A stretch of 64,000 bases of DNA from Caldanaerobius polysaccharolyticus DSM 13641 (GTDB lineage Bacteria > Bacillota > Thermoanaerobacteria > Thermoanaerobacterales > Caldanaerobiaceae): positions 314,476-378,475 of the forward strand of contig NZ_KE386494.1 of the NCBI RefSeq assembly GCF_000427425.1, in the 5' to 3' direction. The notes under the pieces are model-generated. The model worked only from the letters and a program-made list of their open reading frames with translations. It was not told where the DNA came from and did not search any database. The translations under genes and the position numbers were made by a program. This document shows, in pieces, positions 1 to 64,000 of the stretch. The first letter of the stretch is position 1. Each line of letters begins with the position of its first letter.

Positions 1-90
1 AGGAAGTATATCTACGTATTTAGGAACCGTCTTAGGGTCCGAGGGATCTATACGAGAGACAGATAAGTTATCAACTGCTTTTGCCGATAT
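1..90 (-). CDS. Possible 5' end of a further gene, cut by window edge
   Basis: This is an open frame of 30 codons running off the left edge. It begins two bases after the stop of the permease, whose last codons supply a ribosome-site-like AAAGGA. There is no ATG: the only start at the right distance is ATA, one base from ATG. Downstream residues such as SRIDPSDPKTVPKYVDILP look protein-like. I do not recognise the family. It may be the next gene of the ABC operon with a mutated or misread start, or chance. Confidence 0.25.
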   Translation of the reverse strand, partial: MSAKAVDNLSVSRIDPSDPKTVPKYVDILP

Positions 91-91
91 A

Positions 92-961
92 TTATCCTTT
101 CACCGATCCTACCGTTAATCCTCCAACGATGTGCTTTGATAAGGCAAAAAATGCGATCATAATAGGTAAGATAGAAACAGCAATGCCCAAATACATAGCG
201 CCATAATCCCTCTCGTAAAAACCTCTCATCATGGATACCAATACAGGTAACGGGAATTTATCCTGTGTAAATATAAGTACCAATGGTGTGAGATAATTGT
301 TCCATGATCCCACAAAAGTGAATATTGAAATGGTAGCTATAGCTGGCAAAATAAGTGGTAGGATTATTTTGTTAAAAATCATAAATTCTCCACATCCGTC
401 AATCCTGGCAGATTCCATCAGGGAATCCTGGATGGAAGAATCTATTTACTGTCTGATCCAGAATACAGAGCTAGCGCTGGCAATAGAAGGGAGAATCAAA
501 GGCCAATAAGTATCCAGCAATCCCAGTGTTTTTACCAGCTGAAAGTAACCTATAAGGCCTAGTTGACCGGGTACCATCATGGTGGCCAGCACAAACCAAA
601 ACAGCGCGTTATTGCCTTTAAACCTGTACTTTGAAAAACCATATGCAGTTAATGCGCTAAAATAGCCACTTAAAGCCGTACAAGATACCGCTATAATTAT
701 GCTATTTAAAAAACCTCTCCAGATGTTGATGCGCTGGATCATGCGAACGTAATTGTCTACTAAATAACTACCAGGTGCCAGCAACAGCTTAGTAGCTATT
801 TCATCATTGCTGTGAGTGGCGTTTATTATCATCATATAAAAAGGCAAAAACGAAATCACAGCAACCCCAATCAAAAATACATATATTACCACTACATAGA
901 TATCGCTCTTACTTTCTTTTTGTTGAATGTTTGTCTTTTTCTCTAAAACTATATTCTGCAC
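92..961 (-). pseudogene. Sugar ABC permease (MalG type) with in-frame stop
   Basis: This is the second inner-membrane permease of a CUT1 sugar importer. It starts at a GTG behind AGAGGTGAGG. The first part (171 codons) holds the cytoplasmic N-terminus and first membrane segments and ends at FWIRQ. A TAA at 446-448 stops the frame, which then continues without any shift through IDSSIQDSL into the EAA loop (ESARIDGCGEF...ILPLILP) and the last membrane segments to position 92. The family usually has an aromatic residue after RQ, so one TAT/TAC to TAA change explains the break. It is a pseudogene, a read-through case or a base-call error. Confidence 0.85.
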
Positions 962-979
962 AGCGCCTCACCTCTCTAA

Positions 980-1873
980 TCAGTCGTATAGGGATCTTCT
1001 GGTTATAATCTTAAACACTATTATAGAGAAGACCAAAATCATCAAGAACAAGGCATAAGCCACAGCAGCTCCATATCCATAGTTGTAATTCTTAAAAGCC
1101 GTATTGTACAGGTACATAACCATCGTCAGAATAGACTTTTCAGGAGACCCCATGCCATCTGTCAAAGTCATAGGGACATCAAATATCTGCATCCCTCCAA
1201 TCAACGACGTGATCGCCTGATACAGTACTACGGGCCTTAATAAAGGCAGTGTTATTGTCCAAAAAGTCCTCCACCTATTTGCGCCATCCACATACGCGGC
1301 CTCATACAGCTCTACAGGAATCGCTTTTATACCCGCTATAAAAAATATCATCGTGGGACCAAACCACTGCCAGAATTGAATGAGAGAAACCGTGGCACGG
1401 GCATAAACCGGTTCATTTAACCAGTTTATAGGGTCTTTAAGCAGTCCCATAGATATCAACAGTTTATTAACCGTACCTGTCTGCCAATCCAGCAAAATAT
1501 TAAACAAAACACCTATAGATGCTGCTGTGACAAGGTTGGGAACATAAAATATGGCTCTAAAAATACTGGTTCCTTTAATGGAGTACTGAGTAAGTAAAAC
1601 AGCGAGAAAAATAGCCAATAACATTTGCGGTATAACATTAAATATCCATATAATCCAGGTATTACCGATGGATTTTAAGAACACATCGTCGTTCAAAAGA
1701 TTAACATAATTCCCAAGCCCTATGAATTTAATTGCGCTAACCCCATCCCATTTTGTAAAGCTCAGATAAAGAGAATACAACACAGGGTACAGACCAAATG
1801 TAAAATAGGCAATAAAATAAGGAGCTATAAACAAGTAACCATAGTTATCTTTTTTTAAAACACTTTTAAACAC
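980..1873 (-). CDS. Sugar ABC transporter permease (MalF/UgpA type)
   Basis: First inner-membrane permease of the left-edge CUT1 importer, about 297 aa, with six predicted membrane segments. Near the C-terminal third it has the EAA loop EAAYVDGANRWRTF...LPLLRP, which docks to the ATPase. I chose the GTG at 1873 because AGGGGTGA lies eight bases upstream. The longer frame to 1921 would run through the stable hairpin at 1911-1963. It lies between the binding protein (1970-3307) and the broken second permease. Its promoter class suggests a xylan-derived substrate (inference). Confidence 0.85.
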   Translation of the reverse strand: MFKSVLKKDNYGYLFIAPYFIAYFTFGLYPVLYSLYLSFTKWDGVSAIKFIGLGNYVNLLNDDVFLKSIGNTWIIWIFNVIPQMLLAIFLAVLLTQYSIKGTSIFRAIFYVPNLVTAASIGVLFNILLDWQTGTVNKLLISMGLLKDPINWLNEPVYARATVSLIQFWQWFGPTMIFFIAGIKAIPVELYEAAYVDGANRWRTFWTITLPLLRPVVLYQAITSLIGGMQIFDVPMTLTDGMGSPEKSILTMVMYLYNTAFKNYNYGYGAAVAYALFLMILVFSIIVFKIITRRSLYD

Positions 1874-1910
1874 TATAATATCACCCCTTAAATGCCATTT
1901 ACTTACAATT

Positions 1911-1963
1911 AACCTGTACAACCCTGTCGGATAGCAGACAGATATCTATGGGTTGTACAGGTT
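1911..1963 (-). promoter_or_regulatory. Intercistronic hairpin after binding-protein gene
   Basis: A perfect 14-bp inverted repeat (AACCTGTACAACCC and its complement) surrounds a loop of about 25 nt, just after the binding-protein stop. It is not followed by a T-run in the direction of transcription. It more likely protects the upstream mRNA or partly attenuates, giving more binding protein than permease. The other two importers here have equivalents. Confidence 0.75.
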
Positions 1964-1969
1964 AGCTTA

Positions 1970-3307
1970 TTAATTCGTTTTCACATCAGGATACGCATTT
2001 TTGACGTCTTTTTTAAACTGATTTAAAGCATCTTGTTTGTTTTTCTTGCCATCTACGTACAATCCCACACTGTTGGTAAAAAGGGAATTGATATTAGAAT
2101 CGTATTCCGTCACGATAGACGGATCAATATTTTGAACACCGTCATTTAAAATCTTGTAATAATTTTGCCCTCCAAGGAACGGTTCTCCAAAGGAATCGGA
2201 ATTGACAAACTCTTTTATTATGGGTACATAACTTACAAAATCGCCCTTTTCTTCTATATATTGCCTTAAATAATCTTTATTGGATGTGACAAATTTTACA
2301 AATTGCCACGCCAGATCTTTGTTCTGGCTCTTTGAATATATTCCTAGCCATGTCCCGCCATTCCAGAATTTTGCCGGCCCATTTGCTAGCGCCCAATCGC
2401 CACTGGTTTTTGGAGCGTTAACTTTTATGACATACTGCAATCCCCAGCTGGCCAAAAAATAACCGAAAACAGTCCCTTGTGCCATAGAAGCTGACCAAGC
2501 AGGTGTCCATGGATTTATCTTTGCTTCTATATTATTATCCCTGGCTTGTTTGGCCAAATCAAAAACCTTCATCATTTCAGGGTCCACAATCAGGGTATTG
2601 TCTTTCACCCACGGATCTTTCCTGATCCCCAACTGTATAGTCTGCAAGTCTTGCCAGCTTGCCAGTAAATGCACTTTGCCGTTGCTTTGCTGGTATACCT
2701 TTTTACCCATGTCAAACAATCCATCCATAGTACTTGCCATCTGAGAAATCTGCGCAGGGTCATCTGTGCCAAAATACTTTTTTGCTAGACTTCTTCTATA
2801 CCAGAACCCACCAGGCGTCGCTTGCCAGGAAAGGGCCCGTATATTGCCCTTGTTGTCGCTACCTAATTTAACCACATATGGCACCATATTAGCCGCTATC
2901 TCGTCTGCATTATAAGGCGGTGCAGATAAATTTTCCCAGTAATCGGTTTTAGACCATATCCTTACAAACTGTTGCTCACCGCTAAACATATCAGGTACGC
3001 CTACCCCTGCCTGCAAAACCGATCTCATTTTTGTTATGTAATCGTTAAACGGCATTTGCGTAAATTGTACCTTGATATTGGGGTAAACTTTATTAAATTG
3101 CTGTATCATATATTTGGGTTCATCAGTAAACGACCACAAAGTAATTGTCCCTTTGTAATCCTCAGGCTTTCTCTCTGCCACGTTAGATGTACTTGTCTTG
3201 CCCTGCGAGCTAGTCGAACTTGAACTGCTTTTTGAACATCCGGAAAACCATGGAACAATCATAAATAATGTCAATAAAAGCGCTACAATCTTCTTCCTGG
3301 ATAACAT
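1970..3307 (-). CDS. Sugar ABC transporter substrate-binding lipoprotein
   Basis: This is an extracellular family 1 solute-binding protein of 445 aa. The signal peptide (residues 1-23) ends in a lipobox WFSGC, giving lipidated Cys24, followed by a Ser/Thr-rich linker. The mature part begins with the typical GTITLWSFTDEPKYMIQQFN. The ATG follows GGGGGAAGG. It is the first gene of an importer whose promoter at 3.44 kb shares its operator type with the alpha-glucuronidase operon at 37.4 kb. I infer uptake of xylo-oligosaccharides or aldouronic acids; the protein alone does not show this. Confidence 0.88.
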   Translation of the reverse strand: MLSRKKIVALLLTLFMIVPWFSGCSKSSSSSTSSQGKTSTSNVAERKPEDYKGTITLWSFTDEPKYMIQQFNKVYPNIKVQFTQMPFNDYITKMRSVLQAGVGVPDMFSGEQQFVRIWSKTDYWENLSAPPYNADEIAANMVPYVVKLGSDNKGNIRALSWQATPGGFWYRRSLAKKYFGTDDPAQISQMASTMDGLFDMGKKVYQQSNGKVHLLASWQDLQTIQLGIRKDPWVKDNTLIVDPEMMKVFDLAKQARDNNIEAKINPWTPAWSASMAQGTVFGYFLASWGLQYVIKVNAPKTSGDWALANGPAKFWNGGTWLGIYSKSQNKDLAWQFVKFVTSNKDYLRQYIEEKGDFVSYVPIIKEFVNSDSFGEPFLGGQNYYKILNDGVQNIDPSIVTEYDSNINSLFTNSVGLYVDGKKNKQDALNQFKKDVKNAYPDVKTN

Positions 3308-3414
3308 TTTCCTTCCCCCTCAAAATAAACTTTTAATCCTTTACATCTTTCAATTTTTTACCTCATAGAATTTGCCCCCTTCTCTCTTCTACTTAATTCT
3401 CATCTTTTTAAAAA

Positions 3415-3548
3415 AACTTTATTAAGTTTCTAACCTTATCTTACTCCGCCGTAAAAACATTTTCAAAGTCCAAATTGGCTCAAATTTCCTTGAATTCGCG
3501 GAATATTCGCCGTTTTTTTTTTTTTAAGAATTTTTCTCACGATTTCTT
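3415..3548 (-). promoter_or_regulatory. Conserved-family promoter, copy 1 (operator type II)
   Basis: Reading leftwards, the core is TTGAAA (3461-3466), exactly 17 nt, then TAAGAT (3438-3443). Nine bases after the -10 is AACTTAATAAA, part of a dyad AAACTTAATAAAGTTT (3415-3430), followed by a T-run and AAAAAG. Upstream to about 3548 it shares blocks with three other promoters in this window: CGTGAGAAAAATTCTTAAA, GGCGAATATT and an AAATTT-rich stretch. It drives the binding-protein gene at 3307 with a leader of about 120 nt. Confidence 0.75.
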
Positions 3549-3579
3549 CATCTTTCTTCATTTATTGCCTTCATGTACC

Positions 3580-3611
3580 AAAAAAATAACCCACCGTTTC
3601 AGTGGGTTATT
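3580..3611 (-). terminator. Rho-independent terminator of the fucose operon
   Basis: On the minus strand a 10-bp stem (AATAACCCAC/GTGGGTTATT) with a 7-nt loop is followed by a T-run. The TGA of the preceding gene (3599-3601) lies in the loop, so transcription ends right at the last codon. It separates the fucose operon from the next importer's promoter. Confidence 0.88.
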
Positions 3612-4558
3612 ATTGCGACCATTTGATGGCCATTTACTTTTGGCACAACAAACTCCACTCTATCACCGTTCATATTGAAATCCAATGGTTTTCCCTCGGG
3701 TACGCACATCACTTCTTTTACCTTGCAAGGTGACTTTACCGAGACTTTTATGTTATACAGCGGTATGATGTCTTCTATCGTATCAATCTCCTGGCTCCTC
3801 CGCTCAGGTATATAATGGAGTAAATGCAACACCCAGCGATTTTGCTGTTCCTGCTCGTTTAAAGTTACCAGCATGGTACTAGGCCCATTATGCTTTATGA
3901 GCGGATCCGGCAATAGGATATTTAAAGCGTTTACAAAAAGCTGTTTGCACCAACGGGGAGCGTTTTGATTGTACTGGGTAAAAATCGGGTGCATGAAATA
4001 AATCACAGAACCGTTTTTCAATACGCCAGGATACCCTATTTTACCCGATGAAGGAGTATGCCTATGAGAACAGAAATGTTCCCACGTCCTGTTAAAATAC
4101 GGTACAACAGCATATGCCAGCACCTCTGCGCCCTGCTCGGCCTCTACCTCCAATCCTCTCATATACATCACGTGTTCCGTTTCTGGCAATCCCTTGCCTA
4201 TCTCACCTTGTGGAAGTATAAAATCGGGGCTATAAGGCGCCTCGCCTTTTAATCTAATGCCGAAAGATTTTACTGAAAATGCGCTTTTATCTTCATTTAA
4301 TCCTGACTCAAACGACGCTATAATTGCTCCCCCATCAGCTACATATTTATCCAGTTTTTCAGCGAATTCTTCGGACACAGGTATATTATCCGGCAATACA
4401 AGAACCCTGTACCTTGAAAAATCGCTTTGCGAATCGATTATATCAAACTGATAGCCCGCCTCCTCTAGCATGCGATTTGCTCCCATAATGGCAGGAGGCA
4501 ACCCACCTATCTCAGCACCGTAGAACTCTTCAGGGGTAAAAACGCCTATTTCGGTCAC
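3599..4558 (-). CDS. GH151-like fucosidase, C-terminal part (other frame)
   Basis: This frame (319 aa from the overlapping GTG) carries a glutamine-amidotransferase-like trimerisation domain (about residues 1-210, TEIGVFTPEEFYGAEIGG at the start) and a C-terminal beta domain, as found after the barrel in GH151/GH42-like enzymes. It is not a plausible free-standing protein. Read upstream in the same frame it gives KKEPWCTGAKPVTE, which continues the family sequence from the barrel gene. The two halves are therefore one gene divided by a one-base shift in A7 at 4586-4592. Either -1 frameshifting or GTGA-coupled reinitiation could express it; sequencing error is also possible. Confidence 0.75.
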   Translation of the reverse strand: MTEIGVFTPEEFYGAEIGGLPPAIMGANRMLEEAGYQFDIIDSQSDFSRYRVLVLPDNIPVSEEFAEKLDKYVADGGAIIASFESGLNEDKSAFSVKSFGIRLKGEAPYSPDFILPQGEIGKGLPETEHVMYMRGLEVEAEQGAEVLAYAVVPYFNRTWEHFCSHRHTPSSGKIGYPGVLKNGSVIYFMHPIFTQYNQNAPRWCKQLFVNALNILLPDPLIKHNGPSTMLVTLNEQEQQNRWVLHLLHYIPERRSQEIDTIEDIIPLYNIKVSVKSPCKVKEVMCVPEGKPLDFNMNGDRVEFVVPKVNGHQMVAIITH

Positions 4559-4591
4559 AGGTTTAGCTCCTGTACACCACGGCTCTTTTTT
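4553..4591 (-). promoter_or_regulatory. Candidate -1 ribosomal frameshift site
   Basis: The barrel frame reads GTG GAA AAA AAG, containing the slippery heptamer A_AAA_AAG (4585-4591). After a 6-nt spacer comes a possible imperfect stem (4553-4578) pairing ACAGG with CCTGT and GGT with ACC around a 7-nt loop. A -1 slip joins the barrel frame precisely to the trimerisation-domain frame. The geometry matches known bacterial sites such as dnaX, but a lost A in a homopolymer would look identical. Confidence 0.4.
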
Positions 4592-5592
4592 TCCACCTGA
4601 GAGTACACGGAGCCGATAAGCTCGTAGACTGCATCGGATAATTTACCGTTGGGTTCCAGCTGGTCGCCGATCATGCACTTAGCATTTAATGCTAACATGC
4701 GAAAACACTCGTATTCCAATGCCGCCTTGTTTTTAAAGGAATGAAAATCACCCCATGAGGTATGGAACTTGCCTGTTTGCCCAAGGCAGTCAAGCCCCAA
4801 ATTCCTAGCGTATCGCATTGTCACAGGAAAATGAAGATATCCCCATCCGCCGCTGGGCAGCGTTTCTAACTCAAAATGGGTATAAGCGTCTACGACAGGT
4901 CTATGGGCAGGACCCACATGGCCCTTGTTGTAAAATATAGTGCAATCTTTGTTGTACTGTCTGACAAAATTTGTCATATCTCGCTTAAACTCGTTTATAA
5001 GCATCTGGCCAAATTCTTTTCTGTCTTCAAGGGAAGCAGGATTTAAACCTTGCTTTATCATGTCCTCCCTGCAATACCTGCAGGCACAAGGAGTAGGCTG
5101 AACAATATCGAAAAACAGCCCGTCCACAGGAAATGTCTCTAATATCTCCAATGTCAAAGCCTTGAGAAAATCCCTGTAAGGGGAATTAACGCAAAGCTTG
5201 CGATAAAACCCAGCTTCAAATGTGGAATTCCCAAAAGGCCGTCCGCTCTCATCTACGGCCAACCATTCTGGATGCTCGTCTGCCGTATACTTATCCCATT
5301 GTACTGTTATATATATAGGGACCCGTATTCCATGTTTGTGACACGCTTCTATCTGATCTCTTAAAAGATTCTTGTTCACAAGATGAGGATGTATTCTTTC
5401 CGGAAATTTTTTAGAATCATAATACAGGTACCCATGATGGCACCTAGCGAAACATGTGATAGAATTTACTCTGGCCTTTTCCAATGTAGTAGCAAATTCC
5501 TCAGCGTCAAATTTTACTCCAACCCCTTCTATATCAGGGCTGGTGTGAAAATCAAGGTGAACTTCTCTAAAAGGCAATTCAAATCCCCTCAT
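4555..5592 (-). CDS. GH151-like alpha-L-fucosidase, catalytic barrel part
   Basis: This 345-aa frame matches the hypothetical glycosyl hydrolase 6 type TIM barrel (PF14871-like), the catalytic module of GH151 alpha-L-fucosidases. Typical segments are ITCFARCHHGYLYYDSK, a strand with IPIYITVQWD-like sequence, and VDGLFFDIVQPTPCACRYC. There is no signal peptide, so it should act in the cytosol on imported fucosides. It ends at ELNL-TGA, overlapping the GTG of the next frame. A shift back by one base in A7 would extend it into the expected trimerisation domain, making a protein of about 660 aa. It is last in the fucose operon. GH151 is my family assignment; substrate is inferred from context. 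Confidence 0.72.
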   Translation of the reverse strand: MRGFELPFREVHLDFHTSPDIEGVGVKFDAEEFATTLEKARVNSITCFARCHHGYLYYDSKKFPERIHPHLVNKNLLRDQIEACHKHGIRVPIYITVQWDKYTADEHPEWLAVDESGRPFGNSTFEAGFYRKLCVNSPYRDFLKALTLEILETFPVDGLFFDIVQPTPCACRYCREDMIKQGLNPASLEDRKEFGQMLINEFKRDMTNFVRQYNKDCTIFYNKGHVGPAHRPVVDAYTHFELETLPSGGWGYLHFPVTMRYARNLGLDCLGQTGKFHTSWGDFHSFKNKAALEYECFRMLALNAKCMIGDQLEPNGKLSDAVYELIGSVYSQVEKKSRGVQELNL

Positions 5593-5610
5593 GGATAAAC
5601 CCCCTTATCA

Positions 5611-7911
5611 TTATACTCTTTCCACGGTATAACCCTTGCCTGCTTGGGTATCAAACTCTACCACGCATGATTCCGGCCTATGTGCTTCCATCACTTTTCC
5701 ATCTAATTTCACCACTATTTCACTGTTAGATCTTATCCTGCAACGTTCTCCTAAAAGAGAGCGTATAAACGCCTTTATCAACTTTCCTCCTTCCCAATAT
5801 ATGTCTACTTCAAATCCACCTCTGGCTCTCAAACCTCTTATGTAACCGCTATCCCATGCTTTTGGCAAAGCAGGCAAAAGATTTATCTCACCCGCGTGGC
5901 TTTGCAATAACATCTCCGCTATGCCAGCCGTTCCTCCAAAATTCCCATCGATCTGAAAGGGCGGATGGTTGTCAAATAGATTAGTCAGCGTGGACTTTCT
6001 CAACAGTGCGAGGACATTTTCATACGCCTGTTCAGCTTCTTCCAATCTCGCCCACATATTTATTATCCACGCCCTACTCCAGCCCGTATGCCCGCCACCG
6101 TGCTCCAACCTTCTCTCAAGGGTCTTTTTGGCTGCTTTTACAAGCTCAGGTGTGCCTCTAAGTGTTATCTGATTTCCCGGATGCAGTGCAAAAAGATGGG
6201 AAATGTGCCTGTGGCCTGGCTGATCCTCCTCGTAATCCTCAAGCCACTCCTGTATCTGCTCGTATCTCCCTATTTTGAGCTTCGGAATCCGCTTTAATAT
6301 CTCCTCTAATTGGTTTCTAAATTCTTCGTCTATCCCCAGTATCTCGCTGGCTTTAATGCAACGGGTAAACAGCGCATAGATTATCTCGTTGTCCATAGTT
6401 GGCCCCATACACAGTGCTGCTCTATGTCCGTCTAGAAGCCTGTATGTATTTTCAGGGGAAACAGAAGGACACGTGACGAGCTGCCCTTCAGGATTTTCAA
6501 TTAGAAAATCTACAAGAAAAACTGCCGCCTCTCTCATGATGCTATACGCCTTCTTCAGGTATTCAATGTCCCCGCCGAATTCATAATGCTCCCACAGGTG
6601 CAAGCATAACCATGCCGCCCCCATAGGCCAATAAGTCGCTGTAACAGTGCGATCCTGTGGCGCTGTATCTGCCCATATATCCGTGTTGTGATGCGCCACA
6701 AAACCGCGGCAACCATACATTGTTTTAGCTGTCCGTTGCCCGGGTTCTACCATCCTTTCTATATGATCTAAAAGAGGTATATAGCACTCCGCTAAGTTGC
6801 AAATCTCTGCAGGCCAGTAATTCATCTCGGTATTTATGTTTATTGTATACTTACTATCCCATGGCGGCAACATGCTCTCATTCCATATGCCCTGAAGGTT
6901 TGCTGGAAGTGAACCCGGCCTGCTGCACGATATTAATAAATAGCGACCAAATTGGAAATAAAGGCTTATAAGGCCATTATCCTCTAAACCGTTTTTAACC
7001 CTCTCCAGGCGCTGGTCGGTAGGCAGTAAGTCAAGTTTTTCATCATAACTTAAATGGAGGTCCACCCTCTTAAATAACCTCTGGTAATCTTTTATATGTT
7101 CTTCCCGTACAACCTCATAGGAATTTTTAGATGCATTCACTACCTGGTTTAAACAAGCATTTTTCGGATCTTTCTCTCGGAACGTGGTATTTGCCGCAAG
7201 GTATAGGGTAGTTGCGTCTGCCCTTTTTATCAGCAAATTGTCACCTATAACTTCTGTAGTGCCGCCCTCTACAACAGCGCGGACCGCAGCCCTAAATACA
7301 ATACCGTTTTCGCCACCGCACCTTCCTCCCATGATGAGCGTATCAGGCTTTAAAGGCTCAACTCTATCAAGGTTTCTGAATCTACCCCTATCTAACTGCA
7401 CCTTAAGCGATAGGCTGCCAGGACTCGTCGAAGTCAAATGAATTACAATAACATTATCAACGTAGCTGGCGAAAACTTCCCTAACGTATGTTGTATTGCC
7501 CACAACATATTGCACCCTTACGATACCCGTATCGAGATCTAATTCTCTTATGTAATCTTTAACATCTGCCTCATCGTGCTTAAAACTCAAATATAGATCT
7601 CCCAGCGGTTCATAATGGCTTTCTGCCTCGGGCAAGCCTGCCAGTGTGAGATTTGCAAGCTCCTGAGCCTCTATAACCTTGCCTTCAAGTATCAGCCGCC
7701 TGATCTCAGGCAAATATTCAAGAGCATCGGGATTATTTCTATCCCTTGGACCACCGTACCACACAGAATCTTCGTTTAGCTGAATTCGCTCTACATCAGT
7801 CCTGCCAAACACCATTCCACCCAATCTCCCATTGCCCACAGGTAATGCCTCAACCCACTCTTTTGCGGGCTGACGGTACCACAATTTCAAACCATTTTTT
7901 TCTTTTGACAT
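5611..7911 (-). CDS. GH95 alpha-L-fucosidase
   Basis: This protein of about 766 aa hydrolyses terminal, usually alpha-1,2-linked, L-fucose by inversion. It opens with the family's [20 protein letters not shown] and holds [15 protein letters not shown], whose two asparagines activate the catalytic water. It also has CPSVSPEN with the acid Glu, and [20 protein letters not shown] with the conserved Asp. I use the ATG at 7911 because AGGGGGG sits nine bases before it; a GTG seven codons earlier lies within that ribosome site. No signal peptide is seen. It sits between the broken dehydrogenase and the GH151-like gene in the fucose operon. Confidence 0.93.
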
Positions 7912-7978
7912 CTTAATAATCCCCCCTTTCACCTTTATTTGTTTCGAGCCAATCTATCTATTCAAATTTGATAAGAAC

Positions 7979-8020
7979 ATCCAACTCCCCGTATCCATTA
8001 AAGAATACGTGGAGTTGGAT
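7979..8020 (-). promoter_or_regulatory. Intercistronic hairpin within the fucose operon
   Basis: ATCCAACTCC..GTAT pairs with ATAC..GGAGTTGGAT, a 16-bp stem with one mismatch and a 10-nt loop, between the dehydrogenase and GH95 genes. No T-run follows on the minus strand, so it looks like an mRNA processing or stability element rather than a full terminator. Confidence 0.65.
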
Positions 8021-8037
8021 AAACGAATTACAAACAG

Positions 8038-9201
8038 TTACATACACCTGCGTATAAGATATATAATATCTTCCCTGGTTGCCATTTTAGGATGACCTTT
8101 AAGGTCCAATTGAAAACTGGTGTACACCGTATCGGCAAAGCACTCAATCTGATCTTCTTTTAACCCGTATTCACCAAAGGTCACATCCGCCCCAATCTCT
8201 TTGAACAAACCCTCCAGTATCAGGGGCAACCTAGAGGCTTTCTTATTTACAGGTTCAGACTTTAAAGAAGGATCAAGCATCTCCGCTACCACGGCAAACT
8301 TTTCAGCGGCTACAGGCAACGTCCACTCCACCACCTCAGGCAAGCATGCCGCTATTGTGCCTCCATGGGGCGCATTGGTCAGCCCGCTTAACGGCTGCCC
8401 CAACGCGTGGGGTACCGTCGTCCCTGCATGGGCTATAGCCATACCACCAAAGTACACGCCAGCGCCATCTCCTTCTCGCCTTTATATTAGAACCGTTCTT
8501 CACCGCCTCTACTATATTCCCCGCAAAGCGCTTTATGGACTCTAATGCTACCATCTCTGAAAACGGATGGGCATTCACGTTTATATACGACTCAAAAGCG
8601 TGGGAAAAGGCATCTACACCGGTTAACGCCGTAAGGGCAGGAGGCATGGTCATCATCAACTCAGGATCTACAATGGATGCCACGGAAAAACCATAGGGCT
8701 TACTATAGTACATTTCTGGTGAATCGCTGGATTGTTTATTACAGCATAAGGCGTGGCTTCACTCCCCGTTCCTGCGGTGGTAGGCACAGATATCAAAGGC
8801 AATCCTTTTACCTTGGGCCGCACTACATTGGCGCCCAGCCTCTCTGTGTATTCCCAACAGCTCCCTTCATTGGTCGCCAGCAAAGCTATGGCTTTTCCCG
8901 TATCTATAGAGCTTCCCCCACCTATAGCTATTACCATGTCATAGTTCCCATTGCGCACCATCTCTGTTCCTTTATCTATAAGCTCTACCGTGGGGTTAGG
9001 AACCACTTCGTAAAAAGGAACGGCTTTCACTCCTACCTCAGTGAGTTTTCTTTCCACTCTCTCTTCTACAGCACTTCCCTTTAGAAACGGGTCAATCACC
9101 GCAAAAGCTGTTTTACCGTACTTCTTTGCGATTTCTCCTATGCGATCTGCCTCCCCTTCGCCAAAGAAAATCTCAACCGGAAAGTCCACTTTAAATCTCA
9201 T
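8038..9201 (-). pseudogene. Iron-containing alcohol dehydrogenase, FucO-like, frameshifted
   Basis: The sequence encodes a type III iron-dependent alcohol dehydrogenase: the GGGSSIDTGKAIA nucleotide-binding loop, VPTTAGTGSEAT, metal-ligand segments TGVDAFSHAFESY and TVPHALGQPLSGL, and APHG. It starts at ATG 9201 after AGGGAGA. The frame breaks three times. One base is missing near 8683-8692 (VFP to VASIVDPEL). Another is missing near 8471-8478 and a third near 8453-8464; only a middle frame reads EMALA there. All parts are otherwise intact, about 385 aa when joined. In a fucose operon the likely role is reduction of lactaldehyde to 1,2-propanediol, but butanol-type dehydrogenases look alike. 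Confidence 0.85.
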
Positions 9202-9214
9202 ATTCTCCCTCTCT

Positions 9215-10690
9215 CTACTTAATTTCGATCTTGATCCTAAACGCCACAGGATATTCCTTCGGTTCGCATCCTGCAATATCAATAACCAAGGCCTGATCAC
9301 TGCGATTCCATTTAAGCGGTACATCACAACCTATAAGCTCTACTTTATCGATATGCGGCGTGCCAAACGGTGAGTTTGCACCTAGCGATTTTATACTTAC
9401 GCGTCCACTTTCAGGCCATTTAAGGACAACAGCGTATAAAGTATCACCTTTGGTAGTAAAGCGTATATCCTCACTTGTAAACGCACTTCGCTTCGTATCT
9501 GTAAAAGCGCCATCAGTGACTTTTGTAGGACCTTCCCCAAAGACTTTCCATGGGCGTGTTCCATAAATAGCCTCGCCGTTAATCTTAAGCCAGCGTCCAA
9601 TTTCCATAAGGATCTCCCGTTCTGGCTCTGGTATGGTGCCATCAGATTTCGGCCCGATATTAAGGAGCAGCGACCCATTTTTACTGACAATATCCACCAA
9701 ATCACAGATAATTTCATTGGGAGCTTTGTAGTCATGATTTTCGATGTATCCCCATGAGTTCTTTGACACCGATGTGTCTGTTTGCCAGAAACGCTGGCGA
9801 ATATCAGAAAATTGTCCTCGCTCTATGTCAAATACAGCCGTGCCTTCCTCGTACGCATTATATTTGTAATTTATAGCAACTTCTTTATTCCATTCTACTG
9901 CTCTATTGTAATAATAAGCTGCAAACTTCCTAAGATATGGTTTAAATGCTAAGTTCTGTATCCACCAATCAAACCATACAATCTGCGGCTGATATTTGTC
10001 AACCAGTTCACAGACACGGAGTAACCAATCCTCCAAAAATTCCTCATCAGGAGGACTCTCCTCAACACTGCCCAAATCTTTGGGTGCAGGCCTGGCCGGA
10101 CCGTAAAAATCACGGTAACGAGGATCCCTAACATCTGAGTCAAATTTCATTCCACCATCAAAAAACCACCAGTGCTCGGCGCGATGGTTTGAAAGACCAA
10201 ACACCAATCCCCTTTCTCTGACTACTGCAGCCAATTCTCCTATGATATCTCTCTTGGGCCCCATATTGGCAGCATTCCATATGGAAACAGCGCTATCATA
10301 CATCTGAAATCCATCGTGGTGCTCAGCCACAGGCACTACATATCGCGCTCCCGACTTTTCAAACAAATCAGCCCATGCCTTAGGATCAAATTTTTCTGCT
10401 TTAAACATAGGTATAAAATCTTTATAGCCGAACTGGCTTTGTGGACCATAGGTTTTGACATGATGCTCAAACTCGGGAGTGCCTTGCTGGTACATATTGC
10501 GAGGATACCATTCATTTCCGAATGCAGGAACTGAGTATACACCCCAATGTATGAAAATACCAAATTTCCCATCTTCATACCATTGCGGTATCCTGTAGTT
10601 TAAAAGAGACTGCCATGTATCAGCAAAAGGTCCTTTAGAAATAACATCGTTTATCTTTTTCATCATTTTCTCTTTTATATCCTCTGTCAT
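9215..10690 (-). CDS. GH29 alpha-L-fucosidase (first copy)
   Basis: A retaining alpha-L-fucosidase of 491 aa without signal peptide. It has the GKFGIFIHWGVYSVPAFGNEW entry to the barrel, VPVAEHHDGFQMYDS, and the nucleophile Asp241 in IVWFDWW. The late segment KNGSLLLNIGPKSDGTIP is also typical of GH29. The ATG at 10690 follows AAAGGAGG by six bases. The frame can be read further upstream, but only through the operator-like sequence at 10710-10724. It lies between fucI and the dehydrogenase. It shares only moderate similarity with the second GH29 at 12.7-13.9 kb, so the two probably differ in linkage preference (inference). Confidence 0.94.
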   Translation of the reverse strand: MTEDIKEKMMKKINDVISKGPFADTWQSLLNYRIPQWYEDGKFGIFIHWGVYSVPAFGNEWYPRNMYQQGTPEFEHHVKTYGPQSQFGYKDFIPMFKAEKFDPKAWADLFEKSGARYVVPVAEHHDGFQMYDSAVSIWNAANMGPKRDIIGELAAVVRERGLVFGLSNHRAEHWWFFDGGMKFDSDVRDPRYRDFYGPARPAPKDLGSVEESPPDEEFLEDWLLRVCELVDKYQPQIVWFDWWIQNLAFKPYLRKFAAYYYNRAVEWNKEVAINYKYNAYEEGTAVFDIERGQFSDIRQRFWQTDTSVSKNSWGYIENHDYKAPNEIICDLVDIVSKNGSLLLNIGPKSDGTIPEPEREILMEIGRWLKINGEAIYGTRPWKVFGEGPTKVTDGAFTDTKRSAFTSEDIRFTTKGDTLYAVVLKWPESGRVSIKSLGANSPFGTPHIDKVELIGCDVPLKWNRSDQALVIDIAGCEPKEYPVAFRIKIEIK

Positions 10691-10709
10691 AAAAAACCTC
10701 CTTTTAAAT

Positions 10710-10724
10710 TTAAAGCGTTTCAAT
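10710..10724 (-). promoter_or_regulatory. Internal operator-like site in the fucose operon
   Basis: ATTGAAACGCTTTAA matches the type I operators at 17366-17380 and 18819-18833 with one substitution, and has the central CG of LacI/GalR-family sites. It lies 20 nt before the GH29 start, overlapping the run-up to its ribosome site. No -10/-35 pair is seen at the spacing found in the promoter copies. It may act as a roadblock, or be a catabolite (cre-like) site. Confidence 0.55.
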
Positions 10725-10792
10725 TAGAAAAATTTTTTCACAACTTTGGGTTTCACATAAACTTTACTATCTATAGAAATATACGTTTATAC

Positions 10793-12616
10793 CTAATTTT
10801 TACCGTATAGCGGGCCGAAATTCTGACACGCCCTGTAATCGGCACCCTCAAGGTCCATGGTGCCAAAGGCACCCCATGCACTGGGCCTGAATATCTTCTC
10901 TTCTGGCACGTTGTGCATGGCAACAGGTATTCTCAGTATAGACGCCAGTGTAATCAAGTCCGCTCCAATGTGACCGTAACTTAATGAACCGTGATTCGCG
11001 CCCCAGCTGTTCATCACTGAGTAAACGTCCTTAAACGCCCCTTTGCCTGTAAGCCTGGGCACAAACCACGTCGTCGGCCATGTCGGGTCTGTCCTGTTGT
11101 CCAGTATGTGGTGCACGTCTTCTGGCAACTCTACCGTATATCCTTCAGCAATCTGTAAAACCGGCCCAAGGCCCTTTATTATATTAAGCCTGGACATGGT
11201 AACAGGCATCCCGCCTTTTGTCACAAACTGGGACGAAAAACCTCCTCCCCTGAAATAGCCCCTGTTTGCAGGCCTCCAGCTAGTAGCATCCAGACACCTT
11301 GCCACATCATCAGCTGTAATATCCCAGAAAGGCTTCATAACAGGATTGCCGTCGGCATCTCTCTGCTGGCCTGTTCCATCTAATGCTGCTGAACCTGAAT
11401 TGATCAGATGGATTATCCCGTTGGCAGCTATGCCTGTTAGCTCTTTACCTGTTACCCTCTTTACGGCCTCGGGACTCCAATAGGTCCTGACATCTGCAAA
11501 TACCTGGGCTCTATCTGAAAGCAAATGCCCAAAAAGCATTGCCACGGCGTTTAAAGAGTCGTTTTCGGTCGCAAGGATAAATGGCTCTCTGATGCCGTTC
11601 CAGTCGAAGGATGAGTTAAGTATCGCCTCGGAGAAGTCGCCGTTGGGAAAATGGTCTGTCCACTGCCTCTGTCCCTGAAAACCTGCTGCAATGGCATTGT
11701 GGCCCTCCGACTCTTCCACAAATCCAAGATCCGCAAGCCTTTTGTTGCCTACCATCAAATCCCTTATGATAAGCGTCATCTTAACTACTGTCTCCCACTC
11801 TTTATCCTTTCTCTCCCTGGATACCTTAAGGTAATCGGGATTGTTATCTTCTCTTTCAATGCAGTTCTCTCTTACCCATTTCATCCCCCTTTCAAACTCT
11901 TCTTTGTCGTAAATCCCTTCTTCCATTCTCCTTACGAGCTCTGACATATCCACGTATTCAACCCTCATGCCCAGATAATCCTCGAAGAAATCTGGGTCAA
12001 CGATGGATCCTGCAATACCCATGGCTACATTTCCTATAGACAAATAGGACTTATTCCTCATGGTAGCCACTGCAAGTCCCGCTTTTGCGAACCTCAGAAG
12101 CTTCTCTTTTACATCGTCAGGAATCGTCCTGTCAGTGGCATCCTGCACGTCTTTTCCGTATATACCAAAGGCAGGCAGGCCCTTTTGGTTGTGGGCTGCC
12201 AAAGCAGCTGCCAGGTACACCGCACCGGGTCTCTCAGTGCCGTTGAAGCCCCATATGGCTTTAGGCATATATGGGTCCATATCGATAGTCTCAGAGCCAT
12301 AACACCAGCACGGGGTGACCGTTATCGTGACACCTACTCCTTCTCTTGCGAACTTTTCCGCTGCTTTGGCAGCTTCTGCAAAACCGCCTATGGTGGTATC
12401 AGCGATTACGCATTCAACCGGCATTCCATTGGAACGTTTGAGATTAGACGATAGAAATTCCGCAACAGCCTTTGCCATTCCCATTGTCTGCTCTTCAAGT
12501 GATTCCCTTATACCGTTGCGGCGCCCATCGATAACAGGGCGAATGCCTATTTTGGGAAGCGAACCGTTTAACCTGTTGCGCAAAGGCGCAATCTTAATGT
12601 CTTTGACATTAGTCAT
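10793..12616 (-). CDS. fucI: L-fucose isomerase
   Basis: Cytosolic Mn-dependent isomerase converting L-fucose to L-fuculose (EC 5.3.1.25), 607 aa, the family's usual length. Recognisable stretches are [61 protein letters not shown] and [17 protein letters not shown]. Glu330 and Asp353 appear to match the metal-binding acid pair of the E. coli enzyme. The ATG follows AAAGGGTGA. It anchors the operon as a fucose pathway. No fuculokinase or fuculose-phosphate aldolase lies in this window, so those steps must be elsewhere. Confidence 0.96.
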
Positions 12617-12675
12617 AAAATATCACCCTTTCTGTTCTGCGAGCAAGCAGCGTCTCAGTTATAATTGATTTAATT

Positions 12676-13941
12676 TTACTCGCTTAATTCCAGCTCTACC
12701 ACTGTGTCAATGTCATCAGGTAGCCCGGACACAGCTAAATTTAAAAAGGCGTCGTCCTTATAGTCTGTCGCATTCCACGGCTCGCTGATATCCACCTCTG
12801 ACCCGTCACACAGCAACCGAGCTCTTTTGACCTTGCCTTTAAGCCCTCGCAAATTGATAGGACCTATACCCCTGTCAAATATATGGGCATATAGCTTGTT
12901 GCCTTTTTTGGTGTACCTGCCCCATTCTGGCTTTGGCAGCTCTGCGCGACCGCACCCATATATGCTCTCGCCATTCTTCTTCATCCACTTGCCTATCTCA
13001 GAGAGGATGTTAAGGGACTCCTCCGGTATCTCCCCTTTTGCGTCAGGACCTACATTTAAAAGCAGATTCCCTCCTTTGCTCACACACTCCACCAGCGCCC
13101 TTATAATCTGCTTCGGCGTTTTAAAGTCTTTATCTGCAGCGCAATACCCCCAGTGATTGTTCATCGTTATGCACGCTTCCCATGGAATCGGATTGCCCGC
13201 TTCATCCAAAATCCCTTCAGGAGGTATTATCTGCTCTGGTGACGCAAAATCCCCTGCGTATACCTCTGGGTTGACAGACCTGATGTTGCCACCTAATCGA
13301 TTGTCGATGATAATATCCGGCTGCAGCGAGCGCACCATTTTGACCAGTTCTGTGGCCTTCCATGCCTCTCCTATCTTGTCATCGTAAGAAAAGTCAAACC
13401 ACATAATATCGATTTTACCGTAGTTGGTCAACAATTCCTTGACCTGGCCGTGCACGTACTCCACATACCTTGAAAAATCCTGTTTTTTGTCTCTGTACAG
13501 CTGGTTATCTCTCATGGGATGATGCCTGTCGCCATAGGCAGGGTAATCTTCATGGTGCCAATCCAACAGCGAGTAATAAAAGCCTACGCGCAAGCCTTCC
13601 TCGCGGAACGCCTCTACGTATTCCCTCACCAGATCTCGTCCTGCTGGCGTGTTGGTCGCCTTGTAGTCTGTAAGCTGGCTGTCAAACAGGCAAAAGCCAT
13701 CGTGGTGCTTGGTAGTCAGCACAGCGTACTTCATACCAGCCTCTTTCGCCACCCTGGCCCACTTCCTGGGATCGTAATTTACAGGATTAAACTCCTGGAA
13801 AAAGGGATGGTAATCCTCAATAGATAACCTCTCATGGCTGCGTACCCACTCGCCTCTGGCCGGAATGGCGTACAATCCCCAGTGGATGAACATGCCAAAT
13901 CGGTCATGCATAAACCACATCGTTCGTTCCTCTCTGTTCAT
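12676..13941 (-). CDS. GH29 alpha-L-fucosidase (second copy)
   Basis: A 421-aa GH29 enzyme without secretion signal. It shows DRFGMFIHWGLYAIPARGEW, TTKHHDGFCLFDS, the nucleophile Asp183 in IDIMWFDFSY, and SKGGNLLLNVGPDAKGEIP. I chose the ATG at 13941: the in-frame ATG five codons earlier overlaps the GGGGGA ribosome site. It is the first enzyme gene after the ABC permeases, 42 nt from the second permease, and precedes fucI. The two GH29 proteins differ in length and C-terminus, so they are not a recent duplication. Confidence 0.94.
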   Translation of the reverse strand: MNREERTMWFMHDRFGMFIHWGLYAIPARGEWVRSHERLSIEDYHPFFQEFNPVNYDPRKWARVAKEAGMKYAVLTTKHHDGFCLFDSQLTDYKATNTPAGRDLVREYVEAFREEGLRVGFYYSLLDWHHEDYPAYGDRHHPMRDNQLYRDKKQDFSRYVEYVHGQVKELLTNYGKIDIMWFDFSYDDKIGEAWKATELVKMVRSLQPDIIIDNRLGGNIRSVNPEVYAGDFASPEQIIPPEGILDEAGNPIPWEACITMNNHWGYCAADKDFKTPKQIIRALVECVSKGGNLLLNVGPDAKGEIPEESLNILSEIGKWMKKNGESIYGCGRAELPKPEWGRYTKKGNKLYAHIFDRGIGPINLRGLKGKVKRARLLCDGSEVDISEPWNATDYKDDAFLNLAVSGLPDDIDTVVELELSE

Positions 13942-13983
13942 TTTAAAATCCCCCATTCTAAAAATTTTAATATTTAAATTATA

Positions 13984-14835
13984 TTACCTTCCTCCCATTC
14001 CTGTAACTGTTATACCTTCCACAAAGTACTTCTGAACAAACATAAACAGTATCAAAGGTGGAACTACAGCAATCGTTGCCCCTGCCATTAATAACTCCCA
14101 TCGCACGCCGTATTGTTCAATAAACATAGCAACACCTACAGGCAGTGTTTTCATAAAATCATTATCCGTTACAACCAATGGCCACAAAAAACTATTCCAA
14201 TTACCTATAAAGGTAAATGCTGCCAGACTAGCGATAGCAGGACGACCTAATGGGAGGATAATATAAAGGAATGACTTCAGCCTAGAGCACCCTTCTATAA
14301 ACGCCGCCTCCTCTAATTCCATTGGTATAGTAAGGAAAAATTGTCGCAATAAAAACGTTCCAAACGCCGTAAAAGCTCCAGGTATTATAAGGGCATAATA
14401 TGAATTTAACCATCCTAAATACTTCATTAATATATACATGGGTATCATTGTGACCTGAAAAGGTATCATCAATGTGCCCAGATAAACAGCAAATAGTGTA
14501 TCTCTGGCAGGAAACTGAATTCTTGCAAAAGCATAAGCAGCCATTGAAGAAGTCATTAAAACCAAAATCGTCGTAGTAACAGATACAAATATAGAATTTA
14601 TATAAAATCTTCCGAACGGTAAGTAATTCCATGCTATTTTATAATTCCCCCATGCAAGATAACTGCCAAACCACTTCGGTGGTATAGAAAACAGCTCCTG
14701 TGATGGCTTAAGCGACGTAGCAATCATCCACAAAAAAGGAATCATGAAAATTATACCGCACAAGGTGAGAAAAAAATAATTCACAATTCTCCAAAATACA
14801 CTAAGATCCTTTCTATGAACTAAACTCTTAACCAT
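13984..14835 (-). CDS. Sugar ABC permease (MalG type), fucose operon
   Basis: Second permease of a CUT1 importer, 283 aa with about six membrane segments. The EAA loop is EEAAFIEGCSRLKSFLYIIL. The start ATG follows AAGGAGG by five bases. It is co-transcribed with the upstream permease (21-nt gap) and followed by the GH29 gene. From position it should import fucosylated oligosaccharides that the cytosolic fucosidases then cut; no ATPase gene is linked. Confidence 0.9.
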   Translation of the reverse strand: MVKSLVHRKDLSVFWRIVNYFFLTLCGIIFMIPFLWMIATSLKPSQELFSIPPKWFGSYLAWGNYKIAWNYLPFGRFYINSIFVSVTTTILVLMTSSMAAYAFARIQFPARDTLFAVYLGTLMIPFQVTMIPMYILMKYLGWLNSYYALIIPGAFTAFGTFLLRQFFLTIPMELEEAAFIEGCSRLKSFLYIILPLGRPAIASLAAFTFIGNWNSFLWPLVVTDNDFMKTLPVGVAMFIEQYGVRWELLMAGATIAVVPPLILFMFVQKYFVEGITVTGMGGR

Positions 14836-14856
14836 ATTGTACCTCCTTTTCTACCG

Positions 14857-15738
14857 TCATATATCATATGTCACCCAATTTTTTTGCATCTTTAACTGAA
14901 TTAGCGTAAGCACAAAAATCATTATGAAAAGTATCCAAGATATCGCCGCTGCATAACCCATCTTAAAGAACTGGAAGCCATTCTGGAAAATGTACATAAC
15001 AAGCGTTGTAGTAGCGTTCATAGGTCCACCATTAGTCATAATGTATATTTGATCAAAAACCTGGAATGATGTTATAAGGGTCATTACTATGCCAAAGAAC
15101 AAAGTCGGCGATAACAACGGTATTGTTATCTTAAAGAATTTGCCAATACTATTTGCACCATCTATTTCGGCAGCTTCATACAATGTATGAGGAATAGCTT
15201 TAATCCCTGCCATAAAAACCACAGTATTATAGCCTACTCCCCACCATACACTCATCAATACCACAGAAAACATAGCAATTTTCACATCTCCAAGCCAGTT
15301 AGGGCCTTTTATACCTATGCTTTCCAATATACCATTAAATAGACCAAATTCAGGCTGGTATATCCATCTCCATATAGAAGCTACGGCCACTCCTGGAGAC
15401 AACACTGGTAGAAAAAACAGGGTCCTATATATTGTTATGCCTTTTATGTCTTTGCTCAGCCATGATGCCAATAATAGTGAAATAACTATATTCAAAGGCA
15501 GATATTCAACCACGTATTTTAACGTGTTTAGTAACGCCTTTTTAAACAGAGGATCTTTCGCAAGTTCTAAATAATTTTGAAATCCCACAAATGTAGGAGG
15601 ATTTAAAACAGGCCAGTTAAAAAAGCTCAGTATCAGTGAAGCTGCTACCGGTCCTATAGTAAAAACGAAAAATCCAATTATATTGGGTAATAAAAACAAA
15701 TACGCTGCAATTACATCTTTCTTTTGCCTAACCGTCAT
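14857..15738 (-). CDS. Sugar ABC permease (MalF/UgpA type), fucose operon
   Basis: First permease of the fucose-operon importer, about 293 aa. Membrane segments start at residue 10 (IAAYLFLLPNIIGFFVF) and the EAA loop reads YEAAEIDGANSIGKFFKITI. The ATG at 15738 is seven bases after GGAGG and is preferred over an in-frame TTG two codons upstream. It lies between the hairpin at 15774-15812 and the second permease. Confidence 0.9.
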   Translation of the reverse strand: MTVRQKKDVIAAYLFLLPNIIGFFVFTIGPVAASLILSFFNWPVLNPPTFVGFQNYLELAKDPLFKKALLNTLKYVVEYLPLNIVISLLLASWLSKDIKGITIYRTLFFLPVLSPGVAVASIWRWIYQPEFGLFNGILESIGIKGPNWLGDVKIAMFSVVLMSVWWGVGYNTVVFMAGIKAIPHTLYEAAEIDGANSIGKFFKITIPLLSPTLFFGIVMTLITSFQVFDQIYIMTNGGPMNATTTLVMYIFQNGFQFFKMGYAAAISWILFIMIFVLTLIQLKMQKNWVTYDI

Positions 15739-15773
15739 AATCAAACCTCCAAACTAATAACAACATCAATTGG

Positions 15774-15812
15774 GATGAAAAGAAGGTTGTATATGAAAAC
15801 CTTCTTTTCATC
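15774..15812 (-). promoter_or_regulatory. Intercistronic hairpin after binding-protein gene
   Basis: A perfect 15-bp stem (GATGAAAAGAAGGTT and its complement) with a 9-nt loop sits 15 nt after the binding-protein stop. No T-run follows on the minus strand, so it probably stabilises the upstream mRNA or reduces read-through into the permeases. Confidence 0.75.
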
Positions 15813-15827
15813 TACATTAAATAGTCA

Positions 15828-17144
15828 TCACTTAGTTACTTTTGAAGATATTTCTCTTATTTGTTGATCCATCTTTGGGATAATATCTGCTGCTTTAGCT
15901 TTGCCAAAATAAATCGGTTGCAAAACGTTTTGGGTTATGAAATTGTCTGCTTCTGTCCAATTAGCCGTCACATAAGGTGCAACTTCATCAGCTAAACACT
16001 TTTCTAACGCCTCCTGGGCACCAGGAACATTAGCAGCACCTTTATAATACTCTTCCTGAACACTTTTCCTAGCAGGAAATGCCCTTCCATTCTTAGCTAA
16101 CAATGACAATGCCTCTTTACTAGTAAAATAAGAAACTACTTTAAAAGCCTCTTCAGGATATTTTGTCTTGGCATATATACCAAATCCAGAGCCTTGTACA
16201 TATGTCGTTCTCTTGCCTGACGTTGGCGATAGTGGCGTAGGAGCTACAGCAAAATTAAATTTTGTATTTTTCTTTGTATTTATTAGACTCCACGGGCCGT
16301 CGTAGTACATTCCAATATGCCCCGCATACCAACGGTCAGATAAAGAATTTGCCGTTAAATCCGATAAGGTAGGGGCAACGTGATACACATTTATAAGATC
16401 TGCAAACCACTGAATCGACTCAATAGCCTTGGGATTGTTAAATGTGATCTGATCTTTGCTTTTATCGACATAATCACCGCCGTTAGATATAATATAATGC
16501 ATATTGGTCCACCATGCTCCATCAAGGGCAAAACCAAAGTCGTGATTTTTGGGATTGGTCATTTTCTTAGCAGCATCTAGTAAGTCATTCCATGTCCACT
16601 TATCAGTAGGATAAGATACCTTATATTTGTCAAACATGTCTTTGTTATAGAAAAGAATAAGTGGTCCAAAATCATAAGGTAATGCATACGTTTTACCATC
16701 ATAACACAATTCATTTAACATATCTGCAAAAAAGTCATCTATATCAAGTTGCTGTTGTTTTATATAGCCATCAAGCGGCAACAATGCATTCCTTTGAGCA
16801 TATTCACGTGCCTTTGTCCAATGTATGCCCACTACATCTGCAGCTGTTCCACCGGCAACTTGTGCAGGTAACTTTTGCCAATAAGTATTCCAATCAACCG
16901 TCTCTAACTTTACATTTATATTTGGATACTTTTTTGTGACATCCCGTGCTATCTGCTGCCACAATTCCCTATCCTCAGCCCCAGCCCAAAACTGGACCCT
17001 GATTGTGACTTGTTTGTTTTTACCAACATCTTTATTTGATCCATTAGAGGGTTTACTGCCAGATGAGTTACAACTAGAAAGTATCAGTATTAAAGAAAAA
17101 ATTATAGATAATAATACTATATTTTTCTTCTTTTTTGTTTTCAT
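15828..17144 (-). CDS. Sugar ABC substrate-binding lipoprotein, fucose operon
   Basis: Family 1 extracellular solute-binding protein of 438 aa. From the ATG at 17144, which follows GAGGGGG, the N-terminus is Lys-rich, then hydrophobic, then LSSC, a lipobox giving a lipid-anchored Cys, with a Ser/Gly/Asn linker behind it. The mature domain begins VTIRVQFWAGAEDRELWQQI. It is the first gene of the fucose operon, 220 nt downstream of a type I promoter. Binding of fucosylated glycans is inferred from the downstream enzymes. Confidence 0.9.
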   Translation of the reverse strand: MKTKKKKNIVLLSIIFSLILILSSCNSSGSKPSNGSNKDVGKNKQVTIRVQFWAGAEDRELWQQIARDVTKKYPNINVKLETVDWNTYWQKLPAQVAGGTAADVVGIHWTKAREYAQRNALLPLDGYIKQQQLDIDDFFADMLNELCYDGKTYALPYDFGPLILFYNKDMFDKYKVSYPTDKWTWNDLLDAAKKMTNPKNHDFGFALDGAWWTNMHYIISNGGDYVDKSKDQITFNNPKAIESIQWFADLINVYHVAPTLSDLTANSLSDRWYAGHIGMYYDGPWSLINTKKNTKFNFAVAPTPLSPTSGKRTTYVQGSGFGIYAKTKYPEEAFKVVSYFTSKEALSLLAKNGRAFPARKSVQEEYYKGAANVPGAQEALEKCLADEVAPYVTANWTEADNFITQNVLQPIYFGKAKAADIIPKMDQQIREISSKVTK

Positions 17145-17365
17145 AAATATCCCCCTCATATAAATGATTTGAAATCAACAGGATCGGCAGAATCGGATTT
17201 CATGATCGCTCTAAATCCCCCCCTTGAAAATAATACTTCTAAAATTTAGCAAAAAAATTATATACAAATCACCACCTTCTCTTGAATTTTGGTTGCAGAA
17301 TCTCCAAAACATGATAAATTAAGGGATTCTCTTCATTTTGCAACTACCTACTTGACTTTAATAAC
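17145..17365 (-). promoter_or_regulatory. Long structured 5' leader of the fucose operon
   Basis: About 220 nt separate the predicted start site from the binding-protein ATG, far longer than needed. GTTGC and AGAATC on one side can pair with GATTCT and GCAAC further down (about 17280-17350), forming a bulged hairpin. A TTG-started frame of 18 codons (17211-17267) follows AAGGTGGTGA and would encode a short hydrophobic peptide. No known riboswitch is recognised. Confidence 0.4.
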
Positions 17366-17643
17366 TTAAATCGTTTCAATAACATTTTAACTTAACATAA
17401 AAATGTTTTCAAAGTCTAAAATTGCTTAAATCTATCGAATATCAGCTGATTTTCTGCTGTTTCTTGAATTTTTTTCGTGCTATCTCGTTTTTTCTTCATT
17501 TTACATGCTATTCATATTTAAATTCCTTCTACTTGTATATAAAACGTTGTCATTATTTTTTAAAGACAAACTTACAACTCTAAGTATCACCAGCAATGCT
17601 GTTCACTTTAACTTTTTCTTTTTATTGAGGCCATATATAATCG
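17357..17643 (-). repeat. Repeated intergenic block, copy A
   Basis: About 287 nt matching 18810-19095 in the same orientation, roughly three quarters identical by eye. The best stretch is about 40 nt including TTGTAAGTTTGTCTTTAAAA and TGACAACGTTTTATAT. It contains promoter copy 2. This copy has many stops in all minus frames. Confidence 0.75.
17366..17500 (-). promoter_or_regulatory. Conserved-family promoter, copy 2 (operator type I)
   Basis: Reading leftwards: TTGAAA (17407-17412), 17 nt, TAAAAT (17384-17389), three bases, then the operator ATTGAAACGATTTAA (17366-17380) over the expected start site. Upstream, CACGAAAAAAATT, GAAAATCAGCTGATATTCG and ATTTAAGCAATTTTAGAC match copy 3 closely and copies 1 and 4 more loosely. 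It drives the fucose operon. Confidence 0.78.
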
Positions 17644-17679
17644 CATTAAAATACAGTAGTGTGCTATAAAACACCTTTA

Positions 17680-18738
17680 TCATCTGCGACTCAATTTATT
17701 ATAAATTTCATTATAGTAAAGGGCATTTTCAACAGGAGTATTCGGTGGTATATGATTACCCACAGCCATAAAAAATCCAGGGCAATTCTTACCTATATCC
17801 ATGCATCTCCTGACTTCATTATATATATCTTCCTTTGTTCCGTTTAACAATATAAGTGTATCCGCATTTCCTATAAAAACATGGGTTTTCCCGTATTTTT
17901 CAGCAATATATTTCATATCAGTAGTGGGCTCCATTACAAAACCATGAATACCACAATCCGCAATGTCATCTATAAATTCCGTATAATTACCATCTGATGT
18001 GTAAATTATTTTCTTTCCGCTCTCAATAAGCGGTGCAAACAACTTTTTATAATTAGGAAATACGTATTTGCGGTACCACTGAGGGTGTAAAAAAGCACCC
18101 GATGTCCATACGATATCGTCGTGTATCATCACTACAGGTACATCAGCTTCTCCCAGAGCATCAAAATACTGATGAATCCATGATGCGTAGCGATTAGTCA
18201 ACTCTCCAAAGCCCTCTATATCCGTACCTGCAGCCAGAAGCAGCATATCCCAACCAAAAATACCGATAAGCCCTGACATGCAAGATACATAAATACCTGT
18301 CATATTTACGCCGTCAGGATAAAACCGGCAGTTCTTTTTATAATGTTCCTCAAAATCCTTCACCAATGCTTTTTTATCCCTGCTCCCGTATATTTCCCAC
18401 GGATCAAATCTGAGAACGTCTTCAGGACTGTTAAAAGGACAATATACCTCTGAGCTAAAATCAACTCCCCCTGACGCATACGCGGCATGGCCCATCTTAG
18501 TCCGCACATCGCCGAAGACGTCGGCATCAATCAACGTGCTCCACACAAAGTCGTAATTCCATGCTTTCATAAAAGCATATTTAGCTTTGCTCTGCACATC
18601 TGCTGGGCTCTCAGCATTTACATCAATGCCAGTCACGGTTTTTACCAGATCCCAATGAAATTCAGCCGAATACTCTGTGCGTGGAACTCTCGGCGGCATC
18701 TCCAAATTTATAGCGGCCATTCCATCACTATATGACAT
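17680..18738 (-). CDS. UroD/methyltransferase-family protein, fucose regulon
   Basis: This 352-aa protein has the uroporphyrinogen-decarboxylase/MtaA-type barrel fold, judged from segments such as PPRVPRTEYS, ADVPVVMIHDDIVWTSGAF, KKIIYTSDGNYTEFIDDIA and HVFIGNADT. Where zinc methyltransferases carry a Cys (CGN), this one has DGN, so it belongs to an uncharacterised subgroup often found near sugar genes. Haem synthesis is unlikely: no other haem genes are nearby and it has its own promoter with the fucose-type operator. A role in handling a modified sugar is speculation. The ATG has only a weak ribosome site (AAGAGATG). Confidence 0.8.
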   Translation of the reverse strand: MSYSDGMAAINLEMPPRVPRTEYSAEFHWDLVKTVTGIDVNAESPADVQSKAKYAFMKAWNYDFVWSTLIDADVFGDVRTKMGHAAYASGGVDFSSEVYCPFNSPEDVLRFDPWEIYGSRDKKALVKDFEEHYKKNCRFYPDGVNMTGIYVSCMSGLIGIFGWDMLLLAAGTDIEGFGELTNRYASWIHQYFDALGEADVPVVMIHDDIVWTSGAFLHPQWYRKYVFPNYKKLFAPLIESGKKIIYTSDGNYTEFIDDIADCGIHGFVMEPTTDMKYIAEKYGKTHVFIGNADTLILLNGTKEDIYNEVRRCMDIGKNCPGFFMAVGNHIPPNTPVENALYYNEIYNKLSRR

Positions 18739-18809
18739 AGATAAAACGCATCTCTTTTAAATCTTTTATCAATCGTCATACCGCAGCAATCGATTTTTTC
18801 TATTCATGG

Positions 18810-19095
18810 CTTAATTTATTAAATCGTTTCAATAGTATTTTAACTTAATATGAGAATATGTTCAAACTCTAAAATTAATTAAATCTACCGATATCCACTG
18901 ATTTTCTTTTGTTTTTAAAATTTTTCTCGTGTTATCTCATTTTTTTCCTTTATTTTAAAAGCTATGTCGTTTAAAATTTCTTTACTCTCATATAAAACGT
19001 TGTCACCATTTTTAAAGACAAACTTACAATTCCGAGTACTGTCAACTATAATGTCTAGTTTAACTCCTTCTTCCCACTAAGGCCAGATATGATCG
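18810..19095 (-). repeat. Repeated intergenic block, copy B
   Basis: Partner of 17357-17643. In this copy one minus frame is open for about 50 codons, roughly 18,917-19,070, ending EITREKF-stop; it includes NCKFVFKNGDNVLYESKE. The same frame is broken in copy A. It could be the relic of a gene end carried with the promoter, or chance in a conserved non-coding block. Beyond 19095 the similarity stops near insertion-sequence debris. Confidence 0.7.
18819..18950 (-). promoter_or_regulatory. Conserved-family promoter, copy 3 (operator type I)
   Basis: Reading leftwards: TTGAAC (18860-18865), 17 nt, TAAAAT (18837-18842), three bases, and ATTGAAACGATTTAA (18819-18833), the same 15-mer at the same offset as in copy 2. 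Upstream it has CACGAGAAAAATTTTAAAAAC and GAAAATCAGTGGATATCGG. It drives the UroD-like gene with a leader of about 95 nt. Confidence 0.78.
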
Positions 19096-19121
19096 TAAAA
19101 AAATAAAAGGCAGCATAAGAA

Positions 19122-19229
19122 CTAACATTGCATTCTTTCGCTAACGGCCCCTTTGCTTTTCTTGCTTTGCAAATAATCTTTTACGGCTGATAATTTTTGT
19201 TCAAAAGTTACGTTGGATTTTTGTCTCAT
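19122..19229 (-). pseudogene. Truncated IS3-type transposase OrfA relic
   Basis: A 35-codon frame starts at an ATG with MRQKSNVTFEQKLSAVKDYL, typical of the helix-turn-helix start of IS3/IS150-type OrfA proteins. It stops after SERMQC, so nearly all of the element is lost. A hairpin (19242-19269) directly upstream resembles the end region of such elements. Confidence 0.6.
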
Positions 19230-19241
19230 AAAAAATATGCC

Positions 19242-19269
19242 CCCCTTGAAGTAACTCTACTACAAGGGG
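19242..19269. mobile_element. Hairpin at probable end of IS relic
   Basis: CCCCTTG pairs with CAAGGGG, then after one mismatch AGTA pairs with TACT around a 4-nt loop. It sits 13 nt upstream of the transposase-like ATG. It is probably a structured terminal or leader part of the decayed element. Confidence 0.4.
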
Positions 19270-19275
19270 AACATA

Positions 19276-19443
19276 TCACGTCCCTGCCACCAGCCTTTTT
19301 TGTCCTATGAGAGGCAGTTCTTGTAGAAAACGAAGGTATAAATATCTTGATACTGTGCTGTTTCGCGCATTGTCATCTTTAATGTCTATGTATCCTGTCT
19401 TGCTATTTATTTCTAATAAAAAATCATCCACAAATGTTATACT
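19276..19443 (-). pseudogene. Unidentified coding relic
   Basis: An open frame of 55 codons without a usable start, overlapping the terminator on its upstream side. It reads YIDIKDDNARNSTVSRYLYL then RFLQELPLIGQKRLVAGT-stop. The composition looks like the C-terminal end of a real protein whose 5' part is gone. I do not recognise the family. It lies between the deacetylase terminator and the IS relic. Confidence 0.35.
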
Positions 19444-19472
19444 TCACATAACATAATAGTGGATGATTTTTT
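19418..19472. terminator. Strong bidirectional terminator
   Basis: AAAAAATCATCCAC pairs with GTGGATGATTTTTT (14 bp), and inside the loop ATGTTAT pairs with ATAACAT. T-runs occur on both strands. It ends the deacetylase transcript and isolates the importer cluster from the relics to its left. Confidence 0.88.
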
Positions 19473-19485
19473 ATATAACCTTATT

Positions 19486-20286
19486 TCATTTTAATTTAAT
19501 TCTCTCACCAGAATCTATTTTTATCGGCTCACCATCTACACCGATCCATACAGGTATTGCTGATGGATTATATACCATGCTGCGATCAGCACTAAATTTT
19601 AAACTCCTCAATGCGTCTATATAATCCTTTATTTCAATATTTGTAGCGTACCACACGGTTTCATCAAATGATGCCATTTTGCAAAATTCTTCTATTAGAT
19701 CCCAATTGCCATTTCTGTCGAACTCGAAGCTGTGTCCCCATACATAAAATAGAGGCATCTGTTCCCATTCTTTTAGGTTCTTAAATTCCTTCAGCTTCTG
19801 TATAACATCTTGATCATGATGGCAAGTCGGATGCCATTCTAAAAAATTATTGGGTATCCCAAAGCTTTTAGTAGACTTAACCGTCCTAGAATACTCTATG
19901 CCAAATGATGTAAGACTATTTAGCAACGCATCGCTGTAGTCTCCATAAGGATATGCCATACCTCGTACTTGATAGCCTACAAGCGATTCGAGATTTTTCC
20001 TATCTTCCATTATTTGATAGGCCAGTTCCTCTGGCGGTATCAACGACAAACACGGATGATTTAATGAATGAACTGCTACTTCATGTCCTTTATACAACTC
20101 TTTTATCTCTTTCTTAGACACATAAGGTTCTGTATCAAATCTGCCTGAATTCAAATTGAATGTGCCTTTGATGCCGTATTTGTTAAATATCTCTACCAAT
20201 CTTCTGTCAAATACCTGGCCATCGTCATAGCTCATCGTCAAAGCTTTTTTCTTTCCACCATGATAATAGCCAAAGCTTATCTTCAC
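19486..20286 (-). CDS. Polysaccharide deacetylase family protein (CE4-like)
   Basis: A 266-aa NodB-homology protein with no signal peptide. Motif 1 is TMSYDDG (catalytic base and metal Asp), motif 2 is HSLNHP (metal His pair), motif 3 is YPYGDYS. Its expected reaction is metal-dependent deacetylation of an N- or O-acetylated sugar. Being cytosolic and downstream of an importer, it may deacetylate an imported oligosaccharide (inference). The start ATG lies after AGGGGGGAATAGAGGTG. A GH3 relic separates it from the permease genes. Confidence 0.85.
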   Translation of the reverse strand: MKISFGYYHGGKKKALTMSYDDGQVFDRRLVEIFNKYGIKGTFNLNSGRFDTEPYVSKKEIKELYKGHEVAVHSLNHPCLSLIPPEELAYQIMEDRKNLESLVGYQVRGMAYPYGDYSDALLNSLTSFGIEYSRTVKSTKSFGIPNNFLEWHPTCHHDQDVIQKLKEFKNLKEWEQMPLFYVWGHSFEFDRNGNWDLIEEFCKMASFDETVWYATNIEIKDYIDALRSLKFSADRSMVYNPSAIPVWIGVDGEPIKIDSGERIKLK

Positions 20287-20316
20287 CTCTATTCCCCCCT
20301 CTAAAGTTTTATAATT

Positions 20317-20487
20317 TCAATACTCCAATTCTCTCAAATCACCGGCAAGCTCTTGACTTATCTTATACGGTTGACTTCCACCTATATACAACGTAAATAA
20401 TCCCAGTTCTAAGGTACACCTTCCATCATCGCTATTAAAGCCATGCTCTTCGGTACTTATACAGATGATTTTATATCTTTTAAATAT
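20317..20487 (-). pseudogene. GH3 C-terminal (Fn3-like) relic
   Basis: A 56-codon open frame without start, between a permease and the deacetylase. It reads DDGRCTLELGLFTLYIGGSQ then PYKISQELAG, the end of the fibronectin-III-like domain of GH3 beta-glucosidases or xylosidases. The rest of the gene is absent. A glycosidase gene once belonged to this importer operon and was deleted. Confidence 0.65.
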
Positions 20488-20566
20488 CTACGGCATCATC
20501 AGCACTGAAAATTCGGATCTTTGTAAAGATATGCCCCTGTAAAGTAATAATTTTTCTTTTACTATT

Positions 20567-21427
20567 TTATCCCTTTATTGCTCCTACTACAAGACTCTTT
20601 TGCACTTGTTCGCTAAGAAGAACATATATCAAAATAGTAGGAATCGTAGCAATCACAAGTCCAGCACCAATTGGCCCCCACTCAGTCTGATATTGTCCTG
20701 ACAAAGACATAATACCAACTGTCAATGTCTTTATTGCATCGTCATTTATAAAAGTATTAGCAAACATAAGCTCATTCCACGTAGAAAGGTACGTAAATAT
20801 TGCTATAGTCGCTAATGCCGGCCTTATAAGAGGCAATATAACGTAATAAAACGACTTGTATATGCTACATCCATCAAGAAATGCCGATTCCTCTAACTCC
20901 CTCGGTACAGTGTAAAGGAAGCCTGTCAATATAAATATCCCCATAGGTATAGCGAATGCAACGTATGGTATTACCAGCGATGCATACGTATTAAGCAAGT
21001 TCAGATTCTTCAATATTATAAATAACGGAAGCAGTGTAGCATGTAGAGGCACCATCATGCCAGTTAAAAATATTGTAAGAACTAATTTACTGTACTTCCA
21101 CTTCATCCTTACAATCGCATATGCGCTTGTTGCCACCAAAATGCTCGATATTATAATAGTTAAAACAGTGACTATTGTACTGTTTATAAAGTACCTGCCT
21201 ACATTACCGCTGGACAAAGCAACAGCATAGTTTGACCATTGCCAAATACGCGGAAATCCAAGTATATTTCCTCCAAATATTTCAGTATTGTTTTTTACAG
21301 AGAATAAGAATAGCCAAAATAAAGGATAAATTTGCACTATCGCCCAAATAACTAAAATAGCTTCAAGTACATAAAATCCTATTTTTTTAAACCAACTCTT
21401 TTTATTTTCACCAGCTATATTTTCCAA
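20567..21427 (-). CDS. Sugar ABC permease (MalG type), two-component-linked importer
   Basis: Second permease of the third CUT1 importer, about 286 aa, six membrane segments, EAA loop EESAFLDGCSIYKSFYYVIL. I prefer the TTG at 21427, nine bases after AAAGGTGG; tandem GTG codons at 21439 lie inside that ribosome site. It starts 14 nt after the stop of the first permease. A GH3 relic lies downstream. Confidence 0.87.
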   Translation of the reverse strand: MENIAGENKKSWFKKIGFYVLEAILVIWAIVQIYPLFWLFLFSVKNNTEIFGGNILGFPRIWQWSNYAVALSSGNVGRYFINSTIVTVLTIIISSILVATSAYAIVRMKWKYSKLVLTIFLTGMMVPLHATLLPLFIILKNLNLLNTYASLVIPYVAFAIPMGIFILTGFLYTVPRELEESAFLDGCSIYKSFYYVILPLIRPALATIAIFTYLSTWNELMFANTFINDDAIKTLTVGIMSLSGQYQTEWGPIGAGLVIATIPTILIYVLLSEQVQKSLVVGAIKG

Positions 21428-21441
21428 TTCACACACCACCT

Positions 21442-22326
21442 TTAATATGCTACATCTTTTCCAAATAATTTTTGTATAATCAACGTTCCTATTAATGATT
21501 CTAAAATGATAAATATAGCCATTGCGCTTCCATATCCATATTGATATCTAAAGAATATCATGTTGTACATCAATGTTGACGGCACCTCACTGGCATGTAA
21601 CGGACCGCCATTTGTCAAAACATAGATGAGGTCAAATGCTTTAAATGAACCGATAACAGCGAATATGACGCAAACCTTCAATATAGGTTTCATAAGAGGT
21701 ATTGTTATCCTGAATGCAATCTGTGATTCAGTGGCACCGTCGATTTTTGCAGCTTCATATATATCTGTAGGTATTGATTTTGCTGATGCATACATTAAGA
21801 GCATATGATAGCCAATATACTGCCACACTATAGGTACAAAGACCGCCCCGAGAGCTGTCTTAGTATTTCCCAACCACTGATTTGTAAGTGATTGAAGTCC
21901 TATCTTAGTCAGTATAAAATTTAAAAGCCCGTAATTGGGATTGTATATTTTCATCCAAAGTTGTCCTATGACGACGGTAGACAAAATAACCGGTATGAAG
22001 TAAACAGTCCTGTAAAACTTCTCACCTTTAATCCCCCTTGAAAGAATAAGAGCCAGTAAAAGAGAAATAGGTAGTTGGATAAAAACAGACAATACAGCTA
22101 AGATAAATGAGTTTTTCACTGAGATAATAAATCCATCTGTATTGTTTATAAATAGGTTCTTATAATTCTCAAGACCAATAAATACTCCTTTGCTGAATCC
22201 GTCCCATTTTAGCAAACTGTAGTAGAAAGAAAAAAATATTGGAAGCAGTACGATGACTAAAAAGACTAAAAATGCTGGAAACACAAATAGGAATATAGCC
22301 TTTTTATCGCTTAAGATTTTCTCCAT
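21442..22326 (-). CDS. Sugar ABC permease (MalF/UgpA type), two-component-linked importer
   Basis: First permease of the third importer, 294 aa, EAA loop YEAAKIDGATESQIAFRITI. The ATG at 22326 follows AGGAGG by six bases; twelve further in-frame codons upstream are unlikely to be used. The binding-protein gene and a 37-nt hairpin precede it. Confidence 0.9.
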   Translation of the reverse strand: MEKILSDKKAIFLFVFPAFLVFLVIVLLPIFFSFYYSLLKWDGFSKGVFIGLENYKNLFINNTDGFIISVKNSFILAVLSVFIQLPISLLLALILSRGIKGEKFYRTVYFIPVILSTVVIGQLWMKIYNPNYGLLNFILTKIGLQSLTNQWLGNTKTALGAVFVPIVWQYIGYHMLLMYASAKSIPTDIYEAAKIDGATESQIAFRITIPLMKPILKVCVIFAVIGSFKAFDLIYVLTNGGPLHASEVPSTLMYNMIFFRYQYGYGSAMAIFIILESLIGTLIIQKLFGKDVAY

Positions 22327-22399
22327 AGGAAACCTCCTAACAAAAGTAATAAAAGCACACAATACATTTTCAATAATATAAATTACTATATCGTTAAAT

Positions 22400-22436
22400 A
22401 ATTTCCTGCTAATTATCGAGTAATTAGCAGGAAATT
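22400..22436 (-). promoter_or_regulatory. Intercistronic hairpin after binding-protein gene
   Basis: A perfect 16-bp stem (AATTTCCTGCTAATTA and its complement) with a 5-nt loop lies 11 nt after the binding-protein stop. There is no following T-run. It has the same placement as the hairpins at 1911 and 15774. Confidence 0.78.
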
Positions 22437-22447
22437 GAAAATATCAT

Positions 22448-23767
22448 TTATTTTCCGTTTATCTTCTGTTGCATTTGTTTTGAATACTCTTCTGGAGTAA
22501 TCTGTTTTGCAAACAATTGAGCAACTAAATCTTTATGTGTCTGAGCAGCATCGCCACTAAGATAAATATCCCAAGCAGGAACACTACCCTTAGCATTTGC
22601 AACGATATTATTCATAATCTGTATCTCTAATGGATCAACTTTTGATTGATCTACATTGTCATATTTCCACGCTGGTAAGCCAGCAGCTATCAAATATTCC
22701 ATATCTGATAACTGTTTTGCAAGATACTTGGCAGCTCTAACTGCCTCATCTTTGTACTTTGAATTTGCACTAACCATTAATGCTCCAACTGAACCGCCAA
22801 TATACTCTGTAGGATCTCCTTTGCCACCTTCAATTGTAGGGAATCTCACTGCTTCAATTTTACCTTTTACAAGAGATGATGGATCTGAAACAAATGCTGC
22901 TGCATCGAAATTTCCTCCAAAGTACATAGCAGCTTTCCCTTGGTTAAATTCTGCTGTGGCTTCATCCCTTGTAAGACCCATAAAACCAGAATCAAACGCA
23001 CCCGCATTAACCATGTCTTGTAACTTTTGAGCTGCATCTGTAAAAGCTTGATTGTCAAATGATGCCTTGCCGTTTAAAGCATCTCTTGTAAGCTGTACAC
23101 CACCTTCGCGAAGTGCAATCATGTCGTAGTACCACATTCCAGGCCATTCATCTTTTTCACCTAATGCAAAAGGCGTTACACCTTTAGACCTAAATGTCTT
23201 TATAGCGTCGATAAGTTCACTAAATGTGGTTGGAACCTTTACATTGTATTTATCAAAAAGCTCTTTATTTATATAGAGTACACTTGCTTGTTGATCAAAT
23301 GGGATGCCATATATTTTCCCATTATATGTGACATTGTCAAAAGAACCTGGTAGCAATTGATCCTTTGTGCCATCGTTTAAGTAGCTATCTAACTGAAGAA
23401 CCTTTCCCGCTTCTACAAAAGGTTGTGAAAACCCTCCAGCCCAAGTCTGGAAAATATCAGGTGCTTCATTTGCAGCAATTGCAGCTTTAATCTTCGTCTT
23501 GTACGCATCATTTTCTGTCACGCTTTCTACAATCTGCACATTTGGATTTTCTTTATTCCACTGATCGATGATCTCTTTAACTTTCGTTTTTGCCGGTTCG
23601 CCAGTAAATAAATTCCAAAAGGTAAGCGTTATCTTTTTTGACGAACTTGAAGTCTTCGATGAGTTTGAAGTATTCGACTTGCTTAAATTATTAGAACTAC
23701 ACGCCGATGCACTAAGTACTAGAAATAAAGATAACACAATCAGCATCAATTTTTTAAATCCCTTCAT
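22448..23767 (-). CDS. Sugar ABC substrate-binding lipoprotein, two-component-linked
   Basis: Family 1 solute-binding protein of 439 aa. The signal peptide ends in the lipobox SASAC; a Ser/Asn linker follows, then KKITLTFWNLFTGEPAKTKV. The ATG at 23767 follows AAAGGATG. It is the first gene of an importer placed directly after a YesM/YesN-like pair, the usual arrangement when that pair senses the substrate and activates the importer. The substrate is unknown; the GH3 relic and deacetylase downstream suggest an acetylated beta-linked oligosaccharide (weak inference). Confidence 0.9.
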   Translation of the reverse strand: MKGFKKLMLIVLSLFLVLSASACSSNNLSKSNTSNSSKTSSSSKKITLTFWNLFTGEPAKTKVKEIIDQWNKENPNVQIVESVTENDAYKTKIKAAIAANEAPDIFQTWAGGFSQPFVEAGKVLQLDSYLNDGTKDQLLPGSFDNVTYNGKIYGIPFDQQASVLYINKELFDKYNVKVPTTFSELIDAIKTFRSKGVTPFALGEKDEWPGMWYYDMIALREGGVQLTRDALNGKASFDNQAFTDAAQKLQDMVNAGAFDSGFMGLTRDEATAEFNQGKAAMYFGGNFDAAAFVSDPSSLVKGKIEAVRFPTIEGGKGDPTEYIGGSVGALMVSANSKYKDEAVRAAKYLAKQLSDMEYLIAAGLPAWKYDNVDQSKVDPLEIQIMNNIVANAKGSVPAWDIYLSGDAAQTHKDLVAQLFAKQITPEEYSKQMQQKINGK

Positions 23768-24022
23768 TACCACACATCCTTTCTCAAATAATTTTAAAAT
23801 AGATTACATATACATGATAAAATACTAAATCATCAATATGAATATAATTTTTTTACTACAATCTTCAATTTTTTTACCTTGTTTATTTACTATATAAGGT
23901 CAAGTCCAAATTTTAGTGTAAAAATCCCTCTGGCTAAAACCAGGTGTTTCTATCACCAACGTTTGGATTATCAGGAAATACCCTGATTACTCTATATTTT
24001 TTTGACAACAACCTTCGAGTCC
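23768..24022 (-). promoter_or_regulatory. Regulatory gap between response regulator and importer
   Basis: About 255 nt, strongly AT-rich. Near the regulator's end there are small hairpins (23950-23990). Towards the importer, TTGATG and TATATG-like hexamers could form a weak promoter, as expected for one needing an activator. The stretch near 23890-23925 resembles an insertion-sequence end, but I cannot confirm this. It does not contain the promoter-family sequence seen at the other importers. Confidence 0.4.
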
Positions 24023-25636
24023 CTAAGATTTTACAATACTTTTTATCAATTTTTTGTACTCACTTACTTTTAAACCTGTATACTTTTTAAAGCACGATGA
24101 AAAATAATTAGGGTCTTGTATGCCGACTGCATTAGCGATTTCAAATAATTTCATGTTTTTTTCTTTTATCAAATTTATTGCTTTTTCCATTCGCTTATTT
24201 GTAAGGTATTCTATAAAGTTTATGCCTGTCTCCTTTTTAAATGTCCTGCTTAAATAGCTGGGATTTAAGTAAAAGTGTTTTGCGACGTACGACAGCGAAA
24301 GATTACTATCGCCGATATTTTCCTCTATGAATTTTTTAACATTAGCGATTAAATTGTTGATATTGTTTATCTGCTCTTTGTTTATTGCCTTAATTGTATT
24401 TCTTACAATTGTTGATATATATTCAATCATGTCAGGCAGCGTCTCTATATTTATGATTTTGTTGTATGACTCTACTTCAGATAAATATATATCATCAAAG
24501 TTTTCTTTTAGTTCCAATGACACAGAGAAACAGATTGATATTACATTTAATGCTGTAACACGGATCAACTTGATTGCATTTTCGCTTTTAAGGTCTAAAT
24601 TAGAAAATATGTCTTTTACCACATTTATTGCATTGTTTTCTAAACCTGATTTCAGGTAAAATCTCAATTCATTAAACAGGTGATTAGTGTCGAGCCCAGT
24701 TTTGCTTTCTGTAAATTGCACGTCTCTGTAATGTATGACACTGTTGTTGCCAACTGCTATGCGGTAATTTAATGCATCTATTGCCTCTTCGTACGATACT
24801 TTGATGTCACTTATCCTTCCTTTTATATTTCCTATGCCAATATTTACAATACAGTCAACATCCTTGATGATTTTATTTTTTAGTCTTATACAGGTTTTAT
24901 ACAGATCTAATTTTTCGTCGTTATTTAAGATGATAATTCTATTCATTGAATCAGCAAAAACCATTATCCTTCTCAACTCTTTAAAATAACTTTTTACGTA
25001 GTTGATCACTTTAAAATTTTGAATCAGACGAGATTCTTCGTTTACATCATTTGAATTGATAATCTCTAAAACGGCAACTTGATAAATACTGCCATTCAAA
25101 GGTATATCGAAGAATTCTAGCTTTTCTTTTACCAAATTATCGTCTAAATTGCCATTTATCAGCTCATTTAAAAACCGTTCTTTTAAATAAGGTAGATTAT
25201 CGTAAAGCTGTCTTTTTAATTCTTCAAATTCTTCTTTCTTTTTTCTTTCATTTTCTATGACTGCTTTTAGCTTATATACGGTATTTGAGACTTCATCTTC
25301 GTCTATCGGCTTAAGCAAAAAGTCAAATACCCCTATTTTTACGGATTTTTGAGCGTAAACAAAGTCATTGTAGCCTGTGACAACGACAATCTTTATTGTA
25401 GGATATTTTTGTAAAATAGATTCGCTGAATTTTATACCGTCAATTCCGGGCATTTTTATGTCGGTAAAGACTACATTTGGCTTAAATTCGTCTATTAGTT
25501 TAAAACCTTCCTCCGCGTTTGACGCTTCGCCTACTATTTCCATTCCAAGCGTGTCCCAATCTATACAACCTTTTAATAGATTTCTTTCAAGATACTCATC
25601 GTCAATAATGAGCACTTTTATCTTATCCTTTATCAT
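24023..25636 (-). CDS. AraC-type response regulator (YesN-like)
   Basis: A 537-aa transcription factor. The receiver domain (residues 1-125) has the acidic pair IDDE and phosphorylated Asp59 in VFTDIKMPG. A long middle region follows. The C-terminus (about 430-535) has two AraC helix-turn-helix motifs: LSLSYVAKHFYLNPSYLSRT and LFEIANAVGIQDPNYFSSCF. It starts 14 nt inside the kinase gene, after GGAGGAG, so the two are translationally coupled. It most likely activates the importer immediately downstream. Confidence 0.93.
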   Translation of the reverse strand: MIKDKIKVLIIDDEYLERNLLKGCIDWDTLGMEIVGEASNAEEGFKLIDEFKPNVVFTDIKMPGIDGIKFSESILQKYPTIKIVVVTGYNDFVYAQKSVKIGVFDFLLKPIDEDEVSNTVYKLKAVIENERKKKEEFEELKRQLYDNLPYLKERFLNELINGNLDDNLVKEKLEFFDIPLNGSIYQVAVLEIINSNDVNEESRLIQNFKVINYVKSYFKELRRIMVFADSMNRIIILNNDEKLDLYKTCIRLKNKIIKDVDCIVNIGIGNIKGRISDIKVSYEEAIDALNYRIAVGNNSVIHYRDVQFTESKTGLDTNHLFNELRFYLKSGLENNAINVVKDIFSNLDLKSENAIKLIRVTALNVISICFSVSLELKENFDDIYLSEVESYNKIINIETLPDMIEYISTIVRNTIKAINKEQINNINNLIANVKKFIEENIGDSNLSLSYVAKHFYLNPSYLSRTFKKETGINFIEYLTNKRMEKAINLIKEKNMKLFEIANAVGIQDPNYFSSCFKKYTGLKVSEYKKLIKSIVKS

Positions 25637-27383
25637 TCTGCTCCTCCTTGTTTATAGGGATAGTTATTTCGATCTTTGTTCTCTCATTTATTTTACTGTA
25701 AATTTTTACTACATCCGCAGAATTGTAATATATTTTCAACCTTTCTATTGTGGATCTAAGGCCAACACCTTTAGACTTACCGCACTCGATTTCTTTTATC
25801 TTTTCTTCACTCATGCCTTTTCCATTGTCTTCTACTATAAGCTTTATTTGATTATCACCATGTAAAGCTTTTATTGAAATGATTCCTTGACCGTCTTTGC
25901 TTCTTATACCGTGGTTTAAGGCATTTTCAACCAATGGCTGTAATATAAGCTTCGGTATTTTATAGCTTAATGTCCGCTCATCAATATCTTTTTCTACGTT
26001 AAACTTATCTCCAAACCTTATTTTTTGTATTGTGAGGTAACTGTTTATTATGTCGAGCTCTTCTTTTATGGTGATTTCCTCGCCATTAATTAAGAAAGAT
26101 CTATAAAATTTACCCAGTGCTTTGACAATCTTGCTGGCATTTTTAGTATCTCCCATCAATATAAGAGCACTTATTGCGTCAAAAGAATTAAATAGAAAAT
26201 GCGGCTTTATCTGTGATTGCATTACTTCTAGTTCCAATTTTCTTTTAATTTTTTGCTCGTTAATGATGTCGCTAATTAATTTTTTAATTTCATCGATCAT
26301 CTTATTATAAACATCTTTTAGCATCCCTATCTCATCATTGCCGGTTATAATATTTACTTTTTCAAATTTTCCATCCTTTATTCCCTTCATAGAGTTTACC
26401 AGCTTTATTATGGGCTGTGTAATAAACAGCGATATAAACAATAGCCCTAGAATAAGCAATATGACATTTATTATTATGACAAATAGAAGTATTATATTGT
26501 ATGTCCAAAATTGACTGTTGAGCTCATTAAATGGTGTTATGCTTATTATATTCCACCCAAATTTATTTTCTATGTGCGAAATGATGTACACTTCTCCGTT
26601 AATATTTTTTATAGTGGAGCCATTAGGCCTTATATAATTAAATATCTCGTTATTTAAATTTTTGCTTATATTAGTTGGCTCTATTATGCTGTTGCCTTTT
26701 TCGTCTTTTAGTATAATGCTTGATGTATAAGTATTGATGGCGCTGTTTATATATTTACTTAAATATAATTTAGATATGTTTATCATCATTATGCCTGAAG
26801 GCTTTTGCGTATTTATATCATTTATTACTCTGATGAAAGAGATATAACCTTGATTGTCTTTGTTATTTTCCAGCAGACCACCAGCATTTACTTCTAAAAT
26901 GTATCCGCCATTTAAATTTAATAGCCTGTTGTACCAGTTAGTAGATTGTATCATGGGTAAACTTATACTTTTAAAAGAAACGTTATCGACGAAATATTTA
27001 TTTCCATTGTTATCAAAAATATATATAGACGAAATAAAATCGTTGAAATTTAAAAAATCCGCTAAATACTTTTTCATCGGCTGTATGTAATTAGCGTTAT
27101 TACCAGCATTGCCGCTTGAAAGGGCAGCTTGTAAAATTTGGCTCGAAATCAGTATTTTTGATTGGTTATCAACTGAATTGATTAACGATTCAACATTGGA
27201 ATTAATGTGCGAAACGATTTCGTTTGAAACTTGCATAACTTTATTGTTTGTAATGCTATTGTTTATCTCTTTGTATGCTATTGAAAGAAAAGAAATCGAA
27301 ATTATTAAAACAAACATGTAGTACAAAATTATTTTAGTTGAAATATTAAGATCACCAAGTTTTCTAGTAAACCTTTTCAACAT
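25623..27383 (-). CDS. Sensor histidine kinase (YesM-like)
   Basis: A 586-aa membrane kinase. Membrane segments lie at about 18-37 and 296-320 with an extracellular sensor domain of about 260 residues between them. A HAMP linker follows, then the His-kinase domain with phosphorylated His395 in QIKPHFLFNSF, and an ATPase domain with PLVENALNHGI and DNGKGM. The ATG follows AAAGGAG. It may sense a sugar directly or through the lipoprotein at 22448-23767. The gene begins right after a decayed IS256-type transposase. Confidence 0.93.
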   Translation of the reverse strand: MLKRFTRKLGDLNISTKIILYYMFVLIISISFLSIAYKEINNSITNNKVMQVSNEIVSHINSNVESLINSVDNQSKILISSQILQAALSSGNAGNNANYIQPMKKYLADFLNFNDFISSIYIFDNNGNKYFVDNVSFKSISLPMIQSTNWYNRLLNLNGGYILEVNAGGLLENNKDNQGYISFIRVINDINTQKPSGIMMINISKLYLSKYINSAINTYTSSIILKDEKGNSIIEPTNISKNLNNEIFNYIRPNGSTIKNINGEVYIISHIENKFGWNIISITPFNELNSQFWTYNIILLFVIIINVILLILGLLFISLFITQPIIKLVNSMKGIKDGKFEKVNIITGNDEIGMLKDVYNKMIDEIKKLISDIINEQKIKRKLELEVMQSQIKPHFLFNSFDAISALILMGDTKNASKIVKALGKFYRSFLINGEEITIKEELDIINSYLTIQKIRFGDKFNVEKDIDERTLSYKIPKLILQPLVENALNHGIRSKDGQGIISIKALHGDNQIKLIVEDNGKGMSEEKIKEIECGKSKGVGLRSTIERLKIYYNSADVVKIYSKINERTKIEITIPINKEEQNDKG

Positions 27384-27422
27384 AATATTAACTCCTTTGG
27401 AGTAAGGTATTAAATAACAACA

Positions 27423-27603
27423 TTATTGCGACTCTACAATTATCTCTAAAGTTTCATCTGATGGAAGTATTGTTTTTTATTTTATAACTTCCCTTAACTG
27501 CCTGTAGAATCCTTCAATTATGTTTGTCGTATACATTATTTTCCTTACTTCATTAGGAAATTTGTAAAATGGCTTAAAACATCCCAATTACTTTCCCAAC
27601 CTT
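27423..27603 (-). pseudogene. IS256-family transposase C-terminal relic
   Basis: Two adjoining minus frames give FYKFPNEVRKIMYTTNIIEG, FYRQLREVIK and, after a shift, TILPSDETLEIIVESQ-stop. This is the C-terminal signature of Mutator/IS256 transposases (YTTN-IE...RQLR...FPSD). Internal shifts and loss of the N-terminus show it is dead. It ends about 20 nt before the kinase ribosome site. Confidence 0.75.
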
Positions 27604-27666
27604 TATTGCGGATGTTTATATGAAACATATTTAAAGTAATTCCTTAATTGATGTATATGCATCTAA

Positions 27667-27704
27667 GCCGCAGAAGAATTTTTGATCCTTCTGCGACTTT
27701 TTTT
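27667..27704 (+). terminator. Hairpin terminator at the end of the xylan operon
   Basis: A stem (GCCGCAGAAG/CTTCTGCGAC, nearly perfect) with an 11-nt loop is followed by a T-run on the plus strand and preceded by it as an A-run on the minus strand. It lies one base beyond the transketolase stop. It ideally stops plus-strand transcription, and the stem probably also ends the xylan operon transcript. Confidence 0.7.
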
Positions 27705-27705
27705 A

Positions 27706-28654
27706 TCACCTGCGCTTTTTAATCTCCAACGCCTTTAACGCTTCTTCTACTATATCTTCAGGCGTAAGATGGTACAGCTTCAATAGCTCATCGGGCTTCC
27801 CTGACTGCCCAAATACATCTCTTATCCCTACCCGCCTTACGGGAACTGGTACCCTCTCGCTGACTACCTCGCATACCGCTGAACCTAATCCTCCTATCAC
27901 GCTGTGCTCCTCTGCCGTCACTATCGCTCCTGTCTCCCACGCCGCCTTCACTATCAGCTCCTGGTCTATGGGCTTTATGGTGTGTATGTCTATCACCCTC
28001 GCGCTTATCCCCTTCTTCTTTAACTCTTCATGGGCTTCCAGCGCCGCTGCCACCATTATCCCCGTCGCTACTATGGTCACGTCGCTTCCTTCTCTTAGCT
28101 CTATCCCTTTGCCTATCTCAAACCTGTAGCTTTTATCATCGTATATCACAGGCACTCCCATCCTGCCAAGCCTGATGTACACCGGTCCTTTGTACTCGCA
28201 CGCCGCTTTTACCGCAGCCCTCGCCTCTACATCGTCCGCTGGGTTTATAACCACCATTCCCGGTATCGACCTCATTATCGCTATGTCCTCTACTGACTGG
28301 TGGGTCGCTCCATCCTCTCCCACCGTTATGCCTGCATGGGTCGCTGCTATCTTTACGTTTAACCTGGGATAGGCTATGGAGTTCCTTATCTGCTCAAAGG
28401 CCCTCCCTGTGGCAAATATCGCAAAGGAGCTGGCATAGGGTATCTTCCCATGTGGCCAGGCCAGCTGCTGTACCCATGAGGTCCTGCTCTGATATGCCCA
28501 TGTTGAAAAACCTATCGGGATATTTTTTCGCAAACTCTGCCGTCTTGGTGGATTTTGATAGGTCTGCATCCAGTACCACTACGTCTTTGTTGATCTCTCC
28601 TAGCTCTACCAGCGCTTTGCCGTAGGATTCTCTCGTCGCTATCTTCTCGCTCAT
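27706..28654 (-). pseudogene. Transketolase C-terminal subunit, frameshifted
   Basis: This encodes the pyrimidine-binding and C-terminal domains of a split transketolase. The first frame reads [11 protein letters not shown]... [19 protein letters not shown], then breaks at about 28444-28457. The second frame resumes [35 protein letters not shown] and SVIGGLGSAVCE to the end. Loss of two bases, or gain of one, in GGCCACATGGGAAG explains it; the expected join is AAGLA-x-SGKIPY. Joined it would be about 315 aa. It follows the N-terminal subunit by one base. Error or true inactivation cannot be separated here. Confidence 0.87.
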
Positions 28655-28655
28655 C

Positions 28656-29468
28656 TCAATCCCCCAATTCTGTTAGTGCTTTTTTCATCTGCTCTTCGTT
28701 GGGTGCGCTCCCGTGCCATCCTACCTGGTTCTCCATGAAGGATACTCCCTTGCCCTTTACGGTATGGGCTATCACCATGGTAGGTTTGCCCTTGGTCGCC
28801 TTGGCTTTCTCTACCGCGCTTTTTATCTGGTCGTAGTCGTGCCCGTCTATCTCCAGTACATTCCACCCAAAGGCCCTCCACTTGTCTGCCACGGGCTTTA
28901 TGGTCATGACTAGGTCGTTGGCACCGTCTATCTGCAGCTGATTGTAGTCTAAAAACGCCGTGAGGTTGTCCAGTCTGTAGTGGGCTGCGCTCATGGCCGC
29001 TTCCCAAACCATGCCTTCCTGTATCTCTCCGTCTCCCAGCATTACGTACACCCTGTAGTCTTTTTTGTCCAGCTTCGCCGCCAGCGCCATGCCGTTGGCC
29101 GCAGACAGTCCCTGCCCCAGGGAACCTGTGGTCATGTCCACGCCAGGGGTGCTCTTCATGTCCGGATGACCCTGCAGTATGGATCCTACCTGCCTCAGCC
29201 TCATCAGCTCTTCTTTGGCAAAGTAACCCCTCTCGGCTAATACGGCGTACAACGCCGGCGCTGCATGGCCTTTGGACAGCACAAACCTGTCTCTGTCCTT
29301 CCATTTGGGATTCTTGGGATCTATCCTCATCACGTCAAAGTACAGTGTGACAAGAATGTCGGTAGCTGACAGCGACCCTCCGGGATGTCCGGATTTTGCC
29401 GCTGTCACAGCCTTTATTATGTTCTTCCTGACTTCTGTTGCGATGTGTGCCAGTCTCTGGTTATCCAT
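28656..29468 (-). CDS. Transketolase, N-terminal (thiamine-PP) subunit
   Basis: A 270-aa protein with the thiamine-diphosphate half of transketolase: [18 protein letters not shown]-like start, [37 protein letters not shown], and [17 protein letters not shown] with the GDG...N-type cofactor motif. Together with the next gene it forms the two-chain enzyme common in clostridia, moving two-carbon units between pentose and hexose phosphates. It belongs to the xylose catabolic operon. Confidence 0.93.
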
Positions 29469-29485
29469 GAATCTTACCTCCTGCT

Positions 29486-30136
29486 TTATATCTTCAAATT
29501 GGCCTTCTTCCAGTCCTCTTTAAACTTCTGTATCCCTGCGTCTGTCAGAGGGTGTTTTATCATCTGCATTATAACTTTATACGGCACGGTGGCTATGTGG
29601 GCACCCAGTTTGGCGGCTTCCAGCACGTGCATGGGATGCCTTACGCTGGCCACGATTATCTCGGTGCTTATGTCGTAGTTCTTAAATATCTCGACTATAT
29701 CCCGTATGAGCTGCATGCCCTCTGTGCTTATGTCGTCCAATCTTCCCACAAAGGGGCTTACGTACGTGGCCCCTGCCCTGGCTGCCAGTAGCGCCTGGTT
29801 GGCGCTAAATATGAGGGTCACATTGGTCTTTATCCCCTCTTTTGAAAGCGCCTTAACGGCTTTGAGCCCTTCTGCTGTCATGGGGATCTTGATCACTATG
29901 TTGTTATGGATAGCGGCCAGCTTCCGCGCCTCCTGGATCATGTCCTGGTGGTCTTCGCTTATGACCTCTGCGCTTATAGGGCCGTCTATAATGGATGCGA
30001 TCTCTTTTATCACTTCGATGAAATCCCTGCCCTCTTTGGCCACCAACGATGGGTTGGTGGTAACCCCTGCTATCACCCCTAAATCGTTGGCCTCTTTTAT
30101 CTCCTCCACATTGGCCGTGTCAATAAAAAACTTCAC
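29486..30136 (-). CDS. Transaldolase, TalC/MipB type
   Basis: A 216-aa small transaldolase or fructose-6-phosphate-aldolase-like enzyme. It shows [33 protein letters not shown] and the Schiff-base Lys83 in [12 protein letters not shown] use the GTG at 30136: an ATG two codons earlier directly abuts GAGGAGG, too close to serve, and the family starts at this point. In the operon it feeds pentose phosphates into glycolysis together with transketolase. Confidence 0.92.
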
Positions 30137-30169
30137 ACCCATCCCTCCTCAATTACGAAATCCTCACCG

Positions 30170-31681
30170 CTACAACCTGTACAAATCCTTAACCGCAGGG
30201 TATAGAGCTGTATAAAGCCTGTAATTTTTCTCGTACACATCAAATAGGGACTGATTGGGATGCTGAACGCTTACTCTCTTTATAACGGCGTCACAAGCTT
30301 CCACTACGCTGGAATAAAGGCCTGTACCCACTCCGGCCAGTAGCGCTACGCCTAACGCAGGGCCTTCTGCTGAATTGATAGTAACTATGTCGGTTTTAAA
30401 GACATCGGCCTGAATCTGTCTCCAGATCCTGCTCCTGCCTCCTCCTCCTGATGCCCTTATTTCTTCCACAGGTATTCCCATGCCTTTTATTATCTCAAGG
30501 CAATCCCTAAGGCTAAACACGACGCCTTCCAACACAGACCTTATAACTTCCTGCCTCCTGTGTTTGGCCGTGAGTCCAAAGAAAACCCCTTTCGCATAGG
30601 GATCCAGGTGCGGAGTACGTTCCCCCATGAGATACGGCAGGTAAATCAACCCTCCGCAACCGGGCTGTGCCTGCTCGGCTTCTTTATCCATGTATACATA
30701 CGGATCGGTACCCGTGAGCGACCCCAGGGTCTTTTCCTCAAAGCCAAAGTTATCCCTCCACCACTTCAACGAAAGTCCCGCTCCCTGAGTAACTCCCATC
30801 ACGTGCCACGTGTCAGGTATGGCGTGGCAAAAGGTATGGACGCGGCCTTTGGGGTCAATTGTGACTTTGTCGGTGTAGGCAAACACCACCCCTGATGTAC
30901 CTATAGTAGAGGACACCAGGCCCTTTTTTACGATGCCGTTGCCTACCGCTCCTGCCGCCTGATCTCCACCACCTCCCACCACCGGCGTTCCTTCTTTTAA
31001 CCCTGTGCTTTCGGCGGCTTTTTTGCATACCTTTCCGCTCACCACATGGGATTCATACACCTCAGGCAACCACTCTATGTTCAAACCTAGCTTTTCAACG
31101 ATCTCCCTGCTCCATTTTCTCTCCTTTACGTTTAAAAACAGCGTGCCGCTGGCATCAGACACCTCTGTGGCAAATTCCCCTGTAAGCCTATACCTTATGT
31201 AGTCCTTGGGAAGCAGTATATGAGCGATTTTCTCAAAAATCTCAGGTTGGTGTTTTTTAACCCACATGACTTTTGGGGCTGTAAAACCCGTCAAAGCGGG
31301 ATTGGCCGCTAATTCAATCAAGCGGCCATACCCTATAATATCCGTTATCTCTTCACATTCGGCGCTGCTCCTCTGGTCACACCAAATTATGGCACTCCGC
31401 AACACATTGCCGTCTTTGTCCAAAAGCACCGCACCGTGCATTTGCCCTGACAGCCCGATGCCTTTTATTTCATCTACATTAATACCGCTTTTGCCTATGA
31501 CCTCTCTCAAGCTCTGGCATGTGGCTTTCCACCAATCCTCAGGGTCCTGCTCCGCCCATCCGATCTCAGGCTGTGCCATGTCGTACTCCACCGTGCTGCT
31601 GGCAACAGTGTTTCCTCTCTCATCAAACAGCACCGTCTTTGTTCCCGATGTGCCTATATCAATACCTATCAGATAACTCAT
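30170..31681 (-). CDS. xylB: Xylulokinase
   Basis: FGGY-family kinase of 503 aa phosphorylating D-xylulose with ATP. The N-terminus has the phosphate loop GIDIGTSGTKTVLFDERG; next come EIGWAEQDPEDWW and GLSGQMHGAVLLD, which binds sugar. GGGGDQAAGAVGNG and ASGGGGRSRIWRQIQADVF occur later. The ATG follows GGGAGGA. Its place after the isomerase-like gene supports xylulose over other ketoses. Confidence 0.92.
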   Translation of the reverse strand: MSYLIGIDIGTSGTKTVLFDERGNTVASSTVEYDMAQPEIGWAEQDPEDWWKATCQSLREVIGKSGINVDEIKGIGLSGQMHGAVLLDKDGNVLRSAIIWCDQRSSAECEEITDIIGYGRLIELAANPALTGFTAPKVMWVKKHQPEIFEKIAHILLPKDYIRYRLTGEFATEVSDASGTLFLNVKERKWSREIVEKLGLNIEWLPEVYESHVVSGKVCKKAAESTGLKEGTPVVGGGGDQAAGAVGNGIVKKGLVSSTIGTSGVVFAYTDKVTIDPKGRVHTFCHAIPDTWHVMGVTQGAGLSLKWWRDNFGFEEKTLGSLTGTDPYVYMDKEAEQAQPGCGGLIYLPYLMGERTPHLDPYAKGVFFGLTAKHRRQEVIRSVLEGVVFSLRDCLEIIKGMGIPVEEIRASGGGGRSRIWRQIQADVFKTDIVTINSAEGPALGVALLAGVGTGLYSSVVEACDAVIKRVSVQHPNQSLFDVYEKNYRLYTALYPAVKDLYRL

Positions 31682-31696
31682 AATTTAATCCTCCCA

Positions 31697-32839
31697 TCAT
31701 TTTATCACAGAGCTTATCGGAGGTAAGCTTATGGTCTTAGGCGCTCTGGCTCTTATCAAAATAGCTTCTATTAATCCTCGGTGTTTATCAGGATTGTTCA
31801 CAGCTTCAACTATCGCCTCATGGTCAAGCTCTTCAATCCTCGCGTTCATACTCCTAATCGCATCAATATTATTCTTCACAGCCACTTCCACAGGCATCCT
31901 CTCGGGATTTATATCGATTCCAAAATATCCCTTATATCCGTGCATCTTCAAGACGTACAGGGCAGCTTCTGCCTGTTCAGGGGAAATCACTCCTACGTTC
32001 TGGTCCTGATCATAATTACCAGCAGGTTGGCTGTTCCAGTGGGTATGCAGCAGTTTACCGTATTCCATGGCAAGGCTAAAAGCGTAAGGCAAATCCTCGT
32101 ACGCCATCAGCACGTGGCCTACTTCAGGGTTTAGCCCCACCAGCGAATGGCCTTCACTTAAAATCCTCTTATTTTCCTCGTTTTTAAGCGCTCCCTCCAC
32201 CTTCTGAGCCACAAGAATCCCTTCAGCCGTGGTGCCGTATATAATCCTCCCACGAGGCTCGTAAGGTTTGGGCTCAATCGCAACCCTCACCCCAGGCACC
32301 TGATCCATGGCTTCGGCTATGCCGTACGCAAATCTATCCCTCATGGCCATAAAATCTATACCAAAGGGGTTCTCATAGCCGTCACCGCCATGCCATACTA
32401 TAGCAAAATCGGTGTTTAACTCCTTGTTGAGCTGCAAAGATATTTTCAGCCTTTCAATGGCTTTATTTCGCACCTCATCAATAGGTGAAGCCAGTGAAGA
32501 AAATTCCCATTGCTTCTGATAAAATAGATTGGGTATTACAGTCAATATCCTTATACCTGTGTCTTTAGAAAACTTCTTGTACGTGTCCAGGTTATTCTCA
32601 TTTATCTCATTGGGGTAATGGGCTTCCAGCGCGCTTACACCGTAGTCTTTAAGGGACGCTATTATATCCAACCTCTCCTCAATAGACCTGGGCGCCGACG
32701 CAGCCTCTTTAAACCTGCTGCCTGATGGCGAAAAATACCAAATACCTACTGAAAATTTAAGGTCTAGGTGGAAATTCTTAAGGTGCTCCAGCACCTCATC
32801 CGGTGATCTCCTCACTTTTTGATCTCTTACATCAAACAC
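31697..32839 (-). CDS. Xylose isomerase-like TIM-barrel protein
   Basis: A 380-aa member of the AP-endonuclease/xylose-isomerase barrel superfamily. The metal-site segments are visible: DFAIVWHGGDG, VAIEPKPYEPRG (Glu), GLNPEVGHV (Glu, His), LLHTHWNSQPAGNYDQD (His) and FGIDINPERM (Asp). It is shorter than typical clostridial XylA (about 440 aa) and not closely like it. Position before xylB and after xylosidase makes D-xylose isomerase the best guess. The start is a GTG after GGAAGAGGG. Confidence 0.78.
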   Translation of the reverse strand: MFDVRDQKVRRSPDEVLEHLKNFHLDLKFSVGIWYFSPSGSRFKEAASAPRSIEERLDIIASLKDYGVSALEAHYPNEINENNLDTYKKFSKDTGIRILTVIPNLFYQKQWEFSSLASPIDEVRNKAIERLKISLQLNKELNTDFAIVWHGGDGYENPFGIDFMAMRDRFAYGIAEAMDQVPGVRVAIEPKPYEPRGRIIYGTTAEGILVAQKVEGALKNEENKRILSEGHSLVGLNPEVGHVLMAYEDLPYAFSLAMEYGKLLHTHWNSQPAGNYDQDQNVGVISPEQAEAALYVLKMHGYKGYFGIDINPERMPVEVAVKNNIDAIRSMNARIEELDHEAIVEAVNNPDKHRGLIEAILIRARAPKTISLPPISSVIK

Positions 32840-32872
32840 AATAACACCCTCTTCCTTATAGAATAATTTAAA

Positions 32873-35242
32873 TTAAACAACTTCCACTTTTGTGAAAAAT
32901 TCTTTTGACTCTCCTACCTGGACTGTTTTACCTGTGACCTTAAATTCCCCGGCCACCTTTATGTCCTCAGAAGAACTGCCGATCATCACCTTTACAGTTC
33001 CAGGTTGTACAACGTATCTCATATCTTCATCGTAAAATCCCAGCTGGGATACTGATAGTTCAAAAACCACCTTTTTCTTTTCCCCAGGCCGCAGAGAAAC
33101 CCTCTTAAACCCTTTTAACTCTTTAACAGGTCTCGTTACATTAGAAACCTCGTTGCGCACATAAAGCTGTACCACTTCATCTCCCTCGAGCTTGCCTGCG
33201 TTTTGAACGTCCACGCTTATCCTCACCTTGCCGTCACCATATACTTCGCTAGGGGCAATTTCCAAATTGGAAAACTCAAATTTCGTGTAGCTCAAGCCGT
33301 AACCGAATGGATACAAAGGTTTTGTGCTCATCTCCACATAATCGCCTTTCCAGTGGGAGCGCCCGCCAGAGGGCTTATGATTATAATATACAGGAACTTG
33401 CCCTACAGACCTTGGGAACGAAACGGGAAGTTTTCCACCAGGGTTGTAATCCCCAAACAACACATCTGCCACCGCCGCTGCCCCTTCTTCACCAGGCAAC
33501 CACGCCTCTATAATAGCGGGAATGTGTTGAGATATCCAGTTTATAGAAAGCGGCCTGCCGTTAACAAGCACTACTACTGTAGGAGTACCTGTGTTGTAAA
33601 TCGCCTCCACCAGCTCTTGCTGTACCCCAGGCAGATTGAGATCAGCGCGATCCCTGGATTCTCCCGAAGTGCAGTCATCGGTTAAACCGGCCTTATCACC
33701 TACTACCACTATGGCCACATCGGATTTCTTAGCCGCCTCAATAGCCTCAGCGAAACCGTCTTTGTCGTCTCCAGTGACCTCACATCCTTTGGCGTAGTAC
33801 AGCTCGGTTTCAGGAGAAATTTTGCCTTTTATGCCTTCCAATATGCTCTTTATGGGGACAAAATTATCCACAAGGCTGACTTTGTCAGGCACAGGGGTAT
33901 TAAACACATTAGACTGTTCTTTCGTCTCCACCAGCGACTCTATATGGCAGGGATAAGCGTAATCACCGATGATGTTTCTGACGCTGTCAGCGTTGGGGCC
34001 GATTACTGCTATAGATTTTATATCCTTTTTCAGAGGCAATAGATCGCCTTGGTTTTTAAGCAATACGATGGACTGTTGCGCCAGCTTATAAGCCAACTTT
34101 CTCTGATCCGGCGTATCAAATACTTCAGCTGCCTTCTCGACGTCCACGTACGGGTTCTCAAAAACCCCTGACAAGAATTTCATTCTCAGTATCCTTCTCA
34201 CTACTTCGTCAATCAGGGCTTCCTCTACAAGACCTTTTTGTACAGCCTCTTTCAAAGGTAGGCCGTAACAGTCCCTACTGGGCAACTCGATATCAACGCC
34301 CGCTTGCAGAGCAATCTTAGCTGCTTCGCCTTTATCCCTGGCCACGTGATGGTATTCGTAAAGCATATTAACACCAAAGTAATCCGACACCACCAGTCCA
34401 TCAAAGCCCCATTCATTTCTGAGGATTTGCGTAAGCAGTTTCTTCGAACCGTGGCATGGTATACCGTCCAGTTCGTGATAAGCCGCCATAACCGATGCTG
34501 TTTTTGCCTTCTTTACCGCGGCTTCAAAAGGCAAAAGGAACACTTCTCTAAGCTCCCTCTCCGGGATGTGGGCAGGCGCCCAGTTCATTCCACCTTCTGA
34601 AAATCCATACCCTACAAAATGCTTAACAGTGGCCATAATGCCATCCTTTATATTTCCTCCTTGAAGGCCTTCTATATAAGAGACACCCATTTCCGAAATC
34701 AAATAAGGATCTTCTCCAAAGGTCTCTTCCACTCTACCCCACCTGGCATCCCTAGCCACATCCATAAGGGGCGCCAGGGCTTGATGGGCTCCTACTGCCT
34801 TCATCTGCTCTCTTATCACAGAACCCATTTGCTTTACGAGCTCCGTGTTCCATGTACTGGCAACGCCGATAGTCTGGGGAAAACACGTGGCTCCCTTTGC
34901 CATATACCCGCTGCACGATTCTTCATGGACAAGAGCAGGGATACCCAACCTGGTATTTTCTATCAGATACCTCTGGATTTCATTGGCCAACTGTGCTGAT
35001 TCTTTAGGACCCAGGTTGCTAGCCCCTCCTATACGGGTTATCTGCCCAATTCCGTCTTTTAGAAGATCCTTTGCCTTGTCAACAGAAAACTCCATGTTAT
35101 CTAACAATTCATAAACCCACACGCTGCTCAATTGAGCGATTTTTTCATCCAAGGTCATCCTGGACAAAAGATCCTCCACCCTTTTTTCCACAGGCTGGGT
35201 AGCGTCTAAATACAGTGCGCTTTCTTTACTGTTGCCCTTCAT
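32873..35242 (-). CDS. GH3 beta-xylosidase/beta-glucosidase
   Basis: A 789-aa retaining glycosidase with no signal peptide. The first barrel holds APLMDVARDARWGRVEETFG and KHFVGYGFSEGG. The nucleophile is Asp287 in DGLVVSDYFG. A second alpha/beta domain has SIAVIGPNAD and LPGEEGAAAVADVLFGDYNP, and a fibronectin-III-like domain ends with YVRNEVSNVTRPVKELKGF. The operon (GH67 upstream, xylose genes downstream) favours release of xylose from xylo-oligosaccharides. Confidence 0.93.
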   Translation of the reverse strand: MKGNSKESALYLDATQPVEKRVEDLLSRMTLDEKIAQLSSVWVYELLDNMEFSVDKAKDLLKDGIGQITRIGGASNLGPKESAQLANEIQRYLIENTRLGIPALVHEESCSGYMAKGATCFPQTIGVASTWNTELVKQMGSVIREQMKAVGAHQALAPLMDVARDARWGRVEETFGEDPYLISEMGVSYIEGLQGGNIKDGIMATVKHFVGYGFSEGGMNWAPAHIPERELREVFLLPFEAAVKKAKTASVMAAYHELDGIPCHGSKKLLTQILRNEWGFDGLVVSDYFGVNMLYEYHHVARDKGEAAKIALQAGVDIELPSRDCYGLPLKEAVQKGLVEEALIDEVVRRILRMKFLSGVFENPYVDVEKAAEVFDTPDQRKLAYKLAQQSIVLLKNQGDLLPLKKDIKSIAVIGPNADSVRNIIGDYAYPCHIESLVETKEQSNVFNTPVPDKVSLVDNFVPIKSILEGIKGKISPETELYYAKGCEVTGDDKDGFAEAIEAAKKSDVAIVVVGDKAGLTDDCTSGESRDRADLNLPGVQQELVEAIYNTGTPTVVVLVNGRPLSINWISQHIPAIIEAWLPGEEGAAAVADVLFGDYNPGGKLPVSFPRSVGQVPVYYNHKPSGGRSHWKGDYVEMSTKPLYPFGYGLSYTKFEFSNLEIAPSEVYGDGKVRISVDVQNAGKLEGDEVVQLYVRNEVSNVTRPVKELKGFKRVSLRPGEKKKVVFELSVSQLGFYDEDMRYVVQPGTVKVMIGSSSEDIKVAGEFKVTGKTVQVGESKEFFTKVEVV

Positions 35243-35277
35243 TGTTAAACCAATCCTCCTTTATAAATTAATAATAT

Positions 35278-37350
35278 TTAATATATTTTTCGGCCATACT
35301 TATCTGGGATGCCTGTCTTCCTGTAAAAATAGCTATTTACGACATCCCTCCACTCTTTTGCATTCTCAATTTGTCTATTAAATCTTTCTAATACATCTTC
35401 ATAGATGTCCTTGCGAATATAATCCTTTATTTTTATCCAGTCCTCCTTTAATTTTTCCGCTTCTTCTGCCCCCTCAAAATGGGTGTTATAAATGTGCTGA
35501 ATCAACGTTTCTCCGGATTTTAGCACGTAATCATAAGGCACGCGATGGAAGAACAGCAACAGCTCCTCAGGGCATGTCTCCATTGATTCAAACATAGCAG
35601 CATTTTCCCTGTGATACTGTCCTGCAAAGCCTGTACCTGATTTTACGCTCCTGTCTATTCCAATAGCTTTGGTGTCAGCTCTATGATAAGTGCCCCACTT
35701 TGAGTACTCATATCCGTCCACTGAAGGACCATAATGGGTATGAGGGGTAACCATCCAACCGATTCCAAGAGGAGCGGTATATTTTTCATAAACACGCCAC
35801 GATCTCATCAGCATGCTAACGATGGTCTCAACAGCAAAAGGATCATTAGTAAGAGCCCTTACGCACCACTCGCGAGCAATTTCCTCAGGGGTAAAGCTGT
35901 GATCCCAAGCCAGCATACCAAAGGCGTACAGATTAGCCTGAGCCAGCCAGTGACCCGTCCAGTTTTTATCGCTTCCCACGTTTGAAACCCCTGCGAAACC
36001 GCTGTATTTATTATTAAAAAGCGTTCCATCTACGACGTACTTTACCTTAGATTCAGGTCCTTTGGCGTACGTGTCAAACTCGAGGACTTCTTTCCACATC
36101 GTGGCAAGATAGCACAGGTCAATTTGCTGTCCGGTGTACTCCTGGGTTATCTGCAATTCAATCAGCTGATTGGTCCTCTCCAGCCCTCCAAATAAAGGAG
36201 ATACAGGCTCTCTCACCTGAAAATCCATAGGTCCGTATTTAACCTGAAGCACCACATTTTCCGCAAACTTGCCGTCTAGTGGCTTAAAAATGTCGTAAGC
36301 TGCCTTTGCCCTATCTGTCTTCGTATCTCTCCAGTCTTGAGTACAATTGTATACAAAGCACCTCCATATAACGATGCCGCCGTATGGCGCCAAAGCCTCT
36401 GCCAGCATATTCGCACCGTCAGCGTGGTCGCGCCCAAATTTATAAGGTCCAGGATTAAATTCAGAATCGGCCTTAACTAAAAAGCCCCCAAAATCCGGAA
36501 TATAGTCGTAGATGGTCTTTGCTGTTTCTTTCCACCATTTGATCACATCTTCATCTAGAGGATCAGCGGTTTTCAGCTTACCGATGTAGATAGGACTCGC
36601 AAAATTTATGCTGAGATATATTTTTATCCCGCATTGCCTGAACACATCAGCCAATTTAGCCAGATCCCCCAAATATTTAGGGGTTATAAGCCAGATGGCA
36701 TTTTTATTGACGTTTACATTGTTTATGACCACACCGTTTATCCCAATAGAAGACAGCAGTCTGGCGTAATCCTTTATGCGGCCTAAAGAGTTCGTAACCT
36801 TATTGTCACAAAAAAATATTGATCTTCCTGCATAGCCCCTTTCTACCGTTCCATCCATATTGTCCCAATGGTTTAATAACCTCAATTTGCACTTGGGATT
36901 GTCTATTATATGTACTTCCTCCACGTCTCTTTTTAACTGTATGTGCTTTATGAAGCTAAATGCGCCATACACAAGTCCGTGCCCATTTTTTGAGCCTATC
37001 ACCACTAATCCTGGATTTTCCTTTACAGACTTTATAACATACCCTTCTTCATCTAATTTTTGAATCTCGTCGTCGCTAATATACTTCATGATCAACGCAT
37101 CAGTTACATTTCCTACGATAATGCCACTTATCGGATTATCACCGCATAAGGCCTCTTTGGAAACCTCCGGTTCAAAACCCACAAGGGATGTAACAGCAGT
37201 TTTAAGCTCTTCAACCGCGGTTTGCGTGAATTTATCTTGTCCTACCGCTATGATATTTTTTACTACCTTTGATAGCTTTTCTCGATAGGGTTCGTCATCG
37301 ATTTTGCTGTATTCAAGCCAGCATAAAGAGTAATCCACTTCTTTATCCAT
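35278..37350 (-). CDS. GH67 alpha-glucuronidase
   Basis: Cytosolic enzyme of 690 aa removing (4-O-methyl-)glucuronic acid from the non-reducing xylose of aldouronic acids. By alignment spacing, Glu297 in [11 protein letters not shown] is the general acid. Asp376 in [12 protein letters not shown] and Glu404 in TQEYTGQQ are the pair activating water; the 28-residue gap equals that of the Geobacillus enzyme. It lacks a signal peptide, so its substrates must be imported. It is first in the xylan operon, about 65 nt from promoter copy 4. Confidence 0.95.
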
Positions 37351-37387
37351 TACCCATACCTCTCCTTTTCCCCCCTCTAACTTTTTA

Positions 37388-37525
37388 AAAAAAGTTTATT
37401 AAGTTGCCAGTTCTATCTTACCTCACTATGAAAATATTTTCAAAGCTTAAATTTCATTAAATTTGACTAAATTCACCTTATATTCGCTGTTTTTTCTTGT
37501 TCTTTAAAGTATTGCTCACGTTTCC
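37388..37525 (-). promoter_or_regulatory. Conserved-family promoter, copy 4 (operator type II)
   Basis: Reading leftwards: TTGAAA (37438-37443), 17 nt, TAAGAT (37415-37420), nine bases, then AACTTAATAAA followed by a T-run and AAAAAG, the same module at the same offset as copy 1. Upstream it has CGTGAGCAATAC, CAGCGAATATAAGGTGAATTT and AAATTTAATGAAATTTAAGC. It drives the xylan operon. Confidence 0.77.
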
Positions 37526-37585
37526 TCTTCTTTTCTCTTCTTTTTACCTAAATACTTCATTACAGATGCCCTTTTTGCGATTTTA

Positions 37586-37594
37586 TGATATAAT
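37586..37594 (+). promoter_or_regulatory. Extended -10 promoter for nadD
   Basis: TGATATAAT is a perfect -10 with the TGn extension; no clear -35 is seen. It lies about 40 nt before the nadD start. Together with copy 4 it makes the 282-nt gap a divergent promoter region between sugar and core genes. Confidence 0.7.
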
Positions 37595-37632
37595 ATATAC
37601 AAATCAAAAGGACTAACGCAGAGGAGAGCAAA

Positions 37633-38235
37633 GTGAAGAGAATAGGTATAATGGGTGGAACTTTCGACCCTATTCATTACGGGCATCTGGTTACCGCAGA
37701 AGCTGTTAGGGATGAATTTGATCTGGACAAGGTCGTATTTGTACCTGCAGGCAATCCGCCTCATAAGCGGACGCGGCAGGTAACACCAGGGCAGCACAGG
37801 TACATGATGACCATTTTAGCCACAATCTCAAATCCGATGTTCGAGGTGTCGGCTATCGAATTGACGAAAAAAGGCTACACGTATACCATTGACACTATAA
37901 GGGAATTTAAAGAGATGTTGCCTGATGCGACTTTTTTCTTCATAACAGGGGCCGACGCTGTACTCGAGATACTTAAATGGAAAGATTCCCAAGAGCTGCT
38001 CAAGTTATGTGAATTCGTAGCAGCAACCCGCCCTGGCTTTGATGTCAGCGCACTGGATAAGGAACTGGCTATTATAAAAGAAAAGCACAACAAACACATA
38101 TATAAGTTAGAAGTGCCATCGTTAGCTATTTCTTCCACAGACATAAGGAAGCGGGTGTGTCAAGGCAGATCTATAAAGTATTTGTTGCCTGAAACCGTAG
38201 AAAGGTATATATACAAAAACGGCCTATACAAGTGA
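37633..38235 (+). CDS. nadD: Nicotinate-nucleotide adenylyltransferase
   Basis: Transfers AMP to nicotinate mononucleotide in NAD synthesis; 200 aa, usual length. The N-terminus has the nucleotidyltransferase motif [15 protein letters not shown] and, at the end, [15 protein letters not shown] (the ISST phosphate-binding motif). A GTG start follows GAGGAG. It opens the conserved nadD-yqeK-LCP-rsfS-leuS string. Confidence 0.95.
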
Positions 38236-38258
38236 TACAAGGCAATAGAGGTGAAAAC

Positions 38259-38834
38259 GTGTTACCAGAACAAGAAATATCCAAGAAATTAAAGGCCATG
38301 TTGACGCCCCATAGGTATACTCATTCCCTTGGCGTACAGGCTACAGCTGTAGACCTGGCGCACAGGTATGGCGTGGATACCCACAAAGCTGCTATCGCCG
38401 CGCTGGTTCATGACTGCGCAAAAGATTTGGACGCAAAATCTACACTCGACCTCATAAAAAAATACGGTTTGATTCTCGACGAGATATATTTAAAGCAGAG
38501 AGAACTGGTACATGCCCCTTTAGGCGCCGAAATGGCCAGGGATGTCTTTGATATACAGGATGAAGACATCCTTGATGCCGTAAGATACCACACCACAGGA
38601 AGGAAATGTATGAGTTCATTGGAAAAAATTATATATCTAGCGGATTACATTGAACCTGGCAGAAATTTTGACGGCGTAGAGGAAATAAGGCGAGAAGCCA
38701 GGCGCAACCTGGACAAAGCGGTGGTTATGGCCATGGACAGCACAATTCTTTACGTGATTCAAAAAGGAGGTCTTATACATACAAATACCGTTTCTGCTAG
38801 AAACGATTTGTTATGTAAACTAAGGGAAAGGTAG
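38259..38834 (+). CDS. yqeK: HD-domain hydrolase, YqeK family
   Basis: About 191 aa. The HD motif is HRYTHSLGVQATAVDLA, then ALVHDCAKDL; YHTTGR and IIYLADYIEPGR complete the metal site. YqeK enzymes are symmetric Ap4A hydrolases giving two ADP. I prefer the GTG at 38259 (after AGAGGTG) over the GTG at 38232 that overlaps the nadD stop. It is co-transcribed with nadD. Confidence 0.92.
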   Translation: MLPEQEISKKLKAMLTPHRYTHSLGVQATAVDLAHRYGVDTHKAAIAALVHDCAKDLDAKSTLDLIKKYGLILDEIYLKQRELVHAPLGAEMARDVFDIQDEDILDAVRYHTTGRKCMSSLEKIIYLADYIEPGRNFDGVEEIRREARRNLDKAVVMAMDSTILYVIQKGGLIHTNTVSARNDLLCKLRER

Positions 38835-38842
38835 GAATAGGT

Positions 38843-40066
38843 ATGAAAAAATTGATAAAATACATGTTTATAATGCTGCTTTTGTCCATGCTTGTGGTCG
38901 GTACCGGAAGTTATGTGTATTTACACAATATATCAAACATAAACAATACTTCGCCGATATTTGAAACCGCCAACAACAATAGCCCAAAAACATCAAAAGA
39001 AAATAGGGCTCTCAATATAGTTATATTAGGAGTTGACCATGCATCCAAAGATGACAAAGGGAGATCAGATACCTTGATTTTTATGTCCTACGATCCTTCT
39101 ACCAAGAGAGCCTCTCTTATATCAATCCCGAGGGACACGAGGGTATATCTAGACAAATACGGCTACCAGAAGATAAACGCGGCGTATGCATTTTATGGAC
39201 CAGAAAGATCTGCCCAGGAGGTATCCAAGATACTAGGTGTTCCGGTAGACTATTACGTTCTAATAGATTTTCAAGGATTTAAAAAGCTGGTAGATGATCT
39301 AGGCGGAATAGACTTTGACGTACCTGTCAACATGAATTATGACGATCCAGCCCAGAACCTCCACATCCACCTGAAAAAGGGAATGCAGCATTTAAATGGA
39401 GAGCAGGCCCTAGGTCTGGTTCGCTACAGGTATGGCTATGCCGACGCAGATTTAGGCAGAATAAAAACTCAGCAGAAATTCCTCAAAGTTTTATTTGACA
39501 AAATAGTGAGTCCCTCTTCTATTTTTAAGGCAGGGTCTTTATACGACCTGGCAGTACACTACGTTAAGACAGATATGCCCACTGTTACTATTTTGAGCTA
39601 TATAGATGACCTTTTCAAAGTCAACAAAGATGACATAAAGATGGAGACCCTTCCCGGCGAACCTCAGTACATCGGAGGAATTTCATACTTCATATACGAT
39701 GAAGCCAAAACCAGAGAGATGGTAGCCAATTTAAATAAACCCCAAACCGACAATGCCATCGCCAGCGATACTAGCCAATTAAATCCTGCAACCATCAAGG
39801 TAGAAGTTTTAAACGGAGGGGGTATAACTGGTGCCGCTACCAGGGTCGCCGGTATGCTAGAGGAATACGGATACGATGTAATTAATATAGCCAACGCTAA
39901 AGATATGAATCACGTGACTACACAGATCATTAATAGGACGCAGAACAAGGCCGTAGCAGACAATATAAAGGGGTATTTTAAAAACTCGGTGGTAATAGAT
40001 GAAAGACCTACAGACAATAAGCCTGATATAACGATCATAGTCGGCAGTGATTACAATAACGATTAG
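38843..40066 (+). CDS. LytR-CpsA-Psr family cell-wall ligase
   Basis: A 407-aa membrane-anchored protein (one segment at about 5-28). The LCP domain has NIVILGVD, KGRSDTLIFMS, ISIPRDTRVYL and LGLVRYRY, the Asp and Arg residues that bind the polyprenyl-pyrophosphate. After about residue 315 a LytR_C domain begins (IKVEVLNGGGITGAATRVAG). Such enzymes attach teichoic acids or other glycopolymers to peptidoglycan outside the cell. It lies 8 nt after yqeK. Confidence 0.92.
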   Translation: MKKLIKYMFIMLLLSMLVVGTGSYVYLHNISNINNTSPIFETANNNSPKTSKENRALNIVILGVDHASKDDKGRSDTLIFMSYDPSTKRASLISIPRDTRVYLDKYGYQKINAAYAFYGPERSAQEVSKILGVPVDYYVLIDFQGFKKLVDDLGGIDFDVPVNMNYDDPAQNLHIHLKKGMQHLNGEQALGLVRYRYGYADADLGRIKTQQKFLKVLFDKIVSPSSIFKAGSLYDLAVHYVKTDMPTVTILSYIDDLFKVNKDDIKMETLPGEPQYIGGISYFIYDEAKTREMVANLNKPQTDNAIASDTSQLNPATIKVEVLNGGGITGAATRVAGMLEEYGYDVINIANAKDMNHVTTQIINRTQNKAVADNIKGYFKNSVVIDERPTDNKPDITIIVGSDYNND

Positions 40067-40077
40067 AGGAGGTCTGT

Positions 40078-40434
40078 ATGCTTTCAAAAATAATAAAGGT
40101 ATTGGACGATAAAAAGGCCAAAGATATAACTGTGCTCAGAATAGACAGGATATCCACCATTGCTGATTATTTCATCATATGCCACGGTACATCTGTTACC
40201 CACACCAGGGCTATTGCCGACGAGCTGGAAGAAAAATTGGAGACAGCAGGTATTAAATTGCTGCACAAAGAGGGATATAATTCCGGCAAGTGGATCCTGA
40301 TGGACTACGGCGCTGTTATAGTTCACATCTTTACAGAAGAGGAGAGAAAATTCTACGACCTTGAGCGCATATGGAGCGATGCAGAAAAAATAAATGTTGA
40401 CAATTTTCTACAGATAAATTATAATAACACTTAA
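40078..40434 (+). CDS. rsfS: Ribosomal silencing factor
   Basis: A 118-aa RsfS/YbeB (Iojap) protein that binds ribosomal protein L14 and blocks subunit joining when nutrients are scarce. It shows DITVLRIDRISTIADYFIIC, WILMDYGAVIVHIF and EERKFYDLERIWSDA. The ATG follows AGAGGAGG. Its stop precedes the leuS T-box leader. Confidence 0.95.
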   Translation: MLSKIIKVLDDKKAKDITVLRIDRISTIADYFIICHGTSVTHTRAIADELEEKLETAGIKLLHKEGYNSGKWILMDYGAVIVHIFTEEERKFYDLERIWSDAEKINVDNFLQINYNNT

Positions 40435-40439
40435 AAATT

Positions 40440-40680
40440 TTAAATAGCCGCTCAGAGGAGTAGTAGCAGGTAAGGGCTTAAGAGAGCTGGTGGCCGGTGC
40501 AAACCAGTGCTGATATCCTGTGAACTCGCCTCAGACAAAGAGCATTGCCTGATCTCACAAATCAGGCTATAACCAAAAGAGTGGGCTTAAGCCAATGGGG
40601 TTTAAGCCAATTAGGGTGGTACCGCGAGACCTCTCGTCCCTAAACCTGGGGCGAGAGGTCTTTTGTAAATAATCAAATGC
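40440..40680 (+). ncRNA. T-box leader of leuS
   Basis: The T-box AGGGTGGTACCGCG (40613-40626) is followed by a terminator (40628-40664, GACCTCTCG-type stem plus T-run). Upstream is the specifier region GTGAACTCGCC, where CTC (40525-40527) reads as leucine. Uncharged tRNA-Leu pairing would prevent termination and raise leuS expression. Confidence 0.92.
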
Positions 40681-40695
40681 AGGAGGAGGCAGTAT

Positions 40696-43176
40696 ATGGA
40701 CAACTACAATTTTAAAGAAATTGAAGCCAAGTGGCAAAAAAAATGGGATGAAATGCAGCTTCACAAAACCCTTGAAGACACTAGCAAACCCGAATTTTAC
40801 ATGCTGGAAATGTTCCCATATCCTTCAGGTAACCTCCACATGGGGCATGTGAGGAATTACTCCATCGGAGATGTCATAGCGCGCTTCAAGCGCATGAACG
40901 GCTATAATGTGCTTCATCCTATGGGATGGGATTCCTTCGGATTGCCGGCTGAAAACGCGGCAATAAAGCACGGCATACATCCCAGCAAGTGGACATGGGA
41001 TAATATAGACAACATGAGAAGGCAGTTAAAGCAACTGGGTATCAGTTATGATTGGGATAGAGAAGTCGCCACCTGCCACCCCGATTATTACAGGTGGACC
41101 CAATGGATGTTTTTACAGTTTTACAAAAACGGATTGGCGTACCGCAAAAAATCCTATGCCAACTGGTGCCCTTCTTGCAAAACGGTACTGGCTAATGAGC
41201 AGGTGGTAGACGGCAGATGTGAGCGTTGTGGGTCAGAAGTGAGCAAGAAAAACCTGGAACAGTGGTTCTTCAAAATCACCGCTTACGCCGAAAGGCTTCT
41301 AAATGACATAGAACGTCTGGAAGGTTGGCCCGATAAAGTCAAGGTCATGCAAAAAAACTGGATCGGAAAAAGCCAAGGAGCTGAACTCCTGTTTAAAGTA
41401 GATGGCACTGACCAGGTCATACCCATTTTTACCACAAGGCCTGATACGGTCTTTGGGGTAACCTACATCGTGTTGGCACCTGAACACCCCCTTGTAGAGG
41501 CACTTACCAGAGGCACTTCCTATGAGGCAAAGGTCAACAAATTCATCGAAAAAGTGCACAGGATGAGCGAAATAGAGCGCACCTCCACCGAAACAGAAAA
41601 AGAGGGTATATTCATAGGAGCCTATGCTATAAATCCCATTAGCGGCGATAGAGTCCCTATATGGATTGCCAATTACGTTCTGCTGGACTACGGAACAGGT
41701 GCTGTAATGGGCGTACCAGCTCACGACCAAAGGGATTTTCAATTTGCTAAAAAATACAATTTGCCTATAAAAGTGGTAATAACCCCTAAAGACAGCGCGC
41801 TAAACGCCGAAGAGATGAAGGAAGCTTATGAGGAACCAGGCATAATGGTCAATTCAGGCCAGTTCAATGGTATAAGCAGCCAGGACATGATGGATAAGAT
41901 CATAGAATACGCAGAAAAAAAAGGATTAGGTAAGCGCAAAGTAAACTACAGGTTAAGGGACTGGCTCATATCCCGGCAGCGTTACTGGGGAGCTCCTATA
42001 CCCATAGTGTACTGCGACAGATGCGGGATTGTTCCCGTCCCTGAACATCAACTGCCTGTAATGCTTCCTACAGACGTAGAGTTTACAGGCCAGGGAGAAT
42101 CGCCCCTTGCAGAGTGCGAATCCTTTGTGCATACCACGTGTCCGGTATGTGGCGGACCTGCAAGAAGGGAAACAGACACCATGGATACATTTATTTGCTC
42201 CTCATGGTATTTTATGAGATATACAGACCCTCACAACGCCGAAATGCCTTTTGACAAAGAAAAAGCAGCCCGCTGGATGCCTGTAGATCAATACGTAGGT
42301 GGCGTGGAACACGCTATATTGCACCTTTTATATTCCAGATTCTTTACAAAAGTGCTGTACGATCTGGGATATTCTCCTGTAGACGAACCCTTTGTCAACC
42401 TCTTAACGCAGGGAATGGTGCTTAAAGACGGCTCAAAAATGTCAAAATCCAAGGGCAACGTGGTAAGCCCAGAGGAGATTGTGGACAAATACGGCGCAGA
42501 TACCGCCAGGTTGTTTATATTATTCGCTGCCCCGCCGGAAAAGGACCTGGAGTGGAGCGATCAAGGCGTAGAAGGATGTTACAGGTTTTTAAACAGGGTA
42601 TGGCGCATTGTAGGCGAGTCGTTGCCTTTATACCGCAAAGACGGCCGCAACTTCACCCAATTGAGCCATGCCGATAAAGAACTGAGGTACAAGACCCACT
42701 ACACCATTAAAAAAGTAACTGAAGATATAAGTACAAGGTTCAACTTTAACACCGCCATAAGCGCTATAATGGAAATGGTAAACGCCTTATATCAATACGC
42801 GGATTTAGAGGAAGAACAAAAAAATCCTGACGTGATAAGTGAGGCATTGGACAACCTCGTCATATTGCTATCACCTTTTGCGCCCCATATAACTGAAGAG
42901 CTATGGCACAGAATGGGCCATGAAGAAAGCATACACATGGTCCCATGGCCAGATTATGACAGCAAAGCGCTGATAAAGGACGAAATGCAACTGGTTATAC
43001 AGGTAAACGGCAAGGTGCGGGACAAGATAACAGTGCCAAGGGATGAAAACGAGGACAATATAAAGCAGATGGCCATGGGCACCGAGAAAATAAAAACGTT
43101 GGTGGATGGTAAAGACATAGTAAAGGTTATATACGTAAAAGGCAAATTAGTAAACATCGTAGTCAGGGAGGTGTAA
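40696..43176 (+). CDS. leuS: Leucyl-tRNA synthetase
   Basis: Class I synthetase of 826 aa. The HIGH motif is in [16 protein letters not shown] and the KMSKS motif is [14 protein letters not shown]. Zinc-like Cys pairs occur at [12 protein letters not shown] and CERCG, and the editing domain has [20 protein letters not shown]. The C-terminal anticodon and tail domains are complete. It is regulated by the T-box leader. The next gene starts one base after its stop. Confidence 0.97.
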
Positions 43177-43177
43177 T

Positions 43178-43837
43178 ATGGCCGAAAATATCCACCCGCT
43201 ATTAAAGAACCTGATACCTCTAGCAGAAGGAATCGCCAAAACCTTTGGAAAAAACTGTGAAGTATCAGTCCACGATATATCAAATCCCCAGCGTTCTATC
43301 GTGGCTATCTTCAACGGACACATCACAGGAAAAAGCGTAGGCGATTCCATGTCCGATGTTCTATTAAAGGCCATAAGCGAGGGAACGCTGGGGAAAGACA
43401 GGGTAAACATAAGCAGCAAAAGCAGTGATGGAAAAATCCTTAAATCCTCTTATATATTCATTAGAGATGAAAAGGGTAAAGTTATAGGGGCGCTATGTAT
43501 AAATTACGACATATCCGAGTTTGTGATGTTTGATAGCATAATAAGGGACTTCTGTCAAACAGAAAATAAAAACGACATGCACTACCCAGGTGAAAAGTCT
43601 AAGGACAACGTCAATGACGTGTTGGCGAATATAGTGGATAGCACATTAAAAAGCTTCGGAAAACCTGTGAATTTCATGACAAAAGATGAAAAAGTATATA
43701 TCGTAAAGCTTTTGGACTCAAAAGGCGTATTTTTGATAAAAGGCGCTATTGACTACGTGGCCAGGATCTTATGCGTATCCCGATATACTATATACAATTA
43801 CCTTGACGAAGTTCGCGCTACTGACGAAGATTTTTAA
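43178..43837 (+). CDS. YheO/DauR-type PAS-HTH transcription regulator
   Basis: A 219-aa protein with an N-terminal YheO-like PAS domain (KNCEVSVHDISNPQRSIVAI, VIGALCINYDIS) and a C-terminal helix-turn-helix (IDYVARILCVSRYTIYNYLDE). Relatives bind DNA to control amino-acid or other metabolic genes. Ligand and targets are unknown. The ATG lies in GGAGGTGTAATATGG right behind leuS, so it is co-expressed with the synthetase. Confidence 0.85.
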   Translation: MAENIHPLLKNLIPLAEGIAKTFGKNCEVSVHDISNPQRSIVAIFNGHITGKSVGDSMSDVLLKAISEGTLGKDRVNISSKSSDGKILKSSYIFIRDEKGKVIGALCINYDISEFVMFDSIIRDFCQTENKNDMHYPGEKSKDNVNDVLANIVDSTLKSFGKPVNFMTKDEKVYIVKLLDSKGVFLIKGAIDYVARILCVSRYTIYNYLDEVRATDEDF

Positions 43838-43861
43838 AGCCCAACATTTTGGGCTTTTTTT
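43838..43861 (+). terminator. Terminator after the YheO-type gene
   Basis: AAAGCCC pairs with GGGCTTT around AACATTTT, followed by a T-run. It ends the leuS operon. Confidence 0.88.
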
Positions 43862-43862
43862 G

Positions 43863-43892
43863 TTGACGTGTATTGTAGACTTATAATATAAT
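43863..43892 (+). promoter_or_regulatory. Sigma-A promoter of the RodZ-like gene
   Basis: TTGACG (43863-43868), 18 nt, TATAAT (43887-43892). It begins directly after the preceding terminator and lies about 30 nt before the start codon. Confidence 0.72.
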
Positions 43893-43922
43893 CTAATATG
43901 ATAGCAGATTGGGGGTGATTCC

Positions 43923-44762
43923 TTGAGCGAGTTAAAAGAAGTGGGAGAGATCCTTAAAAACAAGCGGCTGGAAAAAAATATAAGTATATCTGATGTCCAG
44001 GAATTTACCAAAATTAAGTCTTATTATATAAAAGCTATAGAAGAAGGCGATGAAGATAAACTTCCCGATCCTGTATACGTCAAAGGTTTTATTAAAAGTT
44101 ACGCGGAAATGGTGGGCTTAAATGGAAATGAGCTTATAAAGGATTTAAAGTTTAACAAAAACAAGGACTATCGTCCCACTGTCGTTACCAATGAAAGCAA
44201 GAAGCCAAATATAAAAGCGAAACCTCTTAAGAAAAAAAGAGGCAAGTATATTGCTGCTGTAATTGTATTGGCCCTGTTTGTATACGGATTTTATTTATTA
44301 GGCAACTTCCTTGGAGTAAAAATAAACGGGCATAGCAACAACGGTATACAAGATAATTACATCAGCGATAGCACAATTTCAAAGGGCGATAGCCAAAAGC
44401 CCAAGAATGAAACACCAACGCCCGCCAACACATCTGACAATAACCCCCAAACAAAGGCAGTCTTAAACCTGGTGAATAAAACCGCTGACAAAATGACTTA
44501 TAAGGTTGTTACAGATAATAATTCGTACAAGCTTAAAATAGATATCGTGGGCACTGAATGCTGGATGAATGTGTATATAGACGGAAACAGCGTATTTAGC
44601 GGGCTGTTGACGTCAGGCCAATCCAAAGAATTTGACATAAACTCATCATCAACAGCAAAAATAAAATTAGGGAAGGCTTCAGATGCAGCCATAAGCATCG
44701 ATGGACAGGCCGTCCAAAAGGCAGATGTTCCCGGAATATTTTGGTATGAATTTACAAATTAA
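43923..44762 (+). CDS. RodZ-like membrane protein with helix-turn-helix
   Basis: A 279-aa protein starting with TTG after GGGGGTGA. Residues 1-75 form a Cro/C1-type helix-turn-helix (EVGEILKNKRLEKNISISDV; YVKGFIKSYAEMVGL). A basic stretch, KKKRGK, precedes a single membrane segment (IAAVIVLALFVYGFYLL). A Ser/Asn/Pro-rich linker leads to a C-terminal DUF4115-like beta domain. RodZ links MreB filaments to the cell wall machinery and sets rod shape. Convergent with dacF. Confidence 0.87.
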   Translation: MSELKEVGEILKNKRLEKNISISDVQEFTKIKSYYIKAIEEGDEDKLPDPVYVKGFIKSYAEMVGLNGNELIKDLKFNKNKDYRPTVVTNESKKPNIKAKPLKKKRGKYIAAVIVLALFVYGFYLLGNFLGVKINGHSNNGIQDNYISDSTISKGDSQKPKNETPTPANTSDNNPQTKAVLNLVNKTADKMTYKVVTDNNSYKLKIDIVGTECWMNVYIDGNSVFSGLLTSGQSKEFDINSSSTAKIKLGKASDAAISIDGQAVQKADVPGIFWYEFTN

Positions 44763-44790
44763 CGGCGAAGTTATTATCTACTTCGCCGTT
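44761..44790. terminator. Bidirectional terminator between RodZ-like gene and dacF
   Basis: AACGGCGAAGT pairs with ACTTCGCCGTT around an 8-nt loop. The RodZ-like stop codon enters its left arm and the dacF stop codon (44774-44776) lies in the loop, so both convergent genes use it. Confidence 0.85.
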
Positions 44791-45979
44791 TCCTCATCCA
44801 TAAACCCAGGATAAACGCCCCAGGCGCCAGAATGCTCCAGTAAACCCATTTACCAAAGCGCGACAACATTGGACTTATGGTTAAATCTTTTTTTACCGTG
44901 CGATCGGCGATAAGGTCTACTTTCCCGATTGATTTACCGCTAAGTTCATAGCTTATGTAGCCCAACTTTTCTCCTTTACGCACAGGAGCTTTTACGTCTC
45001 CTGTGTATTTTACATCTTCTTTTACATAGTTAGCTTTATCTAAAGGCAACGTATAAGTAAATCCACTAGATGCCACCAAATTTACATACGCTTTACCTCT
45101 GTTTACAGGTACTTTCTCTACATAGTCGCCTTTATGCACAAGCGTCCTGTTTACAAAATTATTTAAACCATAATTGAGCATACCAATAGCATCTTTCCAT
45201 ACGGCAGCAGGATCATCCCCGTAAATGGACACTATAACCCTTCTGCCATTGAGCAAGCCCGTAGTAAGAAGACAACGATTGGCCTGAGAAGTATAGCCTG
45301 TCTTTATGCCATCAGCCCATTTGTAATAGTATGCGGTAGGTCTTATCAGCATATTGGTGTTAAGCAACACCCTTTTTTCTTTAAACTTATTGGTAGGAGG
45401 GATGGTATATACAGCCGTATCCACTATTTCTCTGAATAAAGGGTTTTTCATCGCATATCTGGCGATCAGAGCCATATCGTATGCCGTCGTGTAATGATTG
45501 GGATCGTGAAGGCCATTGGGAGTGACGAAGTGGCTGTTTTTAGCTCCTATCTCCTGCGCTTTTTTATTCATCATGTCCGCAAAGCCCTCAACGCTCCCAC
45601 CTATGTACTGGGCCACAGCCACAGCCGCATCGTTGGCCGAGCCGATCAACATCGCGTGCACAAGTTGTTTTAAAGTAAGCTGTTCCCCCTCGCTTAAATA
45701 TATGCTGCTACCTTCTACTCCAACAGCGTCTTTTCCTGCCGTAACCACATCGTCCAATTTCCCGCTCTCAAGGGCTATTATTGCCGTCAATACCTTTGTG
45801 GTGCTAGCCGGATAAACCCTGACATCGCCATTTTTATCGTACAATACCTGTCCCGTTTCATAATCCATTATAATGCCGCTTTTGGCTTTTATATTAGGAA
45901 CCAAGGTGGTGGCACCGAAAGCATAAGAGCTATTCAGCAGCAGCAAAAACGTTAAAATCGCAATCGCAGCTTTTTTCAA
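44774..45979 (-). CDS. dacF: D-alanyl-D-alanine carboxypeptidase (DacF type)
   Basis: Low-molecular-mass penicillin-binding protein of 401 aa that trims the terminal D-Ala from peptidoglycan. The signal peptide ends near residue 22. Active-site motifs are ASTTK (Ser59, Lys62), GSAND as SxN, and IKTGYT as KTG. A PBP5-type C-terminal domain and a final hydrophobic segment with a basic tail anchor it outside. It may be the sporulation-linked DacF or a vegetative DacA relative; the family choice is secure, the symbol less so. Confidence 0.9.
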   Translation of the reverse strand: MKKAAIAILTFLLLLNSSYAFGATTLVPNIKAKSGIIMDYETGQVLYDKNGDVRVYPASTTKVLTAIIALESGKLDDVVTAGKDAVGVEGSSIYLSEGEQLTLKQLVHAMLIGSANDAAVAVAQYIGGSVEGFADMMNKKAQEIGAKNSHFVTPNGLHDPNHYTTAYDMALIARYAMKNPLFREIVDTAVYTIPPTNKFKEKRVLLNTNMLIRPTAYYYKWADGIKTGYTSQANRCLLTTGLLNGRRVIVSIYGDDPAAVWKDAIGMLNYGLNNFVNRTLVHKGDYVEKVPVNRGKAYVNLVASSGFTYTLPLDKANYVKEDVKYTGDVKAPVRKGEKLGYISYELSGKSIGKVDLIADRTVKKDLTISPMLSRFGKWVYWSILAPGAFILGLWMRKRRSR

Positions 45980-46068
45980 TGCATTATCCCCCTACAAGAT
46001 ACTAACAAATTAATTATATCAGAAAATCTGCAGCGTGAGAACAAAAACTTTGTAGGGGGTAATAGCTT

Positions 46069-47355
46069 CTACACCCGGTACTCAAATTCGTAATCCTTTA
46101 TTTTTACTATGTCGCCGTCTTTTATCCCCATGCTAACCAGCTGATCCATGATGCCCTTTCGCTGCAGAGAGTTCTGCAAATACCTTATAGAATCGATATT
46201 CTGCGTATTTACCCTGGACATCACCTTTTCGATAAAACTCCCTTCTATTACATACCTTCCTTCTTCATCTATGTGAATCTCGTATTGAGGCAACTCTTTT
46301 TTTCTGTACACCACTTCTATAACCTCATTCACAGGGACTGCATCGCGGCGGGATTCTGATTCTTTTTCTTTTAGGACTTCCACCACCTTTTTCATGAGCT
46401 CATTCATGCCCATACCTGTAGCCGCCGATATGCCAATGACATCATAGCCTTTTCTCCCAAGCTCTTGTTTAACTCTTTCGTAGACTTCAGAAGCTCCTGT
46501 TATGTCCAGCTTATTAGCAGCTATTATCTGTGGTTTTTGCGCCAGCTCGGGACTATACAGAGCAAGCTCCTCGTTTATCTTGTAAAAATCCTCTACAGGG
46601 TCTCTGCCGCTTAAACCCGACACATCCAGCACGTGTATCAGCACCTTTGTCCTCTCCACGTGCCTTAAAAACTCATGCCCCAGTCCTACTCCCTCGTGAG
46701 CCCCCTCTATAAGCCCCGGTATATCGGCCATGACAAAGCTATCCTCACCCATATCCACTACGCCAAGATTGGGTGTCAACGTGGTAAAAGGGTAATCGGC
46801 TATCTTAGGCTTGGCAGCAGTAACAGCGGATAAAATGGTGGACTTACCTACGTTGGGGAACCCCAGCAAACCCACATCTGCCAGCAACTTCAATTCCAGT
46901 ATAAGCCTATGTTCTTCTCCAGGTTGTCCGCTTTCCGCAAATTTGGGCGCTTTCATGGTAGCACTGGCAAAACGGGCATTGCCCCTTCCCCCTCTACCCC
47001 CTTTGGCGACTATGGCCCTCTGCCCCTCAGCCACCAGATCTACCAGCACGTCACCTGTCTCAGCATCCTTTACAGTGGTTCCAGGGGGAACTCTGACGAT
47101 TAGGTCCTCACCTTTTTTCCCTGCCATATTTTTGCCTTTCCCGTTTTCACCGTTTTGAGCCACATATTTCCTCTTATATCTGAAATCCATCAAGGTCTTT
47201 AGTCCCGGATCTACTTGAAGTATTACGTCACCACCTTTTCCTCCATCGCCACCATCGGGACCACCTTTAGGCACGTACTTTTCTCTCCGAAATGAAATGA
47301 CTCCACTGCCCCCATCTCCGCCTTTAACTACTATCTCGGCCACATCCACAAACAT
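46069..47355 (-). CDS. obg: Obg-family GTPase
   Basis: A 428-aa essential GTPase acting in 50S ribosome assembly and, in spore formers, stress and sporulation control. Residues 1-158 form the Gly-rich Obg fold (GGDGGSGVISFRREKYVPKG). Then come G1 GFPNVGKST, G3 DIPGLIEGA and G4 NKLD. The C-terminal OCT domain ends at EFEYRV. Its ribosome site AGGAGGTGG is formed by the last codons of the preceding Spo0B-like gene, whose stop abuts the ATG. Confidence 0.97.
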   Translation of the reverse strand: MFVDVAEIVVKGGDGGSGVISFRREKYVPKGGPDGGDGGKGGDVILQVDPGLKTLMDFRYKRKYVAQNGENGKGKNMAGKKGEDLIVRVPPGTTVKDAETGDVLVDLVAEGQRAIVAKGGRGGRGNARFASATMKAPKFAESGQPGEEHRLILELKLLADVGLLGFPNVGKSTILSAVTAAKPKIADYPFTTLTPNLGVVDMGEDSFVMADIPGLIEGAHEGVGLGHEFLRHVERTKVLIHVLDVSGLSGRDPVEDFYKINEELALYSPELAQKPQIIAANKLDITGASEVYERVKQELGRKGYDVIGISAATGMGMNELMKKVVEVLKEKESESRRDAVPVNEVIEVVYRKKELPQYEIHIDEEGRYVIEGSFIEKVMSRVNTQNIDSIRYLQNSLQRKGIMDQLVSMGIKDGDIVKIKDYEFEYRV

Positions 47356-47754
47356 TTAGCCACCTCCTCTCTCATTTAGAGCGTATTCTATTCCCTTTTT
47401 ACTTTTTTTAATAAACAGCTCCACATTGGAACCACAGGCTTTTATAGCGTCTACAGGAATATCACCTACATCGACTTCGCTGACTATATCGTCTACCTTA
47501 ATGACAAGGTTTATACCTTGTTTCCTCAAAGCGTACTTCAGCTTTAAGAGATTTAAAACAGACTCCGGGTCTAATCTGAAAATGCTCCTTTCATCGTCTG
47601 CTTCATCCATAACCCTATGTATATAATCAACAGCTCTATCGCTTTTCCCTATTTGAAGATAGCCCAGTATTATTTGCACATGATTTAAAAAGTCATGGCG
47701 TTGCTGTCTGTATATATAAATAACGTCCCTATCGTTTAAGTCCAAAACATTCAC
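47356..47754 (-). CDS. Spo0B-like phosphotransferase (short)
   Basis: A 132-aa protein with the Spo0B/sensor-kinase dimerisation helix YIYRQQRHDFLNHVQIILGY, where the central His would accept phosphate. The remainder is a reduced ATPase-like domain without clear N or G boxes. Spo0B passes phosphate from Spo0F to Spo0A in bacilli, and clostridia often have only this short form between rpmA and obg. The gene order supports the call; the function in phosphorelay is inferred. No signal peptide. Confidence 0.8.
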   Translation of the reverse strand: MNVLDLNDRDVIYIYRQQRHDFLNHVQIILGYLQIGKSDRAVDYIHRVMDEADDERSIFRLDPESVLNLLKLKYALRKQGINLVIKVDDIVSEVDVGDIPVDAIKACGSNVELFIKKSKKGIEYALNERGGG

Positions 47755-47795
47755 TCCCCACTTGTTATTTTACACACCATCATCTTTATTACATC

Positions 47796-47826
47796 AAAAA
47801 GGCCCTGCCGAGCAGAGCCTTTTTAA
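47796..47826 (-). terminator. Terminator of the rplU-prp-rpmA operon
   Basis: On the minus strand AAAAGGCTCTGC pairs with GCAGGGCCTTTT (one G-U type mismatch) around a 3-nt loop, followed by T. It separates the ribosomal protein genes from spo0B-like-obg. Confidence 0.85.
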
Positions 47827-47846
47827 AGGACGATCTTCACAGTATC

Positions 47847-48137
47847 TTAACCTATAGCAGCCGGAGCTTGTGGGTAAACACTTACCTGCTTTTTATCCCT
47901 GCCTTTTCTCTCAAAAGAGACAAAGCCGTCTACCAAAGCAAATAGCGTATCATCTTTGCCTCTACCCACATTTACACCCGGATGTATTTTAGTACCCCTC
48001 TGCCTTACCAGTATATTCCCGGCTTTAACGTACTGGCCATCAGCTTTTTTGACACCTAACCTTTTAGATTCGCTGTCTCTACCGTTTCTAGAGCTTCCCA
48101 CGCCCTTTTTATGGGCAAAAAGCTGTAGATCCATCAT
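47847..48137 (-). CDS. rpmA: 50S ribosomal protein L27 with cleavable leader
   Basis: A 96-aa L27 ([20 protein letters not shown]). As in other Firmicutes it carries a short N-terminal extension, DLQLFA, before HKKG, which the Prp protease encoded just upstream must remove to free the tail that reaches the peptidyl-transferase centre. Two ATGs stand in tandem after AGGAGG; the first overlaps the prp stop in ATGA. Confidence 0.96.
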
Positions 48138-48469
48138 CCTTCACACCTCCTATCCACAATTTTTACATATCTACTGTATTGACCTGCTATATCCTTAAGA
48201 CCTAATACCATGGTCTCAAGAATACCGTCCAGCTTAACTCTATCATCAGTGGAAACATTTATCACTTTCAGCGCGAAATTCCCCGGGCGAACAGATTCCT
48301 CAACCTTTGCCCCGGTAAGTTCTTTTACACCTAGTAAAGCCGTCTGCGCAATAGCAGAAACCGCTGCGCACACGATGTCTTTCCCGTAATCACTATAACC
48401 GGCATGCCCTGTTATCTCGCAATATACTATCTTACCTTGTCCATCTCTTTTAATCAAAATTTCTATCAT
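48134..48469 (-). CDS. prp: Ribosomal-processing cysteine protease Prp
   Basis: A 111-aa cysteine protease (YsxB family) that cuts the L27 N-terminal extension. The catalytic pair is visible as His22 in [14 protein letters not shown] and Cys34 in [13 protein letters not shown]. It lies between rplU and rpmA, the standard Firmicute order, and overlaps rpmA by 4 nt. Confidence 0.95.
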
Positions 48470-48474
48470 ATACC

Positions 48475-48786
48475 TTACGCTAGTATTTTCTGTATTTCCA
48501 CTCTTGTAAACAGCTGCCTGTGTCCTTTTTTCCTGCGGTAATTTTTCTTGGGCTTGTACTTAAAAACGATTATCTTTTTGCCCTTACCGTGCTCCAGTAC
48601 CTTAGCCTGGACCTTTGCAGCCTCCACATAAGGGCTGCCTACCTGTAAATTGCCATCTTTAGACACAGCCAAAACCTTGTCAAACTCCACTACATCATTG
48701 GGTTCAGCGTTGAGCTTCTCGATATCCAAAACGTCGCCTTCTTGAACCCTGTATTGCTTTCCACCTGTTTCGATTATCGCGTACAC
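48475..48786 (-). CDS. rplU: 50S ribosomal protein L21
   Basis: A 103-aa L21 ([36 protein letters not shown]). It is first in the rplU-prp-rpmA operon and preceded by a probable autoregulatory leader. Confidence 0.97.
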
Positions 48787-48856
48787 CTTTCACACCTCCA
48801 AGTTCTATCTCGCCGTAGAAGGTGATGACAGACCTTCTCCGAGCGGCAACGCCATA
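48787..48856 (-). ncRNA. Probable L21 autoregulatory leader RNA
   Basis: The 70-nt leader can fold with GAAGGTCTGTCATCACCTTC as a central hairpin, flanked by GGCGTTGCCGCTCGG and ACGGCGAGATAGAAC. Position and layout fit the Firmicute L21 leader by which the protein represses its own mRNA. I judged this by eye only. Confidence 0.6.
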
Positions 48857-48885
48857 ATTCTATCATAAAGTAGGGATTATGTCAA
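48857..48885 (-). promoter_or_regulatory. Sigma-A promoter of the L21 operon inside folC
   Basis: TTGACA (48880-48885), 17 nt, TAGAAT (48857-48862), on the minus strand. The -35 and spacer encode the last residues of folC (FDIIPTL), so promoter and protein end share the same bases. Confidence 0.82.
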
Positions 48886-50161
48886 ACCTCAGTATCTCCC
48901 TTACATGCCCTATCAAGTACAGCGATCCACAAAACAGGACCATGTCATCTTTTCCTGCCAACTCTATAGCTCTGCGCACAGCCTGCCCTATATCCTCTAT
49001 TGCAGTTACCTGGCACTTTACCCTCATCTTTATCATCTCAGCTAACACGTCAGCATCCAATGCCCTGTAACTATCAGGCCTTGTAGCTATTACCACATCA
49101 GCGAAAGGCGCTATATTGTTAAGTATTCCGTCTACGTCCTTGTCTTTCAAAACCCCTATCACCAGTATTAAACGCTTATAAATAAACAAATCCTTTATAT
49201 TCTTTGCCAGCGTACTGGCTCCCTGAGGGTTGTGCGCTCCATCTATGACTATAAAGGGATGTTCTCTTAAAACCTCCAATCTGCCTGGCCATCTGGCGCA
49301 TTTCAGCCCTTCCAGCAACGCCTTTTCGCTTATACTTACGCCGTTTTTTTCCAGTGTCCATAGGGCCTCAATGGCAGTAGCAGCATTTAAGACCTGATGC
49401 ATACCCACCAGCCCTATTTCCACGTTTTTAAGGTGTTTGTAATCAAATACCTCTCCTGCGTGCGTGGCCTTTTTTACCCTCAGCGATGCCATGTCTACTT
49501 TTATGAGTCTCGCGGAAAGTTCACGGCAGCGCTCTTCTATGACAGCCATGGCCTCATCTTTTTGCGGATATGTAACTACCAAGCCGTTATTCCTTATTAT
49601 ACCTGCTTTTTCAAAGGCGATCTTCTCTATAGTATTGCCCAGGGTTTTCATGTGATCCATATCTATCGTCGTTATCACGGACACGTCCGTACGCTCTACA
49701 GAATTGGTGGCGTCAAACCTGCCTCCTAGCCCTACTTCCAGTACCGCTATGTCCACCTTTTGAATCTCATAGTATTTAAGGGCGATCGCCGTAATGAATT
49801 CAAACTCTGTAGGATGATTATAACCTTCTTTTACCATCTGCTCTGCCAGCGGTTTTACGTAATCCACCATTTTCACCAGATCACTATCAGGGATATTTTC
49901 ACCGTTTATGCGTATGCGCTCGTTAAAAACCTCCAGGTACGGCGATGTGTAAAGGCCAGTTTTATAACCTGCCGCCCTCAAGACGCTGTCAATCATGGCG
50001 CACGTAGAGCCTTTGCCGTTAGTGCCTGCTACATGGACGATCTTATAAGACCTGTCGGGATGACCCATCATTTCAAGCAGCTTTTTCATGTTCTCAAGGC
50101 CCAACTTTACCCCAAATTTAGATATGCTGTGTATATATGCTACAGCTTCCTCATAAGTCAT
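48863..50161 (-). CDS. folC: Folylpolyglutamate / dihydrofolate synthase
   Basis: Mur-ligase family enzyme of 432 aa adding glutamate to folates. ATP loop VAGTNGKGSTCAMIDSVLRA, folate segment YTSPYLEVFNERI, VLEVGLGGRFDATN, and late VIDGAHNPQGA. It follows the GNAT gene by 4 nt in the valS operon. Confidence 0.95.
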   Translation of the reverse strand: MTYEEAVAYIHSISKFGVKLGLENMKKLLEMMGHPDRSYKIVHVAGTNGKGSTCAMIDSVLRAAGYKTGLYTSPYLEVFNERIRINGENIPDSDLVKMVDYVKPLAEQMVKEGYNHPTEFEFITAIALKYYEIQKVDIAVLEVGLGGRFDATNSVERTDVSVITTIDMDHMKTLGNTIEKIAFEKAGIIRNNGLVVTYPQKDEAMAVIEERCRELSARLIKVDMASLRVKKATHAGEVFDYKHLKNVEIGLVGMHQVLNAATAIEALWTLEKNGVSISEKALLEGLKCARWPGRLEVLREHPFIVIDGAHNPQGASTLAKNIKDLFIYKRLILVIGVLKDKDVDGILNNIAPFADVVIATRPDSYRALDADVLAEMIKMRVKCQVTAIEDIGQAVRRAIELAGKDDMVLFCGSLYLIGHVREILRFDIIPTL

Positions 50162-50165
50162 TTTC

Positions 50166-50717
50166 TCACCTCGTCAAAAATTTCCCCATCATTATCTCAT
50201 CTACGTACATGCCTTCTATTATAAATTGCCTCCTCCTTACACCTTCCTCCTCAAATCCAAACTTCTTATACAGGTGTATTGCCTTTTCATTGGTGCTGAA
50301 TACGCTGAGGCAGAGTTTTTCGTACCCATGGGTACAAGCCCAGCGAATAGCATACTCCAAAAGCCTGCTGCCGATCTTCTGATCCCTATACTCTTTTTTC
50401 ACGCTGATTCCAATCTCTCCTACGTGCTGCACCTTAGGGGATCTGCCACCGTAATACCTAAAAAGGGTAAGACACCCTACGATGTCATTACCCTTTGCAG
50501 CCACAAAAATCATGTCCTTTTTTCTGTCCAATCGCTTGATAAAAGAGCGTTCTTCCTCTTCCGTCCATGGGAAATGTTCGGTTACAGTAAATACTTTTTC
50601 GCTGCCCACGTTTTGCATAACCTCAATGATACCTCTGGCATCACAGGGCTTTACCTCTCTTATGACTACTTCCTGTGTATCAGGACCTTTTTTGAAGAAG
50701 GCGAAGATAGACGTCAT
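50166..50717 (-). CDS. GNAT-family N-acetyltransferase
   Basis: A 183-aa acetyltransferase with the GNAT core: [20 protein letters not shown], where the Q/R-x-x-G loop binds acetyl-CoA, then [20 protein letters not shown]. It resembles RimJ/RimL-type protein or small-molecule acetyltransferases; the acceptor is unknown. Its start overlaps the valS stop by 4 nt. Confidence 0.88.
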
Positions 50718-53338
50718 CTTTCCAGTTCACTTATCCTCTCTTTCAAATTATACCACATATTTTTATACTTCTGATACTTTTCTTTTTCCGCATCCACCAC
50801 ATTCTTTGGTGCCTTGCTCAAAAAACCCTGATTTGACAAAAGCTTCTCGGATCGAGCTATCTCTTTTTCTACATCGCTCAATTCCTTTTTCAACCTTTCC
50901 AGCTCCTGAGATATATCTATTAAATCCTCAAGGGGTATATATATCCTGCCTCCTTCAAACACAGCTGTCATGGTTTTTTCTGGAGCTTTATCACTAAATA
51001 TTATATCACTGACACCGGCCAATTTCATGATGTAATCTTTGCAATCCATTAACAATTCGCTTGCGTTTTCGTCGGCATCTACGATAGCCTTAACTCTTTT
51101 AGAAGGTGGAACATTTACCTGCGCCTTTATATTCCTTATCTCCTTCACCACATCCATCAAAATACCTATGGCATCAGCTTCTCTTTCAAATATCAGCTCG
51201 TCGCTGTGCTCAGGCCATTGAGCCCTCATGATAGTCTCTCCCTGGTGAGGTATGTTAAGCCATATCTCTTCAGTAATAAAGGGCATAAAAGGATGTAGTA
51301 ACCTTAATGTGTTATCCAGCACGTAACGCAGTACATCCCGTGTAACTTCAGCCCTATCGTCATCGTATGCCATGTTCACTTTAGCCAGCTCGATATACCA
51401 ATCACAGTATTCGTTCCAAACAAATGTATAGAGTTTTTGAGCAGCTACACCCAGCTCAAACTTTTCGAGGTTTTCGGTTACTTCCAGCACTAGCTGATTG
51501 TACCGGTGAAGTATCCACTTATCAATTATACCCAGTTTACTGACATCAGGTATCCTGACAGGTCTATCGCCTATATTCAAAAGCACAAATCGGGACGCGT
51601 TCCACAGCTTGTTGGCAAAATTGCGGCTGGCCTCTACCCTATCGTAGCTAAAACGCATGTCATTGCCCGGGGAATTATTGGTGGCAAGGGTAAACCTCAA
51701 AGTATCAGCGCCGTATTTTTCTATGACATCAAGGGGATCGATGCCGTTGCCCAAAGATTTGCTCATTTTCCTGCCTTTCTCATCCCTCACCAACCCGTGA
51801 ATAAAAACGTACTCAAAAGGCGGTTTGCCCATAAACTCTAACCCCATGAATATCATCCTGGCCACCCAGAAAAATATGATGTCATATCCCGTTACCAGCA
51901 CATTGGTGGGGTAAAAATACTCGAGGTCATCAGTATCCTCTGGCCAACCCAGCGTGGAAAAAGGCCAAAGAGCAGAGCTAAACCATGTATCCAGCACATC
52001 TTCATCCTGATGTATTTCCCTGCTGCCACAGTTTTCACATACTTCAACGTCTTCTATAGACACAGTAGTGTGGCCGCAAGCATCGCAGTACCATGCCGGT
52101 ATCCGGTGACCCCACCACAGCTGCCTTGATATACACCAGTCTTTAATGTTTTCAAGCCAGTTTATATATACCTTTGAGAACCTGTCGGGCACAAACTTAA
52201 CCTGTCCTTCTTTGACCACTTTGAGCGCAGGCTCTGCCAGCGGCTTCATAGACACAAACCACTGCTTGGATATCAAAGGCTCTACCACTGTATGGCACCT
52301 ATAGCAATGCCCTACATTGTGCACGTGATCTTCCACTTTTACAAGATAGCCTTCCTGCTCCAGCATCTTTACGATTTTTTCCCTGGCTTCATACCTATCC
52401 ATGCCGGCAAACTGGCCAGCGATTTCCGTCATACGCCCATCGTCACCGATGACCTTTATAGCTTCTAAATCATGGCGCAAACCTACCTCAAAATCGTTGG
52501 GATCATGGGCCGGCGTAATCTTAACTGCCCCTGTACCGAATTCCCTTTCCACGTATTCATCAGAAATCAGGGGTATTTCTCTTCCTACAATAGGCAATAT
52601 CAGGGTTTTACCTATCATGTCTTTGTACCTGCCGTCCTCCGGATGAACCGCTACCGCTGTATCGCCCAACATGGTCTCAGGCCTGGTGGTAGCTATCGTA
52701 ACGCTTCCCGATCCGTCTTTGAAAGGGTATCTTATGTACCAGAGGTGACCTTTTTCTTCTTCATACTCTACTTCTGCATCGGAAAGGGCCGTATTGCAAT
52801 CAGGACACCAGTTTATTATCCTGTCGCCTCTATAGATTAGCCCTTTTTTGTACAGTCGGTAGAAAACCTCCCTCACAGCACGGGAACAGCGCTCATCCAT
52901 GGTAAACCTTTCGCGGGTCCAATCACATGAACTGCCCAGCTTTTTAAGCTGTTCCAGAATCCTGCTCCCGTATTTTTCTTTCCACTTCCAGGCCCTCTCC
53001 AGAAATCCCTCCCGGCCTAGATCAAATTTCGTAAGCCCCTCTTCTCTCAGCTGTTCGACAATTTTCACCTCTGTAGCTATGCTGGCGTGATCTGTGCCTG
53101 GCAACCACAGCACGTTGTAACCCTGCATCCTTCTCCACCTTACGAGCACATCCTGCAGGGTATTGTCTATGGCATGGCCCATGTGCAGGTAACCGGTTAT
53201 ATTGGGAGGCGGCATCACAATCGTAAATGGCTTTTTGCTTTTGTCTACAGAAGCAGTAAAATAACCGTTGTCAACCCAGTTTTTATACAGCCTATCTTCA
53301 AAACTCGATGGGTCATAGGTCTTTGGCAATTCCTTCAT
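50714..53338 (-). CDS. valS: Valyl-tRNA synthetase
   Basis: Class I synthetase of 874 aa: HIGH motif in [21 protein letters not shown] motif in [16 protein letters not shown], editing domain with [19 protein letters not shown], and the C-terminal coiled coil ([20 protein letters not shown]) typical of ValRS. It is preceded by a Val-specific T-box leader. Confidence 0.97.
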
Positions 53339-53377
53339 CCTAATACCTCCATAATAGCATTCTCTATCTATAATATT

Positions 53378-53580
53378 AAAAAAGCCTTCGCACTAAGGGC
53401 GAAAGGCTCCGCGGTACCACCTTATTTCCATCAAGGCGCTCTTTAGCGATAACGGGCATACCCGAAAAGCTCCTGAGCTACCTTCAGCGGCCGTTCTTAA
53501 GAAAGCCTTTCAGCCTGCGAGCTTTCCTCTCTTTTAAGCCGATACCGCTTACTCCTCTCATTCATCGCCGCTAACCTTTT
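53378..53580 (-). ncRNA. T-box leader of valS
   Basis: The minus strand has the T-box GGTGGTACCGCG (53410-53421) and a terminator stem AGCCTTTCGC/GCGAAGGCT with T-run (53378-53408). The specifier region GCTGAAGGTAGCTC presents GTA (53479-53481), a valine codon. Uncharged tRNA-Val would relieve termination. Confidence 0.92.
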
Positions 53581-53632
53581 TATATATTCATATAATATAC
53601 TAAAAACTGAACAAATGTCAATACAATGCAAT

Positions 53633-53675
53633 AAAAAAACGCGCGATTGATTCCCTCTAAGGGGATCATTCGCGC
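53633..53675 (-). terminator. Terminator after hcp
   Basis: On the minus strand GCGCGAATGATCCCC pairs with GGGAATCAATCGCGC (a few mismatches), followed by seven T. It lies 10 nt beyond the hcp stop. Confidence 0.85.
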
Positions 53676-53685
53676 TATCCAATCC

Positions 53686-55329
53686 TTACGCGCCCATAAA
53701 CATCTTGATATCATCGTCTACGTTGGTTATCCCGCCTATGCCAAACTTATCTACCAACACTTTTGCCACATTAGGCGAAAGGAATGCCGGCAATGTGGGA
53801 CCCAGATGGATATTCTTTACACCCAGGTACAGAAGAGCCAAAAGCACGATTACGGCTTTTTGTTCATACCATGCGATATTGTAGGATATAGGCAGTTTAT
53901 TTACGTCATCCAGGCCAAATACTTCTTTCAACTTTAATGCGATAACAGCCAGCGAATACGAATCATTGCACTGACCTGCATCCAGTACCCTGGGTATCCC
54001 ATTGATGTCTCCAAGGCCCAGCTTGTTGTACCTGTATTTTGCGCAGCCCGCTGTAAGGATCACAGTATCTTCAGGCAACGCCTTGGCAAAATCCGTATAA
54101 TACTGTCTGCTCTTCATCCTGCCGTCGCAACCTGCCATTACGAAAAACCTCTTTATAGCGCCCGACTTAACAGCTTCCACTATTTTATCCGCCAGGCTCA
54201 GTACCTGATTGTGAGCAAACCCTCCGACGATCTCTCCTGTCTCTATTTCCACAGGAGGCTTACATCTTTTGGCATGCTCTATTATCTCCGAGAAATCCTT
54301 CTTTCCATCAGGTCCCACTGGAATATGCTTTACACCTTCAAATCCCACAACGCCTGTGGTGTAAAGCCTGTCCTTGTAAGAGTCTCTAGGCGGTATCATA
54401 CAATTGGTGGTCATCAATATGGGACCGTTAAAGCTCTCAAACTCTTTATCCTGTTGCCACCAGGCGTTACCGTAATTACCCGCAAAATGAGAGTATTTCT
54501 TAAAAGCGGGGTAATAGTGAGCAGGCAACATTTCACCATGGGTGTACACGTCTACACCTGTGCCCTCAGTCTGTTTTAACAATTCTTCGAGATCTTTTAA
54601 GTCATGCCCGCTTATGAGGATACCCGGATTTTTCCTCACACCTATGTTCACTTTTGTGATCTCGGGATGGCCATAAGTAGAGGTATTGGCTTTATCCAGC
54701 AAAGCCATGACATCAACGCCGTGTTTGCCCGTCTCCATAGCCAAAGCTACCAGATCGTCCGCTGACAGGGTATCGTCTACCGTGGCAGCCAATGCCTTCT
54801 CCATGAATTCAAACAAGCTGTCATCTTTATAGCCCAGGGCATAAGCATGATATGCGTAAGCTGCCATACCTTTGACGCCATAGGTTATAAGCTCCCTTAA
54901 TGACCTTATGTCTTCATCCTGAGTAGACAATACGCCTACCTGTGCGGCCTTTGCGTAAAGATCCTCGTCGCTCTTTGGGCTCCATCTGGTGGAATCATGT
55001 AAACCATCTACTCTGACGCCAGCCTGTACCAGCTTCTCTTTTATTTCGTCTCTTATAGCAAGCGCCTCTTTTATTTTTTCTACAAAGTAATTTTTGTCGA
55101 AGTTTACGTTGGTTACCGTAGAGAAAAGCCCGTCAATCAAGAATTTATCCGTTTTCTCCTCAGCTACTCCTTTTTCCCTCGCCTTGACATTGCATATAGC
55201 TATGCCTTTCAAGGTGTAAACCAGCAAATCCTGAAGTTTTGCCACATCTTCAGTTTTGCCGCATACCCCTCGCAGTGTACAGCCAACCCCTTTAGACGTC
55301 TCCTGGCATTGATAACAAAACATACTCAT
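53686..55329 (-). CDS. hcp: Hydroxylamine reductase / hybrid cluster protein
   Basis: A 547-aa anaerobic Fe-S protein linked to nitric oxide or hydroxylamine stress. The N-terminal cluster motif is CYQCQET..GC..RGVC (Cys5, 8, 17, 23 from the ATG at 55329). The hybrid-cluster ligands lie in later segments such as [46 protein letters not shown] and [11 protein letters not shown]. The ATG is nine bases after GGAGGGG. A CRP/FNR-type dyad stands about 80 nt upstream. Confidence 0.96.
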
Positions 55330-55367
55330 CTTCAATTTCCCCTCCTACATCACTAAATCAAATTACA

Positions 55368-55416
55368 CATAATAAGATAAACTAAAAAAACGCATTTTTC
55401 TGTGATAAACATCACA
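55368..55416 (-). promoter_or_regulatory. CRP/FNR-type site and -10 of hcp
   Basis: TGTGATGTTTATCACA (55401-55416) is a perfect CRP/FNR-family dyad. Downstream, TATCTT (55374-55379) can serve as -10, which puts the dyad near -41.5, the class II activator position. An HcpR-like regulator is suggested; none is encoded in this window. The dyad can also pair with TCTGTGA upstream as a weak hairpin after zwf. Confidence 0.6.
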
Positions 55417-55418
55417 TT

Positions 55419-56930
55419 TCACAGATCAGTATGCCCTCCAACGCCCTGGGGTGTGACGTTCCACCACTTAAATCCGTCTTTTTTAAGCAATTCATTGGCA
55501 GCCTCAGGCCCCCATGTACCCGACGGGTAGATCAGTACGTCGTCGTTTCTGCCATGCCACGCCTCTACAATGCTGTCCACAAAACGCCAGGAACTTTCTA
55601 TTTCATCCCAACGGGTAAAAAGGGTAGAATCCCCCCTCATCACATCGTACAATAACCTCTCGTAAGCCTCTGGAGAATTATTGTACAGCGCGCAGTTCTG
55701 GCAGAAATCCATATGGACAGGTATTATACTGTATTTTTGCCCTGGCTTTTTGGCGTTAAACTGAAGGTAAACACCTTCTCGGGGTTGTATCCATATGACC
55801 AGGAGATTGGGCTCAAGAGGCCCATACTCTTTGAAGTACAATATACCTGGCAATTGCTTAAATTGAATTACGATTTTGGCTGATCTGTCAGCTAATCGTT
55901 TGCCAGTCCTCAGGTAAAAAGGTACTCCAGCCCAGCGAAAATTGTCCACATGTACTTTAAGGGCCACAAAGGTCTCTGTATTGGAATCAGGAGATACCCG
56001 TTCTTCTTGCCTGTACGCCACCACAGGTTTTCCATCGACAAAGCCTTTGCCGTATTGCCCTCTTACCACCGAATCCATCACGGTCTCTCTAGTAATGGAC
56101 CTCAACGATTTCAAAACCTTGACCTTCTCATCCCTTATAGAGTCAGTGGTAAGGTCCACAGGAGGCTCCATAGCGATTAGTGATAAAAGTTGAAGCATAT
56201 GGCTCTGTACCATATCCCTCAACGCCCCTGCTCTTTCGTAGTAATCCCCTCTGTTTTCCACGCCCACCGTCTCATCGATGCTGATCTGAACATTGTCTAT
56301 ATACCTGTTGTTCCATATGGGTTCAAAAAGGCCGTTGGCAAACCGTATAACCATTATATTCTGTAGCATTTCTTTTCCCAGATAATGATCGATCCTGTAT
56401 ATATGGCTTTCATCAAAAACCTGGGAAAGCTTATGATTTAAATAGTGCGCAGATTTCAGATCCCTGCCAAAGGGTTTTTCTATCACCACCCGCTGCCAGC
56501 ATTTATCGTTCTTTGCCATGTCGTGAGCGTATAACTGTCCTGCTATGACTTCAAAGTACTCAGGAGCTACCGCCAGGTAATATACCCTGTTACCCCCTGT
56601 ATGGTAATTTGTATCCAATCTATCTAAAAAAGCTTTTAATGATCTATACCCCTGGTCATCGTGAAATTCAGATTTTTTGTAGTAAATCCTTTGTGCTAAA
56701 ACACTCCATTTTTCATCGTCGATAGATTTTCGGGAAAAATTTGCAACAGCCTCTCTGGCTAGATTTCTATACACCTCGTGGCTGTAGTCTCTTCTGCCCA
56801 CCGCCACTACTGCAAAATTTTCAGGTAAAAGGCCATCCGTATACAGATTGTAAATAGCCGGCAATAATTTTCTCCGCGTGAGATCCCCTGTGCCCCCAAA
56901 TATAACCATAATGCAGGACATATCGGCCAT
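55419..56930 (-). CDS. zwf: Glucose-6-phosphate 1-dehydrogenase
   Basis: A 503-aa enzyme oxidising glucose 6-phosphate to 6-phosphogluconolactone with NADP. It has IFGGTGDLTRRKLLPA (dinucleotide loop), VIEKPFGRD and RIDHYLGKEMLQN with the catalytic His. The ATG follows GAGGTGATT. It makes NADPH and pentose phosphates. There is no gnd or pgl neighbour here. Confidence 0.96.
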   Translation of the reverse strand: MADMSCIMVIFGGTGDLTRRKLLPAIYNLYTDGLLPENFAVVAVGRRDYSHEVYRNLAREAVANFSRKSIDDEKWSVLAQRIYYKKSEFHDDQGYRSLKAFLDRLDTNYHTGGNRVYYLAVAPEYFEVIAGQLYAHDMAKNDKCWQRVVIEKPFGRDLKSAHYLNHKLSQVFDESHIYRIDHYLGKEMLQNIMVIRFANGLFEPIWNNRYIDNVQISIDETVGVENRGDYYERAGALRDMVQSHMLQLLSLIAMEPPVDLTTDSIRDEKVKVLKSLRSITRETVMDSVVRGQYGKGFVDGKPVVAYRQEERVSPDSNTETFVALKVHVDNFRWAGVPFYLRTGKRLADRSAKIVIQFKQLPGILYFKEYGPLEPNLLVIWIQPREGVYLQFNAKKPGQKYSIIPVHMDFCQNCALYNNSPEAYERLLYDVMRGDSTLFTRWDEIESSWRFVDSIVEAWHGRNDDVLIYPSGTWGPEAANELLKKDGFKWWNVTPQGVGGHTDL

Positions 56931-56964
56931 AGAATCACCTCTTGTGTAGCGTTGCTCTGATAAA

Positions 56965-57486
56965 TCACTTGATGGTCATGTAAAATTTCTTTGCGTAATT
57001 GACCAATGCTACAATGGTCATAACTATAGCCGTAATCATCAAATAAATAGCATAAGGTATCTTCACCACCACAGCCACCACGGCTATATAAAATACCACT
57101 GTAGCCATTTTGCCGAACTTATCTGCTTTAATAGCAGACTTTCTCTTACCATATAAAAACGCTGCACCTGCCACCATTATAACTTCTTTTATAACGACGA
57201 TAAAAAGGATAGGAAAGGGAATTAAATTTTTTGCCGCCAGAGAAAACAGTACGGTCACCAGCATGAGCTTATCTGCCAGGGGATCTGCCAGCGTTCCAAA
57301 CTTCGTTACAAAACCGTACCTTCGGGCAACCATGCCATCAACCACATCGGTTATTCCTGCTAGTAAAAAGACTAAAAGCGCGTAAAAGGCGCTGTTGCCT
57401 TTAGAGAAAAAAAAGACCGCAATATAAACAGGGACCAGTAACATGCGAAAAATCGTCAGCGCGTTAGGGATGTGCCTTAACATCAT
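56965..57486 (-). CDS. pgsA: CDP-alcohol phosphatidyltransferase (PgsA type)
   Basis: A 173-aa membrane enzyme, several hydrophobic helices. The catalytic motif is visible as DGMVARRYGFVTKFGTLADP plus LADK, the DG..AR...G...D...D pattern. It probably makes phosphatidylglycerol phosphate from CDP-diacylglycerol. Its start overlaps the stop of the YkuK-like gene by 4 nt. Confidence 0.93.
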   Translation of the reverse strand: MMLRHIPNALTIFRMLLVPVYIAVFFFSKGNSAFYALLVFLLAGITDVVDGMVARRYGFVTKFGTLADPLADKLMLVTVLFSLAAKNLIPFPILFIVVIKEVIMVAGAAFLYGKRKSAIKADKFGKMATVVFYIAVVAVVVKIPYAIYLMITAIVMTIVALVNYAKKFYMTIK

Positions 57487-57971
57487 ATAGCGTACTTTGA
57501 ATGCTTATCCGCTACCTTACTGGCCCCGTACGCGTCAGGCTTTACGTGAGGCAAAAATCCGCACCCTGTCACCATGCTTACAACCTCTTTCACAATGTCC
57601 CTGGTCTTGCCCTTCTCACCTACATCCAGGTGAATTTCCACGTTCATGTACTCGTACCCTTTCTGTGAGATAATCTCGTATACCTGATTAGCAACGTCAA
57701 GGCTGTACGTCGCCTCCATTACAATCCTCTGGCGCAGGGAATTTACTTTCTTATTAAAAAACCTCCTGTAATAGTACCTCGCTCCCTTACCTTTCCTGTA
57801 AATAATTATCGCTGTGACAAAACACACGTTGTTACCAGGCTGAGAATCTGTACCTATAATAAGGGTGTATTCACTTTTGTCGTCTTCTTTTATAAACCCA
57901 ATTATATCATTGCAAAGTTCATCTAAATTCATACGACCTCTGGTAGGACTAATAAACTGCAACAAACCCAT
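57483..57971 (-). CDS. YkuK-like DUF458 protein (RNase H-like fold)
   Basis: A 162-aa member of the DUF458 family, thought to have an RNase H-like fold, with the acidic segments YTLIIGTDSQPGNNVCFVTA and VEIHLDVGEKGKTRDIVKEV. The biochemical role is not established; links to sporulation or nucleic-acid processing exist only by homology. It heads a short operon with pgsA. Confidence 0.85.
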   Translation of the reverse strand: MGLLQFISPTRGRMNLDELCNDIIGFIKEDDKSEYTLIIGTDSQPGNNVCFVTAIIIYRKGKGARYYYRRFFNKKVNSLRQRIVMEATYSLDVANQVYEIISQKGYEYMNVEIHLDVGEKGKTRDIVKEVVSMVTGCGFLPHVKPDAYGASKVADKHSKYAI

Positions 57972-58058
57972 CCCCTTTATCAGTTCTATTACTAACTCTA
58001 TTACTAATATTAATACAATTTTTAAAAATTGTAAATCAATAATTTCACTTCACATAAT

Positions 58059-58090
58059 AAAAAGGGAATCTCCTGTGAGATCCCCCCTTT
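58059..58090 (-). terminator. Terminator after DUF362 gene
   Basis: On the minus strand GGGGGGATCTC pairs with GAGATTCCC around a short loop and a T-run follows. The stem starts at the gene's stop codon. Confidence 0.8.
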
Positions 58091-59183
58091 AAAATACCTC
58101 CTCTACTGTATACTCCTGCGTACCTAAATTCCTATTTTCCAACTCTCTGAGCTGGACAAAAGGATCTTTGCCATGCAACCTCTCAAAGAGATGGCCTTTT
58201 TGACCTAATTCCAACCCCTGAGGTATACCTGATGGTATCAAGTCTTCCACTTTTATGGCATCAAGGCAAGCTCGTTCAATGGCTACTATATCCTGAGACG
58301 CCATAACGCCTATATCCGGTACCAGCGAAGGAGTGGTAAGTCCCCAACAATCGCATAAAGCGGTGATGTTTGTCAGGAAGTTGATGTAAAATACGTGTCC
58401 TGGCTTGAACGTCTTCAACACCTCTTCGGTGCATATCGCCATGCCTTTCTGAAAATCCTCGTACTGGTGGGCGTTCATCTTTATAGCACCCGTAGGGCAC
58501 ACTTTTACGCAGTGCTGACAAAGAGTACAGTGGTGATAAAATACCCGGTACTTGCCATTTTCATCAAAACTGTTGGCGTTGTGGTTACAGCTTTTTACGC
58601 ACATCTCGCAGTGTATGCACAGTTCCTCATCCCACTCAAGCCCGCCTTCCAGGCCATGGATCTGTTGTCTAGTTCGATCTGTAACGCAGCCCATTGCTAT
58701 GTTCTTGCAGGCTCCTCCGTAACCGCAGGCGCCATGTCCTTTTACGTGGGACAAATTTATCATGACCTCGGCGTCGTGTATGTATCCCCCTACATCCACG
58801 TTCTTAAACGTCTTAAAATCCACTTCTTTTTCATAATAATATCTGTTCATTAAACCACAGACAGGGACAATGGGAACGCCCAATAACTCTTCAGTATAGC
58901 CTCTGTTCCTAGCTCCTTCTACCACCTGATCGGTTATGAAAACTTTTGCCCCATAGCCTTTTAATTTGTCCACCAGTAACTTTACAAATAGAGGATGGAT
59001 AGTGCTATAACCTATTCCCCTCCCTAAGTGCATTTTTACAGCAGTCCACTTATCTTTCACTACTTCTTCAAGAGCCATCTCCTGGCTCATCCTGTCTATA
59101 AGCCTGCCAAATTTGGCGGGAAGAGTAACATCTGCGTCGTACTTATTATATTTTACCGATGCAAACAAAACCTTTGAACCCAT
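58089..59183 (-). CDS. DUF362 protein with two 4Fe-4S clusters
   Basis: A 364-aa cytosolic iron-sulfur protein. Residues 1-180 form the DUF362 domain (KMHLGRGIGYSTIHPLFVKL; NLSHVKGHGACGYGGACKN). A ferredoxin domain follows, CIHCEMCVKSCNHN and CTLCQHCVKVCPTGAIKM, for two 4Fe-4S clusters. A further region follows it. Redox partner unknown. It lies 18 nt after the aldo/keto reductase gene and probably shares its transcript, suggesting electron transfer between the two. Confidence 0.88.
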   Translation of the reverse strand: MGSKVLFASVKYNKYDADVTLPAKFGRLIDRMSQEMALEEVVKDKWTAVKMHLGRGIGYSTIHPLFVKLLVDKLKGYGAKVFITDQVVEGARNRGYTEELLGVPIVPVCGLMNRYYYEKEVDFKTFKNVDVGGYIHDAEVMINLSHVKGHGACGYGGACKNIAMGCVTDRTRQQIHGLEGGLEWDEELCIHCEMCVKSCNHNANSFDENGKYRVFYHHCTLCQHCVKVCPTGAIKMNAHQYEDFQKGMAICTEEVLKTFKPGHVFYINFLTNITALCDCWGLTTPSLVPDIGVMASQDIVAIERACLDAIKVEDLIPSGIPQGLELGQKGHLFERLHGKDPFVQLRELENRNLGTQEYTVEEVF

Positions 59184-59201
59184 TTTCCCCTCTCCTTCGC
59201 T

Positions 59202-60314
59202 TTAAAAAATCTCTTTGTTGCCAAGCTTATAATCCGCTATATGTAATTTCTTTATAATATCAATATTGTAAGGGCATCTGGTCATACACTGACCGCACTT
59301 CGTACATCTGTCTGCTTTCACATCCAATTGGCTGTACCTCTCCCTGGCCATCTTATCATTGCCAAACCAAAAGCGCAGCCTGTCCCTTAATGCAAACTCC
59401 GCTGGATCTCTCACTACGCCATCCCTCATCTGCCTGTCATAATACCCCTCGAGCTTAAATATCTCAGGTATATTAATGCCTTCAGGACAGGGCAAACACT
59501 TACTGCATTGCCTGCACACGTAATTCCCCAGTTCAATGGCATTTTTAAATATTTCCTCTTTTTCCTCCTCAGCAAGGGGGACAAATTCATTGGCGTACCG
59601 CAGATCTTCTTCCAGCATCTCGCGGGTATTTATCCCCGTGACCACCACAGAAACCGGCTGGCTCATAGCATACCTGAAAGCCATTGGCGCTGATCTCCAC
59701 AAAAAGCCATCAGCAATAGGTTTCATCAATATTATGGCAACCTGTTTTTCCATTGCCAGTGGCACCAGGACATCCTCGATTTCGGGGAAATTAAATCTAT
59801 CATAGTAGTTTATTGTAGTCATAACAGCATCAAAAGGATAGCGTTTTAAAGCTTCTATCAAAACGTCAGGTTGCCCGTGCATGGAGATTCCCACAAATCT
59901 CACTTTACCTTCTTTTTGGGCTTGTTGCACACCTTCTATGGCGCCACCGGGACCCAATATGGCGTCCAATTCTTCTATAGTCCCCACGCCATGCATAATA
60001 AGAAGATCAACCCAATCGGTGTCAAGGTTTTTTAAACTCCTGTCTAGGCTATCAAGGCAGCCTTTTTTAGTCCTTTCCCCCGTCTTGGTGGCTAAAATAA
60101 ATTCATTGCGCCTCCGAGACACAACCCGACCTATTTTCCTCTCTGATTCACCGTTGCCGTAACTGGCAGCTGTCTCTATATAATTGCCACCCTGGTCAAG
60201 ATAACGATTTAACAGGTACTCTGCTTCATCTGCGGGTATCTCCAGAAGGTGAAAACCGCCAAAGCCCAAAATGGAAGTTTCCAGACCTGTTTTGCCGAAT
60301 TTTCTCTTTTCCAC
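59202..60314 (-). CDS. Aldo/keto reductase with C-terminal ferredoxin domain
   Basis: About 370 aa. The barrel has GFGGFHLLEIP, NYIETAASYGNGESERKIGR (conserved Tyr), ILATKTGERTKKG (Lys) and VDLLIMHGVG (His). After about residue 265 a ferredoxin-like domain gives YVCRQCSKCLPCPEGINIP and CTKCGQCMTRCPYN, two 4Fe-4S clusters. I use the GTG at 60314 after GGGGGAGAAAGG; the longer frame crosses the promoter region. Substrate unknown. A divergent HxlR regulator probably controls it. Confidence 0.9.
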   Translation of the reverse strand: MEKRKFGKTGLETSILGFGGFHLLEIPADEAEYLLNRYLDQGGNYIETAASYGNGESERKIGRVVSRRRNEFILATKTGERTKKGCLDSLDRSLKNLDTDWVDLLIMHGVGTIEELDAILGPGGAIEGVQQAQKEGKVRFVGISMHGQPDVLIEALKRYPFDAVMTTINYYDRFNFPEIEDVLVPLAMEKQVAIILMKPIADGFLWRSAPMAFRYAMSQPVSVVVTGINTREMLEEDLRYANEFVPLAEEEKEEIFKNAIELGNYVCRQCSKCLPCPEGINIPEIFKLEGYYDRQMRDGVVRDPAEFALRDRLRFWFGNDKMARERYSQLDVKADRCTKCGQCMTRCPYNIDIIKKLHIADYKLGNKEIF

Positions 60315-60350
60315 CCTTTCTCCCCCTCTATTAAAAAGTGTGATCCTTAA

Positions 60351-60416
60351 TTGACAGTATATCATGATTGGTTTATCATGAAAAGTAGTTACATTCACGT
60401 CACATAGTTACAAAAA
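60351..60416. promoter_or_regulatory. Overlapping divergent promoters with direct repeats
   Basis: Rightwards: TTGACA (60351-60356), 17 nt, TATCAT (60374-60379), towards the HxlR gene. Leftwards: extended -10 TGATATACT whose TATACT is 60357-60362, towards the reductase. TAGTTACA occurs twice, 19 nt apart start to start, at about 60385 and 60404, and TATCATGA also occurs twice. These are good candidate HxlR binding sites. Confidence 0.6.
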
Positions 60417-60450
60417 GGATACCAGCTTTCTAAAAAGGGGGTTGTTTTAA

Positions 60451-60780
60451 GTGCAGGATTATTATGAAAAAATGGAATGCCCTGACGTAGAATGCTCCAT
60501 AGAAAAAGCCATGAGCATACTAGAGGGCAAATGGACATTTTTAATAATAAAAAACCTTTTTGATGGAAAAATGAGATTCGGCGAGTTAAAAAAATCCCTG
60601 GGGGGTATAAGCCCAAAAACCCTTTCCCAAAGGCTTAAAGAGTTAGAACAAAAGGGCATTATAAAGCGCACCGCGTATCCTACTATACCCCCCACCGTCG
60701 AATATTCTCTTACAGAAAAAGGCAGGAGTTTGAAACCTATCATAATCGAAATGAAATTATGGGGAGCAAGGTGGGGATGA
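60451..60780 (+). CDS. HxlR-family transcription regulator
   Basis: A 109-aa winged-helix protein: CPDVECSIEKAMSILEGKWT at the start, FGELKKSLGGISPKTLSQRL as recognition helix, and RTAYPTIPPTVEYSLTEKG as the wing. The Cys residues near the N-terminus could sense aldehydes or oxidants as in YodB/HypR-type relatives (inference). GTG start. It is divergent from the reductase operon. Confidence 0.92.
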   Translation: MQDYYEKMECPDVECSIEKAMSILEGKWTFLIIKNLFDGKMRFGELKKSLGGISPKTLSQRLKELEQKGIIKRTAYPTIPPTVEYSLTEKGRSLKPIIIEMKLWGARWG

Positions 60781-62256
60781 CTATCTTAAAAGCTTTTTCA
60801 TCACCTTGCCTGTAGGGGTTTTGGGCAACTGGGGTACAAATTCATAGATTTTAGGTATCTTGTAGGTGGCCAGCCTGCCCTGCAAAAATTTCTGGAGTTC
60901 ATGTTTGGTCAATTCATATCCTTCTTTTAACACTATAAAGGCCTTGACGTCCTCACCTTTCAGTTTATCGCCAATGCCTACCACAGCTACATCCTGAACC
61001 GCTGGATGCTGGTATATAACCTCTTCCACCTCTCTCGGATAAACGTTATAACCACCTACAATTATCATGTCTTTAAGCCTATCCACAATGTAAAAGTATC
61101 CATCCTCATCCTGTTTTGCCAGATCCCCCGTATGCAGCCAGCCGTTTCTTAAAGTCTTAGCCGTCTCCTCTGGCAAATTGTGATACCCTGCCATGACTAT
61201 GGGACCTTTTATCACCAGCTCTCCTACCTCTTCTGGTGGTAACTCCATATCGTTGTCATCAACTACCTTCGCCTGAACCCCTGGAAGAGGAATACCGACA
61301 GAACCCACTTTTCTCACAGCATCAGGCTCCAGAGGATTTAAAAGAGCCACAGGAGAAGCCTCAGAAAGACCATAACCTTCTATTATCTGATAACCAAATA
61401 TCTCTTCAAATCTCCTGTGCACCTCCAGCGGCAGTGGCGCTCCTCCTGAGATGCCTAGTTTCAGTGTTTTCAGTTCACCCTTTTTAGCCATCCTGACTAA
61501 AACAGCAAACATGGACGGCACGCCGCAGAATACGGTTATGCCTTCATTTACAAGGGTAGTGTATATATCCTTGGGCATAAATGAATCCTTTATGGTGATA
61601 GTGCTGCCCAGGTATAAGGCTAAAAGCACATTGACGGTCCACGAAAAACTGTGAAACATAGGAAGAACACAGAGAAAGTTATCCGAAGGACCTAAATCCG
61701 ACGCCTCATCCAGCGCGATGACGTCAGATATCAGATTGTCATGGGTCAACATAGCTCCTTTAGGGTTGCCGGTGGTACCTGATGTATAAAGATAAGTGCA
61801 AATATCTGCTGAAGATACATCCACATCCATAACCTCTCCCTGTTTTAACACTGAAGACTTAAAATCCTCATCCAAAACCACCACATTTTTTACGTTAAGC
61901 GATGGCAAGGTGGACCTATCTATCCTCTGCAACACTTCGGGATGTATAACTATTGTAGAGGTACCTGATTCTTTCAAGATATAACCTATTTCTTGAAGGG
62001 TAAGCATCATATTTAAAGGCACCACTATAGCTCCTGCTTTAGACGCACCCAGGTACGTATACACGAATTCGGGGCAATTAGGCGAACTTATGGCTATCTT
62101 GTCTCCCTTTTTTACCCCTATCGATTGAAAATACGCAGCGTATTTGTCTACGTACATAGATAAATCCTCATAAGTTACCACAGTATCCCTGTACTTAAGT
62201 GCCACATGGCCTTTCTCCAGGTTTTTTTGGTTTTTAAATACCTCGAATATCCTCAT
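60781..62256 (-). CDS. Acyl-CoA synthetase / AMP-forming ligase
   Basis: A 491-aa adenylating enzyme, probably for fatty or other carboxylic acids. The ATP motif is TYLYTSGTTGNPKGAMLTHD. Later come EGYGLSEASPVALLNP, HTGDLAKQDEDGYFYIVDR and the catalytic Lys in PKTPTGKVMKK. The ATG follows AGAGGAGAGAAG. Its stop abuts that of the HxlR gene tail to tail. Acyl chain length cannot be told. Confidence 0.92.
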   Translation of the reverse strand: MRIFEVFKNQKNLEKGHVALKYRDTVVTYEDLSMYVDKYAAYFQSIGVKKGDKIAISSPNCPEFVYTYLGASKAGAIVVPLNMMLTLQEIGYILKESGTSTIVIHPEVLQRIDRSTLPSLNVKNVVVLDEDFKSSVLKQGEVMDVDVSSADICTYLYTSGTTGNPKGAMLTHDNLISDVIALDEASDLGPSDNFLCVLPMFHSFSWTVNVLLALYLGSTITIKDSFMPKDIYTTLVNEGITVFCGVPSMFAVLVRMAKKGELKTLKLGISGGAPLPLEVHRRFEEIFGYQIIEGYGLSEASPVALLNPLEPDAVRKVGSVGIPLPGVQAKVVDDNDMELPPEEVGELVIKGPIVMAGYHNLPEETAKTLRNGWLHTGDLAKQDEDGYFYIVDRLKDMIIVGGYNVYPREVEEVIYQHPAVQDVAVVGIGDKLKGEDVKAFIVLKEGYELTKHELQKFLQGRLATYKIPKIYEFVPQLPKTPTGKVMKKLLR

Positions 62257-62376
62257 ATCTTCTCTCCTCTTGATAAAATTTAAACGGGTTTTGGATTAAA
62301 CACCTCAATTATTTTATATCTACACCTCTATAAATGCAACCATGTATTATTCATGTTCTTTTGCGTTGTAAATTGT

Positions 62377-62384
62377 GTTATAAT
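62377..62384 (+). promoter_or_regulatory. Extended -10 promoter for the DMT exporter
   Basis: TGTTATAAT (62376-62384) is a perfect -10 with a TGn extension, about 33 nt before the start codon; no good -35 is seen. Confidence 0.6.
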
Positions 62385-62417
62385 CATCATATATCACGCC
62401 AAGGGGATGTATAAGAA

Positions 62418-63275
62418 GTGAACAGCAGGCAATTGAAAAGCGATCTGGCACTACTGGCAATCACCGTAATATGGGGTTCAACGTTCGTCACTGTAAAGAA
62501 GGCCATAGAAAGCATACCCGTATTTAACTTCTTAGCCATAAGGTTTTTCATAGCTTTCATTGCCCTTGTTGCGATCTTTCATAAGTCGGCCTTGAAAGTG
62601 GATAAACGCACTTTACTTTATTCCCTGGCAACAGGGACATCTCTTTTTTTGGCTTATGCTTTTCAGACGTTGGGCCTTATGTATACCAGTGCCTCTAAAT
62701 CGGGCTTTATAACAGGGCTTAGCGTCATTATGGTACCGGTGTTTGAGGCGCTTTTATTGAAGCAAAAAATAAAAAAACTTACTGCTTGCGGCACCGTAAT
62801 GGCTTTTATAGGCCTTGGCCTTTTAAGCATGGATATTAACAGCCTCAAAAACATGTCATTTAACGCTGGCGATGTATACACGTTTATATGCGCCTTTTTC
62901 TTCACTGCTCAAATACTGCTTATATCAGCATTTAACGGCCACACCAGTTCCATACCCTTTGCTATATACCAAATCGGCACAGTGGCTCTTTTAAGCACCA
63001 TAACCAGCTTTGCATGGGAAAAGCCCTCAATACCCACCAGCGCTTTTACATGGGAGGCTTTGCTCATAACCGGTCTTTTAGCCACAGCTATAGCTTATGC
63101 TGTGCAGACCCACGTGCAGAAGTACACTACAGCAACCCATACCGCCCTCATATTTACCGCTGAGCCTATATTTTCAGCAATCTTCGCCTACTTCCTGGCA
63201 GGCGAAACCCTGACGTTTCAAAATAGTATAGGCGCCATGCTGATACTGGCAGGAATGTTATTATCTGAATTTTGA
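62418..63275 (+). CDS. EamA/DMT-superfamily transporter
   Basis: A 285-aa inner-membrane protein with about ten hydrophobic helices in two EamA repeats (LLAITVIWGSTFVTVKKAIE near the start; TAIAYAVQTHVQKYTTATHT in the second). Such proteins export or import metabolites, often amino acids or nucleotide sugars. Substrate unknown. GTG start. Its last 15 nt overlap the end of the convergent ABC permease gene. Confidence 0.88.
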   Translation: MNSRQLKSDLALLAITVIWGSTFVTVKKAIESIPVFNFLAIRFFIAFIALVAIFHKSALKVDKRTLLYSLATGTSLFLAYAFQTLGLMYTSASKSGFITGLSVIMVPVFEALLLKQKIKKLTACGTVMAFIGLGLLSMDINSLKNMSFNAGDVYTFICAFFFTAQILLISAFNGHTSSIPFAIYQIGTVALLSTITSFAWEKPSIPTSAFTWEALLITGLLATAIAYAVQTHVQKYTTATHTALIFTAEPIFSAIFAYFLAGETLTFQNSIGAMLILAGMLLSEF

Positions 63276-64000
63276 TCCAAGCATCTTTTTCTCCAGGTAA
63301 TCAATCAATACGTACATTAAGGCCGCCAAAATGCTCAGGATCAGCACGCTGGACATGACGATATCCAGTTTAAAAATCTGCCCTCCGTAAACTATAAGGT
63401 ACCCCAGTCCGGCCTTTGAGACCAGGAATTCTCCTGTTATGACACCCACCCACGACAGTCCCATGTTGATCTTTACCGCCGACATAATGGTGGGCACGCT
63501 AGCCGGAAGAATTACCTTTGTCAACACCTGTTTTTTTGTGCCTCCAAAGGTCTTTATAAGCTTTATTTTATCTTCATCTACCTGATTAAATCCAGTGACC
63601 ACGCTTATAATGGTGACAATAAGGGATATGGCCAAAGCCATGGTGATGACCGGAGCCTGATTATTTCCCATCCAGACGATAAAAATGGGCCCTAAAGCTG
63701 TTTTAGGAAGGCTATTGAAGACTATAAGATACGGCTCGAGCACTTCTGATATAAAATCAGACCACCACAGTATTACGGCAATCAGAATGCCCAATACAGT
63801 GCCCAGCGTAAAACCCAAAAGCGTTTCGCTCAACGTAACCCACACGTGCAAAAAAAGAGAACCGCTTTGAGACAGGGATATTATGGTGCTAAACATCCTT
63901 GAAGGCATACTTATTAAAAATGAATCGATAATACCCAGCCTGCCAGTTATCTCCCACAAGCCAAAAAAAGCAATGAGAATCAAAATCTGGACTGCCCTCA
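63261..64000 (-). CDS. ABC permease, SsuC/TauC/NitT type (5' end cut off)
   Basis: At least 246 codons of a permease for sulfonates, nitrate, taurine or thiamine precursors. It has MPSRMFSTIISLSQSGSLFL and an EAA-like loop KTFGGTKKQVLTKVILPASVP-type sequence. The frame stays open to the window edge (RAVQILILIAFFGLWE), where the family's first membrane helix lies, so only a few N-terminal residues should be missing. The partner ATPase and binding protein would be to the right. Confidence 0.87.
   Translation of the reverse strand, partial: RAVQILILIAFFGLWEITGRLGIIDSFLISMPSRMFSTIISLSQSGSLFLHVWVTLSETLLGFTLGTVLGILIAVILWWSDFISEVLEPYLIVFNSLPKTALGPIFIVWMGNNQAPVITMALAISLIVTIISVVTGFNQVDEDKIKLIKTFGGTKKQVLTKVILPASVPTIMSAVKINMGLSWVGVITGEFLVSKAGLGYLIVYGGQIFKLDIVMSSVLILSILAALMYVLIDYLEKKMLGSKFR

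Follow-up and report, generated by a model that had tools for sequence, protein, structure and literature searches.

Promoter regions of similar sequence that stand before non-homologous genes in one genome are known as putative mobile promoters, a case of promoter propagation. A/T tracts that recur at the helical period upstream of the -35 element are in turn a feature of phased A-tract or UP-element promoters. For sugar regulation, the closest described layout comes from Caldicellulosiruptor bescii, for which the part of the account available here (PMC8579813) places repressor sites in the 5' UTR or the promoter and the fucose genes under a repressor. In that same part, LacI-, ROK- and GntR-type sites behind or over the promoter are taken by the authors as repression, and AraC-type two-component regulators, called local, are taken as activators that act from widely spaced upstream tandem repeats (the spacers looked for were 21 or 32 bp) (PMC8579813).

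The locus studied here lies in a stretch of 64,000 nucleotides of Caldanaerobius polysaccharolyticus DSM 13641 (the window) and has a long phased array upstream of the core promoter, a candidate operator behind it, and a duplicated copy of both before a gene of the URO-D family. We consider it probable that these parts belong together, meaning that the genome carries many copies of one promoter cassette, that a duplicated promoter brought an acquired gene into a fucose regulon, and that control follows a logic of array plus repressor. The literature searched, at the level of titles and the openings of abstracts, gave no description of such a cassette.

The duplicated block and its neighbourhood

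A repeat of about 290 bp had been predicted from the sequence, and it proved real: the left and right blocks are 77% identical over ~295 bp (blastn, E 5.9e-56), and their local alignment score is 151, where 300 dinucleotide shuffles average 15 and do not exceed 26. The TTGTC and GACAA arms described at the same time are present in both copies. About 197 bp of each block is a member of a genome-wide promoter cassette (Table 1). The extra 90-bp stretch upstream of it has, besides the left and right copies, only 14-25-base matches elsewhere in its own genome (best E 0.004) and no match at E <= 0.01 in 60 relatives. Within the cassette, the identity of left to right depends on the alignment, being 84% in gapped pairwise alignment (median to other copies 70%), 77% by blastn as above and 66% over 194 columns of the multiple alignment, where it is still the highest value for both. 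The two copies also form a clade with support 100/97 in a cassette tree that is otherwise poorly resolved, 4 of its 35 inner branches being well supported. Judged by these comparisons, the two blocks are sister copies of one putative promoter cassette. An RNA element was also considered as the nature of the repeat and rejected, as an Rfam scan of 17100-19500 gave no family match; its three matches all fell below the gathering score, the best being to a yeast snoRNA (E 0.082).

Table 1 Features of the window around the two blocks and at related cassette copies
Feature	Position in window	Strand	Remarks
Left cassette copy	17368..17563	-	5' of sugar ABC operon; profile R2 E 7e-23 (G000:C2:331843-332038)
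Left cassette copy, profile R1 match	17370-17519	-	E 1.5e-27
-35 TTGAAA, left copy	17407..17412	-	17-bp spacer; promoter alignment
-10 TAAAAT, left copy	17384..17389	-	promoter alignment
LacI-type operator-like site TTGAAACGATTTAA, left copy	17366..17379	-	exact match
Extra upstream stretch, left	17564..17653	-	common only to left and right copies
Right cassette copy	18819..19015	-	5' of URO-D-family gene; profile R2 E 2.2e-19 (G000:C2:333294-333490)
Right cassette copy, profile R1 match	18823-18964	-	E 1.4e-24
-35 TTGAAC, right copy	18860..18865	-	17-bp spacer; promoter alignment
-10 TAAAAT, right copy	18837..18842	-	promoter alignment
LacI-type operator-like site TTGAAACGATTTAA, right copy	18819..18832	-	exact match, just behind -10
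Extra upstream stretch, right	19016..19105	-	aligns with 17564-17653; upstream end of duplication
Open frame of the original prediction	18918..19076	-	judged non-coding; 53 codons, without start codon: WEEGVKLDIIVDSTRNCKFVFKNGD...REKF
URO-D-family gene	17680..18738	-	between the two copies; 352 aa; PF01208, E 1.8e-26, residues 173-340
Sugar-binding-protein gene	15828..17159	-	first behind left copy; 443 aa; PF01547
Third LacI-type operator-like site	10710..10723	-	one mismatch; 5' end of fucosidase-gene long frame (9218-10723)
Third cassette copy	3429..3571	-	E 1.6e-17; XylR-like operator (G000:C2:317879-317901); before sugar-binding-protein gene 1973-3307
Fourth cassette copy	37405..37552	-	E 9.8e-16; XylR-like operator (G000:C2:351856-351878)

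The selected long frames from 0.4 to 37.4 kb all lie on the minus strand, so that each block stands upstream of a gene. Read along this strand, the right block comes first, followed by the URO-D-family gene, the left block and the genes for the sugar-binding protein, two permeases (from permease matches), GH29 fucosidase (PF01120) and L-fucose isomerase (from fucose isomerase domains), and we infer that the right copy drives the URO-D-family gene. The genes behind the fourth cassette copy match GH67, GH3, xylose-isomerase-like, sugar kinase, transaldolase and transketolase families in Pfam.

The URO-D-family gene itself is, by sequence comparison, without a close counterpart in the congener. 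A search of 37 genomes returned, besides the gene itself, a 38%-identical relative in that congener (G001); the remaining 35 genomes gave nothing at E <= 1e-20. The 68 relatives found at 46-82% identity have a scattered distribution that spans distant phyla, with members in Clostridia, Planctomycetota, Kiritimatiellales, Spirochaetes and others. One of them lies next to frames that by eye look like a regulator of AraC type and another URO-D-like protein.

A genus-level cassette with differing candidate operators

Besides the two window copies, blastn against the own genome returned three dispersed partial matches better than E 1e-3, and in the congener it found one match, which precedes a binding-protein gene; by eye this gene corresponds to the one behind the left block. 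Profiles reached further. Profile R1, built on sequence only from six copies, gave 31 matches in this genome at E <= 1e-4; of the 61 genomes it was run on, 58 had no match. Profile R2 (204 positions, 32 copies) gave 32 matches at E <= 1e-3 in this genome and 11 in the congener; among 24 genomes of the order it found one strong copy outside the genus, in a member of another family (G016, E 2.4e-23), and weak matches in G009 and G011 (E 1-2e-4). No R2 match was found in 397 other genomes drawn from the phylum, a scan limited to 6 scored candidates per genome, which could miss weak copies; G001 and G016 are absent from its matches, most likely since they were not drawn. The order, 61-genome and phylum sets overlap. 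On these searches, which covered one congener, the cassette is a genus-level element of ~200 bp.

For its anatomy, 38 copies were aligned, anchored on -35-like words: 27 from this genome, 10 from the congener and one from G016. Dropped before counting were the partial matches L060-L062 and the weak matches at G000 C2:937791 and C3:205032, at G001 C6:29457 and in G009 and G011 (E 1-2e-4). The elements of the layout are A/T tracts with a 10.0-bp period, AATTTG-like units (two or three), and TTGAAA separated by 17 bp from what is mostly TANNNT. Far upstream, part of the 38 copies carry a word related to GATAACGTTTGATATGG; downstream the words follow in the order GAGAAAAATG-like units, A-tract, CGGCGAATATTCGG, two AATTTG-like units ten bases apart and TTTGAAAATGTTTT, inside which the -35 element lies in the aligned copies. 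The -35 element reads TTGAAA in 34 of the 38, and a spacer of 17 bp scored best for the -10 element in all of them, where only 16-18 were tried and 17 was slightly favoured; one copy, L072, has no convincing -10. The core TTGAAA-17-TANNNT is sigma-A-like.

The upstream part is regular in its spacing. GAATATTC is separated from the -35 element by 31 bases in 26 copies; in another 7 the distance is 41, the 10 bp added being one more AATTTG-like unit. The distance was read as 30 in L067, which has an insertion, and the word was not found by the script in L041, L054, L071 and L072, with L054 showing a 10-base insertion in the alignment. AA/TT dinucleotides recur with a period of 10.0 bp (z 16.8 over the 38 copies, a value that overstates independence since the copies are related), and 25 of the 38 copies, taken one by one, rank in the top 5% against their own shuffles. 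The periodicity is weaker in the right copy (29 of 500 shuffles as high) than in the left (2 of 500). Altogether, A/T tracts and 10-bp AATTTG-like units, set in helical phase, occupy the region from about -185 to -40. CcpA and CodY sites, possible candidates for the operator and for the AATATTCWGAAAA word, would not account for a 185-bp array.

Many copies have, just behind the -10 element, a pathway-specific candidate operator, which differs among them and is XylR-like, AraR-like or LacI-like. The two window copies and their counterpart in the congener form one class (F), which carries TTGAAACGATT. Allowing up to 2 mismatches, TTGAAACGATTTAA has three matches in the window (two exact), where 1.13 are expected; 11 of 100 shuffles have at least as many, so that the count is weak when taken alone. 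The site has the central CG and is an imperfect short palindrome (5 of 7 pairs over 14 bases), as against a norm for LacI sites of CG-centred even palindromes of 16-22 nt in the available part of the reference (PMC4052901). No LacI-family DNA-binding domain was found in 31 of the 35 selected long frames from 0.4 to 46 kb, the remaining four being permease frames. A second class (A) has two facing TACGTA-type sites in four copies, which we take to be AraR-like. Exact ATGTACGTATAC occurs three times in the genome, each time behind a cassette; with one mismatch there are 23 matches, four at cassettes and 19 elsewhere, and the reversed control gives 12. The third class (X) has a XylR-like site, found at a loose threshold in 13 of the 38 copies. 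A stricter pattern, CTTANTAAANTTTNTTTAAAAAG with up to 2 mismatches, has 11 matches in the genome (10 exact), all of them directly behind a cassette, and the reversed pattern has 0. By eye, the site fits the group-1 XylR consensus ACTTattAAAnnnnnTTTaaAAAgt, a 25-bp inverted repeat in the part of the source at hand (PMC2873477). The remaining 18 copies were left without an operator class.

In the congener, the cassettes L063 (class F) and L067 (class X) are 90% identical pairwise and differ in their operators. Operator class also shows no coupling to the cassette tree, a weak tree, on which it needs 16 changes; shuffled labels need 16.9 on average, and 73 of 200 shuffles need no more than 16. 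Since these two cassettes differ in operator and the classes do not cluster, cassette and operator appear to behave as separate modules, a statement that calls for caution given the weak tree.

A likely mechanism is a division of labour in which a common activator, or alpha-CTD together with DNA bending, reads the phased upstream array for strong general 'sugar' expression and a downstream repressor (LacI-, XylR- or AraR-like) adds sugar specificity. As a tentative proposal, one global activator or bending complex of the genus may assemble on the ~150-185-bp phased array at ~30 mostly-sugar promoters; specificity would come through exchanged repressor operators, and genes would join by gaining a cassette copy, as the URO-D-family gene may have done. 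A serious rival, itself somewhat unlikely, does without a dedicated protein. Perhaps the cassette is a purely structural strong promoter at which RNA polymerase alone engages the phased A-tracts and a UP-like element, with all regulation coming from the downstream operators. The sharp 10.0-bp AA/TT period would fit this, as would the A-rich tract and A/T units that reach right to the -35 element. Yet words that are not A/T only (CGGCGAATATTCGG and the AGAAAACGTGAG region) extend far past a usual UP element, and the number of AATTTG-like units changes by a whole 10-bp step, as binding sites do.

Placement of the cassette before sugar genes

A survey of SBP_bac_1 genes in this genome gave 33 genes in 32 clusters. 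A cassette in the same orientation stands no more than 1.2 kb upstream of 15 of these clusters, where placing cassettes at random yields 0.24 such clusters on average and never more than 3 in 5000 trials. The other 17 are without a cassette. They include the neighbouring gene 22451-23773, which adjoins a response regulator with an AraC-type domain encoded at 24026-25636. Over all loci, the main downstream frame is on the strand of the cassette at 39 of 41, the exceptions being L039 and the partial L060. The other first genes in this genome are Peripla_BP_4, ABC ATPase, SBP_bac_5, GH127, GH67, mannitol-dehydrogenase-like, histidine kinase and URO-D-family. Two copies are without a clear target: L039 has no co-oriented 70-codon frame in 1.5 kb downstream and an opposite-strand frame with no Pfam family, and L051 precedes a 290-aa frame with no Pfam family. 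Among the ten copies of the congener, the first gene is SBP_bac_5 in five and an ABC ATPase in one; the frame of L072 and the second frame behind L071 had no family match, and the scan left out L063, L073 and the first frame of L071. The G016 copy stands before an FMN-oxidoreductase gene.

This placement bears on whether the cassette is a selfish mobile repeat (MITE- or REP-like) or a self-spreading mobile promoter, which appears improbable. Many genomic copies had been named in the original prediction as the sign of a mobile repeat. The ~32 dispersed matches do supply them; the 27 copies aligned from this genome are 61-100% identical pairwise, the cassette is nearly confined to one genus among the genomes searched, and an isolated strong copy occurs in another family, at the FMN-oxidoreductase gene. 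However, the copies are concentrated before sugar genes in a single orientation, with no anti-oriented cassette at any of the 32 sugar-binding clusters, and both the internal words and the 17-bp core show the conservation of a functional promoter. Nor does any of the 25 inverted-repeat pairs listed (of 26) frame either block. With orientation and position fixed in this way at sugar-binding clusters, a regulon fits better than a selfish repeat.

The repeated block is not coding. The frame that had been observed at the outset is open over 53 codons in the right copy, whereas the corresponding region of the left copy is interrupted by stops, as also observed then, and by frame-breaking gaps. Frames this long occur in 572 of 2000 block shuffles, and the left copy holds a longer chance frame of 71 codons in some frame. 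Codon periodicity between the copies, proposed as a check, is absent (10, 13 and 11 substitutions at positions 1, 2 and 3, of 52 each), and the companion check of the ~50-residue frame against Pfam and PHROGs gave best family matches at E 0.083 and 0.051, neither convincing. It is therefore very improbable that the decayed end of a gene was duplicated along with its promoter, as the open codons and a KFVFK stretch common to the left copy might suggest, against the flat substitution pattern, the ease with which such frames arise by chance, the poor family matches, the lack of a start codon and the 98 of 159 frame bases (18918-19015) that lie inside the cassette common to many promoters.

Proposed growth of the regulon and comparison with known systems

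The other half of the original prediction, that an operator array was duplicated with its promoter and seeded a new regulon member, is supported by the sister relationship of the two cassettes and by the gene between them, to which nothing in the congener closely corresponds. Through the extra copy, a newly acquired gene appears to have come under the control of the fucose-type operon. As for the simplest history, we infer lateral gene gain plus duplication of the block, direction and mechanism included. A URO-D-family gene would have entered the fucose cluster by lateral gain and the promoter region of the sugar ABC operon would have been duplicated, either in tandem or through single-crossover integration of a circle at the block; both routes would leave the order block-gene-block. 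This would give the newcomer a promoter of its own, controlled by the same repressor, and leave one to the old operon. The low identity of left to right in some alignments suggests that the event is old or that the copies had already diverged. Furthermore, the congener's promoter L063, which stands before the matching binding-protein gene, is closer to other cassettes than to the left copy here, which points to promoter exchange or conversion having blurred the history.

If this reading is right, the locus would offer a clear natural case of regulon growth through promoter duplication, and the cassette would represent a modular promoter design with a shared upstream array and core and exchangeable operators. 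The ~43 matches in two species allow a direct test of what reads the array, and for such hosts the cassette might provide a ready-made regulated promoter.

Compared with phased A-tract or UP-element promoters, the array here differs in its length of ~150-185 bp and in conserved words with G and C. Unlike mobile promoters, the copies form a functional set, mostly of sugar genes, and combine a long phased array with operators that vary from copy to copy. The group-1 XylR (ROK family) promoters of Clostridia resemble part of this set, as their 25-bp consensus, in the portion of the source available (PMC2873477), fits by eye the site behind 11 cassettes, and one copy with a XylR-like site drives GH67, GH3 and sugar-kinase genes. 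The two window blocks differ from that regulon in bearing a LacI-like site, and the 200-bp shared upstream cassette of this genome is not mentioned in that portion (PMC2873477). Tandem duplication with promoter capture has been described as activating transferred genes, and there too a new gene gains expression through duplication; as far as the available text goes, that is a matter of laboratory technique and selection, whereas here an old natural case is suggested by sequence (PMC11111574). The C. bescii promoters, in the part of the account at hand, share with this genome tandem-repeat sites upstream of the core and candidate repressor sites behind it (PMC8579813). They differ in that the units are two or three turns apart there and 10 bp apart in the cassette, and in that here one long array is common to ~30 promoters with differing sites behind it (PMC8579813).

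Duplicated, possibly displaced and solitary cassettes

On contig C1 of the same genome, permease genes lie downstream of a tandem pair of cassettes, and about 70 bases ahead of each of the two there is a further, incomplete cassette. The permease genes are alike at their starts, and one is truncated at 152 aa. A cassette and gene similar to the tandem pair occur on contig C3 (L048). This arrangement represents a local duplication of the cassette together with its gene. One full cassette also stands in a genome of another family (L064), with an FMN-oxidoreductase gene downstream, and has perhaps moved together with its operon. The cassette L039 carries a XylR-like site, and within the 1.5 kb searched no co-oriented frame of 70 codons was found. 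The sole frame there, on the opposite strand, is transposase-like by eye and had no match in Pfam. The operon once behind this cassette seems to be gone.

Locations of the features discussed (G000, the window's own genome; G016, a genome of another family of the same order)
Feature	Location	Strand
Alcohol dehydrogenase gene	window 8041-9327	-
Its two frames	window 8671-9327, 8041-8457	-
Inverted repeat	window 19416-19474	
L049, L052, L061, L062 (tandem cassettes with their partial cassettes)	G000:C1:5678-6815	
L048	G000:C3:924455	
L039	G000:C2:6114-6258	
L064	G016:C1:1544195-1544332	
URO-D-like pair	L080 2932-5059	

Surroundings of the blocks

Upstream of the right block lies a perfect, terminator-like 16-bp inverted repeat (arms ATAAAAAATCATCCAC and GTGGATGATTTTTTAT, 27 bases apart). 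Within the fucose cluster, an alcohol dehydrogenase gene of the iron type falls into two frames, which reflects a frameshift or sequence error.

Relatives of the URO-D-family gene

In Sporanaerobium hydrogeniformans, two URO-D-like frames adjoin each other; their neighbours, judged by eye, are a regulator of the AraC type and a large frame resembling a glycosidase. Sugar use may be a role for URO-D-family proteins.
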